Source: Pseudomonas sp. SCA2728.1_7
Lineage (GTDB): Bacteria > Pseudomonadota > Gammaproteobacteria > Pseudomonadales > Pseudomonadaceae
DNA length: 64,000 bases
Direction: 5' to 3'
Assembly: GCF_018138145.1 (NCBI RefSeq)
Contig: NZ_CP073104.1
Coordinates: forward strand, 1,426,001 to 1,490,000
The notes below the pieces were generated by a model. It was not told the origin of the DNA. It saw only the letters and a list, made by a program, of their open reading frames with translations, and searched no databases. A program made the position numbers and the translations under genes. The number at the start of each line of letters is the position of its first letter. The first letter of the stretch is position 1. Of this stretch, positions 1-64,000 are shown in pieces.

Positions 1-461
1 GTTTCGCCTCGGCCAGTACCACCACCTAACGTACTGTCCTTCTTGCCTGACTGAGTTCCTATTCCCTCGATGTAAATCATCCGGAACGCTTGCTTTTGCG
101 AACTATCCCCTTCGGCCTTTTGAGGTGCAAAGTACAGTTCGCTCAGTTTCTGAACATTGGTGGTGTCGTTGGCGTAGCTGCTGTCCGGATCCCTCATGTA
201 AGGCTGACAACTAGCAGGAATATCTTCCGGCGCAATGGGATGCTGCGCCCCACACAGCAACCCAGCCGCCGTGTTGTTCGCGTTATTCCCAGTGCCATCA
301 AAGAAAACCCCAATCCTCAACGCGATCCCGATTTTCTCAGGTTCGCGCGCAGGTTCTTTCCCGTGTTTCTCATATTCCGCCCAACGCTGGGCGTGAATAT
401 CGACGGGTTTGGCTTCTTCGTAACGATAATTTTTCGGGGGGTTGGGTACGTAGCCACTCAT
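1..461 (-). CDS. DUF2235 (Tle1-like phospholipase) domain protein, 3' part cut by window edge
   Basis: Only the first 153 or so residues are present; the gene continues past base 1. The start ATG at 461 is preceded by AGGAAA; an ATG four bases upstream is out of frame and hits a stop. From residue about 49 it reads IALRIGVFFDGTGNN, then NVQKLSELY and, near the cut end, YIEGIGTQSGKKDS followed by a glycine-rich GGGTGRGE. The FFDGTGN motif and the GIGT..G segment are typical of DUF2235, the alpha/beta-hydrolase fold found in Tle1-type type VI lipase effectors and in housekeeping relatives. The Ser-Asp-His triad should lie in the missing part, so lipase activity cannot be judged. The link to the T6SS locus 49 kb away is only a possibility. 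Confidence 0.8.
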   Translation of the reverse strand, partial: MSGYVPNPPKNYRYEEAKPVDIHAQRWAEYEKHGKEPAREPEKIGIALRIGVFFDGTGNNANNTAAGLLCGAQHPIAPEDIPASCQPYMRDPDSSYANDTTNVQKLSELYFAPQKAEGDSSQKQAFRMIYIEGIGTQSGKKDSTLGGGTGRGE

Positions 462-597
462 CCATGTTTCCTGGTTCTGATCCTTGAGAACGGCCCGAAG
501 GTTGACAGCCGAGGCTGGGGGGCGCAAGCCGTGGCCGTGTGCCAGCCGGGTTGTGACAGCGGGGTTCGACGAGGGCTTCCCCTCGTCGGGGTGGGGG

Positions 598-960
598 TCA
601 GCTGGCGATTTCGACGTTATCCAGCGCTTGGTTGACGGCGATTTCGCCGAGCATCACGACTTGGGCGATGCCCAGGGCGGTTTTGCGGTGTGGGGTGTCG
701 AGCATGGCGGCGAAGTTGAGGAGCATTTCGCTGGCGGAGCCGAGGGTTTCGCTGGCGTTGGCGAGCAGGGATTCGCTGTTGTACTTCGGGTTGGCGAGGT
801 ACATGCGTTCGGGTTGTTGGGTGCTGGCCATGATTTGGCTGGCGGGTTTGAGGTAGTGGTCGAGGGCGCGTTCGGCGGCTTCGTGGAATCGCTTGGAGTC
901 GGGGGATTCGTAGGGGGATGTGGGGTCGGTTTCGGGTGGGTTGGGTGTTGGTTTGATCAT
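598..960 (-). CDS. DUF6124 family protein
   Basis: A 120-residue soluble protein beginning MIKPTPNPPETDP. The start at 960 is chosen because AGGAG lies 7 bases upstream; a longer reading to 1062 would translate the structured leader. The N-terminal third is proline/threonine-rich and charged; the rest is predicted helical, with alanine-rich segments (ETLGSASEMLLNFAAMLD, IAQVVMLGEIAVNQALD). This matches DUF6124 (formerly grouped with DUF3077), a family of unknown function that occurs in multiple copies in Pseudomonas. No catalytic motif or membrane segment is visible. It is monocistronic and faces away from the REP cluster. Confidence 0.8.
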   Translation of the reverse strand: MIKPTPNPPETDPTSPYESPDSKRFHEAAERALDHYLKPASQIMASTQQPERMYLANPKYNSESLLANASETLGSASEMLLNFAAMLDTPHRKTALGIAQVVMLGEIAVNQALDNVEIAS

Positions 961-963
961 GGT

Positions 964-1260
964 GAAACTCCTAGTTAATAAAAAGGAGCCTTCACATTCG
1001 CTACCAAACGAAGGTGGCGGCCATACGCGGGTTGGTAGACCGGTAACTAGGACCCGGCACACCCGAAGGTGTCCTGCGCATGGCCACCATTGAGCAGAGA
1101 CCTGATGAGGTCTGCGAACGGTTCGCGATGCGACTAGTTATGGCGGGCTACCAAACCCGATCACTGTTTTTCAGCGACCGACAGACGATAGAACCCGCGA
1201 CCTAGACGCACAAGCCGGCGGATTCTGGCTTAGTCGTAGGTAACGGCGCAAGGCGTTGTA
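964..1260 (-). promoter_or_regulatory. structured 5' leader of the DUF6124 gene (candidate cis-regulatory RNA)
   Basis: Read on the minus strand, this stretch folds by eye into several strong stems. A long arm pair sits at 1013-1025 with 1074-1087 (GGTGGCGGCCAT / ATGGCCACC) and encloses a small ACACC-TTCG-GGTGT hairpin. A second hairpin, AGACCT-GATG-AGGTCT, is at 1098-1113, and a third, CGGG...CCCG, at 1144-1159. Just before the gene, CTCCT (complement of 984-988) can pair with the Shine-Dalgarno AGGAG (complement of 968-972), and a run of T lies between them. The layout suggests control of translation or termination. Transcription of this stretch is inferred, not shown. Confidence 0.5.
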
Positions 1261-1349
1261 GGGTTTCGGTGGTTACTTGAGGCATCGTTTAAACAGTGGT
1301 GGTTTTTACTGTTTATTTCGCTCAGTGGTTGATGGGGTGACTGGGTGGG

Positions 1350-1517
1350 CGACTTCGCGAGCAGGCTCGCTCCCACAGTGGATTTGTGGTGCGTTTGGGA
1401 TTTGCGGTGACTGGGCTGGAGCCTTCGCTAGCAGGCTAGCTCCCACAGGGTTATGTGATTGGGTTGGGATTGGTGGTGATTGGGCTGACGCTATCGCGAG
1501 CAGGCTCACTCCTACAG
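1350..1517. repeat. three tandem REP elements
   Basis: Three copies of the Pseudomonas REP palindrome lie head to tail at 1350-1378, 1421-1448 and 1489-1517 with about 70-base periodicity. Each is preceded by a related spacer (TGACTGGG or TGATTGGG). The core GCGAGCAGGCTCGCTCC changes to GCTAGCAGGCTAGCTCC in the middle copy with compensating changes in both arms, so the hairpin is kept. They lie between the structured leader and the dapF-like stop codon. Confidence 0.85.
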
Positions 1518-1528
1518 GGGGATTGTGT

Positions 1529-2347
1529 TCACTTGAGGTCGAGTTGGGTGTCTGGGAGGGTGCCGGAGAAAGTGGTTTCTACCGGGCCGCTCAGGGTTAC
1601 GGGGCCGGTGCCGTTCCAGTGAACGGTGACGGGGCCGCCGTCGCATTCGACGTTGACGGTGTGGTCGAGCAGGCCTCGGCGGATGCCGTTGACGGCCGCG
1701 CCACACGAGCATGAGCCGGAGCCGAGCGGGATGGCGCCGTTGCGCTCCCAGATGCGCAGGCGGATGTGTTGGCGGTCGATGATCTGCACGAAGTGGACGT
1801 TGGTTTTTTGCGGAAACAATGGGTGGGTTTCGAGGCTCGGGCCGAGGGCGGCGATATCGATGGAATTGAGGTCGTCGACGAAATAGGTGCAGTGCGGATT
1901 GCCCATGTTGCACGCGGTTGGAGCGCCGGCGAGCGGTAGAAAAAGTGTGTCGTGTTCTTTTGCCAAGGGGATGTCTTGCCAGTCGAACAACGGTTCGCCC
2001 ATGTCGACGGCGATCAATCCGCTGGGCGTGCGTTCGCAGGTGAGCAGGCCACGGTTGGTGCGCAGGGTGATCGATGTTCGGCTGGCTTCGCGCATCAACC
2101 TGTCCGCCACGCCACGGGTGGCGCTGCCGCACACGTCGAGCGCTGAGCCATCGGCGTTCCAGAATTCCACGCGCGCATCGGCGTCTGCGCAATCGAGGAC
2201 CACGGCGAGTTGGTTGAAACCGATGCCGCGATGACGATCACCCAGGCGCCGGGCGAGTTGGCCGGTGACGGGGTTGGTGACGTTGCGTGTGTCGATCACG
2301 ACGAAGTCATCGCCGTTGGCGTGCATCTTATGGAAGGTGAGTGGCAT
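1529..2347 (-). CDS. dapF: diaminopimelate epimerase-like protein (DapF paralog with altered active site)
   Basis: The protein has 272 residues, the usual DapF length. Conserved family pieces include MHANGDDFVVID at 8-19, the first catalytic cysteine C73 in DVCGSATRG, GNPH at about 149-152 and IRRGLL at 222-227. DapF interconverts LL- and meso-diaminopimelate using two cysteines. Here the second-cysteine motif, normally ACGTGACA, reads LGSGSCSCGAA, so the aligned catalytic cysteine is Ser210 and the preceding glutamate is Ile206. The start at 2347 has GAGG upstream and overlaps the GNAT gene by 20 bases, implying coupling. It may act on another substrate or catalyse another step (some proline-racemase relatives with a lost cysteine are dehydratases), so the epimerase name is provisional. 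Confidence 0.75.
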   Translation of the reverse strand: MPLTFHKMHANGDDFVVIDTRNVTNPVTGQLARRLGDRHRGIGFNQLAVVLDCADADARVEFWNADGSALDVCGSATRGVADRLMREASRTSITLRTNRGLLTCERTPSGLIAVDMGEPLFDWQDIPLAKEHDTLFLPLAGAPTACNMGNPHCTYFVDDLNSIDIAALGPSLETHPLFPQKTNVHFVQIIDRQHIRLRIWERNGAIPLGSGSCSCGAAVNGIRRGLLDHTVNVECDGGPVTVHWNGTGPVTLSGPVETTFSGTLPDTQLDLK

Positions 2348-2831
2348 TCGCTGCGCCTCTGATGCTCGTCATGCTGATCAGCGCTGAACGTTTGCCACCC
2401 GGTGCCGGGCGCTCTTCAATGGAGAACGGCACGAAGCCAAGTTTCGGGTAGAGCAGCAGGCCTGCGGTGTTTTCATTGAAGCAAGACAGTTGCACTTCCT
2501 TGGCCTGATATTTTTCGAAACCCACCGCAGTCATGGTCTCGACAATGTACCGCGCAACACCCTGGCCACGGGCATATGGCGCGACGATGACGTTGCCAAT
2601 ACAGCAGATGCCATCGTGCTCAGCGCGGTAGAAGTTGGCGAAGCCGACGAACTCGTCGTTGGCCAGAAAAGCCGTGGAGTCGAAGCGTTGGCTGATTGCG
2701 CTGTGCATCTGCTCTTCCATGAGCGGGAAGTTCGCTTTCGGGAACATGAAGAACAGCTCTTGTTCGCCCTGCGGAAAGCTGCAGAGGGTGTTGACGTCGT
2801 CGGCCGTCACTGGCCGGTGGGAGAAATTCAT
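2328..2831 (-). CDS. GNAT family N-acetyltransferase
   Basis: A 167-residue protein. The start MNFSHRPVTADDV at 2831 is preceded by AGGGCAG; the longer reading to 2912 runs into the DUF4287 gene. It shows the GNAT acetyl-CoA site: beta-4 IGNVIVAPYARGQGVARYIV at about residues 88-107, with RGQGVA as the pyrophosphate-binding motif A, then SCFNENTAGLLLYPKLGF (motif B). Substrate unknown. Its 3' end overlaps the start of the dapF-like gene, so the two are probably co-transcribed and translationally coupled. The DUF4287 gene lies 13 bases upstream on the same strand. Confidence 0.85.
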   Translation of the reverse strand: MNFSHRPVTADDVNTLCSFPQGEQELFFMFPKANFPLMEEQMHSAISQRFDSTAFLANDEFVGFANFYRAEHDGICCIGNVIVAPYARGQGVARYIVETMTAVGFEKYQAKEVQLSCFNENTAGLLLYPKLGFVPFSIEERPAPGGKRSALISMTSIRGAANATHLP

Positions 2832-2844
2832 CGCTGCCCTGCCC

Positions 2845-3057
2845 TCACTTTTTACCCGCCAGATGATGCGCAACCAAGGCGTTGGCATGACCGTGGCCCA
2901 TGCCGTGTTCATCCTTGAGCCACGCGACCAGTTCCATGTGTTTCTTGTCGGTGATGCTGGTGAGCAGGTTCAGCCAGTGTTCGATGGGCTGGCCGTATTT
3001 TTTCTCGATGGAGGGGAAGTATGACGCCGGGCCTTTTACCTTGTTGTCTTCGCTCAT
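2845..3057 (-). CDS. DUF4287 domain protein
   Basis: A 70-residue soluble protein. The start at 3057 has AGGGAGC upstream. The core reads YFPSIEKKYGQPIEHW at about 13-28, then LLTSITDKKHMELVAWLKD and GMGHGHANALVAHHL. This is the DUF4287 pattern: a small helical domain with a KKYG..I..W motif and an H-rich GHGHANALV end, sometimes fused to DUF5655. Function unknown. It lies 13 bases ahead of the GNAT gene and probably heads a three-gene run with the dapF-like gene. Confidence 0.85.
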   Translation of the reverse strand: MSEDNKVKGPASYFPSIEKKYGQPIEHWLNLLTSITDKKHMELVAWLKDEHGMGHGHANALVAHHLAGKK

Positions 3058-3177
3058 GCTGCAAGCTCCCTGTGGTCACGACGGAGGGTCGGCGGACGCT
3101 CCTTGTCGGCAGGTCATAGAGTGGACGCGAAGTGCGATTCCGGCAACTGCCCCGCTCTACCAGACACCACAGAAACC

Positions 3178-3269
3178 CTGTAGGAGTGAGCCTGCTCGCG
3201 ATGGCGTTTGTTCAGTCAACACTTACATTGACTGGACTACCGCTATCGCGAGCAGGCTCACTCCTACAG
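3178..3269. repeat. REPIN (inverted REP pair)
   Basis: CTGTAGGAGTGAGCCTGCTC at 3178 is mirrored by GAGCAGGCTCACTCCTACAG ending at 3269, separated by a short AT-richer spacer. This is the inverted-pair arrangement of a REPIN, the unit mobilised by RAYT transposases. It sits between the DUF4287 promoter and the cytochrome b561 stop. Confidence 0.9.
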
Positions 3270-3280
3270 TGATATCTGCG

Positions 3281-3829
3281 TTATTCGGTGCGGCCGGGCA
3301 GCATCCGCACGAGGGTGTTATCCCGCACCCAATAATGGTGGAACAACCCCGCCAGCGCGTGCAGCCCGATCAGCCAGTAACCCGCGCTGCCAATCAGTTC
3401 ATGCCAGTACTTCACTTGCTTGGCGAAGTCCGGGTCGATGGCCACGGGTGCCGGGACGTGGAAGCCGAAGTACGGGAACGGTTTGTCGGCGGCGGCGAGC
3501 ATCAGCCAGGCGAGGATTGGGGTGGCAATCATCAGGCCGTACAGCGCCAGGTGTGTCAGGTGCGCGATGCCGGTCTGCCACGCAGGGGGTTTGGGCGTGA
3601 TCGGTGGGCGTGGGCTGAGGCGGCCGAGCAGGCGGATCCACACGAGGGCGAAGATGCTCGCGCCGAACAGGCCGTGGAAGCCCATCAGCAAGCCGCGTGC
3701 TTCGCTGCCCTTGGGCAGGTAGCCCTTGATTTCGACGCAGGCGTAAACGCCGACAAACAGCGCCAGCATCAGCCAGTGCAGGGTGATTGAGAGTTTTCCA
3801 TAACGGGTTACGGCGATGTCGCGGGTCAT
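3281..3829 (-). CDS. cytochrome b561
   Basis: 182 residues with four predicted membrane helices at about 15-32, 48-68, 90-110 and 145-165. The N-terminus RYGKLSITLHWLMLALF carries the first haem-ligand histidine (H18). Further histidines occur at GFHGLFG (about 51), ALYGLMIATP with HLTH just before it, and KYWHELIGSAG/GLHALAGLFHHYWV near the C-terminus. This is the prokaryotic b561 (CybB/YodB) family, di-haem inner-membrane proteins passing electrons between quinones and other acceptors. The gene is monocistronic and diverges from the hemolysin-led operon. Confidence 0.9.
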   Translation of the reverse strand: MTRDIAVTRYGKLSITLHWLMLALFVGVYACVEIKGYLPKGSEARGLLMGFHGLFGASIFALVWIRLLGRLSPRPPITPKPPAWQTGIAHLTHLALYGLMIATPILAWLMLAAADKPFPYFGFHVPAPVAIDPDFAKQVKYWHELIGSAGYWLIGLHALAGLFHHYWVRDNTLVRMLPGRTE

Positions 3830-3925
3830 AAGCTGCGCCTCGTGATTGTCGTGAATGACAGTCGATTCGTTCGACGGTCTCGATCCGGTTGCCGGGCGAA
3901 CCGACGGCGTTACCCTGCCCGCCCA

Positions 3926-3947
3926 GTCTTAAGAGAGTCTGAAGACA
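3926..3947 (+). promoter_or_regulatory. tandem direct repeat, candidate response-regulator box
   Basis: GTCTTAAGA at 3926 and GTCTGAAGA at 3937 form a direct repeat with an 11-base period, about 95 bases before the first gene of the hemolysin-led operon. A related CGTTAAG follows at about 3983. OmpR-family regulators of the PmrA/QseB type bind direct repeats of about one helical turn with a TTAAG core, and the operon ends with such a regulator. Autoregulation is inferred. Confidence 0.4.
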
Positions 3948-4038
3948 GACCCTCACGTTAACCTTTTTTCACCTTCAGACTTCGTTAAGAAATGCCTCCG
4001 ATACTCGCCTCAAACCTATTGAGGGAGGCGTTCTGCCG

Positions 4039-4716
4039 ATGCCCGAATTTGACTGGAACATCGCCCTGCCCCTGCGCTTCGGTCAAGCCGAAACGCCGCA
4101 GATGACGTTGACCGGTGCCCGGCCCGACGATGCCCTGCGAGAGCCGTTCGAAGCCTTTATCCAGCAACGTTTTCGCAAGGCCCATGGCGCCGACATCCGT
4201 CATTTCATGCCCGAGCTGTTCGGCATGCACAACGGCGACGGCGAGTTGTGCGCCGTGGCCGGGGTGCGTCGCGCGCATCTGGAATCACTGTTCCTTGAGC
4301 GCTATCTGGATGAGCCGATCGAGCCGTTGATCAGCGCAGCGGCGGATCGTGCGGTCGAGCGCAGCGCCATCGTCGAAGTCGGCAACCTCGCCGCCAGCGA
4401 CACCGGCAGTGCGCGCCTGAGCATCATCGCCATCACCTATCTGCTGGCCATGGGCGGCCTGGAATGGGTGACGTTCACCGGCAACATCGGCCTGGTCAAC
4501 AGCTTCCATCGTCTGGGTCTGAAGCCAGTGACATTGTGCGCCGCTGACCCGGAACGATTGGGTGACGAGCGTCAACACTGGGGCAGTTATTACGAAAGTA
4601 AACCTTGGGTGCACGTCGGCAACATCCGCGCCGGGTTCATCCATTTGCGCAATATCGGCCTGTTTACCCGCCTGGGTTTGCCGAGTTCGATTGAAGGAGC
4701 CTGTCATGTCGCTTGA
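4039..4716 (+). CDS. thermostable hemolysin family protein (GNAT-like fold)
   Basis: 225 residues; ATG at 4039 follows GGGAGG. It matches the thermostable hemolysin family (PF12261, delta-VPH type). There is no signal peptide or amphipathic pore segment. The middle part, EVGNLAASDTGSARLSIIAI then MGGLEWVTFTGNIG and FHRLGLKPVTL, resembles the GNAT/autoinducer-synthase layout (beta strand, loop, helix, then conserved F-x-RLGL). An acyltransferase role is therefore more plausible than haemolysis. The stop overlaps the acyl-ligase start by 11 bases, so it is the first gene of a coupled operon. The name describes the family only; activity is unproven. Confidence 0.85.
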   Translation: MPEFDWNIALPLRFGQAETPQMTLTGARPDDALREPFEAFIQQRFRKAHGADIRHFMPELFGMHNGDGELCAVAGVRRAHLESLFLERYLDEPIEPLISAAADRAVERSAIVEVGNLAASDTGSARLSIIAITYLLAMGGLEWVTFTGNIGLVNSFHRLGLKPVTLCAADPERLGDERQHWGSYYESKPWVHVGNIRAGFIHLRNIGLFTRLGLPSSIEGACHVA

Positions 4717-6187
4717 ACTGCAACGCTTCCAGGAAACCCTGCGCGACCATGCCCGGCGCAATGACAACGCGACCGCTCTGTGGGGCGACACGTTGAAACT
4801 CGATTACGCCACGCTGTACGCCGAGGTGCTCTATCGCCAGGAGCGCCTGCGCGATGAGCAAGCGCGGGTGATTGCGCTGGCGTTGGACAACGGCGTCGAC
4901 GCGATGCTCTGGGATCTGGCCGTGCTGTTCGAAGGCTTGACCTGCGTGACGCTGCCGCCGTTTTTCAGTGCGGCGCAACGCGCTCATTGTCTGCAACAGA
5001 GCCAGGCCGAACGGGTGATCGCCGAGCCTGAACTGGAAGCCGAACTGCTCGCGGCTGGCTATGAACAACGTGGCGAGTTCTGGTGCCGCGCGTTCAGTGG
5101 CCCCAGTCGCATGCCGGCCGGCACCGCGAAACTCACCTTCACGTCCGGCACCACCGGCACGCCGAAAGGCGTGTGCCTGAGCGCCGAGAGCCTGCTGCGG
5201 GTGGCACGGGAGCTGGATCAGGCCAGCGAAGCGACCGGCCCGCAGCATCATCTGGCGCTGTTGCCGTTGGCGATTCTGCTGGAGAACCTTGGCTGCTACG
5301 CCGCGCTGTATGCCGGCGCCATGTTGAGTTTGCCAAGCCAGAAAACCCTCGGCATTCAGGGCGCCAGCGGCGTCGAGATTCCGCGCTTGCTCGGTTATCT
5401 GGCCAGCCGTGCGCCGGAGAGTCTGATCCTGGTGCCGCAGTTGCTGTTGTTACTGGTCAACGCCGCCGAACAGAAAGCCTTCGACCCGCAAACCCTGCGT
5501 TTTGCCGCTGTCGGCGGTGCGCGGGTCTCGGAGGATCTGCTGCACCGCGCGCAACGGCTCGGTCTGCCGGTTTACGAAGGCTATGGCTTGTCCGAATGCG
5601 CCTCGGTGGTGTGCCTCAATCGCCCCGGTGCGCGCCGCCCCGGCAGCGTCGGTCGACCGCTGCCGCATGTCGAAGTGCGGCTGGCCGAGGACGGCGAAGT
5701 GCTGATCAAGGGCTCGGCCTTGCTCGGTTATCTGGGCGATGCACCGTACGCTGATGAGTGGTGGCCGAGCGGCGATCTGGGCGAGTTCGACCCGGAAGGT
5801 TTTCTCTATCTCAAGGGCCGCAAGAAGCACCAGTTCGTCACCAGTTTCGGGCGCAACGTCAACCCGGAATGGGTCGAGTCCGAGCTGACCCAGCGCCGCC
5901 ACATCGCCCAGGCATTCGTTTACGGCGAGGCCTTGCCGCGCAATCACGCCCTGCTCTGGCCACATCGTCCGGACTGCACCGATGCCGAACTGACCGCTGC
6001 TGTCGCCGAAGCCAACGACGCCTTGCCCGATTACGCCCAGGTGCATCAGTGGACGCGCCTGCCGCAACCCTTCAGCGCCACCAATGGCTTGCTCACCGCC
6101 AATGGCCGCCCGCGCCGCGACGCCATCGTCGCGCAGTACCACACGCAATTGACCGAATCCGCTGTTTCCGAGGAGTCCGCATCATGA
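4706..6187 (+). CDS. AMP-binding acyl-CoA synthetase / acyl-AMP ligase
   Basis: 493 residues. The start MSLELQRF at 4706 overlaps the upstream stop and follows GAAGGAG; longer in-frame readings fall inside the hemolysin gene. ANL-superfamily motifs are in order: P-loop LTFTSGTTGTPKGV at about 143-156, A5 YGLSE at about 293-297, and the A7 aspartate in PSGDLGEFDPEG followed by YLKGRKKHQF. The closing A10 motif reads TANGRPRRD, with Arg where the adenylation lysine (NGK) is usual. It should activate a carboxylate, probably a fatty acid, as acyl-AMP or acyl-CoA for the neighbouring enzymes. Cytosolic. The next gene starts within an ATGA overlap. Confidence 0.88.
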   Translation: MSLELQRFQETLRDHARRNDNATALWGDTLKLDYATLYAEVLYRQERLRDEQARVIALALDNGVDAMLWDLAVLFEGLTCVTLPPFFSAAQRAHCLQQSQAERVIAEPELEAELLAAGYEQRGEFWCRAFSGPSRMPAGTAKLTFTSGTTGTPKGVCLSAESLLRVARELDQASEATGPQHHLALLPLAILLENLGCYAALYAGAMLSLPSQKTLGIQGASGVEIPRLLGYLASRAPESLILVPQLLLLLVNAAEQKAFDPQTLRFAAVGGARVSEDLLHRAQRLGLPVYEGYGLSECASVVCLNRPGARRPGSVGRPLPHVEVRLAEDGEVLIKGSALLGYLGDAPYADEWWPSGDLGEFDPEGFLYLKGRKKHQFVTSFGRNVNPEWVESELTQRRHIAQAFVYGEALPRNHALLWPHRPDCTDAELTAAVAEANDALPDYAQVHQWTRLPQPFSATNGLLTANGRPRRDAIVAQYHTQLTESAVSEESAS

Positions 6188-6858
6188 GTTTTTTTGACAC
6201 CCTGCAAGAAGCCACGCAACAGGAACGCCACGAACTGTTCAACCTGCCGATCATTCTAGATGCCCTGCAAGGCAAGGTCAGTCTCGACAGTTATCGGGCG
6301 TTTCTGGCCCAGGCGTATTACCACGTGCGCCACACCGTGCCGCTGATGATGGCCTGCGGTGCACGCCTGCCGACACGTCTGGAATGGCTGCGCAAAGCGG
6401 TGGCCGAGTACATCGAAGACGAATACGGCCACGAGCACTGGGTGCTCAACGACATCGCCGCGTGTGGCGGTGATCGTGATGCGGTGCACGACGGTCAGCC
6501 GTCATTGTCGATCGAATTGATGGTCAGCTTCCTTTACGACCTGATCGCCCGGGGCAATCCGGTGGGTCTGTTCGGGATGGTCAACGTACTCGAAGGCACC
6601 AGCATCGCCCTGGCCACCCACGCGGCGGGCAGCATTCGCGAGCGTCTGGCGTTGCCGGAAACGGCGTTCAGCTACCTGAGTTCCCACGGTTCGCTCGACA
6701 TCGAGCACATGCAAACCTATCGGCACCTGATGAATCAGCTGGAAGATCCTGCCGATCAAGCCGCCGTGATTCATGCCTCGAAAGTCGTCTATCGCCTGTA
6801 CACCGACATGTTCCGTGGCTTGCCGCGTGACGCGGAGGCTCAACATGCAGCTGCGTGA
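6184..6858 (+). CDS. haem-oxygenase-like diiron oxidase (TenA-like / iron-containing redox enzyme)
   Basis: 224 residues, all-helical, usually annotated as TenA-like or 'iron-containing redox enzyme'. The TenA catalytic cysteine pattern is absent. A full set of diiron ligands is visible instead: E78-x6-H85 in EDEYGHEHW, E137 in NVLEGTS, then H168-x3-D172-x2-H175 in SSHGSLDIEHM. That spacing matches the HDO group (UndA, CADD, SznF), which oxidises or decarboxylates fatty acids and amino acids with O2. The ATGA overlap with the ligase gene (6184-6187) and 14-base overlap with the SDR gene imply one pathway. The best guess is oxidation of the product activated by the ligase. Confidence 0.85.
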   Translation: MSFFDTLQEATQQERHELFNLPIILDALQGKVSLDSYRAFLAQAYYHVRHTVPLMMACGARLPTRLEWLRKAVAEYIEDEYGHEHWVLNDIAACGGDRDAVHDGQPSLSIELMVSFLYDLIARGNPVGLFGMVNVLEGTSIALATHAAGSIRERLALPETAFSYLSSHGSLDIEHMQTYRHLMNQLEDPADQAAVIHASKVVYRLYTDMFRGLPRDAEAQHAAA

Positions 6859-7654
6859 GGCGCGGGTGGTGCTGACCGGCGCCAGTGGCGGCATCGGCCT
6901 GGCCATCGCCGAAACCTTGTGCGCCGCCGGTGCCCACGTGCTCGCGGTGGCGCGGCATCAGGAGGCACTGCTGCCGCTGCTCAAGCGCTACCCCGAGTCG
7001 TTGTGCTGGGTCGCCGCTGACCTGACCTTCCTCAGCGACCGGCGCAAAGTGCTGGTCGCCGCCGAAGCCATCGGTGGCATCAACCTGCTGATCAACGCCG
7101 CCGGGGTCAATCACTTCGCCATGCTCGAACAGCTCGATGACAGCGACATCAATGCGATGCTGGCGGTGAACATCAGTGCGCCGATGTGCCTGACCAAGCT
7201 GCTGTTGCCGCTGCTCAAGCAGGCCGACAGCGCCATGGTGGTCAACGTCGGTTCGACCTATGGCTCGATCGGCTACCCGGGTTACGCCAGTTATTGCGCG
7301 AGCAAATTCGCTTTGCGCGGGTTCTCCGAGGCGCTGCGCCGAGAGCTCGCCGACACTCGCGTCAGCGTGCTGTACGTCGCGCCCCGCGCCACGCGCACCT
7401 CGATGAACAGCGCCGCCGCGCAAGCGTTGAACGACGCGCTCAAGGCCAACGTCGACGATCCGCAAACCGTGGCTTCGGCGGTGATCCATGCGATTGCCGG
7501 TGATCGTCGCGACCTCTATCTGGGCTGGCCGGAACGTTTCTTCGTCCGCCTGAACAATCTGCTCCCGCATCTGGTGGATCGAGGCCTGCGCAAGCAGTTG
7601 CCGCTGATCCGCCGCCTCAGTGAAAAACCTGACAACGAGTCGCCAAAGCCATGA
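6845..7654 (+). CDS. short-chain dehydrogenase/reductase
   Basis: 269 residues starting MQLREARVVLTGASGGIG. The Rossmann dinucleotide motif TGASGGIG is at about 9-16, NAAGVNHF at about 84-91, the catalytic serine in NVGSTYGS (about 136-143), and YASYCASKFA supplies the Tyr-x3-Lys pair at about 148-157. It is a classical SDR, expected to use NADP(H) to reduce an aldehyde/ketone or oxidise an alcohol. The C-terminal part GWPERFFVRLNNLLPHLVDRG resembles the acyl-chain-handling tail of lipid-related SDRs. It overlaps the diiron oxidase by 14 bases and the TPR gene by 4. An earlier ATG at 6773 lies inside the oxidase and is rejected. Confidence 0.9.
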   Translation: MQLREARVVLTGASGGIGLAIAETLCAAGAHVLAVARHQEALLPLLKRYPESLCWVAADLTFLSDRRKVLVAAEAIGGINLLINAAGVNHFAMLEQLDDSDINAMLAVNISAPMCLTKLLLPLLKQADSAMVVNVGSTYGSIGYPGYASYCASKFALRGFSEALRRELADTRVSVLYVAPRATRTSMNSAAAQALNDALKANVDDPQTVASAVIHAIAGDRRDLYLGWPERFFVRLNNLLPHLVDRGLRKQLPLIRRLSEKPDNESPKP

Positions 7655-8295
7655 AAAAACTATCCGCATGCCTGTTGCTCGCTGCCCTGTGTCAAAGCGT
7701 CTGGGCGCTGGAACCGGCCGATCAGAAACGTCTCGAGGGTATCCAGCAAAGCTGGGCGCACATCCAATATGAGGTGGCGGAAAAACAGCGCGCTGCCGCG
7801 TTCGAGCAATTGGCCAACGAAACCAACGCGTTCACCACCCAGCGCCCGGCGGTGGCCGAAGCGTGGATCTGGAAAGGCATCGTCACCAGCAGTTGGGCCG
7901 GTGCCGAGGGCGGCCTCGGTGCCTTGGGCAAAGCCAAGGACGCCAAGGCCGATCTGGAGAAATCCCTGACCCTCGACGCCAAAGCCCTGCAAGGCTCGGC
8001 CTACACCAGCCTCGCCGCGCTGTATGACCGCGTGCCCGGCTGGCCCATCGGTTTCGGCGACAGCGACAAGGCCGAGCAACTGCTCAAGCAAGCCTTGCAA
8101 CTCAACCCCAACGGCATCGACAGCCTGTACTTCTGGGGCGATCACCTCTACCGTCAGAAGCGCTACGCTGAAGCCAAAGCCGCGCTGATCAAAGCCCAGC
8201 AAGCCGCGCCGCGTCCGGGCCGGGAAAGTGCCGATGCCGGGCGTCGCAAAGAGATCGTCGCCCTGCTGGTGGACGTGAACAAGAAACTCGACTGA
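7651..8295 (+). CDS. exported TPR-repeat protein
   Basis: 214 residues. It has a signal peptide MKKLSACLLLAALCQSVWA with probable cleavage after VWA. The mature part contains tetratricopeptide-like helices, clearest at KAEQLLKQALQLNPNGIDSL and YAEAKAALIKAQQAAP (about 140-190). It is expected in the periplasm, perhaps as a scaffold for the pathway or a ligand-sensing partner of the following kinase. It starts within the SDR stop (ATGA at 7651) and is followed 11 bases later by the response regulator. No enzymatic motif is seen. Confidence 0.8.
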   Translation: MKKLSACLLLAALCQSVWALEPADQKRLEGIQQSWAHIQYEVAEKQRAAAFEQLANETNAFTTQRPAVAEAWIWKGIVTSSWAGAEGGLGALGKAKDAKADLEKSLTLDAKALQGSAYTSLAALYDRVPGWPIGFGDSDKAEQLLKQALQLNPNGIDSLYFWGDHLYRQKRYAEAKAALIKAQQAAPRPGRESADAGRRKEIVALLVDVNKKLD

Positions 8296-8306
8296 CAGGA
8301 GTCCGC

Positions 8307-8969
8307 GTGCGTTTATTACTGGTTGAGGATGACGTGGCGCTGGGTGAAGGCATTCATCAGGCGCTGGGCCGCGAGGGTTACACCGTCGACTGGCTCAAGG
8401 ACGGCAGCAGTGCGTTGCATGCGCTGCTCAGTGAAACCTTCGATGTCGCCGTACTGGATCTCGGTCTGCCGCGCATGGACGGCCTGCAAGTGCTGCGCCG
8501 ATTGCGTGACAGCGGTTCGAATCTGCCGGTGCTGATTCTTACCGCGCGCGATGCTACCGAAGACCGCATCGCCGGGCTCGACGCCGGGGCCGACGACTAC
8601 CTGATCAAACCGTTCGACCTGGACGAACTCAAGGCACGCCTGCGCGCCTTGTTGCGGCGCAGTGCCGGGCGCGCTCAAGCGTTGATCGAGCATGCCGGCA
8701 TCAGCCTCAACCCGGGCACCCAGCAAGTCAGTTATCAGGGCCAACCGGTGGCCCTGACGCCCAAGGAATATCAGTTGCTGCACGAACTGCTGTCGCCGCC
8801 GGGCCGGGTGATGACCCGCGATCAACTGATGCAACTGCTCTACGGCTGGAACGAAGAAGCCGAAAGCAACACCCTCGAAGTGCACATTCACCACCTGCGC
8901 AAAAAGTTTTCCACCGACCTGATCCGTACCATTCGCGGTGTGGGTTATCTGGTGGAGGAGCGTCGATGA
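8307..8969 (+). CDS. OmpR-family response regulator
   Basis: 220 residues. The receiver domain has the acidic pair E7-D8-D9, phospho-acceptor D51 in VLDLGLPRMDG and the conserved lysine in LIKPFDLDELKARLRALLRR. The C-terminal winged helix (about 125-220) ends GVGYLVEERR. It is closest in type to QseB/PmrA/TctD regulators. GTG at 8307 follows CAGGAGTCC; the codon reads as the initiator of MRLLLVEDD. The kinase gene starts inside its stop codon (ATGA at 8966). Placement at the end of the acyl-metabolism operon suggests it senses the product or its stress and controls this operon, perhaps through the repeat at 3926. Confidence 0.92.
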   Translation: MRLLLVEDDVALGEGIHQALGREGYTVDWLKDGSSALHALLSETFDVAVLDLGLPRMDGLQVLRRLRDSGSNLPVLILTARDATEDRIAGLDAGADDYLIKPFDLDELKARLRALLRRSAGRAQALIEHAGISLNPGTQQVSYQGQPVALTPKEYQLLHELLSPPGRVMTRDQLMQLLYGWNEEAESNTLEVHIHHLRKKFSTDLIRTIRGVGYLVEERR

Positions 8970-10381
8970 CCTCGATCCGGCGCCGCACGCTGACATTGAT
9001 CATCGGTCTGTTGTTGGCCGGCCTCGCAGTCCTCAGCACCTTCAACCTGCACGACAGCAACCACGAAATCGCCGAGGTCTACGACGCGCAATTGGCGCAG
9101 AACGCGCGCCTGCTGCAAGGCGTGATGCGCATGCCCCTGGCCAGCAAACAGCACGCTGAACTGTACCAGGCGTTCAACTCGGCGCTGGGCGAAGCGGTGC
9201 CGCGTGGCGAGGGTCATCCTTACGAACGCAAAATCGCTTTTCAGGTGTGGAATCCTGCCGGTGATGTGTTGGTGCACACCGCCAGCGCACCGTCCTTCAA
9301 GGCACCACCGACACAGCCCGGCTTCAGCGATGTAGTGGACCTGAACAATCGTCACTGGCGCGCCTTTCTCCTCGAAGACACGCAAAACAACCTGCGCATC
9401 TGGGTCGGTGAGCGCGACGATGTGCGCGCCGACCTGGTCGACCGCATCGTCCGCCACACCCTGTGGCCGAACGTGATCGGCAGCCTGCTGCTCGCGGCGA
9501 TGGTCTGGCTGGCCATCGGCTGGGGCCTCAAGCCGTTGGCGAACATGGCCGAGACCCTGCGCGCCCGTCACAGCGGTTCGCTGGAACCGTTGCAATTGGC
9601 GCCGCTGCCCAGTGAGCTGGAACCGATGCAGGCAGCGCTCAACCGTATGCTCGCGCAGATTCAGGAAGTGCTTGGCCGTGAACGGCGCTTTATCGCCGAT
9701 GCCGCCCACGAAATGCGCACGCCGCTGGCGGTGCTGCGGGTGCATGCGCAGAACCTGCAGGAGGCCGGCACCGAACAGGAACGGCGCGAATCGCTGGCGT
9801 TTCTGATCGCCGGGGTCGACCGCACCAGTCGTCTGGTCAACCAATTGCTGACCATGGCGCGGCTGGAACCGAAACCCAATCCGCCGCCGCTACAACGCAT
9901 CGACCTCGGCGAAACCGTGCGCAACAGCCTGGTCCAGTTGACGCCATGGTTGCTGAGTAAACAGCTGGAACTGGCCTTTGAAGACAGCGCCCAGCCGTTC
10001 AACATCATGGCCAGCGCCGGCACGATCGACATTGCCCTGAACAACCTGATCACCAACGCCGCCAACTTCTCCCCGGAACACGGCGTGATCACCGTGCTGC
10101 TCAGCCAGGCCGAGGGGTTTTATCACTTGAGCGTTGAAGATCAGGGGCCGGGCATCGATGAAGCCGACCGGGCGCGGTTGTTCGAGCGCTTCTACAGTCG
10201 CGGCAACGCCCACGGCGCGGGGCTGGGACTGACCATCGTCAACACCATCGCCACGCGCCTGGGCGGACGAATCACTCTGGTCAACCGCGCTGAGGGCGGC
10301 CTGCGCGCGACGTTGTCGATTCCCGACGGGCAACCGCGCCCCGCTGCGCAACGCAGCACCCGCGAACCGCCGCCGGGTTGA
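8966..10381 (+). CDS. sensor histidine kinase
   Basis: 471 residues. The first membrane helix is at about 8-25 (TLTLIIGLLLAGLAVLS), followed by a periplasmic sensor loop to about 165, and a second helix at VIGSLLLAAMVWLAIGWGL. The cytoplasmic side has a HAMP-like linker, the H-box FIADAAHEMRTPLAVL (phospho-His about 249), the N-box NNLITNAANF and G-boxes DQGPGID and GAGLGLTIV. It is a QseC/TctE-like kinase paired with the regulator it overlaps by 4 bases. The roughly 130-residue periplasmic domain would read an extracytoplasmic ligand. The operon ends here; no clear terminator was seen after the stop. Confidence 0.92.
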   Translation: MTSIRRRTLTLIIGLLLAGLAVLSTFNLHDSNHEIAEVYDAQLAQNARLLQGVMRMPLASKQHAELYQAFNSALGEAVPRGEGHPYERKIAFQVWNPAGDVLVHTASAPSFKAPPTQPGFSDVVDLNNRHWRAFLLEDTQNNLRIWVGERDDVRADLVDRIVRHTLWPNVIGSLLLAAMVWLAIGWGLKPLANMAETLRARHSGSLEPLQLAPLPSELEPMQAALNRMLAQIQEVLGRERRFIADAAHEMRTPLAVLRVHAQNLQEAGTEQERRESLAFLIAGVDRTSRLVNQLLTMARLEPKPNPPPLQRIDLGETVRNSLVQLTPWLLSKQLELAFEDSAQPFNIMASAGTIDIALNNLITNAANFSPEHGVITVLLSQAEGFYHLSVEDQGPGIDEADRARLFERFYSRGNAHGAGLGLTIVNTIATRLGGRITLVNRAEGGLRATLSIPDGQPRPAAQRSTREPPPG

Positions 10382-10439
10382 GTCTGTTGCGGAGCCAGGA
10401 GCGCCATTGCCCGTTAAAACAGTGGCCGCGCGTCGGAAT

Positions 10440-10453
10440 CTGATCCAGATCAG
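10440..10453 (+). promoter_or_regulatory. Anr/FNR-like box before the GNAT gene
   Basis: CTGATCCAGATCAG matches TTGAT-N4-ATCAA except for the outermost base on each side, symmetrically. TAGAAC at about 10475 could be the -10 element. That places the box centre near -41, the class II position for FNR-type activators. This suggests induction under low oxygen of the following acetyltransferase gene. Confidence 0.5.
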
Positions 10454-10536
10454 CTTCCGGGGCTGACATCGGTGTAGAACAGACTCAGCGCACTCTCCTG
10501 CGCGTTGCTCGTTCAGCCCCGATGGAGGCTCATCTC

Positions 10537-11100
10537 ATGCTCACTGTCAAAGACCACAATGACCGCGCGGCGCCGGCCTATGCCGCGCACCCAGGTGAAT
10601 ACTGGATCGAGTCGCTCAGGGATGGCCGCCACGTTTTGATCCGTGCCCTGTCCGCCGAGGATCGCGAACGCGAATACGCGTTCATCAAACGCTTGTCGCC
10701 CGAGTCCCGACACCTGCGTTTTCTCGCGCAGATCAGTGAGCCGGGCACCGCGTTGCTCGATCAGTTGATGGACGTCGACTGCAAGCAACGCGCAGCCTTC
10801 ATTGCACTGGCTCACGAAAATGGTGAATTGATCGAGATCGGTATCAGCCGCTACGCCGCCACGGGCGAACAGGACTGTGAATGCGCGGTGACGGTCGCCG
10901 ATGAGTGGATGCATCTCGGCCTGGCCACGCTGCTGATGGAACATCTGATCAAGACCGCCCGGCACAACGGTTTCAAGCATCTGTATTCGGTGGATTCGGC
11001 CAGCAACACGGACATGCGCGACCTCGCCCGATCACTGGGCTTTGAAACCCACAGCGATCCTGACGATGCCCACCAGGTCATTCATCGCCTGAGTCTGTAG
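10537..11100 (+). CDS. GNAT family N-acetyltransferase
   Basis: 187 residues. The start MLTVKDHND at 10537 has GGAGG at a good distance, whereas the ATG at 10522 overlaps that Shine-Dalgarno. The acetyl-CoA region is VTVADEWMHLGLATLLMEHL (about 122-141), then HLYSVDSASNTDMRDLARSLGF (motif B). It resembles the acetyltransferase domain found alone or at the C-terminus of Pat/PatZ-type protein acetyltransferases (start WIESLRDGRHVLIRAL, SPESRHLRF). The substrate may be proteins or small amines. A low-oxygen-type promoter precedes it and a similar box precedes the neighbouring alcohol dehydrogenase. Confidence 0.88.
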   Translation: MLTVKDHNDRAAPAYAAHPGEYWIESLRDGRHVLIRALSAEDREREYAFIKRLSPESRHLRFLAQISEPGTALLDQLMDVDCKQRAAFIALAHENGELIEIGISRYAATGEQDCECAVTVADEWMHLGLATLLMEHLIKTARHNGFKHLYSVDSASNTDMRDLARSLGFETHSDPDDAHQVIHRLSL

Positions 11101-11149
11101 CGCCATCCCTGCGCCCCGCACCTTTAAACGTTGCAGGGCGCGTTGCCGA

Positions 11150-12223
11150 TCAAGGCGTGATCGCCACCTTCATCACCCCATCGCGCTGATGCGCGAACAG
11201 TTCATAGGCGGCTTCGATATCGTCGAGTTTGAAGTGGTGGGTCACCAGCGGCGACAGATCGACGCCACCGCTTTGCACCACCGCCATCAACCGGCGCATG
11301 CGTTCCTTGCCGCCGGGGCACAGGGTGCTGACGATGCTGTAATCGCCCAGTCCCGCCGCGAAGGCATCGTAGGGAATGCACAGGTCCGACGCGTAAACCC
11401 CGAGGCTCGACAAGCGTCCGCCCGGGCGTAACACCCGCAAGGCAGACTCGAACGTGCCTTGGGTGCCCAAGGCTTCGATGGACACATCCACGCCGCGCCC
11501 ATCGGTCAACGCCATGATTTGCTCGACCACGTCGCCGTCCTTGAAATTGACCACATGGGTCGCGCCCAACTGCCGCGCGACACTCATGCGCTCGGCCACC
11601 GCGTCGACGCCAATGATCACGCTCGCGCCCTTGAGCCGCGCCCCGGCCACGGCGCACAGACCGATCGGCCCCAGCGCGAATACCGCAACGCTGTCACCGA
11701 TACTGACTTCGCCACGTTCGGCGCCGGAGAACCCGGTGGACATGATGTCCGGGCACATCAGCACCTGTTCGTCACTCAGCCCGTCGGGGATCGGACACAG
11801 GTTGGCCAAGGCATCGGGGACCAAGACTTACTCCGCCTGGCAGCCATCGATGATGTTGCCGAATTTCCAGCCGCCGGTGGCGCGAAAACCGTGGCGGGTC
11901 TCCGGCCCGTCCTGGGAGCCGCAGCCACACAAGCAGGCGTAGCTTTGGCCGCTGGGGGTAATCGCGCCGGCAATCACCCGCTGGCCTTCGAAAAATCCGC
12001 GCACCTGTGAGCCAAGTTTCTCGATCACGCCCACCGGTTCGTGACCGACGGTCAAACCTTTGGCCACCGGATACTCGCCACGCAGGATGTGCACGTCAGT
12101 GCCGCAGATCGTCGTGGTGGTGATACGCACCAGCGCGTCCAGCGGGCCAACCTCGGGGATCGGCTTGTCATCCAGCACGATGCGATTCTTTTCGACGAAT
12201 ATCGCCGCTTTCATCATGGTCAT
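11150..12223 (-). pseudogene. zinc-dependent alcohol dehydrogenase interrupted by one in-frame stop
   Basis: Two adjacent pieces in the same frame form one medium-chain dehydrogenase of about 357 residues. The N-part (start MTMMKAAIF at 12223, GGAG upstream) holds the GroES-like domain with zinc ligands in ICGTDVH and GHEP. The C-part has CPDIMSTGFSGAE, the Rossmann motif FALGPIGLCAVAGA and LRPGGRLSSLG. The layout resembles the Thermoanaerobacter secondary-alcohol dehydrogenase group. The only break is TAA at 11828-11830 after GCQAE, where a Tyr codon is expected before VLVPDA; there is no frameshift. The gene is broken unless the stop is read through or is a sequencing error. An FNR-like box lies upstream. 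Confidence 0.85.
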
Positions 12224-12299
12224 GATCAAGACTCCTGTGCAGGTGTTTGCAGTGAGTTCAGCACCTTTCCAAGGCTGCGCCGAACTGACCGACACAAGG

Positions 12300-12313
12300 T
12301 TGATCACCATCAA
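12300..12313 (-). promoter_or_regulatory. consensus Anr/FNR box before the alcohol dehydrogenase
   Basis: TTGATCACCATCAA is a perfect TTGAT-N4-ATCAA palindrome about 77 bases upstream of the alcohol dehydrogenase start. The spacing permits an activating position, although I see no good -10 hexamer. Anr control of alcohol dehydrogenases is known in Pseudomonas. Confidence 0.55.
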
Positions 12314-12355
12314 TCAAAGCTGGATTGCGCCCGCCGTTGCCGCCCCGTGAACGCA

Positions 12356-12378
12356 GCCGTCCCTCGCCGAGGGACGGC
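12356..12378 (-). terminator. hairpin after arsH
   Basis: GCCGTCCCTC and GAGGGACGGC are perfect 10-base arms with a 3-base loop, directly after the arsH stop codon. There is no T-run on the minus strand, so it may act as a Rho-assisted terminator or as a 3' stabiliser of the ars transcript. Confidence 0.55.
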
Positions 12379-12379
12379 C

Positions 12380-13075
12380 TCAAATCGAACGCTGATTAAC
12401 CCGCGCCATCAGTTGCTCGGCACTTTCCTTGCGCTCGGAGTAGCGGTCGACCAGATGCGCCTGTTGATCGCGCAGCAGCACGGTGAACTTCACCAACTCC
12501 TCCATCACATCGACCACACGATCGTAGAACGGCGATGGTTTCATCCGCCCGGTGTCGTCGAACTCCATGTAGGCCTTCGGCACCGAGGATTGGTTGGGGA
12601 TGGTGAACATGCGCATCCAGCGGCCCAACACGCGCAACTGGTTGACCACGTTGAACGACTGCGAACCGCCGCAGACTTGCATCACAGCCAGGGTTTTGCC
12701 CTGGGTCGGGCGTACAGCGCCTAGTTCCAGCGGGACCCAATCGATCTGCGCCTTGAACACGGCGGACATCGCGCCATGACGTTCGGGTGAGCACCAGACC
12801 TGGCCTTCCGACCACAGCACCAGCTCGCGCAGTTCCTGCACTTTGGGATGGTCGACCGGGACGTCGTCGGGCAGTGGCAGACCGGACGGGTTGAAGATGC
12901 GCGTTTCAGCACCGAAGTGTTCGAGCAGGCGCGCGGCCTCCTCTACCAGCAAACGGCTGAACGAGCGTTCGCGGGTCGAGCCGTAGAGCAGCAGGATGCG
13001 TGGTTTGTGTTCGCCCGCTTGCGACGGTTTGGCGTTATCGAACAGATTGAGATCGAGGTTGGGCAGTTCGGACAT
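12380..13075 (-). CDS. arsH: ArsH NADPH-dependent FMN reductase (organoarsenical resistance)
   Basis: 231 residues; start at 13075 with a perfect AAGGAGG. The flavodoxin-like core has the FMN phosphate loop [13 protein letters not shown] at about 29-41, then [20 protein letters not shown] (about 93-112) and [15 protein letters not shown]. These are ArsH signatures. ArsH oxidises trivalent methyl- and aromatic arsenicals to the less toxic pentavalent form. It is the last gene of arsR-arsC-arsH, 9 bases after arsC. Confidence 0.95.
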
Positions 13076-13084
13076 AAATCCTCC

Positions 13085-13555
13085 TTAAAGCGTGCCGATG
13101 CGGTCGAGCTCAGCCTTGAGTTGATCGCGGCTGAGCGAGTGGAAAGGCAGATCGAGGAAGGCCTGACAGCGTTGGCCGATGCGCATAAGGGTGGCGTGAA
13201 AAGCCGCGTCGACAGTGGCTTCGTCGCCCTTCACTTCGGACGGATCTTCCAGTCCCCAGTGAGATTTCAGCGCCGGGCCGAAATACACCGGGCAGGTCTC
13301 GCCAGCGGCTTTGTCGCACACGGTGATGACGATATCTGGCGGGTTGCGTTCAAAAGCGTCGTTGCCTTTGCTGTGCAAGCAATCAATGGCGATGCCATGC
13401 TTTTGCAGGGTCAACAGGCTGCGCGGCAAGACTTGGCCTTTGGGAAAACTGCCAGCACTCACCGCTTCAAACCCGGCAGGTGCCAAGTGATTGAACATGG
13501 CCTCAGAGAGAATGCTGCGGCAACTGTTGGCCGTGCACATGAACAGGATTCGCAT
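13085..13555 (-). CDS. arsC: arsenate reductase, low-molecular-weight phosphatase type
   Basis: 156 residues. The start MRILFMCTANSCRS at 13555 follows GGAG. The P-loop C-x5-R is CTANSCRS at 7-14 (Cys7, Arg13). Two further cysteine positions, C43-type (DCLHSKGND) and VCDKAAGETCPVYFG (about 82-94), fit the thioredoxin- or mycothiol-coupled ArsC lineage. The product reduces arsenate to arsenite. In this locus no gene for an arsenite exporter follows. Confidence 0.93.
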   Translation of the reverse strand: MRILFMCTANSCRSILSEAMFNHLAPAGFEAVSAGSFPKGQVLPRSLLTLQKHGIAIDCLHSKGNDAFERNPPDIVITVCDKAAGETCPVYFGPALKSHWGLEDPSEVKGDEATVDAAFHATLMRIGQRCQAFLDLPFHSLSRDQLKAELDRIGTL

Positions 13556-13569
13556 GGGTTTCTCCTTCC

Positions 13570-13917
13570 TCAGCAGCACGCGGTTTCACGGACAGGACGG
13601 CCATCCATGTTCTGCAGGCGCGCGGCGTTGTCCTTGAGCCAATCGACGTTGGCTTTGGACGTCACTTGCAGAATCTCGCGCACCCACGCCGGCAGCTCCG
13701 GATTGAGCCGGTAATAGACCCACTGGCCCTGACGGCGATCGAGCAGCAAGCCATTGCTGCGCAGTTGCGCGAGGTGGCGGCTGATTTTCGGCTGGCTATC
13801 GTCGAGCGCACACATCAGCTCGCAGACGCAGAGTTCACCTTGATCGGAAATGAGCAGCATGGCCCGAACGCGGGTTTCGTCGGCGAGGCTCTTGAAGACT
13901 TCGGTGGGAGTGATCAT
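13570..13917 (-). CDS. arsR: ArsR arsenic-responsive repressor
   Basis: 115 residues from MITPTEVFKSLADETR at 13917. An ATG at 13935 would add six residues; neither has a strong Shine-Dalgarno. The winged helix includes the metal site ELCVCELM (Cys pair, about 33-40) followed by the recognition helix SQPKISRHLAQLRSNGLL. The C-terminus ends ETACC. The family releases DNA on binding As(III). A near-perfect 22-base palindrome 30 bases upstream is the probable operator. It leads arsR-arsC-arsH; arsC begins 14 bases after its stop. Confidence 0.93.
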   Translation of the reverse strand: MITPTEVFKSLADETRVRAMLLISDQGELCVCELMCALDDSQPKISRHLAQLRSNGLLLDRRQGQWVYYRLNPELPAWVREILQVTSKANVDWLKDNAARLQNMDGRPVRETACC

Positions 13918-13946
13918 GGGACGGGCTCTGTACATATGGAAATTCG

Positions 13947-13968
13947 AATATACGGATATCCATATATT
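13947..13968 (-). promoter_or_regulatory. palindromic ArsR operator
   Basis: An AT-rich 22-base inverted repeat centred on GGATATCC, with arms AATATACGGAT and ATCCATATATT (10 of 11 positions symmetric), lies just upstream of arsR and overlaps the expected promoter. Its form suits a dimeric ArsR repressor. Confidence 0.6.
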
Positions 13969-14065
13969 AATCAATCCCAAGAATTTCCTTTTTGCCAAAG
14001 CGCTGTAGAAGGCACAGTCTTCAATGCCGCACGCAACGTCATTCCTGCCAGCCCTGCAAACGGGA

Positions 14066-14497
14066 CTACAGGTGCGTGTCCACCGGCGCGACGATCTCTA
14101 CTTTGATCTTGTCCGGATCCTCACAGTAGAGGGCGTAGTGCTCCGGGCCGCCGGCGTACGGATAGGCGCTTTCGTAGAGAAGACGAAAACCGGACGCTCG
14201 CAGCCAATCCGCCATTTCATCCACTTGTGCCTGTGAGCCCGCCTGGAACGCCAGATGATTCAAGCCCACGCCCCGGCGGTTAAAGCCCTGTTGCAGATCG
14301 CTTGCCTGAACGAACACCAAGTAGGTGCCGTTGAGAATAAAGCTGCGCCCGGCGGGCCAATTTTGATGCTGCGTATAACCCAGCAACAAGAGCAACGGCT
14401 GCCAAAAGAGCAACGAGACTTCCAGCGATGAGACGTTGATTTCAACGTGATGAAGCCTGCCGGTTTTGGGTGTACTGCCCAGATCGCTATTGGTCAT
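14066..14497 (-). CDS. VOC (glyoxalase/bleomycin-resistance) family protein
   Basis: 143 residues from MTNSDLGSTPKTGRLHHVEI at 14497, with AAGGA ten bases upstream; ATG codons at 14503 and 14524 are alternatives. One vicinal-oxygen-chelate module is visible. HHVEINV gives the first metal histidine (about 16-17), FWQPLLLLLGY the helix, GLNHLAFQA the second histidine, and YALYCEDPDKIKVEIV the C-terminal glutamate strand. It is likely a metal-dependent lyase, dioxygenase or resistance protein; substrate unknown. It overlaps the upstream GNAT gene by 11 bases, so the two are coupled. Confidence 0.88.
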   Translation of the reverse strand: MTNSDLGSTPKTGRLHHVEINVSSLEVSLLFWQPLLLLLGYTQHQNWPAGRSFILNGTYLVFVQASDLQQGFNRRGVGLNHLAFQAGSQAQVDEMADWLRASGFRLLYESAYPYAGGPEHYALYCEDPDKIKVEIVAPVDTHL

Positions 14498-14939
14498 CGG
14501 CGGCATTTCCTTGGGTTGCGCCAAGGGTTTTCAACAGCGTATGACGACTCCACGGGCCGCAGTACTCAGGCACGTGCGCGATCAATCGGTAGCCGCAACG
14601 GGTGTACCAACGGGCGACGTCGTCATCCAGCGTTTCGATCAACGCATCCACGCACGCCCTTTCAACCGCTAACGCCTCAAGCTTGTGCAACGCCTCAGTA
14701 CCCAGCCCGGTTCCGCGCCATTGCGCGTCGATCCACAGGTAATTGACAAACAGGCGCCGGAATTCGGTTCTGCCGGTAGCGCCGCCAATCAGTGTTCCAT
14801 CCTCCATCAGCGCACAGGCGATGGCTTCCGCTCGCCCGCCGCGCGCCTCAGACAAGGCTCGGCCATGCCGTAAGACGCCGTCACTGATGGCCTTCATGGT
14901 GTCCGCATTGATGTCGCGAACGGTAAGCCATTCCCTCAT
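14487..14939 (-). CDS. GNAT family N-acetyltransferase
   Basis: 150 residues; start at 14939 with GGAGAGCAGC upstream. The acetyl-CoA region is YLWIDAQWRGTGLGTEALHK at about 67-86 (RGTGLG is motif A), followed by ETLDDDVARWYTRCGYRLI, the motif B with the conserved Tyr. The substrate cannot be deduced. It is coupled to the VOC gene by an 11-base overlap, a pairing that often hints at a small resistance or detoxification unit. Confidence 0.87.
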   Translation of the reverse strand: MREWLTVRDINADTMKAISDGVLRHGRALSEARGGRAEAIACALMEDGTLIGGATGRTEFRRLFVNYLWIDAQWRGTGLGTEALHKLEALAVERACVDALIETLDDDVARWYTRCGYRLIAHVPEYCGPWSRHTLLKTLGATQGNAADDQ

Positions 14940-14973
14940 TGCTGCTCTCCATTGTTAAAAGGCCTTGGCGCAT

Positions 14974-15885
14974 TCAAGCAAAAGAGGAGCCAACCTGCGA
15001 TCTGCCCAGCAGCAACCCCTGCTCCGCCTCACACAACCCCACCACATAATCCCAGACCACCCGCAGCCGCACCGACTTGTGCAACTCGCGCCGCGTGCTG
15101 ATCCAGTAACTGCGCTCAATGCTTTCATCCGGCAGTAATGGGACAAGGTCAGGGTCAGATGACGCCATGTAGCACGGCAACACCGCAATGCCCAATCCCG
15201 ACCGCGCCGCTTCCTGCTGGGCAATAACGCTGGTGCTATGGAACACAACCCGAGGGCTGCGGCAGAAGCTGTTGAGAAACATCAGTTCCTGGCTGAACAG
15301 CAAATCATCGACATAACCGATCCACGCATGCCGCCCGAGGTCTTCGCGGCTTTGCAGCGGCGGCGCCTTATCGAGATAGCGTTGGCTGGCGTAGAGCGCC
15401 AAGCGATAGTCCGTAAGCTTGCGCGTGACGAGCATGTCTGCCGCCGGGCGCTCCAGATGAATGCTGATTTCCGCCTCGCGGTTGAGGATGCTGACAAAGC
15501 GTGGCACGGCGACCAGTTCCACTTCCAATCCCGGATAGCGCTCGAACAAGCCGATCATGCGGCTGGCGAGAAACTTGATGCCCAGCCCTTCCGTCACCCC
15601 CACACGAATCTTGCCCAGTGGCGCGGTGGATTGGGTGATCTCTTCCTGCGCCAGCAACGCCACGTTTTCCATCGCTTCGGCATGTTTAAGCAGCGCCTCC
15701 CCCGCCGGGGTCATTTCGTAACCTTGCGCGTGCTGGACGAACAGCGCGGTGCCGAGGCTTTTTTCGATGGCTTCGATATGGCGGGCGACGGTGGCGTGGG
15801 TGGTGTTGAGGCGGCGGGCGGCGGTGAGCAGGCGGCCGCTGCGTTGCAGTTCGAGAAAAAACCGCAGGTCGTTCCAGTCGAACAT
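14974..15885 (-). CDS. LysR-family regulator
   Basis: 303 residues from MFDWNDLRFFLELQRSGRLL at 15885; a longer reading to 15933 would cover the promoter region. The helix-turn-helix is TAARRLNTTHATVARHIEAI (about 20-39), of the TTHATVARHI type seen in regulators of oxidoreductases. The effector domain spans about 90-295 (GKIRVGVTEGLG). It is divergent from the GMC oxidoreductase gene with 133 bases between starts, so it probably controls that gene and the downstream transporter. Confidence 0.92.
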   Translation of the reverse strand: MFDWNDLRFFLELQRSGRLLTAARRLNTTHATVARHIEAIEKSLGTALFVQHAQGYEMTPAGEALLKHAEAMENVALLAQEEITQSTAPLGKIRVGVTEGLGIKFLASRMIGLFERYPGLEVELVAVPRFVSILNREAEISIHLERPAADMLVTRKLTDYRLALYASQRYLDKAPPLQSREDLGRHAWIGYVDDLLFSQELMFLNSFCRSPRVVFHSTSVIAQQEAARSGLGIAVLPCYMASSDPDLVPLLPDESIERSYWISTRRELHKSVRLRVVWDYVVGLCEAEQGLLLGRSQVGSSFA

Positions 15886-16018
15886 GGCGTGTCCTTGTCG
15901 GCTATGGTCTATGCAGGCTGTTTGAAAACGCACAGCGGCTGCGCAAAAACTAACATTCTTTTAACGAAAGCTAACAACTAGAGTGTCCGACAATAAAAAC
16001 AAAAAGCGAGGTCAGGGA

Positions 16019-17671
16019 ATGCAGACTTCCCTCGATGAATACGACTACATCGTGGTCGGCGCCGGCCCTGCCGGGTGTTTGCTGGCCAATCGGCTGTCGG
16101 CAGATCCGCAGCAGCGCGTGCTGTTGCTCGAAGCCGGCGGGCGCGACAACTATGCGTGGATTCACATTCCTGTCGGTTACCTGTTCTGCATCGGTAACCC
16201 GCGCACCGACTGGTGCTTCAAGACCGAAGAACAACCGGGCCTCAACGGCCGCGCGCTGAGCTATCCGCGCGGCAAAGTGCTGGGCGGTTGTTCGTCCATC
16301 AACGGCATGATCTACATGCGCGGCCAGACCAACGACTACGATGGCTGGGCGGCCGAGGGCAATCCGGGCTGGGCCTGGAATGACGTGCTGCCGCTGTTCA
16401 AGCAAAGCGAAAATCATTTTGCCGGCGCGGCTGAATTCCACGGTGCCAAGGGGGAATGGCGGGTCGAACAACAGCGGCTGTCGTGGCCGATTCTGGATGC
16501 GTTTCGCAGTGCGGCTGAGCAAAGCGGTATCGCCAGCATCGATGACTTCAATCAGGGCGACAACGAGGGTTGCGGCTACTTTCAGGTCAATCAGAAATCC
16601 GGCGTGCGCTGGAACGCGGCCAAGGCGTTTTTGAAACCGGTGCGCGACCGGACGAATCTGACGGTGCTGACCGGGGTTGAGGTCGATCGGGTATTACTCG
16701 AGGACGGACGCGCAACAAAAGTCAGCGCGCGTCATGAAGGCCAGATCAAACAGTTCAAGGCGCGCAAGGAGATCGTCCTGTGCGCCGGCGCGGTCGGTTC
16801 ACCGAGCATTCTGCAACGCTCCGGGATTGGCCCACGGCCGCTGCTGGAACGCTTGGGCATCGGCGTGATTCATGAGCTGCCGGGCGTTGGCGGCAACCTG
16901 CAGGATCACCTGCAATTGCGCCTGATCTACAAACTGGAAAACGCCCGCACGCTGAATCAGATCGCCGGCAGCGTGTGGGGCAAGATGGGCATGGGCCTGC
17001 GTTATCTGTATGACCGTAGCGGGCCACTGTCAATGGCGCCGAGTCAGTTGGGCGCGTTTGCGCGTTCGGGGCCGGAGCAGACCTCAGCGAATCTTGAGTA
17101 CCACGTGCAGCCATTGTCCCTGGAGCGCTTTGGCGAGCCGTTGCACAGCTTCCCTGCCTTCACCGCTTCGGTGTGCGATCTGCGTCCGCAGAGTCGTGGA
17201 CGCATCGACATTCGTTCGGCGGACCCGCAGGAGGCGCCGCTGATTCAACCCAACTATCTGAGCCATCCCGAAGACCTGCGCGTGGCGGCGGATGCCATTC
17301 GCCTGACTCGCCGTATCGTCAGCGCCCCTGCCCTGCAAGCGTTCAAACCGGTGGAGTACCTGCCCGGCGCCAACCTGCAAAGTGAAGAAGAGTTACAGGA
17401 AGCAGCAGCGAAGATCGGCACGACGATTTTCCATCCGGTCGGTACTTGCCGCATGGGCAATGACGGCGATGCGGTGGTCGATGCGCATCTGCGCGTCCAC
17501 GGCGTGCCCGGTTTGCGCATTGCCGATGCGTCAATCATGCCGCGCATCACCTCGGGCAACACCTGTTCGCCTACGCTGATGATTGCCGAGAAAGCGGCAC
17601 AGCTCATCCTCAGTTCCAAAGCTGTAAACACCGTACCTGTAGGAGTGAGCCTGCTCGCGATGACGGAATAA
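16019..17671 (+). CDS. GMC-family FAD-dependent oxidoreductase (choline dehydrogenase-like)
   Basis: 550 residues. ATG at 16019 has GAGG 8 bases upstream; an earlier ATG at 15983 lacks this. The FAD site is YIVVGAGPAGCLLANRLS (about 9-26). GMC signature 1 lies around KVLGGCSSINGMIYMRGQ, and signature 2 around LCAGAVGSPSILQRSGIG. The catalytic histidine region is HPVGTCRMG and the end SGNTCSPTLMIAEKAA. It oxidises an alcohol to an aldehyde with FAD. The last ten or so codons (VGVSLLAMTE) are REP sequence, so the native stop seems to have been lost when a REPIN inserted. It is followed by a transporter, and a LysR gene diverges. Confidence 0.92.
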   Translation: MQTSLDEYDYIVVGAGPAGCLLANRLSADPQQRVLLLEAGGRDNYAWIHIPVGYLFCIGNPRTDWCFKTEEQPGLNGRALSYPRGKVLGGCSSINGMIYMRGQTNDYDGWAAEGNPGWAWNDVLPLFKQSENHFAGAAEFHGAKGEWRVEQQRLSWPILDAFRSAAEQSGIASIDDFNQGDNEGCGYFQVNQKSGVRWNAAKAFLKPVRDRTNLTVLTGVEVDRVLLEDGRATKVSARHEGQIKQFKARKEIVLCAGAVGSPSILQRSGIGPRPLLERLGIGVIHELPGVGGNLQDHLQLRLIYKLENARTLNQIAGSVWGKMGMGLRYLYDRSGPLSMAPSQLGAFARSGPEQTSANLEYHVQPLSLERFGEPLHSFPAFTASVCDLRPQSRGRIDIRSADPQEAPLIQPNYLSHPEDLRVAADAIRLTRRIVSAPALQAFKPVEYLPGANLQSEEELQEAAAKIGTTIFHPVGTCRMGNDGDAVVDAHLRVHGVPGLRIADASIMPRITSGNTCSPTLMIAEKAAQLILSSKAVNTVPVGVSLLAMTE

Positions 17672-17728
17672 CATTCGACATCTGTGTTGGCTGATACACC
17701 GCTATCGCGAGCAGGCTCACTCCTACAG
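17637..17728. repeat. REPIN overlapping the 3' end of the GMC gene
   Basis: An inverted REP pair: CTGTAGGAGTGAGCCTGCTC at 17637 and its complement ending at 17728, with a spacer. The left arm encodes the C-terminal residues and the TAA of the GMC oxidoreductase. Confidence 0.9.
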
Positions 17729-17801
17729 GGGATATGCGTTTGATTCATGGACATCGAGCACCAGTGGAACAACAAAAACAATCACTGTGAGGGATACCGA
17801 T

Positions 17802-19424
17802 ATGTCAGAACACGTTCAGCCGCTGGACGCCGTGCGCAGCGTCGAGACCAGCCCGGATACACGCAAAGTCATCTTCGCTTCCTCACTGGGAACGGTGTTC
17901 GAGTGGTATGACTTCTTCCTCTACGGCGCCCTCGCGGCGGTGATCAGCAAGCAGTTTTTCGCCGGGGTCAACGACACCACGGCGTTCATCTTTGCGCTGA
18001 TGGCTTTCGCCGCCGGCTTTATCGTGCGGCCGTTCGGGGCGCTGGTGTTCGGTCGGTTGGGGGACATGATCGGGCGCAAATACACCTTCCTTGCGACGAT
18101 CATTTTGATGGGCGTGGCGACGTTCTGCGTCGGTCTGCTGCCGACCTACGCCAGCATCGGCATCGCCGCGCCGATCATTCTGGTGCTGCTGCGCATGCTT
18201 CAGGGCCTGGCACTCGGCGGCGAATACGGCGGTGCTGCGACTTATGTGGCAGAGCACGCGCCTATCGGAAAACGCGGTTTCCACACCAGTTGGATTCAGT
18301 CGACTGCGACCCTCGGCCTGCTGTTGTCGCTGCTGGTGGTACTCGGTTGCCGCTACTTCACCGGCGATCAGTTTGAAGTGTGGGGCTGGCGCATTCCGTT
18401 CCTGCTGTCGATCGTGCTGCTGGGCATTTCCACCTGGATTCGCCTGAGCCTGCACGAGTCGCCGGCCTATCTGAAAATGAAAGAGGAAGGCAAAACTTCG
18501 AAAGCGCCGATCCGCGAATCCTTCGGCAAATGGGAAAACCTCAAGGTCGTGCTGATCGCCCTGTTCAGCATCAATGCCGGGCAAGCGGTGACCTTCTACG
18601 CGGCGCAGTTCTACGTGCTGTTCTTCCTCACCCAGTTCCTGAAAATGGACCCGGCGGTGGCCAACACCTTGCTGATCATCAGCGTGGTCATCGGCGCGCC
18701 GTTCTTCATCTTTTTCGGCTGGCTGTCGGACAAGGTCGGGCGCAAACCGGTGCTGATGCTGGGCTTGCTGCTGGCCACCGCGCTGTACTTCCCGATCTTC
18801 AAATCCCTCGCGCATTACGCCAACCCGGCGATCGATCAGGCCAGCCGTCAGGCACCGATCACCGTGCTGGCGGATCCGGCGACCTGCACCTTCCAGTTCG
18901 ACCCGGTCGGTAAAGCCAAATTCGACAGCCCGTGCGACAAGGTCAAAACCTTCCTGGTCAAGCAAGGCCTGCCCTACTCCAGCGCAGCTGCGCCTGCTGG
19001 CAGCGCCGTGCAAGTGAGCGTCGGCGACGTCAAACTCGATGGCTTCGACGAGGCCGCCCTGCGCGGCGCGATCACCCTCGCCGGCTACCCGCAACAGGCT
19101 GATTTGCAGCAAATCAACAAACCGATGATCGTCGCCCTGATCGTGGCGCTGATCATCATCTCGGCCATGTGCTACGGCCCACTGGCAGCGCTGATGGTCG
19201 AACTGTTCCCGACGCGCATTCGCTACACCTCGATGTCGCTGCCGTACCACATCGGCAATGGCTGGTTTGGCGGGTTCCTGCCGACAGTGTCGTTTGCGCT
19301 GGTGGTGTACACCGGGGATATTTTTTATGGGCTGTGGTATCCCGTGTTGATTACCGGCGTAAGCCTAGTGGTGGGGATGATCTGTTTGCGTGAGACGAAG
19401 AATATCGATCTCGACAAGAACTGA
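17802..19424 (+). CDS. MFS transporter, metabolite:H+ symporter (MHS) family
   Basis: 540 residues; ATG at 17802 follows GAGGG. It has twelve predicted membrane segments. FEWYDFFLYGALAAVISKQF at about 32-51 is the MHS first helix. The MFS loop motif FGRLGDMIGRKYTF appears between helices 2 and 3, and again as GWLSDKVGRKPVLM between 8 and 9. An extra hydrophilic loop of about 100 residues (ADPATCTFQFDP onward) sits between helices 9 and 10, as in several proteobacterial MHS members. Substrates of the family are organic acids and osmolytes. It follows the GMC gene and ends at a strong terminator, so it may import that enzyme's substrate. Confidence 0.92.
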   Translation: MSEHVQPLDAVRSVETSPDTRKVIFASSLGTVFEWYDFFLYGALAAVISKQFFAGVNDTTAFIFALMAFAAGFIVRPFGALVFGRLGDMIGRKYTFLATIILMGVATFCVGLLPTYASIGIAAPIILVLLRMLQGLALGGEYGGAATYVAEHAPIGKRGFHTSWIQSTATLGLLLSLLVVLGCRYFTGDQFEVWGWRIPFLLSIVLLGISTWIRLSLHESPAYLKMKEEGKTSKAPIRESFGKWENLKVVLIALFSINAGQAVTFYAAQFYVLFFLTQFLKMDPAVANTLLIISVVIGAPFFIFFGWLSDKVGRKPVLMLGLLLATALYFPIFKSLAHYANPAIDQASRQAPITVLADPATCTFQFDPVGKAKFDSPCDKVKTFLVKQGLPYSSAAAPAGSAVQVSVGDVKLDGFDEAALRGAITLAGYPQQADLQQINKPMIVALIVALIIISAMCYGPLAALMVELFPTRIRYTSMSLPYHIGNGWFGGFLPTVSFALVVYTGDIFYGLWYPVLITGVSLVVGMICLRETKNIDLDKN

Positions 19425-19443
19425 AACTCAACCAGACAGATAT

Positions 19444-19475
19444 CGGCGAGGGCTTTTACCCTCGCCGTTTTTTTT
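19444..19475 (+). terminator. Rho-independent terminator after the MHS transporter
   Basis: CGGCGAGGG and CCCTCGCCG arms with a short CTTTTA loop, followed by eight T residues, 20 bases after the transporter stop. It also lies beside the convergent DUF427 stop. Confidence 0.92.
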
Positions 19476-19477
19476 GC

Positions 19478-19846
19478 TCAGGCATCAGCCTTGATCACCT
19501 CGAACTTCACCTGATCGGGATAAAACGCCACGTAGTCCTTGATCGGCCCGACCGAGATTTTCGGTTTCTCATAAGTCCACACCGCGTTCGCGCCCTCATG
19601 CCCCGGCACTTGCAGGCTGAAGTAATTGGCATCGCCCTTGTACGGGCAGTAACTGGTGTGATCGGTGCGGGCGAAGTACTTTTCGTCGATGTCTTCGCGA
19701 GGGATGTAATAGACCGGCGGATAGTTGGCTTCGTTGAGGATCAGTACGTGGGAGGACGCGGCAACCTGGATGCCGTGGAATTTAACTATCAGGCAGCCGG
19801 GAAGTTGTTCGAGGGCAATGACGGGACTGGGGCCGGAGGTTTTCAT
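19478..19846 (-). CDS. DUF427 domain protein
   Basis: 122 residues; start at 19846 with AGGAGAACCCC upstream. The DUF427 fold shows as VKFHGIQVAASSHVLILNE (about 21-39), PPVYYIPREDI, and TSYCPYKGDANYFSL with the invariant CPYKG motif (about 65-69), then VWTYEKP near the end. Family members are small beta-rich proteins of unknown biochemical role. It is convergent with the MHS transporter. Confidence 0.92.
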   Translation of the reverse strand: MKTSGPSPVIALEQLPGCLIVKFHGIQVAASSHVLILNEANYPPVYYIPREDIDEKYFARTDHTSYCPYKGDANYFSLQVPGHEGANAVWTYEKPKISVGPIKDYVAFYPDQVKFEVIKADA

Positions 19847-19944
19847 GGGGTTCTCCTGGGTACGGCGAAGAGACCGGTTCAGGTATAGCCCATTGGTAAT
19901 GGTTGGAGTGGATTTACAGCCGAACGGCCCATCAACTTCAAAAG

Positions 19945-20123
19945 CCCCTCACCCCAGCCCTCTCCCAGAGGGAGAGGGAGCCTACGGTGGTGTCTTTCGT
20001 TCTACATCGACCTGAGCGTGCGGTTTCGATTATGGATTCGGCAAAGCGCTATCAGGTCGATGTATTTCTGTAGCATCCCCCAATCGGTCCCCTCTACCTC
20101 TGGGAGAGGGTTAGGGTGAGGGC
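19945..20123. repeat. dispersed palindromic repeat, copy 1 (about 179 bp)
   Basis: It begins CCCCTCACCCCAGCCCTCTC and ends GGGAGAGGGTTAGGGTGAGG, so the ends are inverted repeats. The interior shares GATTATGGATTCGGCAAA and GGTCGATGTATTTCT with copy 2 at 25250-25427. The same length, ends and interior show that it is one repeat family. It fills the gap between the DUF427 promoter and the serralysin stop. Confidence 0.85.
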
Positions 20124-20136
20124 CGCTCTTCAGGCA

Positions 20137-21543
20137 TCACGCAACAATATCAGTCGCCACCGCTTGCCCCACCACACCCACAGCAAAGTCCACCGAACCC
20201 TGCCCCGTCAGGTCAACCATCAGGCTGGTCTGATTGGTCTGCTCGAAGTAGGTCAGGATCGCGTCGCCCGCATGCCCGGTGAAGCCGCTGACAAAGTTCA
20301 GCGATGCTGCGCCAGTCGCAAATCCGGCGATCCCCGACAGGTCGATCTTGTCCAGGCCGCTGGTGAAATCCATGATCCAGTCTGGCGCGGTCATAGTCGA
20401 ATCGCTGGCCGCGCCAAACACGAAGGTGTCTGCGCCTGCACCGCCCCATAAAGAATCGCCACCGCCACCACCGTAAAGAATGTCATTACCGGCACCGCCG
20501 ATCAGTTCATTGGCAGCGGCGTTGCCGATCAGCAGATCATTGCCTGAACCGCCGATGGCATTTTCCACGGTCACGCCGTGCGCGATGGACACGTTACCGA
20601 CCAGACCGCCAACATCGGAGAACGAGCCTTCATTGAGGTTGATCTTCTGGTTCTGGCTGAAGCCGGAGAAATCCAGGGTGTCATTACCGCCGCCATCCCA
20701 CACCGAGAAAACCACTTTGGAGGAGGCCGAAGTGGCGCTGTAGAAATCGCGCTCGGCGCTGGAATTGAAACCGTAGGTGGTGTCATCGGCGCGGGTCGCG
20801 TAGTTGGCGCCATACAGTTTCTGCACCGCGACGATGTCGTCGAGCAACGGCGCCGAGGCGTACGCGCCGCTGCCGTCCTTGCTGAAGTTCTGGTCGGTGT
20901 TGGCTTCGCTCCAGTAGCTCATCAGGCTGTAGCCACGGGTGTCTTCGGCGTACTTGGCGTCGTTATAGGTCGGGTTGCCATTACCGGCGTTGTACGCGCC
21001 CGGGTGCGACAGGCCAAGGGTGTGACCGATCTCGTGGGTCAGGGTCTGGCGCCCGTAGTTGTTGGTGTCCGGGGTTTTGTTGACCTGATACTGATCGTTG
21101 ATCAAGTACCACGACTGTCCGTCATAGCTGCCGCCGCTCGGCAGGTAAGCGAACGCAGCGCCGCCGGTGCTGACATCGTAGTTGCCGAAGGTCATGTGGC
21201 CATCACCGCCCTTGCCTTCAGTGAAGGTAACGTTGGCGACGTCAGCCCAGGATTGCATGGCCAGCACGGCCTGAGCTTTTTGCTGGGCGCTGAACTCGCT
21301 GAAGTTGCCCAGTTTGACGTTGTAGTTCGCCGGTTTCTCGGTCAGGAAGCTGTAACTGAGGTCGATCTTGCCGTCAGCGTTCTTGTCGCTCCACGACAGG
21401 CCTTTGCGCAGGATTTCATCAGCGGCCTGGTCGGCAGTGAATGAGGGTTTGCCGTTGACCAGCCCGACGCCACGGTCATACAGGTGGCTGAACGTATCGA
21501 TTTCGTCGAAGGCGCTGCTGGTTTTCGATTTGGCTTGAGCCAT
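20137..21543 (-). CDS. serralysin-type secreted metalloprotease
   Basis: 468 residues. The zinc site is [12 protein letters not shown] at about 178-189, with the Met-turn SLMSYW following at about 217. RTX calcium-binding nonapeptides come next ([20 protein letters not shown], then [20 protein letters not shown], about 345-385). The C-terminus ends DIVA, the type I secretion signal style of AprA/PrtA. It is exported by an AprDEF-type ABC channel; no aprI or aprDEF lies beside it, so it depends on a transporter elsewhere. The start at 21543 has AAGGAAG upstream. Its 3' end abuts the dispersed repeat. Confidence 0.95.
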
Positions 21544-21732
21544 GATGGACTTCCTTGTTTCTGAGTAGTCAGTGTCGACAGACCACGGCGATCTTCTGGC
21601 GAGATCGTCCTGTCACTCGCGTGTTTGCATCGGCGAAAAACCTGACACAGGCGCAAACCGGGCGCTAATCAATTTCTCGATAGCCCGGGCCGCGTCCCTG
21701 TATTGCCCGTCACCTGCTGCAATGCTTTTTAT

Positions 21733-21748
21733 CTGTATATCCATACAG
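21733..21748 (+). promoter_or_regulatory. LexA-like (SOS) box upstream of topB
   Basis: CTGTATATCCATACAG fits the CTGT-N8-ACAG core of gamma-proteobacterial LexA boxes. The symmetry extends to 12-base perfect arms (TTTTATCTGTAT and ATACAGATAAAA, 21727-21754). It lies about 73 bases before topB and 184 bases before the serralysin gene; either could be the target. It could also be a simple hairpin. Confidence 0.5.
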
Positions 21749-21820
21749 ATAAAAGTTGCCCCTGGCGCCAAGTCCGGCCATTCTGTGCACCTGTTCAGAC
21801 CTTGATCGACGATGGTGGTT

Positions 21821-23764
21821 ATGCGGCTGTACCTCTGTGAAAAACCCTCCCAGGCCAAAGATATTGCGGCCGTGCTCGGCGCCAAGCGTCGGGGCGACGG
21901 CTGCTGGCTGGGAACGGACGTCACGGTGACCTGGTGCATCGGCCACTTGCTCGAAACCGCGCCGCCAGATGCCTATGACGCGCGCTACAAGCGCTGGGTA
22001 CTGGCCGATCTGCCGATCATTCCGGACAAGTGGAAAATGACCGTCAAGCCGCGCACCGCCAGCCAGTACAAAGCGGTCAAGCGCCTGCTCGGCGAGGCCA
22101 GCGAACTGATCATCGCCACCGACGCCGACCGTGAGGGCGAGATGATCGCCCGGGAACTGGTCGAGCATTGTCGTTATCGCGGGCCGATCCGCCGCTTGTG
22201 GCTGTCGGCGCTGGACGAAGCATCGATCCGCAAAGCCTTGGCCGCGCTGAAACCGGGGGCCGAGACGTTCAGCCTGTATCACTCGGCGCTGGGCCGCTCG
22301 CGGGCAGACTGGCTGATCGGCATGAACATGAGCCGGCTGTTCACACTGCTCGGTCGGCAATCGGGTTATCAAGGCGTGTTGCCAGTAGGCCGGGTGCAGA
22401 CACCGACCTTACGGCTGGTGGTTGATCGCGACCGCAGCATCGCCGATTTCGTGCCAGTGCCATTCTGGGCGATCGATGTTGATCTGCTGTACAACGGCAT
22501 CCCGTTTACCGCGCAGTGGCGGGCGCCGTCGGATGTCTGTGACGATCAGGAGCGCTGCCTGAATCAAGCGCTGGCCCAGCAAGCGGCGGCTGCGATCAGC
22601 AGCGCTGCCAGTGCTCGAGTGATCAAGCTGAAAACCGAGCGCATGCGCGAAGTGGCGCCCCTGCCCTTCGATCTCGGCACCTTGCAGGAAGTCTGTTCGA
22701 AGAAACTAGGCCTCGGTGCGCAGGAAACCCTCGATATCGCCCAGGCGCTCTACGAAACCTACAAAGTCATCACTTACCCGCGCAGTGATTGCGGTTATCT
22801 GCCCCTGAGCCAGCACAGCGAGGCGCCGGGGATCCTCGCTGCGTTGCGTCAGGCCGATCCGGGCCTTGAAGCGCTCAACGGGTTTCTCGAGCCGCAACGC
22901 AAATCCCGAGCATGGAACGACGCCAAAGTCAGCGCGCACCACGGCATCATTCCCACTGCTGCAGCGAAAAACCTTGAGCGCCTGAGCGGCAAGCACCGCG
23001 CGGTCTACACGCTGATCCGTGCGCGCTATCTGGCGCAGTTCCTGCCCAATCACGAATACGATCGCACCCAGGCCGATTTCGATTGCGCCGGTGAAGCCCT
23101 GCGCGCCGTCGGCAAGCAAATCATCGAACCGGGCTGGAAGCGTGCTCTGCCCGAGGCGCTGGCACCCGCCAAGGGCCGCGAAGCACCCGCGCCGCAAACC
23201 TTGCCGGCTCTGAGCCAAGGCGTCGAATGCGCCATCGCCGCAGTGAAATTCAAGGATCTGTGGACGCAACCACCGAAACCCTACACCGAGGGCGATCTGA
23301 TCAAGGCGATGAAAAACGTCGCCAAACTGGTCGAGGATCCACTGCTCAAACAGAAACTCAAGGACACCACCGGGATCGGCACCGAAGCCACCCGCGCCTC
23401 GATCATTCAGGGCTTGATTGATCGGGGCTATCTGGTGAAAAACGGCAAGGCCCTCGCCGCCACACCGGCGGCGTTCAGCCTGATCGATGCGGTGCCCCGC
23501 GCGATTGCCGATCCCGGCACCACGGCGATCTGGGAGCAGGCGCTGGACATGGTGCAAAGTGGCGAAATGAGCCTGGAAGAATTCGTTACCAAACAAGCGG
23601 CGTGGATGAGCAAACAGGTGACACGCTGCTCCAGCCTCAGCCTGACCATCAGCGGCCCGCCGCCGGCCGGCAAAGCCGCGGCACCGTGGAAGAAGAAACG
23701 CAAATCGACGCGCAGCAAAACCACAGGCACCACCAAACGCGTGCCGAAACCGGCTGGCAAATAA
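21821..23764 (+). CDS. topB: DNA topoisomerase III
   Basis: 647 residues starting MRLYLCEKPSQAKDIAAVLG at 21821; the ATG at 21812 adds three residues. The Toprim domain spans about 1-140 with LYLCEKPS and the acidic ATDADREGEM. The active-site tyrosine lies in VITYPRSDCGYLP (about 315), preceded by PVGRVQTPTL. TGIGTEATRASIIQGL is the conserved type IA motif. The C-terminus is a basic tail (KKKRKSTRSKTT) and lacks zinc fingers, as usual for TopB. It relaxes and decatenates DNA and resolves recombination intermediates. A LexA-like palindrome lies upstream. Confidence 0.95.
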   Translation: MRLYLCEKPSQAKDIAAVLGAKRRGDGCWLGTDVTVTWCIGHLLETAPPDAYDARYKRWVLADLPIIPDKWKMTVKPRTASQYKAVKRLLGEASELIIATDADREGEMIARELVEHCRYRGPIRRLWLSALDEASIRKALAALKPGAETFSLYHSALGRSRADWLIGMNMSRLFTLLGRQSGYQGVLPVGRVQTPTLRLVVDRDRSIADFVPVPFWAIDVDLLYNGIPFTAQWRAPSDVCDDQERCLNQALAQQAAAAISSAASARVIKLKTERMREVAPLPFDLGTLQEVCSKKLGLGAQETLDIAQALYETYKVITYPRSDCGYLPLSQHSEAPGILAALRQADPGLEALNGFLEPQRKSRAWNDAKVSAHHGIIPTAAAKNLERLSGKHRAVYTLIRARYLAQFLPNHEYDRTQADFDCAGEALRAVGKQIIEPGWKRALPEALAPAKGREAPAPQTLPALSQGVECAIAAVKFKDLWTQPPKPYTEGDLIKAMKNVAKLVEDPLLKQKLKDTTGIGTEATRASIIQGLIDRGYLVKNGKALAATPAAFSLIDAVPRAIADPGTTAIWEQALDMVQSGEMSLEEFVTKQAAWMSKQVTRCSSLSLTISGPPPAGKAAAPWKKKRKSTRSKTTGTTKRVPKPAGK

Positions 23765-23812
23765 AACCCGCTAGTGTTTCTGCAAGGCTCATCACTGTCA
23801 GGAACCCGGCGC

Positions 23813-24316
23813 ATGGCCAATATCGAACTGCACCCTGCTCAGCGCGATGAGCTGGAAGTCCTCGAAAACCTCATGCAGTTCTACATGTACGACTTTAGCG
23901 AATGGCTGCCGCTGAAGCTCGCTGATCATGGTTTCTTCTCCATCCAGCCGAAAACCGACTACTGGCGCCACCCGGCTACCCGCCCCTTTCTGATTCGCGT
24001 CGGCGGCGAACTGGCCGGGTTTGTGACCGTCGATGACGAAATCCACATTCCCGGTGCCGAACACAACATCGGCTACTTTTTCATCGCCCGACGCTTTCGT
24101 GGCCAAGGCGTCGCGCAGTTTGTCGTCTCTGCCCTCTTGAGCCAGATCCCCGGTCAATGGCAGATTTTCCATATCGACGCCAACCTGCCGGCCCAGCGCT
24201 TCTGGGCCAGGCTGATTCCGTTGTTGAGCAATGGCCGCTTCACCCTGCAGCAGCGCGAAGTAGACGGTTATCCGTGCACCTTCTACGGGCTGCGCACGCC
24301 TTTTTCCGTTGCCTGA
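23813..24316 (+). CDS. GNAT family N-acetyltransferase
   Basis: 167 residues from MANIELHPAQRDELEVLENL at 23813, with CAGGAA upstream. Recognisable GNAT parts are FLIRVGGELAGFVTVDDEI (beta strands), then NIGYFFIARRFRGQGVAQFV at about 83-102, where RFRGQGVA is motif A. Motif B is degenerate (DANLPAQRFWARLIPLL). Similar to acetyltransferases of the 'YjgM-like' kind; substrate unknown. It lies 48 bases after topB, and I see no terminator between, so read-through from topB is possible. Confidence 0.87.
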   Translation: MANIELHPAQRDELEVLENLMQFYMYDFSEWLPLKLADHGFFSIQPKTDYWRHPATRPFLIRVGGELAGFVTVDDEIHIPGAEHNIGYFFIARRFRGQGVAQFVVSALLSQIPGQWQIFHIDANLPAQRFWARLIPLLSNGRFTLQQREVDGYPCTFYGLRTPFSVA

Positions 24317-24826
24317 ACGGATTCTTTCTCATTCCAAAACAGCTTTGTCCGACAATATGTAGTGAACAAAAATAATCACTACAAAACCGTTGACGGCATC
24401 GTTTTGCTTTTGCATGATGAAGACGTTCCCCGATCGGGAACATCGGTAACACGCTTGAGCAAACTCGTCTGACCGCCGAGTTGTTTTTTCCGGATACACG
24501 CTGCCCACAAGGCAGATTGAAGAAGCTGACCTGGCCTGAACGTCCAGTACAAGGACGAGAAGCGCTGGCGAAAATTCTCAAGACGCTTGTGGTCGACACT
24601 GAAAATGTCGTCAAGGAGCCTCCCGGTTTTCGCTGCTTCTCCTCGTTGTGACGCTATTGCGTAGCAGTTATTCAACACGACTACATGCAACAGATGCACG
24701 ACCCCGTACTGTCCACGGGCGAGCGCTGACGTCCTGGTTTCGGTGCCAGGGATCAACTAACCGATGGGCTACCTGTATTAGCGAATCAACTTTGAAAGAT
24801 CACCAGACTGGTCAAGGGGCAATATC
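24317..24826. other. 510-bp stretch without a confident gene
   Basis: Between the GNAT gene and the next small gene. It is less GC-rich at its left end (runs such as AACAAAAATAATCACTAC) and contains a small GTTCCCCGATCGGGAAC palindrome at about 24426-24442. Open frames exist on both strands (a 125-codon one at 24379-24756 minus) but lack Pseudomonas-like codon use, ribosome sites or family motifs. It could be decayed coding sequence or a long leader of the following gene. Confidence 0.5.
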
Positions 24827-25156
24827 ATGAATCTGAACAATCAACCAACTATCGAAGAACTGGCTCGTATGTTCGCTGCGCAGAAAGACAGCCATGACAG
24901 CCATATTCTGTGGATCAGCAAGTCGGGGCAGGTGCATATCGACTGCCTGGCGCCTCATGCTGGCGAAGAAGAGTTCGACCGCAACCATCAGAACCTGCTG
25001 GCCCGCCTGAAGATGTACCGTCGCGGCCACGGTTATGTTGGCAAGAAAGCCGCGGCCGACAAGGACTTCATCGGTAATGTTCTGCAAACGCTGAAACAGG
25101 CGTGGGGTTCGATGCAGAACAACAATGAAGTTCGGGTGATTGATCGGTTTTGCTGA
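24827..25156 (+). CDS. conserved hypothetical protein
   Basis: 109 residues; ATG at 24827 follows AAGGGGC. I do not recognise a named family. It is soluble and charged: ELARMFAAQKDSHDSHILWI, then GQVHIDCLAPHAGEEEFDRN, RRGHGYVGKKAAADKDFI and a C-terminal QNNNEVRVIDRF. There are no membrane segments, signal peptide or cysteine motifs. Good codon use, a ribosome site and a strong terminator 20 bases downstream support a real gene. It has a long AT-richer upstream region and is probably monocistronic. Confidence 0.75.
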   Translation: MNLNNQPTIEELARMFAAQKDSHDSHILWISKSGQVHIDCLAPHAGEEEFDRNHQNLLARLKMYRRGHGYVGKKAAADKDFIGNVLQTLKQAWGSMQNNNEVRVIDRFC

Positions 25157-25176
25157 GTTAGTCATTAAATAATTGA

Positions 25177-25212
25177 AAGGCCTGCTTCCTTAAAGGAAGC
25201 AGGCCTTTTTTT
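25177..25212 (+). terminator. Rho-independent terminator
   Basis: AAAGGCCTGCTTCCT and AGGAAGCAGGCCTTT arms with a TAA loop, followed by a run of T. It closes the hypothetical gene ending at 25156. Confidence 0.93.
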
Positions 25213-25249
25213 GTTCGCTTGCATTGATTTGGCGTGACTGGAATTGTAG

Positions 25250-25427
25250 CCCCTCACCCCAGCCCTCTCCCGAGGGAGAGGGAGCCGACCGAGTGATCTC
25301 AAGTCATTCGTCAACCCGGAACACCGAGTTGATTATGGATTCAGCAAAAGACTCCCAGGTCGGCGTATTTCTTCAACATCTCGCGGTCAGTCCCCTCTCC
25401 CTCTGGGAGAGGGTTAGGGTGAGGGGC
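25250..25427. repeat. dispersed palindromic repeat, copy 2 (about 178 bp)
   Basis: Same ends as copy 1 (CCCCTCACCCCAGCCCTCTC ... GGGAGAGGGTTAGGGTGAGG) and a matching interior (GATTATGGATTCAGCAAAAG, AGGTCGGCGTATTTCTTC). The right end contains the stop codon of the LysR gene at 25414. Confidence 0.85.
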
Positions 25428-26301
25428 TTCCCATGTCCAACACCAATTCCACAAACGCCACCGCCGCCGCACTGTGATAATTATTGCGCCGCCGCAACAA
25501 CGCCGCCCCACGCTGCGGCGCATCACTCTCGACCCGCAACCTGCGCAACGCCCGATCCTCCGTCGCAATCGCTTCCGGCAACATCGTCGCCAGCGGCGAA
25601 TGCCGCACCACTTCCAGCAACGTACTCACCGAGTTCACCTCGATCCGCACCTGCGGCGTAATCCCCTGCTGACGGAAATACTCATCCACCGATAACCGCG
25701 TGATGAAGTCCGGCGCCAACAAGGCGAAATCCAGTGAAGCGATATCCTCCGGTGTCAGCACCGCCACACTGTCATACAACGGATGCTCCCGCCCGACCAT
25801 GATCCCCAACGTTTCGATAAACGCCGGAATACACTCGATATCGGCGCTGCGCACCGGCGTGAACGCAATCGCAATATCCAGCGAGTCATCCGCCAGCCCC
25901 GCCTCAATGTCATCCATCGACAACTCGAAGATCTGCAAATGAATCCCCGGATACCGCGCGGCAAAGTCGCGCACCAACGGCCCGACCAGATACGCCATGA
26001 ATGTCGGCGTCATCGCCAGACGTAACGTCCCGCGAGACAAATCCTTCACGTCATGCAACGCGCGCTTGCCCGCCTCCAGCTCGACCAACACCCGCCGCGC
26101 GCATTCGATGTAGGCCACGCCGGCGTCCGTCGGTTTGACCGTACGCGAAGTGCGATCGAACAGGCTCACCCCCAGGGTTTCCTCCAGTTGGCGAATCTGC
26201 TGCGACAGGGTTGGCTGCGACACATGCAACGCCTCGGCGGCACGGGTGAAGCCGCCGTGATCGGCAACGGCCAGCAGATAACGCAAATGTCGCAGCAGCA
26301 T
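25414..26301 (-). CDS. cynR: CynR-like LysR regulator of the cyanate genes
   Basis: 295 residues from MLLRHLRYLLAVADHGGFTR at 26301. The helix-turn-helix is TRAAEALHVSQPTLSQQIRQL (about 18-38). The effector domain includes GTLRLAMTPTFMAYLVGPLV and MLPEAIATEDRALRR. It is divergent from cynS with 121 bases between, the classic CynR arrangement in which cyanate binding activates cynS and cynT. The last codons (GSPSP then TAA) are the inner end of the dispersed repeat, so the C-terminus has been remodelled by that insertion. Confidence 0.88.
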   Translation of the reverse strand: MLLRHLRYLLAVADHGGFTRAAEALHVSQPTLSQQIRQLEETLGVSLFDRTSRTVKPTDAGVAYIECARRVLVELEAGKRALHDVKDLSRGTLRLAMTPTFMAYLVGPLVRDFAARYPGIHLQIFELSMDDIEAGLADDSLDIAIAFTPVRSADIECIPAFIETLGIMVGREHPLYDSVAVLTPEDIASLDFALLAPDFITRLSVDEYFRQQGITPQVRIEVNSVSTLLEVVRHSPLATMLPEAIATEDRALRRLRVESDAPQRGAALLRRRNNYHSAAAVAFVELVLDMGSPSP

Positions 26302-26422
26302 GGGAATCACCATCTATAGGCAGGACTTATGCCAAGCATTGTATATCGGTCTTGGACGCTATGGATGAATCAGCAGAAGATCAATCCCACACAGCAAGCC
26401 AACCCCTGAAAGGAGTGACACC

Positions 26423-26890
26423 ATGCAACAGTCCCACGCCTACAACGACACCAGCCTGGCCCTGACCACCCGCGTTCTCGACGCCAAGGCACGCAAAGAT
26501 CTGTCGTGGCAGGATCTGGCCGACGGCACCGGCCTGAGCCTGGCGTACGTCACCGCAGCCCTGCTTGGCCAACACCCGCTGCCAGAAAACGCCGCCCAAG
26601 TGGTCGGCGACAAGCTTGAACTGAGCGCTGAAGACGTCGCGGCGATGCAGATCATCCCCCTGCGTGGCAGCCTCAGCGGCGTGCCGACCGACCCGACCAT
26701 CTACCGCTTCCACGAGATGATCCAGATCTACGGCACCACCCTCAAAGCGCTGGTTCACGAGCAATTCGGCGACGGCATCATCAGCGCGATCAACTTCAAA
26801 CTCGACATCAAGAAAGTCGAAGACCCGGAAGGCGGCTCCCGCGCTGTGGTCACCCTCGACGGCAAATTCCTGCCCCTGCGTCCGTTCTGA
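26423..26890 (+). CDS. cynS: cyanate hydratase (cyanase)
   Basis: 155 residues; start with AAGGAG nine bases upstream. It has an N-terminal helical DNA-binding-like domain and a C-terminal catalytic domain with the family triad: Arg95 and Glu98 in [11 protein letters not shown] and Ser121 in [11 protein letters not shown], matching R96/E99/S122 of E. coli CynS. It converts cyanate plus bicarbonate to CO2 and ammonia (via carbamate) as a decamer. It is paired with cynT, which returns CO2 to bicarbonate. Confidence 0.97.
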
Positions 26891-26970
26891 TCCGCACCGG
26901 CCCGCACCCTGCGTGCGGGTCAACCCATCCCAAATGGCTACCCGTCACCAACACATCTGGAGGCTGCCCC

Positions 26971-27207
26971 ATGCAAAAAATTCTGTTGATTCTGGCTTTG
27001 CTCGGCGGCGTTTGCGCCCAGGCATCTGCCACTGACGAGGCCGTTGCCTACCGCTACGGCATGCAACTGGATATCGCCCAAGTGCTGAGCATTACCCCGG
27101 TTGCCGACGTGTGTGGCGTGGTGCCGGTGGAGATGACGTATCTGGACAGCCACGGCGGCAAACACATTCTTCAATACAGCGAATTCGGCAGCGGTTGCTC
27201 GAACTGA
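26971..27207 (+). CDS. DUF2790 small exported protein
   Basis: 78 residues: signal peptide MQKILLILALLGGVCAQASA, then a short mature domain EAVAYRYGMQLDIAQVLSIT ... VVPVEMTYLDSHGGKHILQY and a conserved cysteine pair (VCGV, GCSN). This is DUF2790, common in Pseudomonas and often induced by metals; probably periplasmic, with a possible disulfide. ATG follows TGGAGG. It sits unusually between cynS and cynT, 12 bases before cynT, so it should share their transcript. Confidence 0.88.
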   Translation: MQKILLILALLGGVCAQASATDEAVAYRYGMQLDIAQVLSITPVADVCGVVPVEMTYLDSHGGKHILQYSEFGSGCSN

Positions 27208-27219
27208 GAGGACAACACC

Positions 27220-27879
27220 ATGAAAAACCTGATTGATGGCTTCCTGAAATTCCAGAACGAAGCGTTCCCGCAACGCACCGAACTGTTCAAACACCTGGCG
27301 ACCACGCAACAGCCCGGCACCTTGTTCATCACCTGTTCCGACAGCCGTGTAGTGCCGGAATTATTGACCCAACAAGAACCCGGCGAACTGTTTGTGATCC
27401 GCAATGCCGGCAATATCGTCCCTTCGTATAGCCCGCATCCGGGCGGGGTTTCGGCGACGGTGGAGTACGCGGTGGCGGTGCTTGGCGTGACCGATATTGT
27501 GATCTGCGGGCATTCTGACTGCGGCGCGATGACCGCGATTGCCCAGTGCAAATGCATGGATCACTTACCCGCCGTCAGTGGCTGGCTGCAGCATGCCGAG
27601 TCGGCGAAAGTGGTTAACGAGGCGCGTCCACACGCCAATGACGCGGCGAAGTTGAGTTCGATGGTGCGCGAGAACGTGATCGCGCAACTGGCGAATATCC
27701 AGACCCACCCGAGCGTGCGTCTGGCCCAGGAAAAAGGCCTGCTGAATCTGCATGGCTGGGTGTATGACATCGAGACCGGCTCGATCGATGCGCTGTCCGC
27801 CGACCGCCGCACGTTTGTGCCACTGGCCGAGCAACCGGCGACTTGCGCGATCCATGCACAAACCACGCACGCGGCCTGA
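27220..27879 (+). CDS. cynT: beta-class carbonic anhydrase
   Basis: 219 residues; start with GAGAGGA upstream. Zinc ligands are in [14 protein letters not shown] (Cys39, Asp41, Arg43) and CGHSDCGAM (His98, Cys101). The fold ends at [12 protein letters not shown]. It hydrates CO2 to bicarbonate, replacing the bicarbonate consumed by cyanase; by its place beside cynS it is CynT. The tail beyond about 200 ([17 protein letters not shown]) is variable. Confidence 0.95.
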
Positions 27880-27884
27880 GCAAC

Positions 27885-27989
27885 TGATCGTTCCCGCGCT
27901 CTGCGTGGGAATGCCTCAAGGGACGCTCTGCGTCCAGTGACGCGGAGCGTCACGGGCTGCGTTCCCACGCTGGAGCGTGGGAACGATCA
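27885..27989. repeat. palindromic intergenic repeat (second REP-like family)
   Basis: TGATCGTTCCC at 27885 mirrors GGGAACGATCA ending at 27989. Inside, GCGTGGGAATGCC and GCGTTCCCACGC, and GACGCTCTGCGTC with GACGCGGAGCGTC, form nested arms. This is a known style of Pseudomonas intergenic repeat, distinct from the GCGAGCAGGCTCGC family. It lies between two convergent genes and may serve as a bidirectional terminator. Confidence 0.75.
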
Positions 27990-28001
27990 TTGTCCGCCAG
28001 A

Positions 28002-29504
28002 TCAGCGTTTTACTGTGAGATCGATCTGCGTCATGCGGCTGCGCACAGTGAACACGCCATCCCCCGAAAGAATCGCACTGCGCGCAAACAAGCGCCCACT
28101 CTCCCAGTTCGAAAGCCCCAGCTCCGGCTTGTTCAGCGCGTACTGGCCGTCGACCCAACGGGTAATGCCATTGCCCACGAACGGCGCATTCACCGCGTTG
28201 TAAAAACGCTCTTGTACGGCTGGATCCTCACTGATCAACGACACGGTAAATTGCGGGCTGTAGCGATTGAACAACGCAATCGCCTGATCCAGATCGTCGA
28301 CAATCATCAGGCTGACTTCCGGGGTTTCTTCCCATTCCCACTCGCGACCCAATGCGGATTCCGCCAAGGGCTCAGCCAGTGCTTCAGTCTGATAACCCTC
28401 AGCGCGATAGACCTCGACCGTCGCGTTCTGCCACTCGCTTGGCAGGTAACGTTCGCTGCCTTCGACGATGTGCAATTTGCAGCCCTGGCCTCGCGCGGTG
28501 CCGGCCTGCTGCAATGCATCAAGAAACAACGGCACCAGTTCCGCCGCGCGATCACGCTGGATCAGACAGACGTTGAGGGTGTTGCACACTTTGCGGTCCA
28601 GCGAGTTGCGCACCACGGCGGCAAAGCGTGTGGCATCGGCAGCACGATCGGCGATCAACCATGCGCCACCCGTACCGTGCAGGCTGACGGCGGTGCCAGC
28701 CTGCTGGGCAATGCTGCCCAACTGACTGACCGCACGACCCGAACCACGCGCCACCGCCAGCGACAAACGTCGGTCAGCAAACATCGCCCAACCGGCGGCG
28801 TGATTGACGCTTTCCACCAACGACACCGCGCCGGCCGGCAGACCTGCATCAGCCAGCGCCGGGTTCAGTGCGTGAGTGACGATGGCTTGCGCGGTGCCCA
28901 AGGCATCGCTGCCGATACGCAGCACGGCGGTGTTGCCGGTGCGCAAGACACCCGCCGCGTCGGCGAACACGTTCGGTCGACCTTCAAAGACAAACGCGAC
29001 AATGCCCAGCGGCGAAACCACCTGCTCAACCTTCCAGCCGTCGTGCTCGACGCTGCTGATGACTTTGCCGCGCGTGGCGGCGGCATCGCGCCAGGCACGC
29101 AGGCCGGCGATCATGTCGTCGCGCATGCGCCCATCGGCGAGCAAACGGGTGGTCGAGCGGCCGCGCGCCTTGGCCCGTTCGATATCGGCAAGGTTGGCGG
29201 TTTCGATGTGCGCCCAGCAGTCCGGGGTTTCCAGACGTTGTGCGAACAAGTCGAAGAACTGGCTGATGGCCTCATCGGACACCGCCGACAGTGCGGTGAA
29301 TGCCGCTGCCGCGCGTTCGATGGCCACGGACGCCGCCTGCTGATCCGCCACGGGAATCAACAACAACTCGCCACTGACCTGCTCCACCAACAGGTGGTCA
29401 CCGGGCTGAAAACGCGCGGCCAGTTCGGGGCTGACCACGGTGACGCGGTTACCAGCGAAAGGGATCGGCGTGCCAGCGACTAGACGTTCGAGCGCAAGAG
29501 ACAT
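28002..29504 (-). CDS. ProA-like aldehyde dehydrogenase family protein (glutamate-5-semialdehyde dehydrogenase paralog)
   Basis: 500 residues, about 80 longer than usual ProA. Conserved ProA pieces are SPLGIVAFVFEGRPNVFADA (about 169-188), RTGNTAVLRIGSDA, and the catalytic cysteine in DRKVCNTLNVCLI (about 312). The first 60 residues (PIPFAGNRVTVVSPELAARF ... GDHLLVEQVSGELLLIPV) are an extra beta-rich segment. ProA reduces gamma-glutamyl phosphate in proline synthesis; no proB is nearby, so this may be a paralog acting on another acyl phosphate or aldehyde. It is the second gene after glutaminase on this strand, separated by a REPIN. Confidence 0.8.
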   Translation of the reverse strand: MSLALERLVAGTPIPFAGNRVTVVSPELAARFQPGDHLLVEQVSGELLLIPVADQQAASVAIERAAAAFTALSAVSDEAISQFFDLFAQRLETPDCWAHIETANLADIERAKARGRSTTRLLADGRMRDDMIAGLRAWRDAAATRGKVISSVEHDGWKVEQVVSPLGIVAFVFEGRPNVFADAAGVLRTGNTAVLRIGSDALGTAQAIVTHALNPALADAGLPAGAVSLVESVNHAAGWAMFADRRLSLAVARGSGRAVSQLGSIAQQAGTAVSLHGTGGAWLIADRAADATRFAAVVRNSLDRKVCNTLNVCLIQRDRAAELVPLFLDALQQAGTARGQGCKLHIVEGSERYLPSEWQNATVEVYRAEGYQTEALAEPLAESALGREWEWEETPEVSLMIVDDLDQAIALFNRYSPQFTVSLISEDPAVQERFYNAVNAPFVGNGITRWVDGQYALNKPELGLSNWESGRLFARSAILSGDGVFTVRSRMTQIDLTVKR

Positions 29505-29577
29505 GAAGCGGATTCACCATGCAGGGAGCGGCCGGAAAATGTATAGGAACAGCCTCCCCACAGGCAACACAAAACCA

Positions 29578-29664
29578 GTGTAGGAGTGAGCCTGCTCGCG
29601 ATAGCGGTGGATCAGATACACACATGTTGACTGACACTACGCTATCGCGAGCAGGCTCACTCCA
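29578..29664. repeat. REPIN
   Basis: An inverted REP pair (GTAGGAGTGAGCCTGCTCGC and its complement) between the glutaminase stop and the ProA-like start; the right arm is truncated at CTCACTCC. Confidence 0.88.
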
Positions 29665-29680
29665 GGGATTGGGTTTCAGA

Positions 29681-30589
29681 TCAAAAGACTGACCAGCCAA
29701 TCCGCGAACTGAGCATCTCCAGCGCCGCCATCCCCGCCAGCGAATTCCCCGCAGCATTCAACTCCGGCGACCACACGCACACCGTGAACTGCCCCGGCAC
29801 CACCGCAACAATCCCGCCGCCGACACCGCTCTTGCCCGGCAAGCCGACGCGATAAGCGAAGTTGCCCGCTTCGTCATACAGCCCGCTGGTGGCCATGATC
29901 GAGTTGACCTGCTGGGTTTGCCGACGCGTGAGGATCTGTTCGCCGCTGTGTTTGCAGAAACCGTCGTTGGCCAGAAAGCAGAACGCCCGGGCCAGATCGA
30001 TGCAGTTCATGCGCAACGCGCAGTGGCTGAAATAGCTGCGCAGCACCGCTTCGACGTCGTTGTGAAAGTTGCCGAACGACTGCATCAGATACGCCATCGC
30101 CGCATTGCGCGCGCGGTGCTGGTATTCGGAGTCGGCGACTTTGCCGTCGATCATGATCTGCGGATTGCCGGACAGGCGCCGGACGAAATCGCGCATCGAC
30201 AGGGTCGGCGCGGCGAAGCGCGACTGGTTGATGTCGCAGATCACCAGCGCACCGGCATTGATGAACGGATTGCGTGGCCGACCGCGCTCGAATTCCAGCT
30301 GCACCAGCGAGTTGAACGGCTGCCCGGAAGGCTCGTGACCGAGGCGCTCCCAGATCGCTTCGCCGGAATGATCGATCGCCTGCACCAGGCTGAACACCTT
30401 GGAAATACTCTGCACCGAGAACGGCGTCTCGGCGTCACCGGCGCAGTACATCTCGCCGTCGTTGCCGTACACGGCGATGCCCAGTTGATTGGCCGGCACC
30501 GTGCCGAGGGCGGGAATATAGTCAGCCACCTTGCCCTGCCCGATCAGCGGGCGGACAGCGTCAAGAATCTCGTTCAACAGCGCTTGCAT
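29681..30589 (-). CDS. glsB: glutaminase
   Basis: 302 residues from [20 protein letters not shown] at 30589, with GGAA upstream; longer readings have no family match. It is a serine-dependent beta-lactamase-like fold. The catalytic S-x2-K is in [12 protein letters not shown] (about 63-74), [10 protein letters not shown] at about 114-123, and [12 protein letters not shown] near the C-terminus. It hydrolyses glutamine to glutamate and ammonia. It is close in length to E. coli GlsB and has no signal peptide, so it is cytosolic. Confidence 0.95.
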
Positions 30590-30727
30590 GCCGGGTTCCG
30601 AAGTCTCGCCCCATGGGATTGCGGGGACACTGGGGCTAGACGCTGCGCCCGCCCGTCGAATCACACCGGCCTGCATCGCACTGAATGTTCTAGGCTCAAG
30701 CGCACATTCAGAAACCGGAGAGCACCC

Positions 30728-31216
30728 ATGCATCTCGAAGGCTCCTGCCATTGCGGCGAGGTCACGTTCAGCCTCACCAGCGCCCACCCCTACCCTTATC
30801 AACGCTGCTATTGCTCGATCTGCCACAAGACCCAGGGCGGTGGCGGTTATGCGATCAACCTCGGCGGCGACGCGACCAGCCTCAAGGTACGCGGGCGCAA
30901 ACATATCAGCGTCTATCACGCGAAGATGAAAGACGAGGGCGACAAACGCGCCCATCGCAGCAGCGCCGAGCGGCATTTCTGTTCACTGTGCGGCAGCGGC
31001 TTGTGGCTGTTCAGCCCGGAGTGGCCGGAGCTGATCCACCCGTTCGCCTCGGCCATCGATACACCGTTGCCGGTGCCGCCGGAGCACACGCATCTGATGC
31101 TCGGTTCGAAAGCAACCTGGGTCGAAGTCGAGGCCAAAACCAAAGACCAACAGTTCGACGTCTACCCCGAAGAATCCATTGCCGAATGGCATGAACGCCT
31201 CGGCTTGACCCGCTGA
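30728..31216 (+). CDS. GFA family (glutathione-dependent formaldehyde-activating-like) protein
   Basis: 162 residues; ATG at 30728 follows CCGGAGAGC. It has the zinc-binding cysteines of the GFA (CENP-V) fold: GSCHCGEV (Cys7, Cys9), RCYCSICHK (about 27-35) and [11 protein letters not shown] (about 82-92). Members are often named glutathione-dependent formaldehyde-activating enzymes, but for most the substrate is unproven. It is divergent from glutaminase with 138 bases between. Confidence 0.9.
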
Positions 31217-31237
31217 CCTCGCAACTCCAGCCTACCC

Positions 31238-31329
31238 CTGTAGGAGTGAGCCTGCTCGCGATAGCGGTGTGTCAGACAACAACAATGTCAACTGATAGAC
31301 CGCTATCGCGAGCAGGCGAAGGCCTACAG
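31238..31329. repeat. REPIN
   Basis: CTGTAGGAGTGAGCCTGCTC at 31238 and an inverted copy ending at 31329. The right arm carries GCGAAGGCCTACAG instead of CTCACTCCTACAG, an imperfect arm. Confidence 0.85.
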
Positions 31330-31444
31330 GGGATCGCCACTGCTTCACTATTTTTTGTTCCAGCAGTTCCCCTTTGCGTTGTTCGTTCGGTTAACCCCTC
31401 AGAAGCACTTCAACTACCGATCGATTCGATGCAAAGGGATCTCC

Positions 31445-33637
31445 ATGTCGCACGTCCGTTTCGCCCTGTGCCCGCTGGCACTGGCCTTGCTGAGCATTTC
31501 TGCCAACGCCGCTGAAAAAACCGACCAGACCTTGCAACTGGGCGCCACCAACATTTCCGCCCAAGGCCTCGGCGCCACTACCGAAGACACCCGCTCCTAC
31601 ACCACCGGCGCGATGTCCTCGGCCACCGGCCTGCCACTTTCGATCCGCGAAACCCCGCAATCAGTGACGGTCATCACTCGCCAGCAAATGGACGATCGCG
31701 GCGTACAAAGTGTCGGTGATGCGTTGCGCAATACCCCCGGCATTTCGATGCAGAAGTACGACAGCGACCGTACCGAGTTTTCCGCGCGCGGACTGGCGAT
31801 CACCAACTTCCAGTACGACGGCGTCAACATTCCATACGACGGCGTGTACGGCGAGAACCCGAACAACGGCGACGACGCCGCCAGCATCGACCGCATTGAA
31901 ATCATCAAAGGCGCCACCGGCCTGATGACAGGCTCCGGCGACCCGTCGGCCACAGTCAACCTGATCCGCAAGAAGCCGACCAAAGAGTTCAAAGCTTCGA
32001 TCAGCGGCACCGTTGGTTCGTGGGATGCCTACCGCACCGTGGGTGATATTTCCGGTTCGCTGACCGACTCGGGCAACGTGCGCGGGCGTTTCGTCGGTGC
32101 CTACTCCGATCAGAATTCCTATCTGGATCACTACAGTCAACGCAAAGACCTGTTCTACGGCATCCTCGAAGCGGATCTGAGCGACGACACTCTGCTGACC
32201 TTCGGCGTAGACAAATCCAGTACGACCCCGCGCGGTTCGTCGTGGACCGGCAACCCGGTGTATTTCGCCGATGGCGGGCGAACCGACTTTGGTCGCCACT
32301 TCAACTCCGCCGCTGACTGGAGCCGCCGCGATTTCGACAACATCACCTACTTCGCCTCCTTGGAACAGGCGTTGGCCAATGACTGGAAATTCAAAGTCAG
32401 CCTCGACCAGAAAACCACCGATCACGACACCCGCCTCGCTTCGGCCAGCGGTGGCAATCCGAACCGCGCCAGCGGCGAAGGCATGTTCATGTACTGGGGA
32501 CGCTGGCAAGGTCACCGCGTGCAGAACACCGCTGACGTCAACGTCTCTGGCCCTTTCACCCTCGGTGGTCGCGAGCATGAACTGATCGTCGGGGTCATGA
32601 CCTCGCACTCGCGACAGACTGGCGCGACCTACGACACCAGTGCGTTTTCCGAAGTGCCAGGGAGCATCTACGACTGGGACGGCAATCTGCCGAAACAGGA
32701 TTTCCCGAAGAACGGCAAATACGAGCGCACCCAGAGCCAGAACGGCATTTACCTGGCCACGCGCCTGCGCCCGACCGACGATCTCTCGGTGATTCTCGGC
32801 AGCCGCTTGAGCACCTTCAAATACAACGAAGACTACCGCTACAACCCCGGCGCCGGCCTCGACGACACCCACACCAGTTACAAGGAACACGGCGTGGTCA
32901 CACCGTACGCCGGGGTGATTTATGACCTCGACGACACCTACTCGCTGTATGCCAGCTACACCAGCATTTATCAGCCGCAGACCTACAAGGACGCCAACGG
33001 CTCGACGCTTGCGCCGGTCGAGGGCGACAGCTATGAAACCGGTTTGAAAGCGGCGTATTTCGACGGTCGCCTCAACGCCAGCCTGGCGTTCTTCCGCATC
33101 GAGCAGGACGGCGTGGCCGAGTCGATCGGCACCAACGCGGTGACCAACGAAGGCATCTACAAAGCCATCGACGGCGCCACCACCAAGGGCGTGGAGCTGG
33201 AACTGGCCGGCGAACTGGCCGAAGGCTGGAACGTCTCCGCCGGTTACACCTACGCGCGCACCCGTGATGCCGATGAGCAGCGCATGTACGGTTATCCGTT
33301 GTCGACCACCAAGCCTGAGCATACGGTGCGCACCTTCACTACCTACCGTTTGCCCGGCGTGCTCGACAAGGTCACCGTCGGTGGCGGCGTGAGCTGGCAG
33401 AGCGCGTTCTACGGAAAGATCTACAGCGCCCCGGCCGGCGACTACACGCGGATCAAACAGGGCGGCTACACCCTCGTCGACCTGATGAGCCGCTATCAGT
33501 ACAACGAGCACCTGAGCTTCACGGTCAACGCCAATAACGTCTTCGACAAGCGCTACCTGACCGGCCTGGGCAACTTCGACACCACGTTCTACGGTGAGCC
33601 GCGCAATTTGATGCTGACGACCAAGTGGGATTTTTGA
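31445..33637 (+). CDS. TonB-dependent siderophore receptor
   Basis: 730 residues from MSHVRFALCPLALALLSISA at 31445 (GGGATCTCC upstream), with a signal peptide cleaved after SANA. The plug domain is at about 50-170 (ETPQSVTVITRQQMDDRG, GDALRNTPGISM, DRIEIIKGATGLMTGSGDPS). A beta-barrel follows to the terminal aromatic (TTKWDF). There is no N-terminal signalling domain, so it is not a transducer of the FpvA kind. FhuE/FpvA-like receptors import ferric hydroxamates or pyoverdines. I found no clear Fur box in the 110 bases upstream. Confidence 0.95.
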   Translation: MSHVRFALCPLALALLSISANAAEKTDQTLQLGATNISAQGLGATTEDTRSYTTGAMSSATGLPLSIRETPQSVTVITRQQMDDRGVQSVGDALRNTPGISMQKYDSDRTEFSARGLAITNFQYDGVNIPYDGVYGENPNNGDDAASIDRIEIIKGATGLMTGSGDPSATVNLIRKKPTKEFKASISGTVGSWDAYRTVGDISGSLTDSGNVRGRFVGAYSDQNSYLDHYSQRKDLFYGILEADLSDDTLLTFGVDKSSTTPRGSSWTGNPVYFADGGRTDFGRHFNSAADWSRRDFDNITYFASLEQALANDWKFKVSLDQKTTDHDTRLASASGGNPNRASGEGMFMYWGRWQGHRVQNTADVNVSGPFTLGGREHELIVGVMTSHSRQTGATYDTSAFSEVPGSIYDWDGNLPKQDFPKNGKYERTQSQNGIYLATRLRPTDDLSVILGSRLSTFKYNEDYRYNPGAGLDDTHTSYKEHGVVTPYAGVIYDLDDTYSLYASYTSIYQPQTYKDANGSTLAPVEGDSYETGLKAAYFDGRLNASLAFFRIEQDGVAESIGTNAVTNEGIYKAIDGATTKGVELELAGELAEGWNVSAGYTYARTRDADEQRMYGYPLSTTKPEHTVRTFTTYRLPGVLDKVTVGGGVSWQSAFYGKIYSAPAGDYTRIKQGGYTLVDLMSRYQYNEHLSFTVNANNVFDKRYLTGLGNFDTTFYGEPRNLMLTTKWDF

Positions 33638-33670
33638 TTCTGGGCTGAAATAGCGGCGCCATGGATGGCC

Positions 33671-33880
33671 CTATCGCGAGCAGGCTCACTCCTACAGGGG
33701 GGGCTGCGTTGCCTACAAATTTTGAGCAAGACACAAGACCCTGTAGGAGTGAGCCTGCTCGCGATAGCGGTGGGTCAGCCGCAAAAATGCTGATTGGACT
33801 GACCCCTTCGCCAGCAAGCTCCCACAGTGATCTGTGGTGCTCACAAATCCAGTGTGGGAGCGAGCCTGCTCGCGAAGAGG
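33671..33880. repeat. cluster of four REP elements
   Basis: REP copies at 33671-33697, 33741-33770, 33805-33827 (shortened: GCCAGCAAGCTCCCACAG) and 33852-33880, alternating in orientation. Two flavours are mixed: TCACTCCTACAG and GCTCCCACAG. They fill the gap between the convergent receptor and kinase genes. Confidence 0.88.
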
Positions 33881-33898
33881 CCGGCACAGATCACAGCA

Positions 33899-35185
33899 TT
33901 AATCCAGATGCGCCCAGGTCATCCGGAACGACGCCCCACCCCAAGCCGAATCCCCCACCTCAACCTGCCCGCCATGGGACTGTGAGACCCGGCGCACCAA
34001 CGCCAGGCCCAAACCAAACCCACCCGTACGCCGATCCCGACTGGCATCCAGCCGCGAAAACGGCTCGAAGATCTTCTCCCGCCCGTCCAGCGGCACGCCC
34101 GGCCCATCGTCATTGACTCGCACTTGGTAATAATCGCCCGTGCGCTCCAGTGTCACCTCAACCCGTTGCTCGGCATAGCGAATCGCGTTGCGCAGCAGGT
34201 TGATCACCGCCCGCGCCATGAATCGCGGTTCAATGCGCACGGTGTCGAGCCGGCAATCACCGATCAGCAACTGCACGCCCGCCGCCTCTGCCTCCAGCGC
34301 CACGCTGCCGACCACACTGTCGAGCCAATTGGCAGCCTGTATGTTTTCGCGCTTGATCACCGTCGCGCCGCGCTCGAGGCTGGCGTAGGTCAACAGTTCC
34401 GAAACCATTTCCTCGAGCTCACCGAGGTCGGCGTACATGTCGGCAATCAGCTCACGGTTCTGACTGGCGTCCGGTTGCTGTTTGAGCTGGTCGAGTTCAA
34501 ACGACAGCCGCGCAATCGGTGTGCGCAGTTCGTGGGACACGGCGTTGGTCAGTTCACGCTGATTGGCGATCAGACCTTCGATGCGCGCCGCCATCAGGTT
34601 GAAGTGCTCGGCCAGATCGCGGATGTTCGAGCGCTTCGACAGTTGAATGCGCACCGACAGATCGTTATCGCCGAAACGCTCTGCAGCGAGGCGCAGTTTC
34701 TCCAGATCGCGCCAGTGCGGACGCACCCAGAAAAACAGGACGATGCCGATCATCACGGCAATCATCAGATAGGCGCCGGCGATGTAGAACGGCATCAGAC
34801 TCGGCTCGGCCGGCAAGCGGATGCTGAGTAATTGCGGGCCATCGTCAATCGCGGAAATGTACTGGGTGTATTTGTCACGGATCACCAGCAGCCCTTTGGC
34901 CAGCTCGGCTTTTTCCGTTTCGCTCAGTGCCAGTTCAGAGGCGTCGACCAGCGTCAGTCCCAAGCCGTAATGCGGGCGAATCGTTTTCAGCTGGTTTTCC
35001 CGGGCCGGGCCGTCGAGTTCACGCAATTGCTGACCCAACGTCCAGGCCTGTCCGCGCACGGCCTCACGGTTGTAGTCCTGCATCTGATAATCGAGCAAGG
35101 CATCGAAGGTACGCTCGACCGTCTGCAAGGCCAGCACCAGCCCCATCGTCATGACCAGAAACAGCCCGAGAAATAACCGCAGCAT
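33899..35185 (-). CDS. sensor histidine kinase, RstB-like
   Basis: 428 residues. A first membrane helix (LRLFLGLFLVMTMGLVLAL) is followed by a periplasmic domain of about 110 residues and a second helix FYIAGAYLMIAVMIGIVLFF. Then come HAMP, the H-box LTNAVSHELRTPIARLSFEL (about 216-235), the N-box NLLRNAIRYA and G-boxes NDDGPGV and GGFGLGLALVRRV. It begins immediately after the response regulator stop (TAG/ATG adjacent), so the pair is co-translated. The sequence style fits RstB, but the stimulus in Pseudomonas is not evident. Confidence 0.92.
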   Translation of the reverse strand: MLRLFLGLFLVMTMGLVLALQTVERTFDALLDYQMQDYNREAVRGQAWTLGQQLRELDGPARENQLKTIRPHYGLGLTLVDASELALSETEKAELAKGLLVIRDKYTQYISAIDDGPQLLSIRLPAEPSLMPFYIAGAYLMIAVMIGIVLFFWVRPHWRDLEKLRLAAERFGDNDLSVRIQLSKRSNIRDLAEHFNLMAARIEGLIANQRELTNAVSHELRTPIARLSFELDQLKQQPDASQNRELIADMYADLGELEEMVSELLTYASLERGATVIKRENIQAANWLDSVVGSVALEAEAAGVQLLIGDCRLDTVRIEPRFMARAVINLLRNAIRYAEQRVEVTLERTGDYYQVRVNDDGPGVPLDGREKIFEPFSRLDASRDRRTGGFGLGLALVRRVSQSHGGQVEVGDSAWGGASFRMTWAHLD

Positions 35186-35893
35186 CTACAGCTCCCACGC
35201 GAACGGATTGAACAGATAACCCTTGCCCCACACGGTCTTGATACAGATCGGCTCGCGGGGATTGTCTTTGAGCTTGTTGCGCAACTTGCTGATGTACACG
35301 TCGACGCTGCGGTTGAGGCCGTCGAAGGCGATCCCGCGCATGCGATTGAGGATGTCGTCACGCGACAGAACCTTGCCGGCGGCGCTGGCCAGCAACCACA
35401 GCAGTTCGAATTCCATGGTGGTCATTTCAATGACCTCGCCCGCCAGCCTTACTTCCCGACAACTGCGGTCAACGCTCAACTGGCCGAACTCGAGAAAACT
35501 GACCACATTGCTGTCCGGCACCTGGCGCCGTTGCAGCGCTCGCAACCGGGCCAGCAACACCGGCGGCTTGATCGGTTTGATCACATAGTCATCGGCGCCG
35601 GATTCCAGGCCGAGAATGTGGTCGAGGTCATCTTCCTTGGCGGTCAGAATCACGATCGGCGTGTCCGACACACTGCGAATCTCGCGGCACACGTGCAACC
35701 CGCTCTGCCCCGGCAGCATCAGGTCGAGCACCACGACTTTCGGCTTGAATTCGAGAAAGGCCGCCACGGCCAGGTCGCCGCGCAGCACGGTGCGCACTTC
35801 GTAGCCGTGTTGTTCGAGAAAGTGCGCGATCAACGCCGCCAGACGCTCATCGTCTTCCACCAACAGGACTTTGCCAAAACCCAGGTTATCCAT
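35186..35893 (-). CDS. OmpR-family response regulator, RstA-like
   Basis: 235 residues. The receiver has EDDER (about 13-17), phospho-acceptor Asp in VVVLDLMLPGQSGL (about 57), and the lysine in YVIKPIKPPVLLARLRAL. The winged-helix DNA-binding domain is at about 130-235 (FDGLNRSVDVYISKLRNKL, KTVWGKGYLFNPF). The GLNRSVDVYISKLR motif is typical of RstA/PhoP-like members. It heads the operon with the kinase directly after. Confidence 0.92.
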   Translation of the reverse strand: MDNLGFGKVLLVEDDERLAALIAHFLEQHGYEVRTVLRGDLAVAAFLEFKPKVVVLDLMLPGQSGLHVCREIRSVSDTPIVILTAKEDDLDHILGLESGADDYVIKPIKPPVLLARLRALQRRQVPDSNVVSFLEFGQLSVDRSCREVRLAGEVIEMTTMEFELLWLLASAAGKVLSRDDILNRMRGIAFDGLNRSVDVYISKLRNKLKDNPREPICIKTVWGKGYLFNPFAWEL

Positions 35894-35970
35894 AACGACC
35901 GTCTGCCACCCAAGTGTGAAGTGGTCGGCATTATGGCGGCAATCGCGGGCAAGGCGTTTGCTTCAGACAG

Positions 35971-35998
35971 CAAAAACCGGCCGCTGGGGCCGGTTTTC
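35971..35998 (-). terminator. terminator after miaE
   Basis: On the minus strand, AAAACCGGCC and GGCCGGTTTTT arms with a short loop end in TTTTTG, 37 bases after the miaE stop. The symmetric A/T flanks mean that it could work in both directions. Confidence 0.8.
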
Positions 35999-36034
35999 GG
36001 TGATGTTTCATACTCTTAAGAGTTTTTAACAATC

Positions 36035-36637
36035 TTATGCTGGCACACCGCTGTGGAAGCGAAACTCTTCGTCCGGCGATTCGATCAGTTCCTGCTCGGC
36101 GACGCGGACTTTGTCGATGACCTGAGCAATATCCTTCGCATCACCGTACTGATAGGCCAGCTTCAGATAACCCTGAAAATGCCGCGCCTCGCTTTTCAGC
36201 AGGCCAAAGTAGAACTTGCCGAGTTCTTCGTCCAGGTGCGGCACCAGCGCTTCGAACCGCTCGCAACTGCGCGCTTCGATAAACGCGCCGACCACCAGCG
36301 TATCGACCAGTTTCACCGGCTCATGGCTGCGCACGACCTTGCGCAAGCCCGAGGCGTAACGACCGGCATGCAGCTGGCGCAGTTCGATCTTGCGCCGTTT
36401 CATGATGCGCATGACCTGCTCGTGGTGCACCAGTTCTTCCCGGGCCAGACGCGACATCATGTTGATCAGGTCGACGTGGGAATGGTACTTGGCAATCAGG
36501 CTCAGGGCGGTGCTGGCAGCCTTGAACTCGCAGTTCTTGTGGTCGATCAGCAGGGTGTCCTGATCGGCCAGTGCCGCCTGAACCCAGGCGTCGGGGGTGC
36601 GGCAGCCAAGGAATTCGTGGATTTCGGGAAGGATCAT
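36035..36637 (-). CDS. miaE: tRNA 2-methylthio-N6-isopentenyladenosine-37 hydroxylase
   Basis: 200 residues from MILPEIHEFLG at 36637; a GTG at 36646 would add three residues. It is a ferritin-like diiron protein. Iron ligands are in NCEFKAASTA (Glu), REELVHHEQVM (E-x2-H), EARSCERF (Glu) and KSEARHFQGYL (E-x2-H). MiaE hydroxylates the isopentenyl side chain of ms2i6A37 in tRNAs reading UNN codons. It has its own terminator and is divergent from the stress-protein gene. Confidence 0.95.
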   Translation of the reverse strand: MILPEIHEFLGCRTPDAWVQAALADQDTLLIDHKNCEFKAASTALSLIAKYHSHVDLINMMSRLAREELVHHEQVMRIMKRRKIELRQLHAGRYASGLRKVVRSHEPVKLVDTLVVGAFIEARSCERFEALVPHLDEELGKFYFGLLKSEARHFQGYLKLAYQYGDAKDIAQVIDKVRVAEQELIESPDEEFRFHSGVPA

Positions 36638-36713
36638 GGGGCTCACGGTAAAAGGTGTTCGAGCGAAGGGCGCCGATTATACCGGCCTGTCCGCAGACCA
36701 CCAGCGGCTGGCG

Positions 36714-36727
36714 TTGATATGCATCAA
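36714..36727 (+). promoter_or_regulatory. consensus Anr/FNR box of the universal stress gene
   Basis: TTGATATGCATCAA is a perfect TTGAT-N4-ATCAA site. A -10-like TATAGT begins at 36751, which puts the transcription start near 36762 and the box centre at about -41, the class II activator position. The following gene encodes a universal stress protein, a known kind of Anr target in Pseudomonas. Confidence 0.7.
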
Positions 36728-36796
36728 GTCGCGCACGATCGAGCAGCAACTATAGTTGTGCAACGCCGTGCCTTTTCTTTGCTGGAGACTCCGCTC

Positions 36797-37660
36797 ATGC
36801 AAGCCATTCGCAGCATTCTGGTGGTCATCGAACCCGAACATTCGGAAAGCCTGGCGCTCAAGCGCGCCAAGCTGATCGCGGGCGTGACCCAGGCCCATCT
36901 GCACCTGCTGGTGTGCGACAAGAAACACGACCATGCCGGCATGCTTGGCGTACTCAAGGCTGCGCTGGTGGCCGATGGCTACAGCGTGACCACCGAGCAG
37001 GCGTGGAACGAGAGCCTGCATGAAACCATCATCGATGTGCAGCAGGCCGAGGGCTGCGGGCTGGTGATCAAACAGCACTTCCCGGACAGTTCACTGAAAA
37101 AAGCCCTGCTGACCCCGGCCGACTGGAAACTCCTGCGCCACTGCCCTACCCCGGTGTTGCTGGTGAAAACCGCCGGTTCCTGGAAGGACAAGGTGATTCT
37201 GGCAGCCGTGGACGTAGGCAATGCCGATGGCGAGCACCGGCATTTGCACACGACGATCATTGATCATGGCTACGACATTGCCAGTCTGGCCAAAGCGCAT
37301 CTGCATGTGATCGCCGCACATCCATCGCCGATGCTGTCAGCAGCGGACCCGACGCTGCAACTGAGTGAAACCATCGCGGCGCGTTATCGCGAGCAATGTC
37401 GGGCGTTTCAGGCCGAATTCGATGTTGATGATGAACATCTGCACATCGAGGAAGGCCCGGCGGATGTGTTGATCCCGTTCATGGCGCACAAGCTGCAGGC
37501 AGCGGTGACCGTGATAGGCACGGTGGCGCGTACCGGGTTGTCCGGGGCGTTGATCGGGAATACGGCGGAAGTGATTCTGGATGCGCTGGAAAGCGATGTG
37601 CTGGTGCTCAAGCCGCAGGAGGTTGAGGATCATTTGGTGGAGTTGGCGGTGAAGCACTGA
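36797..37660 (+). CDS. tandem universal stress protein
   Basis: 287 residues; ATG at 36797 with GGAG 11 bases upstream. Two Usp domains: 1-130 (SILVVIEPEHSESLALKRAK at the start, CPTPVLLVK at the end) and 140-280 (VILAAVDVGNADGE, then the nucleotide-binding-like GTVARTGLSGALIGNTAEVI). This tandem form resembles UspE. Such proteins support survival during oxygen limitation or stationary phase. The Anr-type promoter upstream agrees with that. Confidence 0.92.
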   Translation: MQAIRSILVVIEPEHSESLALKRAKLIAGVTQAHLHLLVCDKKHDHAGMLGVLKAALVADGYSVTTEQAWNESLHETIIDVQQAEGCGLVIKQHFPDSSLKKALLTPADWKLLRHCPTPVLLVKTAGSWKDKVILAAVDVGNADGEHRHLHTTIIDHGYDIASLAKAHLHVIAAHPSPMLSAADPTLQLSETIAARYREQCRAFQAEFDVDDEHLHIEEGPADVLIPFMAHKLQAAVTVIGTVARTGLSGALIGNTAEVILDALESDVLVLKPQEVEDHLVELAVKH

Positions 37661-37684
37661 ACAGCCACATTTGAAATGCGATCC

Positions 37685-37818
37685 CTGTAGGAGTGAGCCT
37701 GCTCGCGATTGCGTCCTGTCAGTCACCACCTTCTTTGAATGCACTACCGCTATCGCGAGCAGGCTCACTCCTACAGTTGGAATGCATTCCCCTGTGGGAG
37801 CGAGCCTGCTCGCGAAGC
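37685..37818. repeat. REPIN plus a third REP
   Basis: An inverted REP pair at 37685-37776 is followed by a single REP of the GCTCCCACAG flavour at 37792-37818, between two convergent genes. Confidence 0.88.
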
Positions 37819-37827
37819 TTTCGACCT

Positions 37828-38298
37828 TCAGGCGCCGAAGGCGTCCTTCAGAAAGCCGGGGGCGATGTAGCGCTGATAGTGCGCTTCCGACAGCAGGAAG
37901 AATTCCCGATCAATGGCATCGCGCAGTTCCGGCAGGTTCCAGTCACGAAACTCCGGCAGCAGCACCATCCCGTACGCTTCCAGATTAATGATCACCCGCG
38001 CACCCCGGGCAATCAGCTGATACGCCCAGCAATATTCCGACTGATGCGGCACGAAGCGGATCTTGCGCTGTTCCAGCTGCTCTCGCAGGCGCGCCGAATC
38101 GAAAATCTCGACCTTGCCCGCCATCACTTGTGACAGCAATTGCTCCAGACGCAGCCACACCGCGCGCTTTTCCTCCTCGTTGTATCCATTCCAATGGATC
38201 ACTTCGTGGTGGAAACGCTTGCAGCCACGGCACACCAGATCACCGTAAACAGTGGAGCAGAGGCCGACGCAAGGGGTCTTGATGGTCTGATTGGGCAT
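37828..38298 (-). CDS. DUF1289 Fe-S-type protein
   Basis: 156 residues from MPNQTIKTPCVGLCSTVYGD at 38298. The cysteine motif C-x3-C-x8-C-x2-C (TPCVGLC ... VCRGCKRFHHE) is the DUF1289 signature, thought to bind a metal or Fe-S cluster. The remaining 120 residues (EEEKRAVWLRLEQLLSQVMA onward) are helical. An ATG at 38337 has a better ribosome site (AAAGGG) and would add 13 residues; I prefer 38298 because family members start just before the motif. Function unknown. Confidence 0.85.
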   Translation of the reverse strand: MPNQTIKTPCVGLCSTVYGDLVCRGCKRFHHEVIHWNGYNEEEKRAVWLRLEQLLSQVMAGKVEIFDSARLREQLEQRKIRFVPHQSEYCWAYQLIARGARVIINLEAYGMVLLPEFRDWNLPELRDAIDREFFLLSEAHYQRYIAPGFLKDAFGA

Positions 38299-38505
38299 AA
38301 GATAGGCAAAACACTGAAACGCGGAACAGGTCGGCATGTTAGCCCTTTGTCGGCCATTGATCACCCCTCAAACATCAGGGTCTCAGCCGTACCGCGCGTT
38401 TGACCCGGCCGCGCGCATTGCCACGAAAGTCCAATAGAGCGCGACTTACCTTTAAATTTTTTTTGCCGTAGAATCAGCCAGCCTTTTAAGGCGCCAATGT
38501 CCGTT

Positions 38506-38646
38506 AGAAGCTGTTTTCAAAGCGTCACGAGCACAGTCGTTCCTTCAGAGCGGTGTTGGCGAGGGATTTTTCCAGCGGGGAAAAATCCAGCGCCAACCCT
38601 CATCAGCTCCCCGTTCTGCAGGCGTAAAACTTTGAAAGCAGCTTCT
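38506..38646. repeat. 140-bp nested palindrome upstream of acnB
   Basis: Outer inverted ends AGAAGCTG-TTTTCAAAG at 38506 and CTTTGAAAG-CAGCTTCT ending at 38646 enclose a long inner hairpin at 38555-38597 (GTTGGCG..GGATTTTTCC / GGAAAAATCC..CGCCAAC). It looks like a miniature mobile element or a large structured RNA. It ends 120 bases before the acnB start. Confidence 0.65.
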
Positions 38647-38766
38647 GTAAGGAATTGCCGGTAATTCTGGCCGAACGACCCACAACGTCGTGAGGAGCAT
38701 GAGTACGGCAATTTCGGGATGAGCGTCCCGGACACCCATTTGGGACCACTGATGAGGGTAATAACT

Positions 38767-41376
38767 GTGCTTGAAGCCTACCGCAAACATATCGAAGAGC
38801 GTGCAGCCCTGGGTATCGTTCCCCAGCCGCTTAACGCCGAACAAACAGCAGGCCTGGTCGAGCTGCTGAAAAACCCTCCGGCTGGCGAAGAAGAATTTCT
38901 CGTTGACCTGATCACCAATCGCATTCCACCAGGCGTGGACGAAGCGGCTTATGTCAAAGCCGGCTTCCTGTCTGCACTGGCCAAGGGCGAAGTTTCCTCC
39001 CCTCTGCTGGACAAAAAGCGCGCTGTAGAACTGCTCGGCACCATGCAGGGCGGCTACAACATCGTCACTCTGGTTGACCTGCTGGACGACGCCGAGCTGG
39101 CGCCAGTCGCTGCCGCGCAACTCAAGCACACCCTGCTGATGTTCGATGCGTTCCACGACGTCGCGGAGAAAGCCAAGAACGGCAACGTTCACGCTAAAGC
39201 CGTGCTGCAATCCTGGGCTGACGGCGAGTGGTTCAAAAACCGCCCAACGCTGGAAGACAAGATCAGCCTGCGCGTTTTCAAAGTCACCGGCGAAACCAAC
39301 ACCGACGACCTGTCCCCTGCTCCAGATGCCTGGTCGCGTCCAGACATCCCGCTGCACGCCCTGGCCATGCTGAAAATGGCCCGTGACGGCATCGTTCCTG
39401 ATCAACAGGGCGCCATCGGCCCGATGAAGCAGATCGAAGAAATGCGCGGTCAAGGCTTCCCGATCGCCTACGTCGGTGACGTGGTCGGTACCGGTTCGTC
39501 GCGTAAATCCGCTACCAACTCGGTGCTGTGGTTCTTCGGCGACGACGTTCCTTACGTGCCGAACAAGCGCGCTGGCGGTTTCTGCTTCGGCAGCAAAATC
39601 GCTCCGATCTTCTACAACACCATGGAAGATGCCGGCGCACTGCCAATCGAGTTCGACGTTTCCAACATGCACATGGGCGACGTGATCGACCTGTACCCGC
39701 ATGCTGGCAAAGTCTGCAAACACGGCACCGACGAAGTCCTGACCACCTTCGAAATGAAGACTCCGGTGCTGTTGGACGAAGTCCGCGCTGGCGGCCGTAT
39801 CCCGCTGATCATCGGCCGTGGCCTGACCGAGAAGGCTCGCGCCGAACTGGGTCTGCCAGCGTTCGACCTGTTCAAGAAGCCTGATGCACCGATCGAAAGT
39901 ACCAAGGGTTACACCCTGGCGCAGAAAATGGTCGGCAAGGCTTGCGGTCTGGCAGAAGGCAAAGGCATCCGCCCTGGCACCTACTGCGAACCGAAGATGA
40001 CCACCGTAGGTTCTCAGGACACCACCGGTCCAATGACCCGTGACGAACTGAAAGACCTGGCGTGCCTGGGCTTCTCCGCTGATCTGGTAATGCAGTCGTT
40101 CTGCCACACCGCGGCGTATCCAAAGCCGATCGACGTGACTACCCACCACACCCTGCCTGACTTCATCATGACCCGCGGCGGCGTTTCCTTGCGTCCGGGC
40201 GACGGCATCATCCACTCGTGGCTGAACCGCATGCTGCTGCCAGACACCGTCGGTACCGGTGGTGACTCGCACACCCGTTTCCCGATGGGCATTTCGTTCC
40301 CGGCCGGTTCCGGTCTGGTTGCGTTTGCTGCAGCCACCGGCGTTATGCCGCTGGACATGCCGGAATCGATCCTGGTGCGCTTCAAAGGCAAAATGAAACC
40401 TGGCATCACCCTGCGTGACCTGGTTCATGCGATTCCTTACTTCGCCATCCAGAACGGTCTGCTGACCGTTGAGAAGAAAGGCAAGAAAAACGCTTTCTCC
40501 GGCCGCATCCTGGAAATCGAAGGTCTGGAAGGTCTGACCCTGGAGCAGGCGTTCGAACTGTCCGACGCCTCGGCCGAACGTTCGGCTGCCGGTTGCACCA
40601 TCAAGCTGTCGAAAGAGTCGATCACCGAGTACCTGAACTCCAACATCACCCTGCTGCGCTGGATGATCGGCGAAGGCTACGGCGATGCGCGTACCCTGGA
40701 GCGTCGTGCTCAAGCGATGGAAGCCTGGGTTGCCAACCCGGAACTGATGGAAGCCGATGCCGACGCCGAATACGCCGAAGTCATCGAAATCGATCTGGCC
40801 GACATCAGCGAGCCGGTACTGTGCGCGCCGAACGATCCGGACGATGCTCGTCTGCTGTCCAGCGTTGCTGGCGAGAAGATCGACGAAGTGTTCATCGGTT
40901 CGTGCATGACCAACATCGGTCACTTCCGCGCTGCCGGTAAACTGCTGGATCAGGTCAAGGGTCAGCTGCCAACCCGTCTGTGGCTGTCGCCGCCGACCAA
41001 GATGGACGCTCACCAACTGACCGAAGAAGGCTACTACGGCATCTACGGCAAGGCTGGTGCACGCATGGAAATGCCGGGCTGCTCGCTGTGCATGGGTAAC
41101 CAGGCACGTGTAGAGCCGAACAGCACCGTGGTGTCGACATCGACCCGTAACTTCCCGAACCGTCTGGGCGACGGCGCGAACGTCTACCTGGCTTCGGCCG
41201 AGCTGGCGTCCGTGGCTTCGATCCTGGGTCGCCTGCCGACCGTCGAGGAGTACATGGAATACGCTGGCAAGATCGACAGCATGGCGGCCGATATCTACCG
41301 CTACCTGTCCTTCGACCAGATCGCCGAGTTCCGTGAAGCTGCTGCGAACGCCAACATCCCGGTCGTTCAAGCCTAA
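38767..41376 (+). CDS. acnB: aconitate hydratase B
   Basis: 869 residues starting at GTG 38767 (reads [16 protein letters not shown]), with GAGGG at a good distance; the ATG at 38719 gives an unrelated N-terminus. It has the AcnB layout: an N-terminal HEAT-like domain to about 160, then the swivel and catalytic domains. The [4Fe-4S] cysteines lie in [12 protein letters not shown] and [13 protein letters not shown] near the C-terminus, with [11 protein letters not shown] (about 485) at the active site. It interconverts citrate and isocitrate in the TCA cycle; apo-AcnB can bind mRNA. It is monocistronic with its own terminator. Confidence 0.97.
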
Positions 41377-41392
41377 CGTTACAACGCAATGA

Positions 41393-41430
41393 AAAACGCC
41401 GCCCATCGTGAGATGAGCGGCGTTTTTTTT
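41393..41430 (+). terminator. Rho-independent terminator after acnB
   Basis: AAAAACGCCGC and GCGGCGTTTTT arms around CCATCGTGAGATGA, ending in eight T residues, 17 bases after the acnB stop. Confidence 0.93.
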
Positions 41431-41448
41431 ATGCTTCACATATAGACC

Positions 41449-41539
41449 CTGTGGGAGCGAGCCTGCTCGCGAAAGCGATTCATCATCCAATAGTTACATC
41501 GACTGACACACCGCTTTCGCGAGCAGGCTCGCTCCCACA
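41449..41539. repeat. REPIN
   Basis: CTGTGGGAGCGAGCCTGCTC at 41449 and GAGCAGGCTCGCTCCCACA ending at 41539, an inverted REP pair between acnB and the convergent SulP gene. Confidence 0.9.
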
Positions 41540-41582
41540 TTTGATTCTTGCCAGACAAGAGAACTGCATTTCCCCCATAGAG

Positions 41583-43229
41583 TTATGGGTTGAACTTGAG
41601 GGCTTTCTGCACGGCGCCATCGACGCTCAAACCGCTGAGAATCACACCGTTGGCCTGCACTTCAGGCAAAGCCTCCAACACCGTCAGCGCTTCATGCTTG
41701 AGCCGCGCCAGAATCAGCCGCTTGCCCTCCTGATGCACCCGCAAGAAAAACTCCTGCATCGCCTCAATGCTGGTGCCATCCAGGTCCGGCGTCTCTTCAA
41801 GACTCAGAATCACCGTGTGCACCGGCACCTCTGCATGGCGGACCAGTCTTAACGCCGCCCCCAGAATTCGTTCAACGTTGGCAAAGAACAACGCCTCACT
41901 GGGCCGAATGATCATTACGCCAGGCTCCGTCTGGGCAATGGGATGACGCTGCACATCAACAAAATCGTGCCCGCCATCAATCCGCCCGAGCACCTGAATA
42001 TCCGCCGCCGACATCTGTTTGAGCATCAACAGCACACTGATCGCCACCGAGACCAGCAAGCCGTCCAGCACGCCCAATAGCAGCACGGCAGAGACTGCGC
42101 AGATCACCAGCAAACGATCCCGGCGCCAGATGAAATACCGGCCCAGCGGCTGCAAACTCAAGCCGCGACCCAACGCATGCATGACAATCGCGGCGAGGAT
42201 CGGCTCCGGCGTCAGGGCAATCCATGGCAACACCGTCAGCACGATGATCAACACCACCAGTGCTGCCACCGCGCCGGCCCAGCGTGACGTCGCACCCGCT
42301 GCTTCATTCGCCGAAGTCGCCGAATACCCGGCGCCTGCCGGCATGCCATGAAACAACCCGGAAAGCAGGTTCGACGCGCCCAGCGCCAGCAGATCGCGGT
42401 TTGAAGTGACGCGGTCGCCATGCTTGAGCGCATACGCACTGATCGAGCCATACGACTCCGCATACAGAATCATCACCAGCGCAAACCCTACCTCGCCCAA
42501 ACGCAGCCAGTCGGCGAACGGCAGCACTGGCAAATTGGGCACTTCGAGGCTGAGGTCAATCATGCCGATCATCTTCACGCCGTATGCCGGCAGGTTCAGC
42601 CATTGCCCGGCGACGATGACGATCACCACCACCAGCAAGCCACCGGGTAACCGAGGGAATCGTGAAAACAACCCTAGCAACACCAGCGCAACGGCAGCGA
42701 CAGCGGCGGCTGGCCAGTTCCATTGCGGCAGTTGTTCAAGCAATTGCGGGGCGAAGCGCACCAGATTGGCGTCAGTCAGATGCACGCCGACCACGCTGGC
42801 GACCTGTTTGAGAATGATCGTCAGCGCCAGGCCGAAGGCAAATCCGCGTAAAACCGGTTTGGCGATGAAGGCGGTGACACTGCCCAGACGAAAGAGCCCG
42901 GCCAATAGAAACAAGCCGCCCGTGACCAACACCAGGCCGACTGCCAGGGTCGAGCGCAATTGCGTGTCACCATTGGCCAGCGTCGCCGTCGCGGCCGCCA
43001 GCACTGCGGCCGACGAGGACGTCGCCGACACAATCGCAAAACGACTGGTGCCGAACACCCCATAACACAGCAACCCGGCAAACAGGGCGATCACCCCTGC
43101 CTGAGGCGCCAGCGCGGCGATGGTCGAATACGCCACCGCTTCGGGCAGCAAGAGGCCTGCGATGGACAGGCCGGCGAGCACGTCCTGCCAGCGATTGATG
43201 GGTGCAACAGGTGGCGCGAGGCTCGACAA
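41583..43229 (-). CDS. SulP family anion transporter with STAS domain
   Basis: About 548 residues. An ATG at 43265 lies inside the terminator stem of the upstream gene, so I prefer TTG at 43229 (reads LSSLAPPVAPINRWQDV), which has GGAG eight bases upstream. SulP features: about ten to twelve membrane spans, LAGLSIAGLLLPEAVAYSTI as the first, GYSATSANEAAGATSRWAG in the central region, and a C-terminal STAS domain from about 410 (VILSLEETPDLDGTSIEAMQ). It transports sulfate, bicarbonate or dicarboxylates; the substrate is not readable from sequence. Confidence 0.88.
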   Translation of the reverse strand: MSSLAPPVAPINRWQDVLAGLSIAGLLLPEAVAYSTIAALAPQAGVIALFAGLLCYGVFGTSRFAIVSATSSSAAVLAAATATLANGDTQLRSTLAVGLVLVTGGLFLLAGLFRLGSVTAFIAKPVLRGFAFGLALTIILKQVASVVGVHLTDANLVRFAPQLLEQLPQWNWPAAAVAAVALVLLGLFSRFPRLPGGLLVVVIVIVAGQWLNLPAYGVKMIGMIDLSLEVPNLPVLPFADWLRLGEVGFALVMILYAESYGSISAYALKHGDRVTSNRDLLALGASNLLSGLFHGMPAGAGYSATSANEAAGATSRWAGAVAALVVLIIVLTVLPWIALTPEPILAAIVMHALGRGLSLQPLGRYFIWRRDRLLVICAVSAVLLLGVLDGLLVSVAISVLLMLKQMSAADIQVLGRIDGGHDFVDVQRHPIAQTEPGVMIIRPSEALFFANVERILGAALRLVRHAEVPVHTVILSLEETPDLDGTSIEAMQEFFLRVHQEGKRLILARLKHEALTVLEALPEVQANGVILSGLSVDGAVQKALKFNP

Positions 43230-43246
43230 TCCACTGTCTCCAGACG

Positions 43247-43281
43247 AAAAAAAACCGCTGCGCATCGGTGATGCGCAGCGG
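43247..43281 (-). terminator. terminator after the serine-type transporter
   Basis: On the minus strand, CCGCTGCGCAT and ATGCGCAGCGG arms with a CACCG loop are followed by TTTTTTTT. The ATG of one arm is also the apparent SulP start, which argues for a later SulP start. Confidence 0.93.
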
Positions 43282-43368
43282 CGTACTGTAGCTCAAAAAC
43301 AAAAGATCGCAGCCTTGTGCAGCGTCTGCTCAGGGATTCAGGCAGTGGCTGCCGCAGGCTGCGAACTT

Positions 43369-44649
43369 TTACATCGTCAGCTTGTAAACCAGTGCCGAAA
43401 TCGCTACCAGACCTACCGCCGTTACAAACACGTTAGAGGCCTGACCACGATAGCGCGCCATCGCCGGAATCTTGCGAATCGCATACATCGGCATCAGGAA
43501 CAGAATCGCCGCGATTACCGGGCCGCCGACGGTTTCGATCATGCCCAGAATGCTCGGATTCAGGGTCGCGATGATCCAGCAGATCACCAGCATGAAAGCC
43601 GCCACGATGCGATCCAGTGCCTTGGCGCTCGGACGCTTGCCGCTCTTCACGATCAAGCCTTTCAGGCCCTCACTGGCGCCGATGTAGTGACCGAGGAACG
43701 ACTTGGAGATCGCGACAAACGCGATCAACGGCGCGGCGAACTCAATGGTCGGATTGTTGAAGTGGTTGGCCAGGTACGACAGGATCGACAGATTCTGCTC
43801 TTTGGCTTCCGCCAATTGCTCCGGTGACAACGTCAGCACGCAACTGAAGACGAAGAACAGCACCATCAGCACCATCAATGCATGGGCGCGGAACAGGATC
43901 TGCGAGCTGCGCTCATCGGCATGCACGCCGTACTGACGCTTCTGATCCACTGCAAACGCCGAAATGATCGGCGAATGGTTGAACGAGAACACCATCACCG
44001 GAATCGCCAGCCACAGCGTGTGCAGCAGCGCCGACGGCGGCGGCACCTGCGAAACGGTGGTCAGGATACCGCCGTTCCAGTGCGGAATCAGGTATACCGC
44101 CAGAAACAGCAGCGCGACGATGAACGGGTACACCATCAGGCTCATCGCCTTGACGATCGCCTCCTGGCCGCAACGCACCACAGCCAGCAAACCAAGAATC
44201 AGCACGAACGACAGCAGCGCACGTGGCGGCGGTGTGATGTGCAATTGATGCTCAAGGAAACTGGCGACCGTGTTGGTCAAGCCGACGCTGTAGATCAGCA
44301 GGATCGGGAAGATCGCAAAGAAATAAAGCAGCGTGATCAACGCACCAGCCTTGATGCCAAAATGCTGTTCGACCACTTCAGTGATGTCGGCGCCTTCGCG
44401 ACCGGAAAGCACAAAACGGGTCAGACCGCGGTGAGCGTAGAACGTCATCGGGAACGCCAACAGCGCAAGGACCACCAGCGGCCAGAAGCCACCCAAGCCT
44501 GCGTTGATCGGCAAATACAGGGTACCGGCGCCAATGGCCGTTCCAAACAACCCCAACATCCAGGTGGTGTCCTGGCGATTCCAGCTCGAGAGTTCAGCGG
44601 GTGCTGCTGCATCAAAGCGCTCTTCGACGCTATTGGCCTGATCATTCAT
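43369..44649 (-). CDS. serine/threonine transporter (HAAAP/SdaC family)
   Basis: 426 residues from MNDQANSVEERFDAAAPAEL at 44649, with GGAG ten bases upstream; a longer reading to 44769 lacks family support. There are eleven predicted membrane helices. The first, TWMLGLFGTAIGAGTLYLPI (about 29-48), has the conserved GTAIGAG segment. VMVFSFNHSPIISAF (about 220-234) is the other HAAAP hallmark. It is an SdaC/TdcC-type proton or sodium symporter for serine or threonine. It ends at a strong terminator. Confidence 0.92.
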   Translation of the reverse strand: MNDQANSVEERFDAAAPAELSSWNRQDTTWMLGLFGTAIGAGTLYLPINAGLGGFWPLVVLALLAFPMTFYAHRGLTRFVLSGREGADITEVVEQHFGIKAGALITLLYFFAIFPILLIYSVGLTNTVASFLEHQLHITPPPRALLSFVLILGLLAVVRCGQEAIVKAMSLMVYPFIVALLFLAVYLIPHWNGGILTTVSQVPPPSALLHTLWLAIPVMVFSFNHSPIISAFAVDQKRQYGVHADERSSQILFRAHALMVLMVLFFVFSCVLTLSPEQLAEAKEQNLSILSYLANHFNNPTIEFAAPLIAFVAISKSFLGHYIGASEGLKGLIVKSGKRPSAKALDRIVAAFMLVICWIIATLNPSILGMIETVGGPVIAAILFLMPMYAIRKIPAMARYRGQASNVFVTAVGLVAISALVYKLTM

Positions 44650-44904
44650 CCGGTCGGATCTCCGCATTCCGGTCACTTGCCACTCGGTCAGGACGCGTCG
44701 GAAAAAACCGACAGACATGCTCCGGCCGAAACAGGGGCGCGATTCTCCGCGATAAATGAGCAGAAGCAAAGACTTAGCTGAGGAATGGTTGTGCGGAGCA
44801 GATCAGTGGGGTGTCGTTTTCTGGAAAACTGCTGTCGCCCACAACTACGTCGAATGTCGTTTTTGGCCCGTATCAGCGACAAGCGCCCCCGTCAGGAAAA
44901 CATT

Positions 44905-45087
44905 TCAGATCACACGAAGAATCATCGTCCCGATTGTGATGACGACCAGCGCAAACACTGCCCCCATACCGAACCTGAATAATTCTGAGCGAATCTCCGC
45001 TGGGGACAGACCTTTGGCCTCTTCAGCAAACTCGGCGTCCTCTCGTCGAAGTCGTTCAACTCTGGCTTCAGGGTCTTCTCTGTACAT
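44905..45087 (-). CDS. small single-span membrane protein
   Basis: 60 residues. Start at 45087 after AAAGGACG. A charged N-terminal half (YREDPEARVERLRREDAEFA, helical, possibly coiled) is followed by one membrane helix FGMGAVFALVVITIGTMILR. No family recognised. It precedes the divergent-looking gap before the serine transporter and shares size and layout with the 64-residue gene upstream, though their sequences differ. Confidence 0.7.
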   Translation of the reverse strand: MYREDPEARVERLRREDAEFAEEAKGLSPAEIRSELFRFGMGAVFALVVITIGTMILRVI

Positions 45088-45189
45088 ATTTAACGTCCTT
45101 TGCTAAGTCGCGAGACCAATCTGTTATGTAAAACGTTATTGAGCAGCCGGTACGCCTGATCGCAAACCATGATGGGTGAAGCGCTTCAT

Positions 45190-45384
45190 TTAAAACCTGG
45201 TCAATATTCCGAATACAGCAGTAATCGCAGTTAGCAGCCCCGTGCCTACTGCTACCGGGTACCAGAACCGCTCTCGTTTTAGTTTGTTTTCCTCAGCCAT
45301 AAGCTTGCGTCTCTCGACAATGAGCTTGCGTGATTCGTTTTGTAGCCTTTCGAGTTCCAGATTTTCCCGATCATTCTGAAGCAT
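45190..45384 (-). CDS. small coiled-coil membrane protein
   Basis: 64 residues from MLQNDRENLELERLQNESRK at 45384, preceded by a strong AAGGAAGG; a longer reading to 45501 has no such site. The first 40 residues form a basic/acidic coiled coil (ELERLQNESRKLIVERRKLM), then one C-terminal membrane helix FWYPVAVGTGLLTAITAVFG. Not recognised; the form resembles small phage- or toxin-linked membrane proteins, but nothing nearby supports that. Confidence 0.65.
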   Translation of the reverse strand: MLQNDRENLELERLQNESRKLIVERRKLMAEENKLKRERFWYPVAVGTGLLTAITAVFGILTRF

Positions 45385-45623
45385 TTGCCTTCCTTGGCTG
45401 TTGGCAGTGACTGAACAGGCTGCTTTGGATCCTGATGATTTCGCATTCATCACTTGCCAGGTAGCAGACGAGTCTGGCGGATTCGTAGGTAAATTCCTCA
45501 AATCAGGTAGGTCGCCTCAAATAGAGACTTTTAGGTAATGCGCAGAGATCAAGCGCCCTATTCTTTCAATTTGGCCCACTTGATCTAGCGTGAGATGAAT
45601 CCCCTGCCCTGCGGAGCCTTCCC

Positions 45624-46007
45624 ATGCCACTGGTTCGCGTCGATATCCAGCAAAACCCCGACCCCACTTTCGCCAAACGCATCGGCGAGCACATCTACGC
45701 TGCCCTGCGCAGTTGTATCGATGTGCCCGAGCACGACAACTTCCAGATCCTCACCGAGCACGACAGTCAGCACCTCGTTTACGACCCGCAGTATCTGGGG
45801 ATCCAGCGCAGTGATGGCGTGGTGTTCATTCAGATCACCATCAGCGAAGGGCGCTCGATAGAGAAGAAACAGTTGCTGTTCAAAACCATCGCTGAAAGCC
45901 TGCACACCCAACTGGCGGTGCGCCTGGAAGACGTGTTCATCAATCTGGTGGAGGTGAAAAAAGAGAACTGGTCATTCGGTAACGGCATTGCGCAATACGT
46001 CACTTGA
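45624..46007 (+). CDS. tautomerase family protein (4-OT-like)
   Basis: 127 residues; ATG at 45624, GGAG 14 bases upstream. Pro2 directly follows Met (MPLVRVDIQQNPD), as needed for the catalytic N-terminal proline of 4-oxalocrotonate tautomerases. It is a double-length single chain, with a second beta-alpha-beta unit from about 60 (GVVFIQITISEGRSIEKKQL) and a C-terminal LVEVKKENWSFGNGIAQY. This end matches the YusQ/Pput-type tautomerases. The substrate is unknown. Confidence 0.9.
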   Translation: MPLVRVDIQQNPDPTFAKRIGEHIYAALRSCIDVPEHDNFQILTEHDSQHLVYDPQYLGIQRSDGVVFIQITISEGRSIEKKQLLFKTIAESLHTQLAVRLEDVFINLVEVKKENWSFGNGIAQYVT

Positions 46008-46052
46008 GCGGGTGATTGACAGCCCGGCATCGGTGCCAGCATGATCGGCCCC

Positions 46053-46130
46053 ATGAACATTCGCGCGCTGCAACTCACCCGTACCACCACGACCGCCACC
46101 GGCGGGTCGTGGTGTTTCTGCCTGAGGTAA
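46053..46130 (+). CDS. threonine-rich leader peptide of a transcription attenuator
   Basis: 25 codons reading MNIRALQLTRTTTTATGGSW then CFCLR and TAA; an in-frame ATG at 46041 would give 29. Six threonine codons fall between 46077 and 46100. A TTGACA (46016) and CATGAT (46040) could be a promoter starting transcription at about this ATG, so the peptide may be leaderless. The threonine codons overlap the 5' arm of a stable hairpin (46085-46114), and a terminator follows, just as in thr/ilv leaders. It precedes an isochorismatase-family gene. Confidence 0.6.
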   Translation: MNIRALQLTRTTTTATGGSWCFCLR

Positions 46131-46185
46131 ACCCAGCGCAGCAAACCCAAGGCCCCGCCAGCAATGGACGGGGCCTTGTTGTTTC
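46085..46185 (+). terminator. attenuator: pause hairpin, antiterminator segment and terminator
   Basis: Hairpin 1 pairs 46085-46097 (CACCACGACCGCC) with 46101-46114. The terminator pairs AAGGCCCCG (46149-46157) with CGGGGCCTT (46169-46177), followed by GTTGTTT. The segment GGCGGG (46101-46106) can instead pair with CCCGCC (46154-46159), which would break the terminator. These mutually exclusive pairings are what an attenuator needs when ribosomes stall on the threonine codons. Confidence 0.6.
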
Positions 46186-46226
46186 TCCCGTCCGTGCGGC
46201 ATCTGCAGCCCCCAAGGAGAAACACC

Positions 46227-46751
46227 ATGCCCGCAGCACTGTTGATCATCGATATGCAGGTTGGTCTGTTCCACGGACCGGAAAAGCCCTACCAGGGCGA
46301 ACGGGTTCTGGCCAACATCCAGCGCCTGGTCGCTCAGGCCCGCGCGAATCAAGTGCCGATCTTTGCCGTGCGCCACACCGGCCCGGACGGCTCACCGATT
46401 GCCGCTGGCAGTCCTTTCTGGCAATTACTGCCAGCGCTTGAGCTGGACGCAGACATCGATACCCTCTTCGACAAATCCCGCCCGAATGCCTTTCATGGCA
46501 CTCAATTGGCTCGGCAACTCGAATCCGCGCAAGTCGATGACCTTTATATCGTCGGTATGAAAAGCCAGTTCTGCATCGACAGCACCTGCCGCGCCGCCGC
46601 GGATCTCGGCTTCAAGCCATTGCTGGTCGTTGACGCCCACACCTGCATGGACACTGCCGCGCTACCGGCCGCAGCAATCATCCAGCATCACAACGCAACC
46701 CTCGGCGCTGCCTTCGCGCGTTTAATCAACTGCGCTGAAGTGACGTTCTAA
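46227..46751 (+). CDS. isochorismatase-family cysteine hydrolase
   Basis: 174 residues from MPAALLIIDMQVGLFHG at 46227, after AAGGAG. The catalytic triad style is present: Asp9 in LIIDMQ, a lysine/arginine before VPIFAVRHTG, and the nucleophile cysteine in GMKSQFCIDSTCRAAADLG (about 113-131). Members hydrolyse amides such as nicotinamide, N-carbamoyl compounds or isochorismate. The substrate is unknown. It is preceded by a threonine-type attenuator, which is unexpected for this family. Confidence 0.9.
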   Translation: MPAALLIIDMQVGLFHGPEKPYQGERVLANIQRLVAQARANQVPIFAVRHTGPDGSPIAAGSPFWQLLPALELDADIDTLFDKSRPNAFHGTQLARQLESAQVDDLYIVGMKSQFCIDSTCRAAADLGFKPLLVVDAHTCMDTAALPAAAIIQHHNATLGAAFARLINCAEVTF

Positions 46752-47099
46752 GGAAATCCACTCTGAAGTTGACGCAACTTGACTTGCTGCGGTTGCGTCA
46801 ACCAGACATTTGTTACGGCATCCTCTGTCCTACAGCATCGTGTAATTAATTAAGGGTGCCAGCGACTTCAACTACAGACAACACCAACAAACAAGCAAAT
46901 CGAACACCAACTTTTCAGAATATTCCTACAGCCTAAACAGCCAAAAAAAACCAACAACAAAATATTACTTAAAGCCGAATGCCAGCCATTTGTTACAAAC
47001 AACTACCCAGCCATTGAACAATATTCCGCGGCAGGTCTATATTTTTATCGCCCTGAAGTTGAACGACCAACAATTAAAGTGTGATCAAGAGGACACAGC
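46752..47099. other. AT-rich 348-bp intergenic region with repeats
   Basis: No gene. An 11-base perfect inverted repeat (GTTGACGCAAC at 46768, GTTGCGTCAAC ending 46802) follows the isochorismatase stop. CATTTGTTAC occurs at about 46807 and 46986, and CTGAAGTTGA at about 46763 and 47053, giving two nested direct-repeat pairs. The A-rich middle has much lower GC than its surroundings. It probably holds the promoter of the following exported-protein genes. Confidence 0.6.
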
Positions 47100-47579
47100 A
47101 TGCAGAAGAACATGATGACCGGCCTGTTGTTGGCCGCACTGCTTGCCCCGCTCGCCAGCGCCAACGCCGACGTCCGCGAGCTGGCTTCTTCGCCCCGATG
47201 GCTGACCACCAAGGTCTACCTCGACGGCGCCCCTGAAACCGACGTCAAAGCGAAGTACCCCGGCGTCGTTGGCATATCGACCTGGGATCCCGAGCGTAAT
47301 CGATACGAATTCTTTTACACCGATACCGGCGAATCAAAGTACAACAACGGCGGCGGCGGTTATTTCTTTGTCACCGGCGATCAGCAACAGCACATTCTTG
47401 TGCCGGATGTCGGCCCGACCAGAACATGGGCCAGACGTCTGGAAACATTGAACAACCGTGAATTCACTTACTCTCGGGAAGTACCCCGCGACATGGTCGA
47501 CAACAACCCTCTCGTTCGCATTCATGTCGTTCACGAGCCCTATACCGGAACGATAGAAACCAGGTCCGTCATCAAATAA
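47100..47579 (+). CDS. exported DUF4822-like protein
   Basis: 159 residues; ATG at 47100 after AGAGGAC. Signal peptide MQKNMMTGLLLAALLAPLASANA. The mature domain has STWDPERNRYEFFYTDTGES, a glycine run NNGGGGYFFVTGDQQ, then HILVPDVGPTRTWARRLETL. This is the pattern I associate with DUF4822, small lipocalin-like secreted proteins of unknown role. The family call is moderate. A second exported gene (frameshifted) begins 18 bases downstream, so the two likely share a transcript. Confidence 0.72.
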   Translation: MQKNMMTGLLLAALLAPLASANADVRELASSPRWLTTKVYLDGAPETDVKAKYPGVVGISTWDPERNRYEFFYTDTGESKYNNGGGGYFFVTGDQQQHILVPDVGPTRTWARRLETLNNREFTYSREVPRDMVDNNPLVRIHVVHEPYTGTIETRSVIK

Positions 47580-47597
47580 TAAAACCAGGAGTTCAAT

Positions 47598-48025
47598 ATG
47601 CAAAAATCACTTAAAAACCTGCTGATGTCGGCGTTACTGATTTCTTCCGTCTATTGCGCCGGGGTCAGCGCACAAACCGCTACCCAACCCGCAAAAAATG
47701 CCGTCGCCACTGCCGACAACGCGATGATGCTGACTGTGTTTCTGAAGCATGATCAAACCCGACCATTAAGTGAACTCAGGCCCAGCTCGCGCAACAGGGT
47801 TTCCATAAAACCTTTCCCCCGGCCGGAGTCGAGGTGGTGAGCTGGAACATCATGATGGGTATCGGCCAGGTCGTGACCGTGCGATTTCCTGTCTCGCGTC
47901 TGGCGGAAGTGAATCTTGCACTGGAAAACACTGCTTGGGGCAGCTACCGCACCGAGTTCTATCCGACCTACGATTTCAAGCCGATCGCGATGGCTGAGCA
48001 AGCCAAAGCCCAAGCGGCTCAATGA
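47598..48025 (+). pseudogene. small exported protein interrupted by a frameshift
   Basis: The first frame gives a signal peptide (MQKSLKNLLMSALLISSVYC) and MLTVFLKHDQTRPLSEL, then switches to a low-quality tail ending at 47840. The +2 frame continues sensibly from about 47778: AQLAQQGFHKTFPPAGVEVV, then SWNIMMGIGQVVTVRFPVSR and a C-terminal EFYPTYDFKPIAMAEQ. Joining both needs one extra base near 47776-47780, giving about 142 residues. ATG follows CAGGAG. Family not recognised. Either a recent mutation or a sequencing slip in CTCAGGCCC. Confidence 0.75.
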
Positions 48026-48195
48026 TGTCGGCAGCACACCGGATCACCGGTGTGCTGCCAGCCTTGCTTCTTGTCCGAAGCCGTCCAGAATCAAAGCACC
48101 ACTGCGCGAATGACAACGATTGCCAAGTCGCTGCGGATTCAGCACTCTGAAACGACTTTCTCGACCAACCCGCCGACGTTCACAGGAGCCGCGCA

Positions 48196-49164
48196 ATGCC
48201 CGCAACCGTTCTGGTACTGGTTGAAACCATCAATGACTATTTGCCGATCCTCGAACATCAGGGCTTCCACCTGATTCTCGCCCCCACACCCGCCGAACGT
48301 GCGCACGCCATTGCCTCCCAAGGCAGCCGCATCGATGCGGTGCTGACCCGCGGTCCGCTGGGCCTCACGGCGGAAGAGATCGCCGCCCTGCCCGCGTTGA
48401 AGATCATTACCGTCATCGGCGCCGGCTACGAACAGGTCGACCTGCAAGCCGCCAGCAACCGTGGCATTACCGTCACCAACGGCGCCGGGGTCAACGCCTC
48501 GTCGGTGGCTGACCATGCGATGGCGATGTTGTTGGCACTGGTCCGGGATATCCCGCGGTGTGATGCCGCAGTACGCCGGGGTGAATGGCCGAAGATCATG
48601 CGCCCGTCGCTGGCCGGCAAACGCCTGGGGATTCTCGGGCTGGGCGCCGTCGGGCTGGCGATCGCCAAACGTGCGAGCCTCGGCTTCGACATGGAAATCA
48701 GCTACCACAGCCGCCAGGTGCGTAGCGATGTGCCTTATGCGTTCTGCTCGACGCCGACCGAACTGGCCCGGGCTTCGGACTTTCTGATTGTCGCCACGCC
48801 CGGTGGCATTGGCACCCAACATCTGGTCACCCGCGCGGTGCTCGATGCGCTCGGGCCGAAAGGCTTCATCGTCAACATTGCCCGCGCCAGCGTCATCGCT
48901 ACGGCGGATCTGATCACTGCCCTTGAACAACGCAGAATCGCCGGCGCCGCACTCGATGTGTTCGACCACGAGCCACAAGTGCCGGATGCGCTGAAAACAC
49001 TGAGCAACGTGCTGCTGACGCCACACGTCGCCGGCCTGTCACCGGAAGCGACGCAAGGCACCGTCGAACTGGTAGGCAAAAACCTCGTGGCGTTCTTCTC
49101 AGGCGAGCCCGTGCTGACGCCCATCGCGCTGCCACCGAAACTCAACAACCAGCGTGTGCACTAA
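48196..49164 (+). CDS. D-isomer 2-hydroxyacid dehydrogenase
   Basis: 322 residues; ATG at 48196 after AGGAGCC. NAD(P) site GKRLGILGLGAVGLAIAKRA (about 140-159). Catalytic residues are Arg in NIARASVI (about 232), Glu in DVFDHEPQVP (about 261) and His in LLTPHVAGLSP (about 281), the set for formate/glycerate-type dehydrogenases. It probably reduces glyoxylate or hydroxypyruvate or a related 2-oxoacid. The stop overlaps the convergent tssA stop by four bases. Confidence 0.93.
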   Translation: MPATVLVLVETINDYLPILEHQGFHLILAPTPAERAHAIASQGSRIDAVLTRGPLGLTAEEIAALPALKIITVIGAGYEQVDLQAASNRGITVTNGAGVNASSVADHAMAMLLALVRDIPRCDAAVRRGEWPKIMRPSLAGKRLGILGLGAVGLAIAKRASLGFDMEISYHSRQVRSDVPYAFCSTPTELARASDFLIVATPGGIGTQHLVTRAVLDALGPKGFIVNIARASVIATADLITALEQRRIAGAALDVFDHEPQVPDALKTLSNVLLTPHVAGLSPEATQGTVELVGKNLVAFFSGEPVLTPIALPPKLNNQRVH

Positions 49165-50243
49165 AGCACGCCGAGCAACGTCCATAAACGCCGCGATTCG
49201 GCGTCGGCACTGATCAGCTCACCGAGTAACTCGCTCAGCGGTTTGTTGCCCCACTCGACTCCCCGGCGGATCAGATACGGCACCGGGCTATGGGGTTCGG
49301 TGCGGGCCAGGTATTCGGCGATCAGCAGCAATTGTCGATAGGCCTCCTCACGATTGGCCGGCTCGCGAAACACCTGAGCAACCGGCGCAGGCTCTTCAGG
49401 CTGCGTCATGATTGCAGTGGCTTCGACCACGGGCACGGGCGGCGCCGGTTGTTGTGGGTGCATGGCGATAAACTCCTGAACCAGCTTCAGCAGCGCTTGA
49501 ATGATGTCCTGCAAGGGGCGTAATCCCGGGCCTTGCTCACCCAGATAAGCATTGCTCCAGCTGTCGAGCCGTTGCAGGTGTTGCAGGCTCAACAGCAGAT
49601 TGCCCTGGGTGCGCAGCCAGAATGCCAGCGGTGTGGCACGGATCTGGTCGCTGAGTTTTTTCTGTTCATTGCGTGCAGTTTCTGCCGAGCTTTTGGCATT
49701 CTTGCTGTCGTTGACCTGCACCTGTTGAATCTGCAAACGCCGCCAGACTTCCAGGGTATAAGCTTCGAAATCGCTGTTGCGAGTGCCGAACAGCGGCACG
49801 CGAGTGAGCAACACTTCACTGTAGCGACGCACCAGCCATTCCAGCGGAATCACGCGCCACGACTGATCGCCCTCCTCGGCTTGCGGATGCAAGTGTTCAG
49901 GGAAGCGCTCACACAAACCGGCAATCAGCGCCAGACTGCCGGGCAAACCGTCCAGTGCTTGCAGGTGCAGCCACGCTTCGCCGAGCCAGGCGCTGAGCAT
50001 CAAGTCCTTGCTGCGTTCGAGCAATAAAGCAGTGGTGAGTTTCTCGACCTCCGGCCAGTTCGCCCGCTTCAGTGTCGACTGCCAGACCCCGGTCGGCAGG
50101 CTTGCATCATCCTCGCGGCGCAAGTCGCGCAACTGATCGAACTCACGCTCATAACGCAAATCGACACCGCACGGCGCATCCGCGCTGATCGGCGCGAGCA
50201 GTTGATCAATCAGGTCTGGCACAGCGGTCGATGGCAGGCTCAC
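49161..50243 (-). CDS. tssA: type VI secretion protein TssA
   Basis: 360 residues. ImpA N-terminal domain at about 10-140 (LLAPISADAPCGVDLRYERE, then TLKRANWPEVEKLTTALL). There is a charged middle with a coiled stretch (AKSSAETARNEQKKLSDQIR) and a C-terminal helical domain NREEAYRQLLLIAEYLARTE, PHSPVPYLIRRGVEWGN. TssA caps the growing tail and recruits sheath and baseplate. It starts inside the tssM stop (ATGA at 50240) as the last gene of the leftward operon. Confidence 0.95.
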   Translation of the reverse strand: MSLPSTAVPDLIDQLLAPISADAPCGVDLRYEREFDQLRDLRREDDASLPTGVWQSTLKRANWPEVEKLTTALLLERSKDLMLSAWLGEAWLHLQALDGLPGSLALIAGLCERFPEHLHPQAEEGDQSWRVIPLEWLVRRYSEVLLTRVPLFGTRNSDFEAYTLEVWRRLQIQQVQVNDSKNAKSSAETARNEQKKLSDQIRATPLAFWLRTQGNLLLSLQHLQRLDSWSNAYLGEQGPGLRPLQDIIQALLKLVQEFIAMHPQQPAPPVPVVEATAIMTQPEEPAPVAQVFREPANREEAYRQLLLIAEYLARTEPHSPVPYLIRRGVEWGNKPLSELLGELISADAESRRLWTLLGVL

Positions 50244-53200
50244 ATGCCCTCCTTCTGCGATTCAAGGGCGACAGTGCTGCCGGTCACCTGAAACGGTGAG
50301 CGCGGCGCACGGGTGGGCAACGGGGCAATCGACAGCGGCAATTTCGAACCCTGGCTCATCAATGACAGGCGCACGAACATCCGCGTGAATTCGCTGGTGA
50401 CGCTGTTGGCCGACGCGGTCACGGGCAGGCGCAGGGTCAGCGGGAAATCGGTGTAATCCATGCTCGGCTGACGCTGCACCGAGAAGTGCGCACGCATCAT
50501 CCGCAGCAACGACCATGGCCCGCCGTATTCCCAACCGGCCTCCAGATCACGCACCACCAGATTCGGTTGCAGCGGATCATTGACCGGACGTTCCTTGCCG
50601 TTGCGCGCCCAGCGCAGGGTCAGGCGAATCGGCTGGCCGAGCATCCAGCGCAGACTCGGCTGCTCGGCCGCGACCGGGTAGTTGATCTGCTGATTGCCGG
50701 CGAGCAAACCCCAGGCAATCACTTGATCGGCACCCTGTTCATTATCGCGATCGGTGCGCCAGCGCACGTCGAGCTCGACGCCGAGGATGCCGCTCTTGTC
50801 GCGCACGAACAGCGGCGTCAGCCAGGTGCTGGCCTGCTTCAAACGATTGAGAAAGTCTTCAGCGGCGACGCGTTCCGGCGTCTGATTCGTGGCCAGTCCG
50901 GCCTGGGCGACCGGCAGGCGCTTATCGATCAACTCCAGCAAATATTGAACCCGCGCCGGTTCGGCATCCGGCATCTGCACGCCGTTGGCGAATGGAAACC
51001 GGTCAGCGAGGTACTGATTGAAGTAGTTGGCCAGCTCATTCCACGCGGCCGCCGCCTGTTGTACTTGCAACTGCTGACAACGCTGCATGGCTTCCTGTTG
51101 CAGCTCGACCGCGCGCATCGCCAGGGTGCCGCGCCCACCGGCAAGGTTGGCGGTCTGCAACATTTGCAGGCAGGAGTTGACGTCCATTTCGATGAAATCG
51201 CGGCTGACCAGTTGTTCGATCTGCGCTGGCGAGCTGGCCGGATTGGCTTCCTTGTATTTACGCAGTTCATCGTTCAGCGCGCTGAACTGCGTCACGCGTT
51301 CGTAATCCAGCGCCGAGAGATTGGCTTGCTGTGTCGTCAACCACTGTAACGAAGACGTGCGCCGCTCAGTGATGCCGAGCATGGTATTGAACTGCTGCTT
51401 GAGGCTCAGCTTCAGGTCCTGCACATCACTGGCGCCAAACAATTGCAGGCCGAGGTTTTTCGAACCGTCCCACTGACTGATTTCGGTACGGCCGCCGAAC
51501 ATCGGTTGTGCGGTGATGTCTTCCAGCCCCCCGGTAATCTGCGCCATGGCGCGGCGGTTGAGGGCCGCTTGCAGGCGTGTGGAGAGATCCGCGCGGTGCA
51601 CCTCGACAAACGCCTTCTGCAGGGCCATGGCTTGCTCGGCCTGGACGTTGAACACGGCGTAAGGATGCGCTTGGTCGTTGTGATCCTTGAGGCTTAGCCA
51701 CATCGCCTGAGCGGCGGCGCGTTCGGCGGTTTTGAGCAAGGCAATCCGATAGTCCGGCGGAATGCGCGGCAGCTCTTCAGCGACGTAGCTGTTGTAGTCG
51801 GCGAAATACTTCAGCGACTCATTGAGATCATCGCCGTCTACGGTCTGGCCTTGCAGGTTGACGTTGTCTTCACTGTCGCGCAGAGCAACCGAAACGAATT
51901 CACGCTTGAACAGCGCCTGTATCGCGTTATCCAGCTTGATCACTTGTTCCTGCAAGGCCAGTTGCCCGCTGACTTGTTGCACCAGCAGGTTGTCCCGCGA
52001 GCCGATCTGGGCGATCCACTGATCGCGAAAGCTCTGCTGCAGGCGTGTCGCTTGCGTATCGAGGTCTTGCTCGACCTGCGTGCCCAGCAATGTGCTCTTG
52101 CCGACCTTGGTGAGGAAATCGCGATAACCCGGCACCAGTTCCTGGCCTTTGCCGCGACTCCACGTCGAATTGGTCAGGGCAATCGCCGCTTGCAGATCGT
52201 CGACCAGCGCGGTCAGGTCTTCCAGCTCCCGCAGGCTGTTGCCGCTGCCGGCTTGCAATTGATCCAGATGCAATTTGAGGTAGCCAGCCTTGCTGACAAA
52301 GTTGTCGGCGAGGAAATACTGATCCAGCCAGCGCTGCATCAACCCGGAAAAGTTGCTGACGATCTGCGGCCGGTCGACGCTCAGATCAAGTGCCTGCAAG
52401 CTGCCGTCTTCCCCGGCCACGAGCAGCCGATTGTAGAACGCCGCATACGGCAAGGTGCCCGTGTTGAGGTTCAGTGACAGCGCGTTGTTGCTCAATTGCA
52501 CCAGGTCGTCCAGGGGCGCGCGCGGGTTGTTCTGCACTTGATTGAACAACTGGTTCTGCTGTTCCAGACGCAAGGCCCGATCCACCAGATCGTTCGCCTT
52601 CAGATAGTTCTGCCACTGCGCCGGGTCGTCGCTTTCGACACTGCTGCGCCGGTCGGTGCTGCGGATTGCCTTGATCTGTGCCAGTTGCGCGCTCAACAGG
52701 TCATGCAGCGGCACCATGATGTGGCGCTGGGTGGACTGCAAGACTTGCTGCTCAAGCTGATTGTCCAGCGAGGAAAACCACGACGTCGGAAACACCAGAG
52801 AAACATAGTTCCAGTGCGGCGCACGCTCGAGCACGCGCCAGAAGGTCTGCACGTTGCGTCGGGTCGAGTCGACCCGCTGCGCCTCGTCGCTGATCGCCAC
52901 GTAGCCCTTTTGCGCGCCTTGCATCTGCCGCGCCAGTTCGTGGGCATCCTTGACCGACACCTGCCAGACCCAAAGCATCGCCACCACCCAGATCACCCCG
53001 ACCACCAGCGCCACGCCGGCCGTCAGCCGCTGCCAACGCTGACGCAAGCGCAACAGACGCGGCACGCCTTGCGCCAGCCCGCGCTCGCCGACCAGACGCT
53101 GGCGCCACAACTGGCGCACAAAGACGCTTTGCTGCAAGCCGCTGTCATCAGCGGAAAATCCATCCTTGGCATCCTCCGAGGCCTGACTGGCGCTGAAATA

Positions 53201-54064
53201 GACACCGCGAAAACACGGTGCTTCACCCTGGGCGTTACCTTGAAACACCGGCTCCAGAACACTCTGCAAACCACGCCGCAAGGTTTCCAGACGCTCCGGC
53301 AAGGCGTACAGATCGGCGCTCAACTGGCCGGACAAGGTGCCGATTTCGATGATCGCTTCCGCCACAGCGCGATGGATGCGATCGAGCGCCTGATCGCTCC
53401 ATTGCCCTTGCCAAACCGCATCACGTGAATAAGGCGACGACCAGCCAAGGGTACGTTCGCGGGCCTCGTCGGGCAGCGCGCTGATCAGTTCCTGGAAGCC
53501 CGGCAACTCTTCAAGCCCGGTGATGATTACGTACACCGGCACACTCAGGCCAAAGCGTTGCAGCAGATCGATGAAGCGCCGGCGCGCCGCCAGACCTAGG
53601 CTGGCAGCCTGTTCGAGATTACTCAGGCGACTCACCGGCACCAGCCAGACCACCCCGTCCAGCGGCCGCTTGCTGCGCATCCGCAAGATCAAACCGAGCA
53701 ACCGCCACCAGCCGCCACGCTGCAAATGCATGCCGTCGTCGGGCAGAAACAACGCCTGCGGCACCACCAGCACGGCGCCTTCCGGGTCCGACCACCAGCG
53801 GCCGAACCACGCCGGTTTGTCGGTCGGTTGCAGACGCCATTCACTGACCAGTTGCGTGCCCTGGGTTTCGTCGCCGAGCATCAGCAGCCATGGCATCTGA
53901 TAGCGATCGTGACTGCCCTGCTCCTGCTCCATTTGTCGCACGGCTGCGTAGAAACTGCGGATAGCGGCGCCGCTCTGAGTGCGCAACCACCACACCGCCA
54001 CCGCAATGATCACCACGACCAGCAGTAGCGCGACACCCCACACGACCATCGTCAGGGTACTCAT
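50240..54064 (-). CDS. tssM: type VI secretion membrane subunit TssM (IcmF)
   Basis: 1274 residues. N-terminal membrane helix MVVWGVALLLVVVIIAVAVW, then a cytoplasmic domain, another helix near 355-375 (RLTAGVALVVGVIWVVAMLW) and a large periplasmic region to the end (IcmF and DUF1215-type domains). The cytoplasmic domain has WLLMLGDETQGTQLVSEW where many TssM have a Walker A (G-x4-GKT); the lysine and the loop are missing. TssM forms the trans-envelope core with TssL and TssJ. The start overlaps the tssL stop by four bases. Confidence 0.96.
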   Translation of the reverse strand: MSTLTMVVWGVALLLVVVIIAVAVWWLRTQSGAAIRSFYAAVRQMEQEQGSHDRYQMPWLLMLGDETQGTQLVSEWRLQPTDKPAWFGRWWSDPEGAVLVVPQALFLPDDGMHLQRGGWWRLLGLILRMRSKRPLDGVVWLVPVSRLSNLEQAASLGLAARRRFIDLLQRFGLSVPVYVIITGLEELPGFQELISALPDEARERTLGWSSPYSRDAVWQGQWSDQALDRIHRAVAEAIIEIGTLSGQLSADLYALPERLETLRRGLQSVLEPVFQGNAQGEAPCFRGVYFSASQASEDAKDGFSADDSGLQQSVFVRQLWRQRLVGERGLAQGVPRLLRLRQRWQRLTAGVALVVGVIWVVAMLWVWQVSVKDAHELARQMQGAQKGYVAISDEAQRVDSTRRNVQTFWRVLERAPHWNYVSLVFPTSWFSSLDNQLEQQVLQSTQRHIMVPLHDLLSAQLAQIKAIRSTDRRSSVESDDPAQWQNYLKANDLVDRALRLEQQNQLFNQVQNNPRAPLDDLVQLSNNALSLNLNTGTLPYAAFYNRLLVAGEDGSLQALDLSVDRPQIVSNFSGLMQRWLDQYFLADNFVSKAGYLKLHLDQLQAGSGNSLRELEDLTALVDDLQAAIALTNSTWSRGKGQELVPGYRDFLTKVGKSTLLGTQVEQDLDTQATRLQQSFRDQWIAQIGSRDNLLVQQVSGQLALQEQVIKLDNAIQALFKREFVSVALRDSEDNVNLQGQTVDGDDLNESLKYFADYNSYVAEELPRIPPDYRIALLKTAERAAAQAMWLSLKDHNDQAHPYAVFNVQAEQAMALQKAFVEVHRADLSTRLQAALNRRAMAQITGGLEDITAQPMFGGRTEISQWDGSKNLGLQLFGASDVQDLKLSLKQQFNTMLGITERRTSSLQWLTTQQANLSALDYERVTQFSALNDELRKYKEANPASSPAQIEQLVSRDFIEMDVNSCLQMLQTANLAGGRGTLAMRAVELQQEAMQRCQQLQVQQAAAAWNELANYFNQYLADRFPFANGVQMPDAEPARVQYLLELIDKRLPVAQAGLATNQTPERVAAEDFLNRLKQASTWLTPLFVRDKSGILGVELDVRWRTDRDNEQGADQVIAWGLLAGNQQINYPVAAEQPSLRWMLGQPIRLTLRWARNGKERPVNDPLQPNLVVRDLEAGWEYGGPWSLLRMMRAHFSVQRQPSMDYTDFPLTLRLPVTASANSVTSEFTRMFVRLSLMSQGSKLPLSIAPLPTRAPRSPFQVTGSTVALESQKEGM

Positions 54065-54825
54065 GAGTCTTGCTCCGCTGGCGCCACCGAATCGATGATC
54101 TGCAGCACCGGGTCCAGCTCCGAACGAATATCACGCCAGAGGAACTGGCCAAGCCCGGTCAGCAACAGCACCATCGCCAGAATCCCCAGCGCCAGGCGAA
54201 AGCCGTCCGGCAGCGCCGTGCGCACCGGCAGTTGCAATGGCGGGGTCAGCGACGGCTGCACCAGGCGCTGACTGACATCGGCGTAACTGGCATCGTCCTG
54301 CCAGGCGAAGGTGTACAGCGCCAGCCGCCACTTCTCCAGTTGCGCCTGGCTGTGTTCGCCACGCAGACGCCCGTGGAAGCCGAGGATCAGACACTGCAGA
54401 TAGACATTGGCCAGATCGCGGGTGGTCGGTTGCTGCTCGTCGAGCAAGGTTTGAATCGCCGCCGGCACTTGTTCGCCGGCCTGACGACTGGAATACAGAC
54501 GCGACTCCAAGGGTTTGTCCTGCCACGCCGACTGCCCGGGCCATGGTGTGAACAGCAGGGTTTCATCGACCAGCGCGACGAATGCATACACCAGTGCCTT
54601 GACCTGCTCGGTCGCCGAATCACCGACCCGCGCATAAGCGGTGCGCCACAGTCGCTGCGAAGCCTGTGTCGAGAGTTCGACAACGGTCTCCACCAGCGCC
54701 GCTTCGTCCTCGCTGTCCTTGGGCAATTGCACCCAGTCCTGCTGCCATTGCTGCCACGTCTGACGGAACGCGCTGCTCAACGGTGCGTCCTGCAACCCAA
54801 GGCTTGCGGCACTTCCTTGCGACAT
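54061..54825 (-). CDS. tssL: type VI secretion membrane subunit TssL (DotU/IcmH)
   Basis: 254 residues. Cytoplasmic helical DotU domain to about 200 (VKALVYAFVALVDETLLFTP, WRLALYTFAWQDD) and one C-terminal membrane helix at about 205-228 (GFRLALGILAMVLLLTGLGQF). There is no peptidoglycan-binding OmpA domain. It anchors the baseplate to TssM at the inner membrane. The gene overlaps tssM by four bases and follows tssK by 18. Confidence 0.95.
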   Translation of the reverse strand: MSQGSAASLGLQDAPLSSAFRQTWQQWQQDWVQLPKDSEDEAALVETVVELSTQASQRLWRTAYARVGDSATEQVKALVYAFVALVDETLLFTPWPGQSAWQDKPLESRLYSSRQAGEQVPAAIQTLLDEQQPTTRDLANVYLQCLILGFHGRLRGEHSQAQLEKWRLALYTFAWQDDASYADVSQRLVQPSLTPPLQLPVRTALPDGFRLALGILAMVLLLTGLGQFLWRDIRSELDPVLQIIDSVAPAEQDS

Positions 54826-54843
54826 ACGGCGTTCCTTGTGTGA

Positions 54844-56175
54844 TCAGGCGCTTTCACTGTTCTGGGCTACAAACAGCACCACTTGCCACGGACTGCTGGT
54901 CAACTTCGCCGCCGGTGCGGCGATCATCAGCGGCAGTTGCGCGTCGAACCACGCGCCTTCTGCAGTCAGCACAAACAGCCGGGTGTCCTCGCCGACGCTA
55001 TAGGCCACCTGTTCGCTGCGGCTCATGGCCTGATGGGACAAACCGCTCATGCGCTGACGACTGAGCAGCGCGATGTGCGGCGCCGAAGCGATGATCGCGC
55101 CGCGCAACCAGTCGATCGCGGCTTGTTCGCTGGCACCGTTGGGCATGCGCAGACCGATGACCAGGCGCTGACTCGGCTGCTCGTCCGGCAGTTGAATCGA
55201 AAAGCTCTGCTCACCACGTTCGAACGGCAGGCTGCGGTAGCCGGCGCGAATCAGTTCGAGGGTGGTTTCCAGCCATTGCAGCACCGCGTCATAACCGCGC
55301 TGCAATTCGACAAAATCCAGCGGGGCAAACGCCGGCACGCCGGCCAGCGGATCCAGCGCCGACCACGCGCCCGCCAGTCCGAGCAGGTGCACATACAGCG
55401 CTTGCGGATGGGCGATGCGGCTGTTCAGCGCGCCTTCGACTTCCGGCAGGCGAACCCACAGCGCGGTCAACTGCCGACGGATTTCCAGCGCGTCGTCCTG
55501 ATTGCCGGCCTGCTGCGCCTGTCGCAAACGGCCGCCGAGAAACAGGCACTTTTCCCGTGCCCGCGCACAGAGGCCGGCGACGCGTCGACCGAGCGCCGAT
55601 TCCGGCAACAGAGTCGGCGTCGGTGGGGTATAAGACAGCGGCAGGAAACCACCGCCCTCCTTGCGGATTTTCAGCAGCGGCAGACAGATCGAATCGGCCT
55701 TGTTCTGTTGCGTGCACAGGCGTGGATTGGGGCGCCACACGGTGATCGATTCAGGGAATTCGCCGCTGGTGAGATCGGGAAGCGCATCGCCCACCACCGA
55801 CTGCAAGCGGCCCTTGAGCGGCAGCAACTGCCCGGCCCGCCACATCGGGCTGATCGCCAGGTACACAGTGACAGTGGCATCGTCGGTGGCATCGATCGGC
55901 GCACTCACATCCAGTTCCAGTGCCGGCCCGATCCCGGCCTGCAAATCCACCGGCAAGCCGTCGGGCATCGTCCCTTGCAGCGACAAGACGCGCACCACGC
56001 CAGCGCTCAGCGCCGAAGGATCGAACTCCATATGGCTGACACCCCAGAACCACGGATTGCACGCCTGCGCCAGATGCGCGCCGAGCGCTTCGGCTCGCAG
56101 CCCTTGCAACTGAAAATGCTGCGGCAGCAATTGCATGCCTTCGTGCCAGCAAACCGCGTCAGGTAGCAGACTCAT
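54844..56175 (-). CDS. tssK: type VI secretion baseplate subunit TssK
   Basis: 443 residues; start at 56175 after AGGGAG. Starts DAVCWHEGMQLLPQHFQLQ, the TssK shoulder motif (VxWxEGMfLxPQHFQ). It continues VTVYLAISPMWRAG and LPLLKIRKEGGGFLPLSYTP, and the C-terminal head domain starts at about 315 (SIQLPDEQPSQRLVIGLRMP). TssK trimers link the baseplate wedges (TssF/TssG) to TssL and TssM. Confidence 0.95.
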   Translation of the reverse strand: MSLLPDAVCWHEGMQLLPQHFQLQGLRAEALGAHLAQACNPWFWGVSHMEFDPSALSAGVVRVLSLQGTMPDGLPVDLQAGIGPALELDVSAPIDATDDATVTVYLAISPMWRAGQLLPLKGRLQSVVGDALPDLTSGEFPESITVWRPNPRLCTQQNKADSICLPLLKIRKEGGGFLPLSYTPPTPTLLPESALGRRVAGLCARAREKCLFLGGRLRQAQQAGNQDDALEIRRQLTALWVRLPEVEGALNSRIAHPQALYVHLLGLAGAWSALDPLAGVPAFAPLDFVELQRGYDAVLQWLETTLELIRAGYRSLPFERGEQSFSIQLPDEQPSQRLVIGLRMPNGASEQAAIDWLRGAIIASAPHIALLSRQRMSGLSHQAMSRSEQVAYSVGEDTRLFVLTAEGAWFDAQLPLMIAAPAAKLTSSPWQVVLFVAQNSESA

Positions 56176-56221
56176 ACGACTCCCTTCGACAAGGCCGCAA
56201 TCCGGCGGCAGCGGTGGTGTG

Positions 56222-56668
56222 TCAGTGTTCGGTGTTGACCAGGCTCATCTCGCGGCTGTCGAATTTCAGCCACGCCTCACTCTGATCGTCGAGGCGCAAG
56301 CGGTGTGCTCCGGGTGTGGTATAGCTGGCGAAAACCAAAAGTCCAGCGGCCTTCTTGCCCCCTAACGGGAAGGGTTGACGGTCGATGAATTGCCCCGGCA
56401 CCAGCTCCAGTCCCCACACGCTCATCAGCTGGCGATAGTCGCGCTGGTACTGCTCGCGTTCGGCGAACCACTGACTGGCACTGATGCCGGACAGTTGCTT
56501 GAGCAGATCAGGGTCGACGACCGCAATGAAGTCCACGGCAATCGGCGTGTCGTCGTTGGCTTTCGGCGCGACGTCGAGGGTCAGGCTGTCGAGGTCCACC
56601 TTCGGCCCGAAGAGCGAGCAACCGGCCAGGGACGCAAACAGCAGTGTTAGAAAAAGTCGTCTACGCAA
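56222..56668 (-). CDS. tssJ: type VI secretion outer-membrane lipoprotein TssJ
   Basis: 148 residues. The initiator is TTG at 56668, with AAGGAAA eight bases upstream; no in-frame ATG is nearby. Lipobox LLFASLAGC with the acylated cysteine at about 17. The mature transthyretin-like fold includes DDTPIAVDFIAVVDPDLLKQ, WFAEREQYQRDY and LVFASYTTPGAHRLRLDD. It holds TssM at the outer membrane. First gene of the leftward T6SS operon, 227 bases from the rightward tssB. Confidence 0.9.
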   Translation of the reverse strand: MRRRLFLTLLFASLAGCSLFGPKVDLDSLTLDVAPKANDDTPIAVDFIAVVDPDLLKQLSGISASQWFAEREQYQRDYRQLMSVWGLELVPGQFIDRQPFPLGGKKAAGLLVFASYTTPGAHRLRLDDQSEAWLKFDSREMSLVNTEH

Positions 56669-56895
56669 AATGAATTTTCCTTTTCGCGAACCTGTCCAAA
56701 AATGTTTTTGCTTGCATTTTTATAGACCTGTTCTAGCGTCTTGGGTAGTTCGGTTCCTACAGCCGAATGAGGAAGGTTTGTCAAAGGAACGACAGGTCAT
56801 CTGCCTCCCTTTCTAACCTACGGTCCAGCAAGGGAAAGCGATGAACGGGCCACCCCGATGCATTGCGCCCGCTCATCGCATCGGAGTCCGCCGAC

Positions 56896-57438
56896 ATGGC
56901 AGAAAGTACTCAACACAAGCTCGACCGGGTGCGCCCGCCCCGAGTGCAAATCACTTACGACGTCGAAATCGGCAACGCCATCGAGAAAAAGGAATTGCCA
57001 CTGGTGGTCGGGATACTCGCTGACCTCTCCGGCAAACCGCTTGAGCCATTGGCAAAACTGACCGAGCGGCGTTTCACCGAAATCGACCGTGACAACTTCA
57101 ACGAAGTGCTCGCCTCGATCAGCCCGCGAGCCACGCTGCAGGTCAACAACACCCTCAGCGGCGACGACAGCAAGCTCAATATCGAACTCAACTTCAAACA
57201 CATCGACGACTTCGACCCGGTCAAAGTGGTGGAGCAAGTCACGCCGCTGCGGCGCCTGTTCGAGGCCCGCCAGCGTCTGCGCGATCTGCTGACCAAACTC
57301 GACGGCAACGATGACCTGGACAAGCTGTTGCGCGACGTCATCGCCAACACCGAAGGCCTGCAGGAAATCAAATCGGCCCGCCCAGACACCGCTACCCCGG
57401 CCGCTGACGCCGAGGCACCGGCCGAACCGCAAGCCTGA
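56896..57438 (+). CDS. tssB: type VI sheath small subunit TssB (VipA)
   Basis: 180 residues from MAESTQHKLDRVRPPRVQI at 56896, with GGAG nine bases upstream. The TssB core includes RPPRVQITYDVEIGNAIEKK, LPLVVGILADLSG and RRFTEIDRDNFNEVLASISP. The tail is alanine/proline-rich. With TssC it forms the contractile sheath. It heads the rightward operon; tssC follows 30 bases later. Confidence 0.96.
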   Translation: MAESTQHKLDRVRPPRVQITYDVEIGNAIEKKELPLVVGILADLSGKPLEPLAKLTERRFTEIDRDNFNEVLASISPRATLQVNNTLSGDDSKLNIELNFKHIDDFDPVKVVEQVTPLRRLFEARQRLRDLLTKLDGNDDLDKLLRDVIANTEGLQEIKSARPDTATPAADAEAPAEPQA

Positions 57439-57468
57439 TCGTCCACTTAATCGAGGGGAGAATTCGCC

Positions 57469-58950
57469 ATGCCCGCTTCTGCTCAGAAACAAGCCAGCGG
57501 CAGTACGACCGAGACACTTTCCCTGCTCGACCAGATCATTCTCGACGGCCGCATGGCCCACGATGACAGTCAGCAGGATTACGCCCGCGACATGCTCGCG
57601 GAATTCGCCACCCAGGTGCTCGACGAAGGCATGGCCATCGACAAGGACACCGTGGCGATGATCAACGACCGCATCAGTCAGATCGACGAGCTGATCAGCG
57701 CCCAGCTCAACGAGGTCCTGCATCACCCCGACCTGCAAAAACTCGAAGCCTCGTGGCGTGGTCTGCACCTGCTGGTGCAGAACACCGAAACCAGCACGCG
57801 GCTGAAACTGCGCCTGCTCAACGTCACGCAGAAAGAGTTGCAGAACGACCTGGAAAAAGCCGTCGAGTTCGACCAGAGCGCACTGTTCAAGAAGATCTAT
57901 GAAGAAGAATACGGCACCTTCGGCGGCCACCCGTTCAGCCTGTTGGTCGGTGACTACACCTTTGGCCGGCACCCGCAGGACATCGGCCTGCTGGAGAAAC
58001 TGTCGAACGTTGCCGCCGCTGCGCATGCGCCGTTCATTGCCGCCGCCAGCCCGCGCCTGTTCGACATGAACAGCTTCACCGAACTGGCGGTGCCGCGTGA
58101 TCTGTCGAAGGTGTTCGAGAGCCAGGAACTGATCAAGTGGCGCTCGTTCCGTGAGAGCGAGGATTCGCGTTACGTGTCTCTGGTGCTGCCGCATTTCCTC
58201 CTGCGTCTGCCCTACGGCCCGGACACTTCGCCGGTGGAAGGCATCAACTACGTCGAAGACGTCAACGGCACCGACCACAGCAAATACCTGTGGGGCAACG
58301 CCGCGTGGGCGCTGTCGCAACGCATCACCGAAGCGTTCGCCAAGTACGGCTGGTGCGCGGCGATTCGTGGCGCTGAAGGCGGCGGCGCGGTGGAAGGTCT
58401 GCCAGCGCATACGTTCCGCACCAGCTCCGGCGATTTGTCGCTGAAATGCCCGACCGAGGTGGCGATCACTGACCGCCGCGAAAAAGAACTTAACGACCTC
58501 GGTTTCATCGCCCTGTGCCACAAGAAAAACAGCGATGTGGCGGTGTTCTTCGGCGGCCAGACCACCAACAAATCCAAGGTCTACAACACCAACGAGGCCA
58601 ACGCCAACGCGCGCATTTCGGCGATGTTGCCGTACGTGCTCGCGGCCTCGCGTTTCGCCCACTACCTGAAGGTGATCATGCGCGACAAGGTCGGCAGTTT
58701 CATGACCCGCGACAACGTGCAGACCTACCTCAACAACTGGATCGCCGACTACGTGCTGATCAACGACAACGCGCCGCAGGAAATCAAGGCGCAGTATCCG
58801 TTGCGTGAAGCGCGGGTGGACGTCACCGAAGTCGCCGGCAAGCCTGGCGCCTACCGGGCGACGGTGTTCCTGCGGCCGCACTTCCAGCTCGAAGAGCTGA
58901 CCGCGTCGATCCGCCTGGTGGCGACGTTGCCGCCACCGGTTGCTGCCTGA
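57469..58950 (+). CDS. tssC: type VI sheath large subunit TssC (VipB)
   Basis: 493 residues; ATG at 57469 after GAGGGGAG. Recognisable by LEASWRGLHLLVQNTETSTR (about 97-116), GHPFSLLVGDYTFGRHPQDI, VPRDLSKVF, and FNDLGF-type C-terminal pieces (KELNDLGFIALCHKKNSDVA). It is full length for the family and is the major sheath protein, recycled by ClpV. A hairpin with a T-run lies between it and hcp. Confidence 0.97.
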   Translation: MPASAQKQASGSTTETLSLLDQIILDGRMAHDDSQQDYARDMLAEFATQVLDEGMAIDKDTVAMINDRISQIDELISAQLNEVLHHPDLQKLEASWRGLHLLVQNTETSTRLKLRLLNVTQKELQNDLEKAVEFDQSALFKKIYEEEYGTFGGHPFSLLVGDYTFGRHPQDIGLLEKLSNVAAAAHAPFIAAASPRLFDMNSFTELAVPRDLSKVFESQELIKWRSFRESEDSRYVSLVLPHFLLRLPYGPDTSPVEGINYVEDVNGTDHSKYLWGNAAWALSQRITEAFAKYGWCAAIRGAEGGGAVEGLPAHTFRTSSGDLSLKCPTEVAITDRREKELNDLGFIALCHKKNSDVAVFFGGQTTNKSKVYNTNEANANARISAMLPYVLAASRFAHYLKVIMRDKVGSFMTRDNVQTYLNNWIADYVLINDNAPQEIKAQYPLREARVDVTEVAGKPGAYRATVFLRPHFQLEELTASIRLVATLPPPVAA

Positions 58951-58959
58951 CCTGCTTTG

Positions 58960-58988
58960 CCCCCGCCGCCGCTGCGGTGGGGGTTTTC
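58960..58988 (+). terminator. intra-operon terminator between tssC and hcp
   Basis: CCCCCGCCGC and GCGGTGGGGG arms (one G-T pair) followed by TTTTCTCT, ten bases after the tssC stop. It may partly terminate or stabilise the tssBC message upstream of hcp. Confidence 0.7.
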
Positions 58989-59024
58989 TCTATCTAGCGC
59001 GACACCCTTCAGGAGTTTCAAGCG

Positions 59025-59522
59025 ATGGATGCAATCATTCTCGACCTCGGCGGCGACATCAAAGGCGACAGCCTGCTCGAAGGTTTTGCGGACAAGATCG
59101 AAGTCATGTCCTACAGCCACAACGTGGCGATGCAAGTCACCAACGACGTCAGCAACTCGGAACGCACCTCCGGCAAACCCCATGTCGGCGAGTTCACCGT
59201 GACCAAGTTTATCGACAGCTCGACCCCGTCACTCAACGAATACTGCTGCGCCGGCAAACCGATCCCCGAAGCCATCATCACCATCGGCCGCAACGCCGCC
59301 GAAGGCAGCGGGCAGTTGATGCCCTTTATCGTCTACACGCTCACCAACGTGGTGCTGTCCAACGTCAGCGTCAGCGGCGGCACCGGCGGCAAACCGGTGG
59401 AAACCGTGTCGCTGAACTTCACCAAGATCAAATGGGAACTCACCGCACAGAAAGACGACGGCACCAAGGAAGGCACCGCCGCGTCGACCTGGGATATGGC
59501 CGCCAACAAGCTTGTCAGCTAA
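59025..59522 (+). CDS. hcp: type VI tube protein Hcp (TssD)
   Basis: 165 residues; ATG at 59025 after AGGAG. Hcp1-type: MDAIILDLGGDIKGDSLLEG, then IEVMSYSHNVAMQV, GEFTVTKFIDSSTPSLNEYC, and VVLSNVSVSGGTGGKPVETV with SLNFTKIKWEL near the end. Hexameric rings stack into the inner tube. A terminator-like hairpin upstream suggests that it may be expressed differently from tssBC. Confidence 0.97.
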   Translation: MDAIILDLGGDIKGDSLLEGFADKIEVMSYSHNVAMQVTNDVSNSERTSGKPHVGEFTVTKFIDSSTPSLNEYCCAGKPIPEAIITIGRNAAEGSGQLMPFIVYTLTNVVLSNVSVSGGTGGKPVETVSLNFTKIKWELTAQKDDGTKEGTAASTWDMAANKLVS

Positions 59523-59537
59523 CCCGGCGCTCTGGCC

Positions 59538-59981
59538 ATGGCAGGCACCGGCATGCGCGCGCCACTGTTCGAACGCCTCGCGTCCAGCGAGGCCGAAGGC
59601 GCGCGCGAGTTCGATCGGCAGGACTTGCTCGACTCGGTGCACGCCGAGCTCGGGCGCTTGTTCAATACGCGACGTGGCCCGCGCACGCTGACCACGCCAC
59701 CCAGTGTGATCGACTATGGCATCGCCGACTGGAGCGCTCTGCAACAACAGCGCAGCGACGACCGTCGGCGGCTGGCGCGGGACATCCGCGAAGCCATCAC
59801 GCATTTTGAACCGCGCCTGCTGCTGGCCGACGTTCAGGTCAATCCCTTGCCCGAGCACCCGCAGCAAATGAGCATTCGCCTGCTCGGTGAGTTGCGTAGC
59901 GGCCAGCAACACTGGCCGGTGGCCTTTGTCATCGAGCCCGGTGGCCAAGGGCTGGAGGTGCGCCATGAGCGACTCGATTGA
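59538..59981 (+). CDS. tssE: type VI baseplate subunit TssE
   Basis: 147 residues from ATG 59538 (an ATG at 59553 gives MRAPLFERL and is a possible start). It is the gp25-like fold: PLFERLASSEAEG, then LFNTRRGPRTLTTPPSVIDY and IREAITHFEPRLLLADVQVN. TssE joins the baseplate at the sheath base. It overlaps tssF by 17 bases. Confidence 0.94.
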   Translation: MAGTGMRAPLFERLASSEAEGAREFDRQDLLDSVHAELGRLFNTRRGPRTLTTPPSVIDYGIADWSALQQQRSDDRRRLARDIREAITHFEPRLLLADVQVNPLPEHPQQMSIRLLGELRSGQQHWPVAFVIEPGGQGLEVRHERLD

Positions 59982-61758
59982 CCCGCAACTGCTCGACTAC
60001 TACCAACGCGAACTGACCTGGCTGCGCCACGCCGGCAGCCAGTTTGCCGAGCGCTATCCGAAAGTCGCGCGGCGTCTGGAGCTGTCACCGGGCGAGTGCC
60101 CCGATCCGCACGTCGAGCGTTTACTGGAAGGTTTCGCCCTGCTCGCCGCACGCTTGCAACGGCGTCTGGATGACGACTACGCCGAGTTCAGCGATGCACT
60201 GCTTGAGCAACTATATCCGTTGGCGATGCGGCCGCTGCCGTCCTGCGCCATCGTGCAGTTCGAGCCTGATCCGAGCAAAGGCAATCTCGATGACGGCTAT
60301 CCCCTGCCCCGTGACACGCCGCTGTTCGTGACCACCAGCAAGGGTGAAAGCATTCACTTTCGCACGTCGGCCGCCGTGCGTTTGTGGCCGATCGAAGTCA
60401 CCGAGGCGTTGTTGCTCGGCAGCGATGAAGCCCAGGCATTGACCGGAGTGGCGCAGTCGCGTTCGGCATTGCGCCTGAGTCTGCGCTGCCGCGGTGAAAG
60501 CCAATGGTCGGCGCTGGGCATCGAGCAATTGCGCATTCATCTGGCGGCCTCACCGGTGGTCAATGCCTGCCTGTATGACCTGCTCGGCGCCCATGCGGTG
60601 CAAGTGCTGGCGGGATCGCCGGGCAGCGTTCCGACAGCGCTGAAAGGCCTGCCGAAGATCGTCGGTTTCGCTGATGACGAAGCGCTGTTGCCGGATGAAG
60701 ACGGGGTCCATCCGGGCATGCGTTTGCTCGCCGAATACTTTGCTTTCCCGGACAAATTCCACTTCTTCGATCTGCCACTGGGCGGTGTCTCCAGCGACAG
60801 TCAGACGCTCTATCTGTACATCGTTTTCGACCGTGCCCCAGGCAGCCGCGTGCACTTGCAGGCCAGCGACATCGCCTTGGGCTGCGCGCCGGTGATCAAC
60901 CTGTTCCCGCGTACTTCCGAGCCGCTGCGCCCCGACGGTACGCGCAGCGAGTATCGGTTGATCGCCGACAGCCACCGCGAAAACAGCGTCGAGATCCACA
61001 GCATTCGCGGCATGCGCGCCAGCTCCAGTGCTGGCGTGCAACGTCTGCCGGCGTATTACGGCAGCCAGCACAGCGGCGGCGATCAACAGCGTTACTGGCA
61101 TGCGCGGCGGGTCAACGGCATGACGCCGAACCGGCTCGGCAGCGATTTGCTGGTGAGCGTGGTCGACACCCGTTTCGAGCCACAGACCGACCTGCCCGAT
61201 TACAGCCTCACGGCAGAATTGCTCTGCACCAACCGTCATCTGGCGCAAAGTCTGCCGGCCGGTACGCCGCTGGGTTTCGAGCGCCCTGGCCCGGTTGCCT
61301 GGGCACGCCTGCGCAATCCGCCGAGCGCGCAAAGTCTGCCGCGCCTGGACGGTGATTCGCGCTGGCGACTGGTGTCGCAACTGACCCTCAATCACCTGTC
61401 ACTGGTCGAAGGCCCCCAGGCGCTGGACGCACTGAAAGAGATTCTGCATCTGCATAACCTGCGTGATGAGGCCAGCGCCTTACGACAAATCGAAGGCTTG
61501 CTGCAGCTCAATTGCCAACGCGTGATCGGCCATGTCGGCGCCGATGCCTGGCGCGGCTGGCGCAATGGTCTTGAAGTGCAGTTGCAGCTCGATCCGCAGC
61601 ACTTTGTCGGCAGCAGCGCGGTGTTGTTTTCGGCGGTGCTGGCGCAATTCTTTTCCCTGTACGCCACGGCCAATCGCTTTGTGCGCACCGTCCTGATGCA
61701 GTCCGACAAGGAGGTCAAGGCATGGCAACCCCAAGCCGGCATGCCTCTGTCGCTCTGA
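59965..61758 (+). CDS. tssF: type VI baseplate subunit TssF
   Basis: 597 residues from MSDSIDPQLLDYYQRELTWL at 59965, after GGAGG. The family opening (LLxYYxxELxxLRxxGxxFAxxYPKVAxRL) is plain: LRHAGSQFAERYPKVARRLE, and ECPDPHVERLLEGFALLAAR follows. The central beta-rich domain includes FPDKFHFFDLPLGG. TssF forms baseplate wedges with TssG. The end overlaps tssG by 37 bases. Confidence 0.96.
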   Translation: MSDSIDPQLLDYYQRELTWLRHAGSQFAERYPKVARRLELSPGECPDPHVERLLEGFALLAARLQRRLDDDYAEFSDALLEQLYPLAMRPLPSCAIVQFEPDPSKGNLDDGYPLPRDTPLFVTTSKGESIHFRTSAAVRLWPIEVTEALLLGSDEAQALTGVAQSRSALRLSLRCRGESQWSALGIEQLRIHLAASPVVNACLYDLLGAHAVQVLAGSPGSVPTALKGLPKIVGFADDEALLPDEDGVHPGMRLLAEYFAFPDKFHFFDLPLGGVSSDSQTLYLYIVFDRAPGSRVHLQASDIALGCAPVINLFPRTSEPLRPDGTRSEYRLIADSHRENSVEIHSIRGMRASSSAGVQRLPAYYGSQHSGGDQQRYWHARRVNGMTPNRLGSDLLVSVVDTRFEPQTDLPDYSLTAELLCTNRHLAQSLPAGTPLGFERPGPVAWARLRNPPSAQSLPRLDGDSRWRLVSQLTLNHLSLVEGPQALDALKEILHLHNLRDEASALRQIEGLLQLNCQRVIGHVGADAWRGWRNGLEVQLQLDPQHFVGSSAVLFSAVLAQFFSLYATANRFVRTVLMQSDKEVKAWQPQAGMPLSL

Positions 61759-62747
61759 CGCTGAGCCAACGTCTGCGCCGCGATCCACAGGCGTTCGAGT
61801 TGTTGCAGGCGTTGCTGGTGCTGGAACGCGAGCAACCTCAGGCCGAACCCCTCGGCAGCGGTACCTCGCCTCAGGCCGAAGCGGTGAAACTGCGCGGACC
61901 ACTGACGCCGATGTTTGCCATCAGCCAGCTTGAAGCCCTGCACGAAGAACCCGGCGAGCCGCTGACGATCGACACGCCGATATTCGGTCTCGGCGGCCCT
62001 GACGGCCCACTCCCCTACGCTTATCAGGATTGGCTGCAACAACGGGCGCGGGCCAAGGATCACGCGCCGGCGGCGTTTCTCGATCTGTTCCAGCATCGCT
62101 TGCTCAGCCTGCTTTACAAAGTGATGCGCAAACACCGGGTGGCGCTAGGCTTCGTCACACCGGGGGCGTCACCGGTGCAGGCGCAATTGCGCGCGTTGAC
62201 CGGTTTGCTGCCCAAGGCTTTGCAGGAACGTCAGGCGGTGCCCGATTGCGCGGTATTGGCCTGCACCGCGCTGTTTGCCGACGGCCGCCGGTCGCTGGCC
62301 GGGTTCGCCGCGATTGTGCGCGAGCAGTTTGCCGTGCCAGTCGAGTTGAGCGCCTACGAGGGCGCCTGGCGGCGGATCCCGCCGACCAGCCGCAGCGTGA
62401 TCAAACCGGGTGGACGCAACCTGCAACTGGGCCGCAGCGCCGTGGCCGGCACCCGGGTCTGGGATGAACATGCCGGCATTCGCCTGACCCTCGGACCGTT
62501 GCCGTCGGCGCAGGCCGCATGCTTCTTGCCGGATGGCGAAGCGCACCCGGCACTGGCCAGCCTCGCAGCATTGTATTTCGGCCCGGATCTGGAGGTCAGA
62601 CTGGTGCTGCGGGTCCGCGGTGCCGTGCCGCTGAAACTCAGTCGACAGGCGCCGGCCCTGGTCAGCTGGAACGGCGGTTTGCAGCGTCAGGCCAGCCTCA
62701 CCGTGCAAACGATCGAAACCCGACTTCGTCAGCTGGAGATCACCTGA
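61722..62747 (+). CDS. tssG: type VI baseplate subunit TssG
   Basis: 341 residues; start at 61722 with AAGGAGG upstream. TssG pattern: DPQAFELLQALLVLER, PIFGLGGPDGPLPYAYQDWL (about 86-105), AAFLDLFQHRLLSLLYKVMR, and SAVAGTRVWDEHAGIRLTLG. It is the partner of TssF in the baseplate wedge. clpV starts two bases after its stop. Confidence 0.96.
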   Translation: MATPSRHASVALTLSQRLRRDPQAFELLQALLVLEREQPQAEPLGSGTSPQAEAVKLRGPLTPMFAISQLEALHEEPGEPLTIDTPIFGLGGPDGPLPYAYQDWLQQRARAKDHAPAAFLDLFQHRLLSLLYKVMRKHRVALGFVTPGASPVQAQLRALTGLLPKALQERQAVPDCAVLACTALFADGRRSLAGFAAIVREQFAVPVELSAYEGAWRRIPPTSRSVIKPGGRNLQLGRSAVAGTRVWDEHAGIRLTLGPLPSAQAACFLPDGEAHPALASLAALYFGPDLEVRLVLRVRGAVPLKLSRQAPALVSWNGGLQRQASLTVQTIETRLRQLEIT

Positions 62748-62749
62748 AC

Positions 62750-64000
62750 ATGGAACTGGCCAGCCTGATCGGACGCCTCAACCCGGACAATCGTCGCGCT
62801 CTCGAACGCGCCGCCCAGCGCTGCTTGCAGCGCGGCCATCACTTTGTCGAGATCGAACATCTGTTGCTCGAACTGCTCGACATCGAGGGCGGCGACTTGG
62901 CTTTTCTGTTGCCGCGTTTCGGCCTCGAACGTGATGCGCTGACGGCGGAGATCAACAAGGCGCTGGATCTGTTCAAGGCCGGCAGCACGCGCACGCCAGC
63001 ACTGTCGTCGCACACCTTGGGTTTGCTCGAAGACGCGGTGGTCCAGGCCAGTGTGTTGGGGCTCGACAGCATTCGTTCCGGGTTGCTGTTGTTGGCGTTG
63101 GTTGATCGCGATGAGCGCCGCAGTCTGTTGCTCAACAGTGCCTCGTCGCTACTGCGGATTCCCAAAGAAGCACTGCGCGCGAATCTGCTGGAATGGACGG
63201 AAAACTCTCGCGAGCATGTCGGCCCGCGCGCGGTGTCATCGGCAAATCCAGCAACACGTCAGGACTCGGTGCTCGATCAATACACCCAGGACCTGACCGC
63301 CGACGCCCATGCCGGGCGTATTGATCCGATCGTGGGTCGCGACGGCGAAATTCGCCAATGCATCGACATTCTGCTGCGCCGCCGGCAAAACAACCCGATT
63401 CTGGTCGGCGCGCCGGGGGTGGGCAAGACCGCCGTGGTCGAAGGCCTGGCCCTGCGCATTGCCGCCGGCGACGTGCCGCCATCGTTGCAGGAAGTCAGTT
63501 TGCGCGTGCTGGATCTGGGTCTGTTACAGGCCGGCGCGGGGGTCAAAGGTGAATTCGAACAGCGCTTGAAGGGCGTGATTGACGCGGTGCGCAGTGCCGA
63601 CAAACCGATCATCCTGTTTATCGACGAAGCGCATACGTTGATCGGCGCTGGTGGTGCCGAGGGTGGCAGCGATGCGGCCAACCTGCTGAAACCGGCGCTG
63701 GCCCGTGGCGAGTTGCGCACCCTCGCCGCCACGACATGGCTGGAGTACAAAAAATACTTCGAGAAAGACCCGGCCCTCGCCCGCCGCTTTCAACTGGTGC
63801 AGGTTGAAGAACCGGACGAAATCACTGCCGTGGAAATGCTTCGCGGCGTGGCCGCCAAACTTGAACAGCACCACGGCGTACAGGTGCTCGATGCCGCTAT
63901 TCATGAAGCGGTGAAGCTCTCGCACCGCTACATTTCCGGCCGCCAATTACCGGACAAAGCCATCAGCGTGCTCGACACCGCGTGCGCCCGGGTCGCCCTC
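62750..64000 (+). CDS. clpV: type VI ATPase ClpV (TssH), 3' part cut by window edge
   Basis: 417 codons are present. The start MELASLIGRLNPDNRRALER at 62750 follows GGAG. The N-terminal double Clp repeat spans 1-150. The first AAA+ domain has Walker A GAPGVGKTAVVEGL (about 222-235) and Walker B IILFIDEAHTLIG (about 287-299), then ALARRFQLVQV. ClpV unfolds contracted TssBC sheath for reuse. The second AAA+ domain lies beyond the window. Confidence 0.96.
   Translation, partial: MELASLIGRLNPDNRRALERAAQRCLQRGHHFVEIEHLLLELLDIEGGDLAFLLPRFGLERDALTAEINKALDLFKAGSTRTPALSSHTLGLLEDAVVQASVLGLDSIRSGLLLLALVDRDERRSLLLNSASSLLRIPKEALRANLLEWTENSREHVGPRAVSSANPATRQDSVLDQYTQDLTADAHAGRIDPIVGRDGEIRQCIDILLRRRQNNPILVGAPGVGKTAVVEGLALRIAAGDVPPSLQEVSLRVLDLGLLQAGAGVKGEFEQRLKGVIDAVRSADKPIILFIDEAHTLIGAGGAEGGSDAANLLKPALARGELRTLAATTWLEYKKYFEKDPALARRFQLVQVEEPDEITAVEMLRGVAAKLEQHHGVQVLDAAIHEAVKLSHRYISGRQLPDKAISVLDTACARVAL

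Follow-up and report, generated by a model that had tools for sequence, protein, structure and literature searches.

In the window, a 64,000-nt stretch of a Pseudomonas genome of 6.78 Mb that forms a single contig, the region between a tautomerase gene and a gene for an isochorismatase-like cysteine hydrolase very probably contains a ribosome-mediated attenuator that senses the charging of tRNA-Thr, as judged from its anatomy, its conservation and the predicted dependence of its folding on where a ribosome stalls. Between the two genes lie a promoter, a 25-codon ORF, a stem over threonine codons, a GGCGGG/CCCGCC pairing that competes with it and a hairpin resembling a terminator. An earlier note on this DNA had proposed attenuation logic of the thr/ilv type, and this was supported by both the conservation of the leader and its folding. 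The target of this probable thr-type attenuator is unexpected and widely conserved; the leaderless geometry and a likely hairpin over the Shine–Dalgarno (SD) sequence of the hydrolase gene are additions to what the note had described.

The tautomerase gene (45624–46007, PF14552) ends with a stop codon at 46007. A promoter scan found a sigma-70-type promoter on the + strand at 46016–46045, with a −35 element TTGACA (46016–46021), 18 intervening nt and a −10 element CATGAT (46040–46045), compared to a mean of 0.1 in shuffled sequences. Transcription would be expected to start at ≈46052–46053, and the ATG of the leader ORF (46053–46130, + strand), which encodes the 25-residue peptide MNIRALQLTRTTTTATGGSWCFCLR, is at 46053. 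This ATG column was shared by all 116 same-genus leaders (116/116). The coordinates in the earlier note held, with the exception of the start of the ORF at 46041, where the ATG lies inside the −10 box. The best −10-like hexamer ended 6–9 nt 5′ of the leader ATG in 115 of the 116 same-genus loci, and an SD-like motif preceded the leader ATG in 7 of 116, as against 112 of 116 for the hydrolase ATG. In betaproteobacterial leaders, the −10 box stood 6–7 nt from the ATG in seven of eight cases and at 4 nt in L202, and in the Shewanella leader it was 6 nt before the ATG. The leaders of Erwiniaceae and Rahnella (Duffyella, Pantoea and Rahnella; L270–L273) had no convincing −10 box beside the ATG. From the −10 geometry and the scarcity of SD motifs, the leader ORF looks like a leaderless mRNA and is probably translated as such.

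Threonine accounts for six of eight codons at 46077–46100 (+ strand) in the window leader (T9, T11–T14 and T16), a cluster of regulatory codons of the kind that marks the attenuator class, and these are presumably the sensing codons. Among the 114 distinct leaders, which came from loci preselected by a Thr filter, Thr was present in column 9 in 106, in column 11 in 102, in column 12 in 110, in column 13 in 111 and in column 14 in 113; column 16, with Thr in 19 of 107, was not conserved. By alignment column, codons 7, 8 and 16 and the tail of the peptide drifted freely in these leaders, changes at codons 9, 11 and 15 fell mostly in the third codon position, and codons 12–14 were almost invariant in all three positions, so that coding and RNA pairing are inseparable there. 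Judging by the Thr columns and the third-position variation at codons 9, 11 and 15, the leader appears to be read as protein. The Gly-Gly after the Thr run was kept and appears to coincide with the GGCGGG of segment 2 of the attenuator. The earlier note had made its case depend on a peptide conserved among relatives, and the Thr run and Ala-x-Gly-Gly were indeed kept as the only conserved parts, with the remaining peptide drifting.

The peptide also bears on two other possible modes of action. One is that the leader senses ribosome-targeting drugs of the chloramphenicol type, which cause stalling after Ala, Ser or Thr, and not Thr-tRNA. Chloramphenicol is reported to stall ribosomes most after codons for these three residues (PMC12121999), but a single such codon would be enough, yet the leaders have kept a Thr run with Ser and Ala in the minority (691 T, 48 S, 44 R and 16 A in the densest segment of the leaders, a segment that was picked for Thr). 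We consider drug sensing of this type to be very improbable. The other is that the terminated leader RNA or the peptide also acts in trans, like rnTrpL and peTrpL of Sinorhizobium meliloti, where the attenuator RNA is described as likewise starting at its AUG (PMC7298713). The ends and lengths of the leader peptides vary freely, so that the peptide is unlikely to have a conserved function in trans, and trans action as a whole appears improbable.

Three pairings were predicted on the + strand. The 1:2 stem (46085–46114; 46085–46097 with 46101–46114) has one bulge and covers the Thr codons. The 2:3 antiterminator (46101–46159) joins GGCGGG at 46101–46106 to CCCGCC at 46154–46159, and the two are exactly complementary, as previously claimed. 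The 3:4 terminator hairpin (≈46148–46178) has a GCAA loop and one bulged A, and is followed by a T-rich tail to ≈46185; in Pseudomonas leaders, this tail had a mean of 6.7 T in 8 nt. A simple terminator scan of the window gave no site at the 3:4 hairpin, maybe because the scan disallows the bulged A in the stem. The 201-nt sequence folded at −87.5 kcal/mol, compared to −68.7 ± 4.3 kcal/mol for shuffled sequences (z = −4.4; 0/200). RNAalifold on alignment A1 found no pair in which both sides had changed.

The dependence of these pairings on the ribosome was modeled in the 114 distinct leaders by folding the transcript up to segment 3 with the ribosome-covered part removed. The mean probability of the 2:3 pairing, P(2:3), was 0.23 without a ribosome, 0.75–0.86 when the A site was placed one to five codons ahead of the last Thr (0.86 at three), 0.10 at three codons beyond the last Thr and 0 at the stop codon, as against 0.32, 0.27, 0.19 and 0 for shuffled leaders at the same four positions. 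In every one of the 114 leaders, P(2:3) exceeded 0.5 for at least one Thr codon. A strict Thr-dependent switch pattern was found in 71 of 114 natural leaders vs. 11 of 342 shuffled ones, and a rise in P(2:3) of more than 0.3 in 94 of 114 vs. 20 of 342. The strict pattern was missed by 43 of the 114, and in 19 of the 114 P(2:3) was above 0.5 even without a ribosome, which is beyond the reach of the simple model. The window leader gave 0.78–0.88 at codons 9–13 and 0.33 at codon 14, and nowhere else did it exceed 0.12. Among 13 leaders from other genera, two of which (L194 and L227) were scored with segment 3 misplaced, the switch pattern was clear in seven (L202, L206, L213 and L271–L274); P(2:3) was high without a ribosome in L200 and remained high beyond the run in L212, L218 and L270. 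In these folding calculations, 1:2, 2:3 and 3:4 are mutually exclusive and tied to the position of the ribosome, as in ribosome-mediated transcription attenuators.

Behind the terminator, a second hairpin, 5:6 (46180–46224, + strand), pairs TGTTTCTCC at 46180–46188 with GGAGAAACA at 46216–46224 and covers the SD of the hydrolase gene (GGAG, 46216–46219). A possible alternative pairing, 4:5 (46164–46195, + strand; 46164–46173 with 46186–46195), would expose it. In a swap test on 21 divergent lineages, which counts them as independent though they are related, the native 5:6 helices beat the swapped ones (−11.8 vs. −9.1 kcal/mol; 0 of 20,000 permutations), as did the native 4:5 helices (−14.5 vs. 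−12.0 kcal/mol; 0 of 20,000). The two pairings have bases in common, and 4:5 no longer stood out when the 5:6 bases were masked (1561 of 20,000). For the five lineages without CGGGG, the swap test of 5:6 was not significant (3309 of 20,000). Support for this second lock came from the swap test and from the duplex z-scores (means −1.6 and −1.5), and the other folding tests hardly separated natural from shuffled sequences. Pair probabilities of 4:5 and 5:6 were no better than in shuffles (both >0.5 in 112 of 123 natural and 526 of 615 shuffled sequences), pairing of the SD in 5:6 was 0.80 in natural vs. 0.73 in shuffled sequences, and ensemble folding with segment 4 free rarely opened the SD (ON minus OFF >0.3 in 4 of 110, with the SD interval set two bases off). 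Given the shared bases, the masked result and the weak ensemble signal, it is likely that the 5:6 hairpin hides the hydrolase SD and possible that the 4:5 pairing releases it.

These elements suggest the following mechanism. RNA polymerase would start on the leader AUG or immediately beside it, so that the ORF would be translated from a leaderless mRNA. As long as Thr-tRNA is plentiful, the ribosome would reach the stop codon and cover segment 2, and the 3:4 hairpin would end transcription. With scarce Thr-tRNA, due to threonine starvation or to a blocked threonyl-tRNA synthetase (ThrRS), the ribosome would stall on the Thr codons and cover segment 1; 2:3 would then form, the terminator would fail and hydrolase mRNA would be made. 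Because the hydrolase SD would be hidden in the 5:6 hairpin, read-through by itself may yield little protein. Segment 4, freed by 2:3, could perhaps pair with segment 5 and open the SD. In the Duffyella, Pantoea and Rahnella leaders L270–L273, the 8 nt after the hairpin contained 0–3 T, which makes transcription termination doubtful there, and in these four enterobacterial leaders without a U tract, translation would remain the controlled step.

A search of 298 same-genus genomes at an E-value of 1e-30 or better matched the hydrolase in 116 genomes at 121 places, and a Thr-run leader, as defined by the Thr-run filter, was present upstream of 116 of the 121 loci. Of the other five, L133 and L147 have kept the hairpin but lost either the Thr run or the greater part of the leader; L022 is a hydrolase locus without any trace of a leader, and L151 and L152 are distant paralogues, 44% and 41% identical, without a Thr-run leader. 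The leader DNA was matched in 109 of the 298 genomes. By coordinates, the near-full matches sit immediately upstream of the hydrolase gene, and many of the short matches consist of the hairpin alone; short matches to the terminator sequence, GNRA loop included (46150–46178), also occurred elsewhere in many of the genus's genomes. Remnants were seen in two genomes that lack the hydrolase gene. One locus (L153, genome G263) was an orphan Thr leader with its hairpin and no hydrolase match behind it, resembling a remnant, and another (L154, genome G177) was a deletion scar, with most of the leader and the hydrolase gene gone and both ends left.

Beyond the genus, a wider contig search was used, from which the best 80 of 488 relatives were kept as named loci. 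A Thr-run leader was found in 79 of these 80, including Rugamonas, two Andreprevotia, Pseudogulbenkiania, Shewanella, Cupriavidus and two Burkholderia. Ten records from plasmid and phage collections (eight of 109 matches, one further and one of 8) were opened and filtered for at least three Thr; seven had the leader (Duffyella, three Pantoea, Rahnella, Paraburkholderia and P. silvicola) and three did not (Aeromonas L269, Klebsiella L277 and the phage-labelled contig L278). In a class-wide sample of 369 genomes, 24 had a match to the hydrolase at 1e-20, by distant homologues; the 24 placed loci of 26 fetched from this sample had no Thr run, and L249 alone passed a loose Thr filter.

The same survey addresses the notion that the hairpin merely terminates transcription of the tautomerase gene before it and that the ORF arose by chance. 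The tautomerase stop at 46007 and the recurrence of the hairpin sequence elsewhere as short matches would agree with it, but a separate promoter lies between the tautomerase gene and the leader ORF, and the tautomerase family (cluster 8) was found at 18 of the 80 named loci, as against 79 of 80 for the leader. A function of the hairpin as tautomerase terminator only was rejected in view of the leader having its own promoter and occurring without the tautomerase in relatives, and the reading as a whole is extremely improbable.

On a tree of 62 chosen rows, midpoint-rooted and with many forks open, the leader label needed 4 changes; shuffled labels needed 10.4, and 0 of 500 shuffles gave so few. 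A single gain with three losses (L022/L187, L133 and L147) would be consistent with this. Rows lacking the leader include that of Aeromonas and those of six paralogues. The genes flanking the 80 named loci fell into 32 upstream and 28 downstream families, from which no threonine pathway partner was apparent; the earlier note's idea that a threonine-derived compound is processed at this locus is possible. From the leader's distribution and the tree, we infer that the leader is a trait of this hydrolase subfamily and moves together with the gene, amid changing neighbours. A leader model gave one strong match in the window's own genome (E = 6e-25). The earlier note had also suggested that the leader might have been moved from another operon; since it accompanies a single hydrolase clade through several orders and has seldom been lost, and since its own genome contains one strong match, such a move, as a recent and accidental transplant of a thr leader, is unsupported. 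The next match in the genome (L236, E = 0.009) was a hairpin that follows some other gene and has no Thr run, and the stretches fetched upstream of hom and thrS contained no Thr-rich short ORF on the sense strand. The filter also let through a pair of T-rich short ORFs, of which one (L280) lies on the opposite strand and the other within thrS.

The gene behind the leader (46227–46751, + strand) encodes an isochorismatase-like cysteine hydrolase of 174 residues (PF00857, 121.4 bits; cut-off 27). Residues D9, K83 and C116, which we take to be the Asp-Lys-Cys triad, were invariant in 16 diverse orthologues. The AlphaFold2 model had an isochorismatase-like fold with a mean pLDDT of 92, and the top structures found by Foldseek, at 30–34% identity, were 3oqp, PP1826 (4h17), CrcA/PA1677 (8cib; described in PMC10213629) and 2a67. 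The fold is shared with these four, whereas the window hydrolase belongs to a separate clade with a Thr leader; the six paralogue rows of the tree that lack a Thr leader are homologues other than these structures. The hydrolase missed the NCBIfam equivalog cut-offs for PRK11440, biuret amidohydrolase, PRK11609 nicotinamidase and RutB, and it had no match in an anti-phage defence library. Near the Thr leader, the window contains a TdcC-like serine/threonine transporter gene (43369–44643, − strand; TIGR00814, 539.4 bits vs. 525.8). In the Duffyella record (L270, 2012–3673), a RidA-family gene and an amino acid transporter gene are located beside the Thr-leader hydrolase; RutC likewise stands by RutB. 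Elsewhere in the window, at 1010–1191 (− strand), an Rfam C4 antisense RNA (77 bits), usually a phage or plasmid immunity feature, adjoins an a1/b1 target (47.4 bits), both over the gathering score, and two ORFs at 49161–54064 (− strand; 360 and 1274 residues) presumably resemble type VI secretion parts.

The leader of the thr operon, which controls thrABC and carries Ile codons too, has a Thr-rich peptide and 1:2/2:3/3:4 logic, as does the leader described here. The latter differs in having another target, in being apparently leaderless and in its extra SD hairpin, and it is not a member of the corresponding Rfam family (RF00506, Thr_leader), scoring 17.3 bits against a cut-off of 55. In translational attenuators of the erm/cat type, stalling on the leader ORF opens the hidden SD of a protective gene; these sense a drug-bound ribosome, whereas the present leader, to judge by its Thr run, would respond to tRNA charging, and it has a terminator as well. 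Leaderless parallels are found in the trpL attenuator of S. meliloti, the RNA of which is reported to start at the leader ATG (PMC7298713), and in the leaderless polycysteine short ORFs of mycobacteria, which have contiguous codons and are reported to control downstream genes (PMC9031893, PMC4633059). The former differs in concerning tryptophan, a biosynthetic operon and an alphaproteobacterium; the latter share the run of codons for one amino acid, but this is cysteine, in actinobacteria. In a literature search that covered a minority of subscription journals, the titles and abstracts listed contained no earlier report of this leader, and none was listed of a leaderless attenuator in Pseudomonas.

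A leader that appears to sense threonine charging in front of the hydrolase gene suggests that the enzyme is needed when the use of threonine is blocked, perhaps by a natural antibiotic. Thr-tRNA drops when threonine is scarce or when its synthetase is blocked, and the same attenuator would serve in either case. In a shortage, the enzyme might act on an amide, a lactone or a carbamoyl compound and so release threonine or one of its precursors. This matches the logic of amino acid attenuators, and the hydrolase fold family includes amide hydrolases. The TdcC-type transporter at 43369–44643, the family of which (cluster 2) recurs in 53 of the 80 named loci, would also agree with such a role, but among 22 loci with the gene order printed, it was present in seven, all Pseudomonas, and the 32 upstream and 28 downstream families of the 80 loci included no constant threonine pathway partner. 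A role in threonine supply is a reasonable possibility, though short of probable.

The enzyme might instead inactivate compounds that block threonine charging, such as obafluorin-like beta-lactones or borrelidin-like macrolides, and provide inducible protection. Borrelidin is reported to increase ribosome stops at Thr codons (PMC13410324), and obafluorin, a beta-lactone from P. fluorescens, to inhibit ThrRS in a way that requires the intact lactone (PMC10619133, PMC9880928). HqiA, described as a 237-residue member of the cysteine-hydrolase group of the same superfamily, is reported to open the lactone of AHLs (PMC5430456). A stand-alone hydrolase gene with changing neighbours would also suit such a function. 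However, the known immunity to obafluorin is described as a second ThrRS, ObaO, and not a hydrolase (PMC10619133), and the window's own genome has one thrS over the cut-off and no sign of a producer. We regard protection against ThrRS inhibitors as about as likely as a role in threonine supply, and likewise short of probable. It is rather unlikely that the whole combination holds, in which a leaderless, double-locked switch (terminator and hidden SD), present in several proteobacterial orders, would detect the ThrRS poisons of competing microbes and induce a stand-alone hydrolase to destroy them.

The control of biosynthesis by amino-acid attenuators is textbook knowledge. Here, the leader has been kept in front of an orphan hydrolase in Pseudomonas, Burkholderiales, Chitinibacteraceae, Shewanella and Erwiniaceae, and an attenuator kept with such a gene tells when the enzyme is needed, and thereby offers a direct handle on its substrate. 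In gamma- and betaproteobacteria, the system would be a further case of a leaderless attenuator, possibly one controlling both termination and translation. If it does serve to detect ThrRS poisons, it would represent an amino-acid attenuator turned into an antibiotic alarm.
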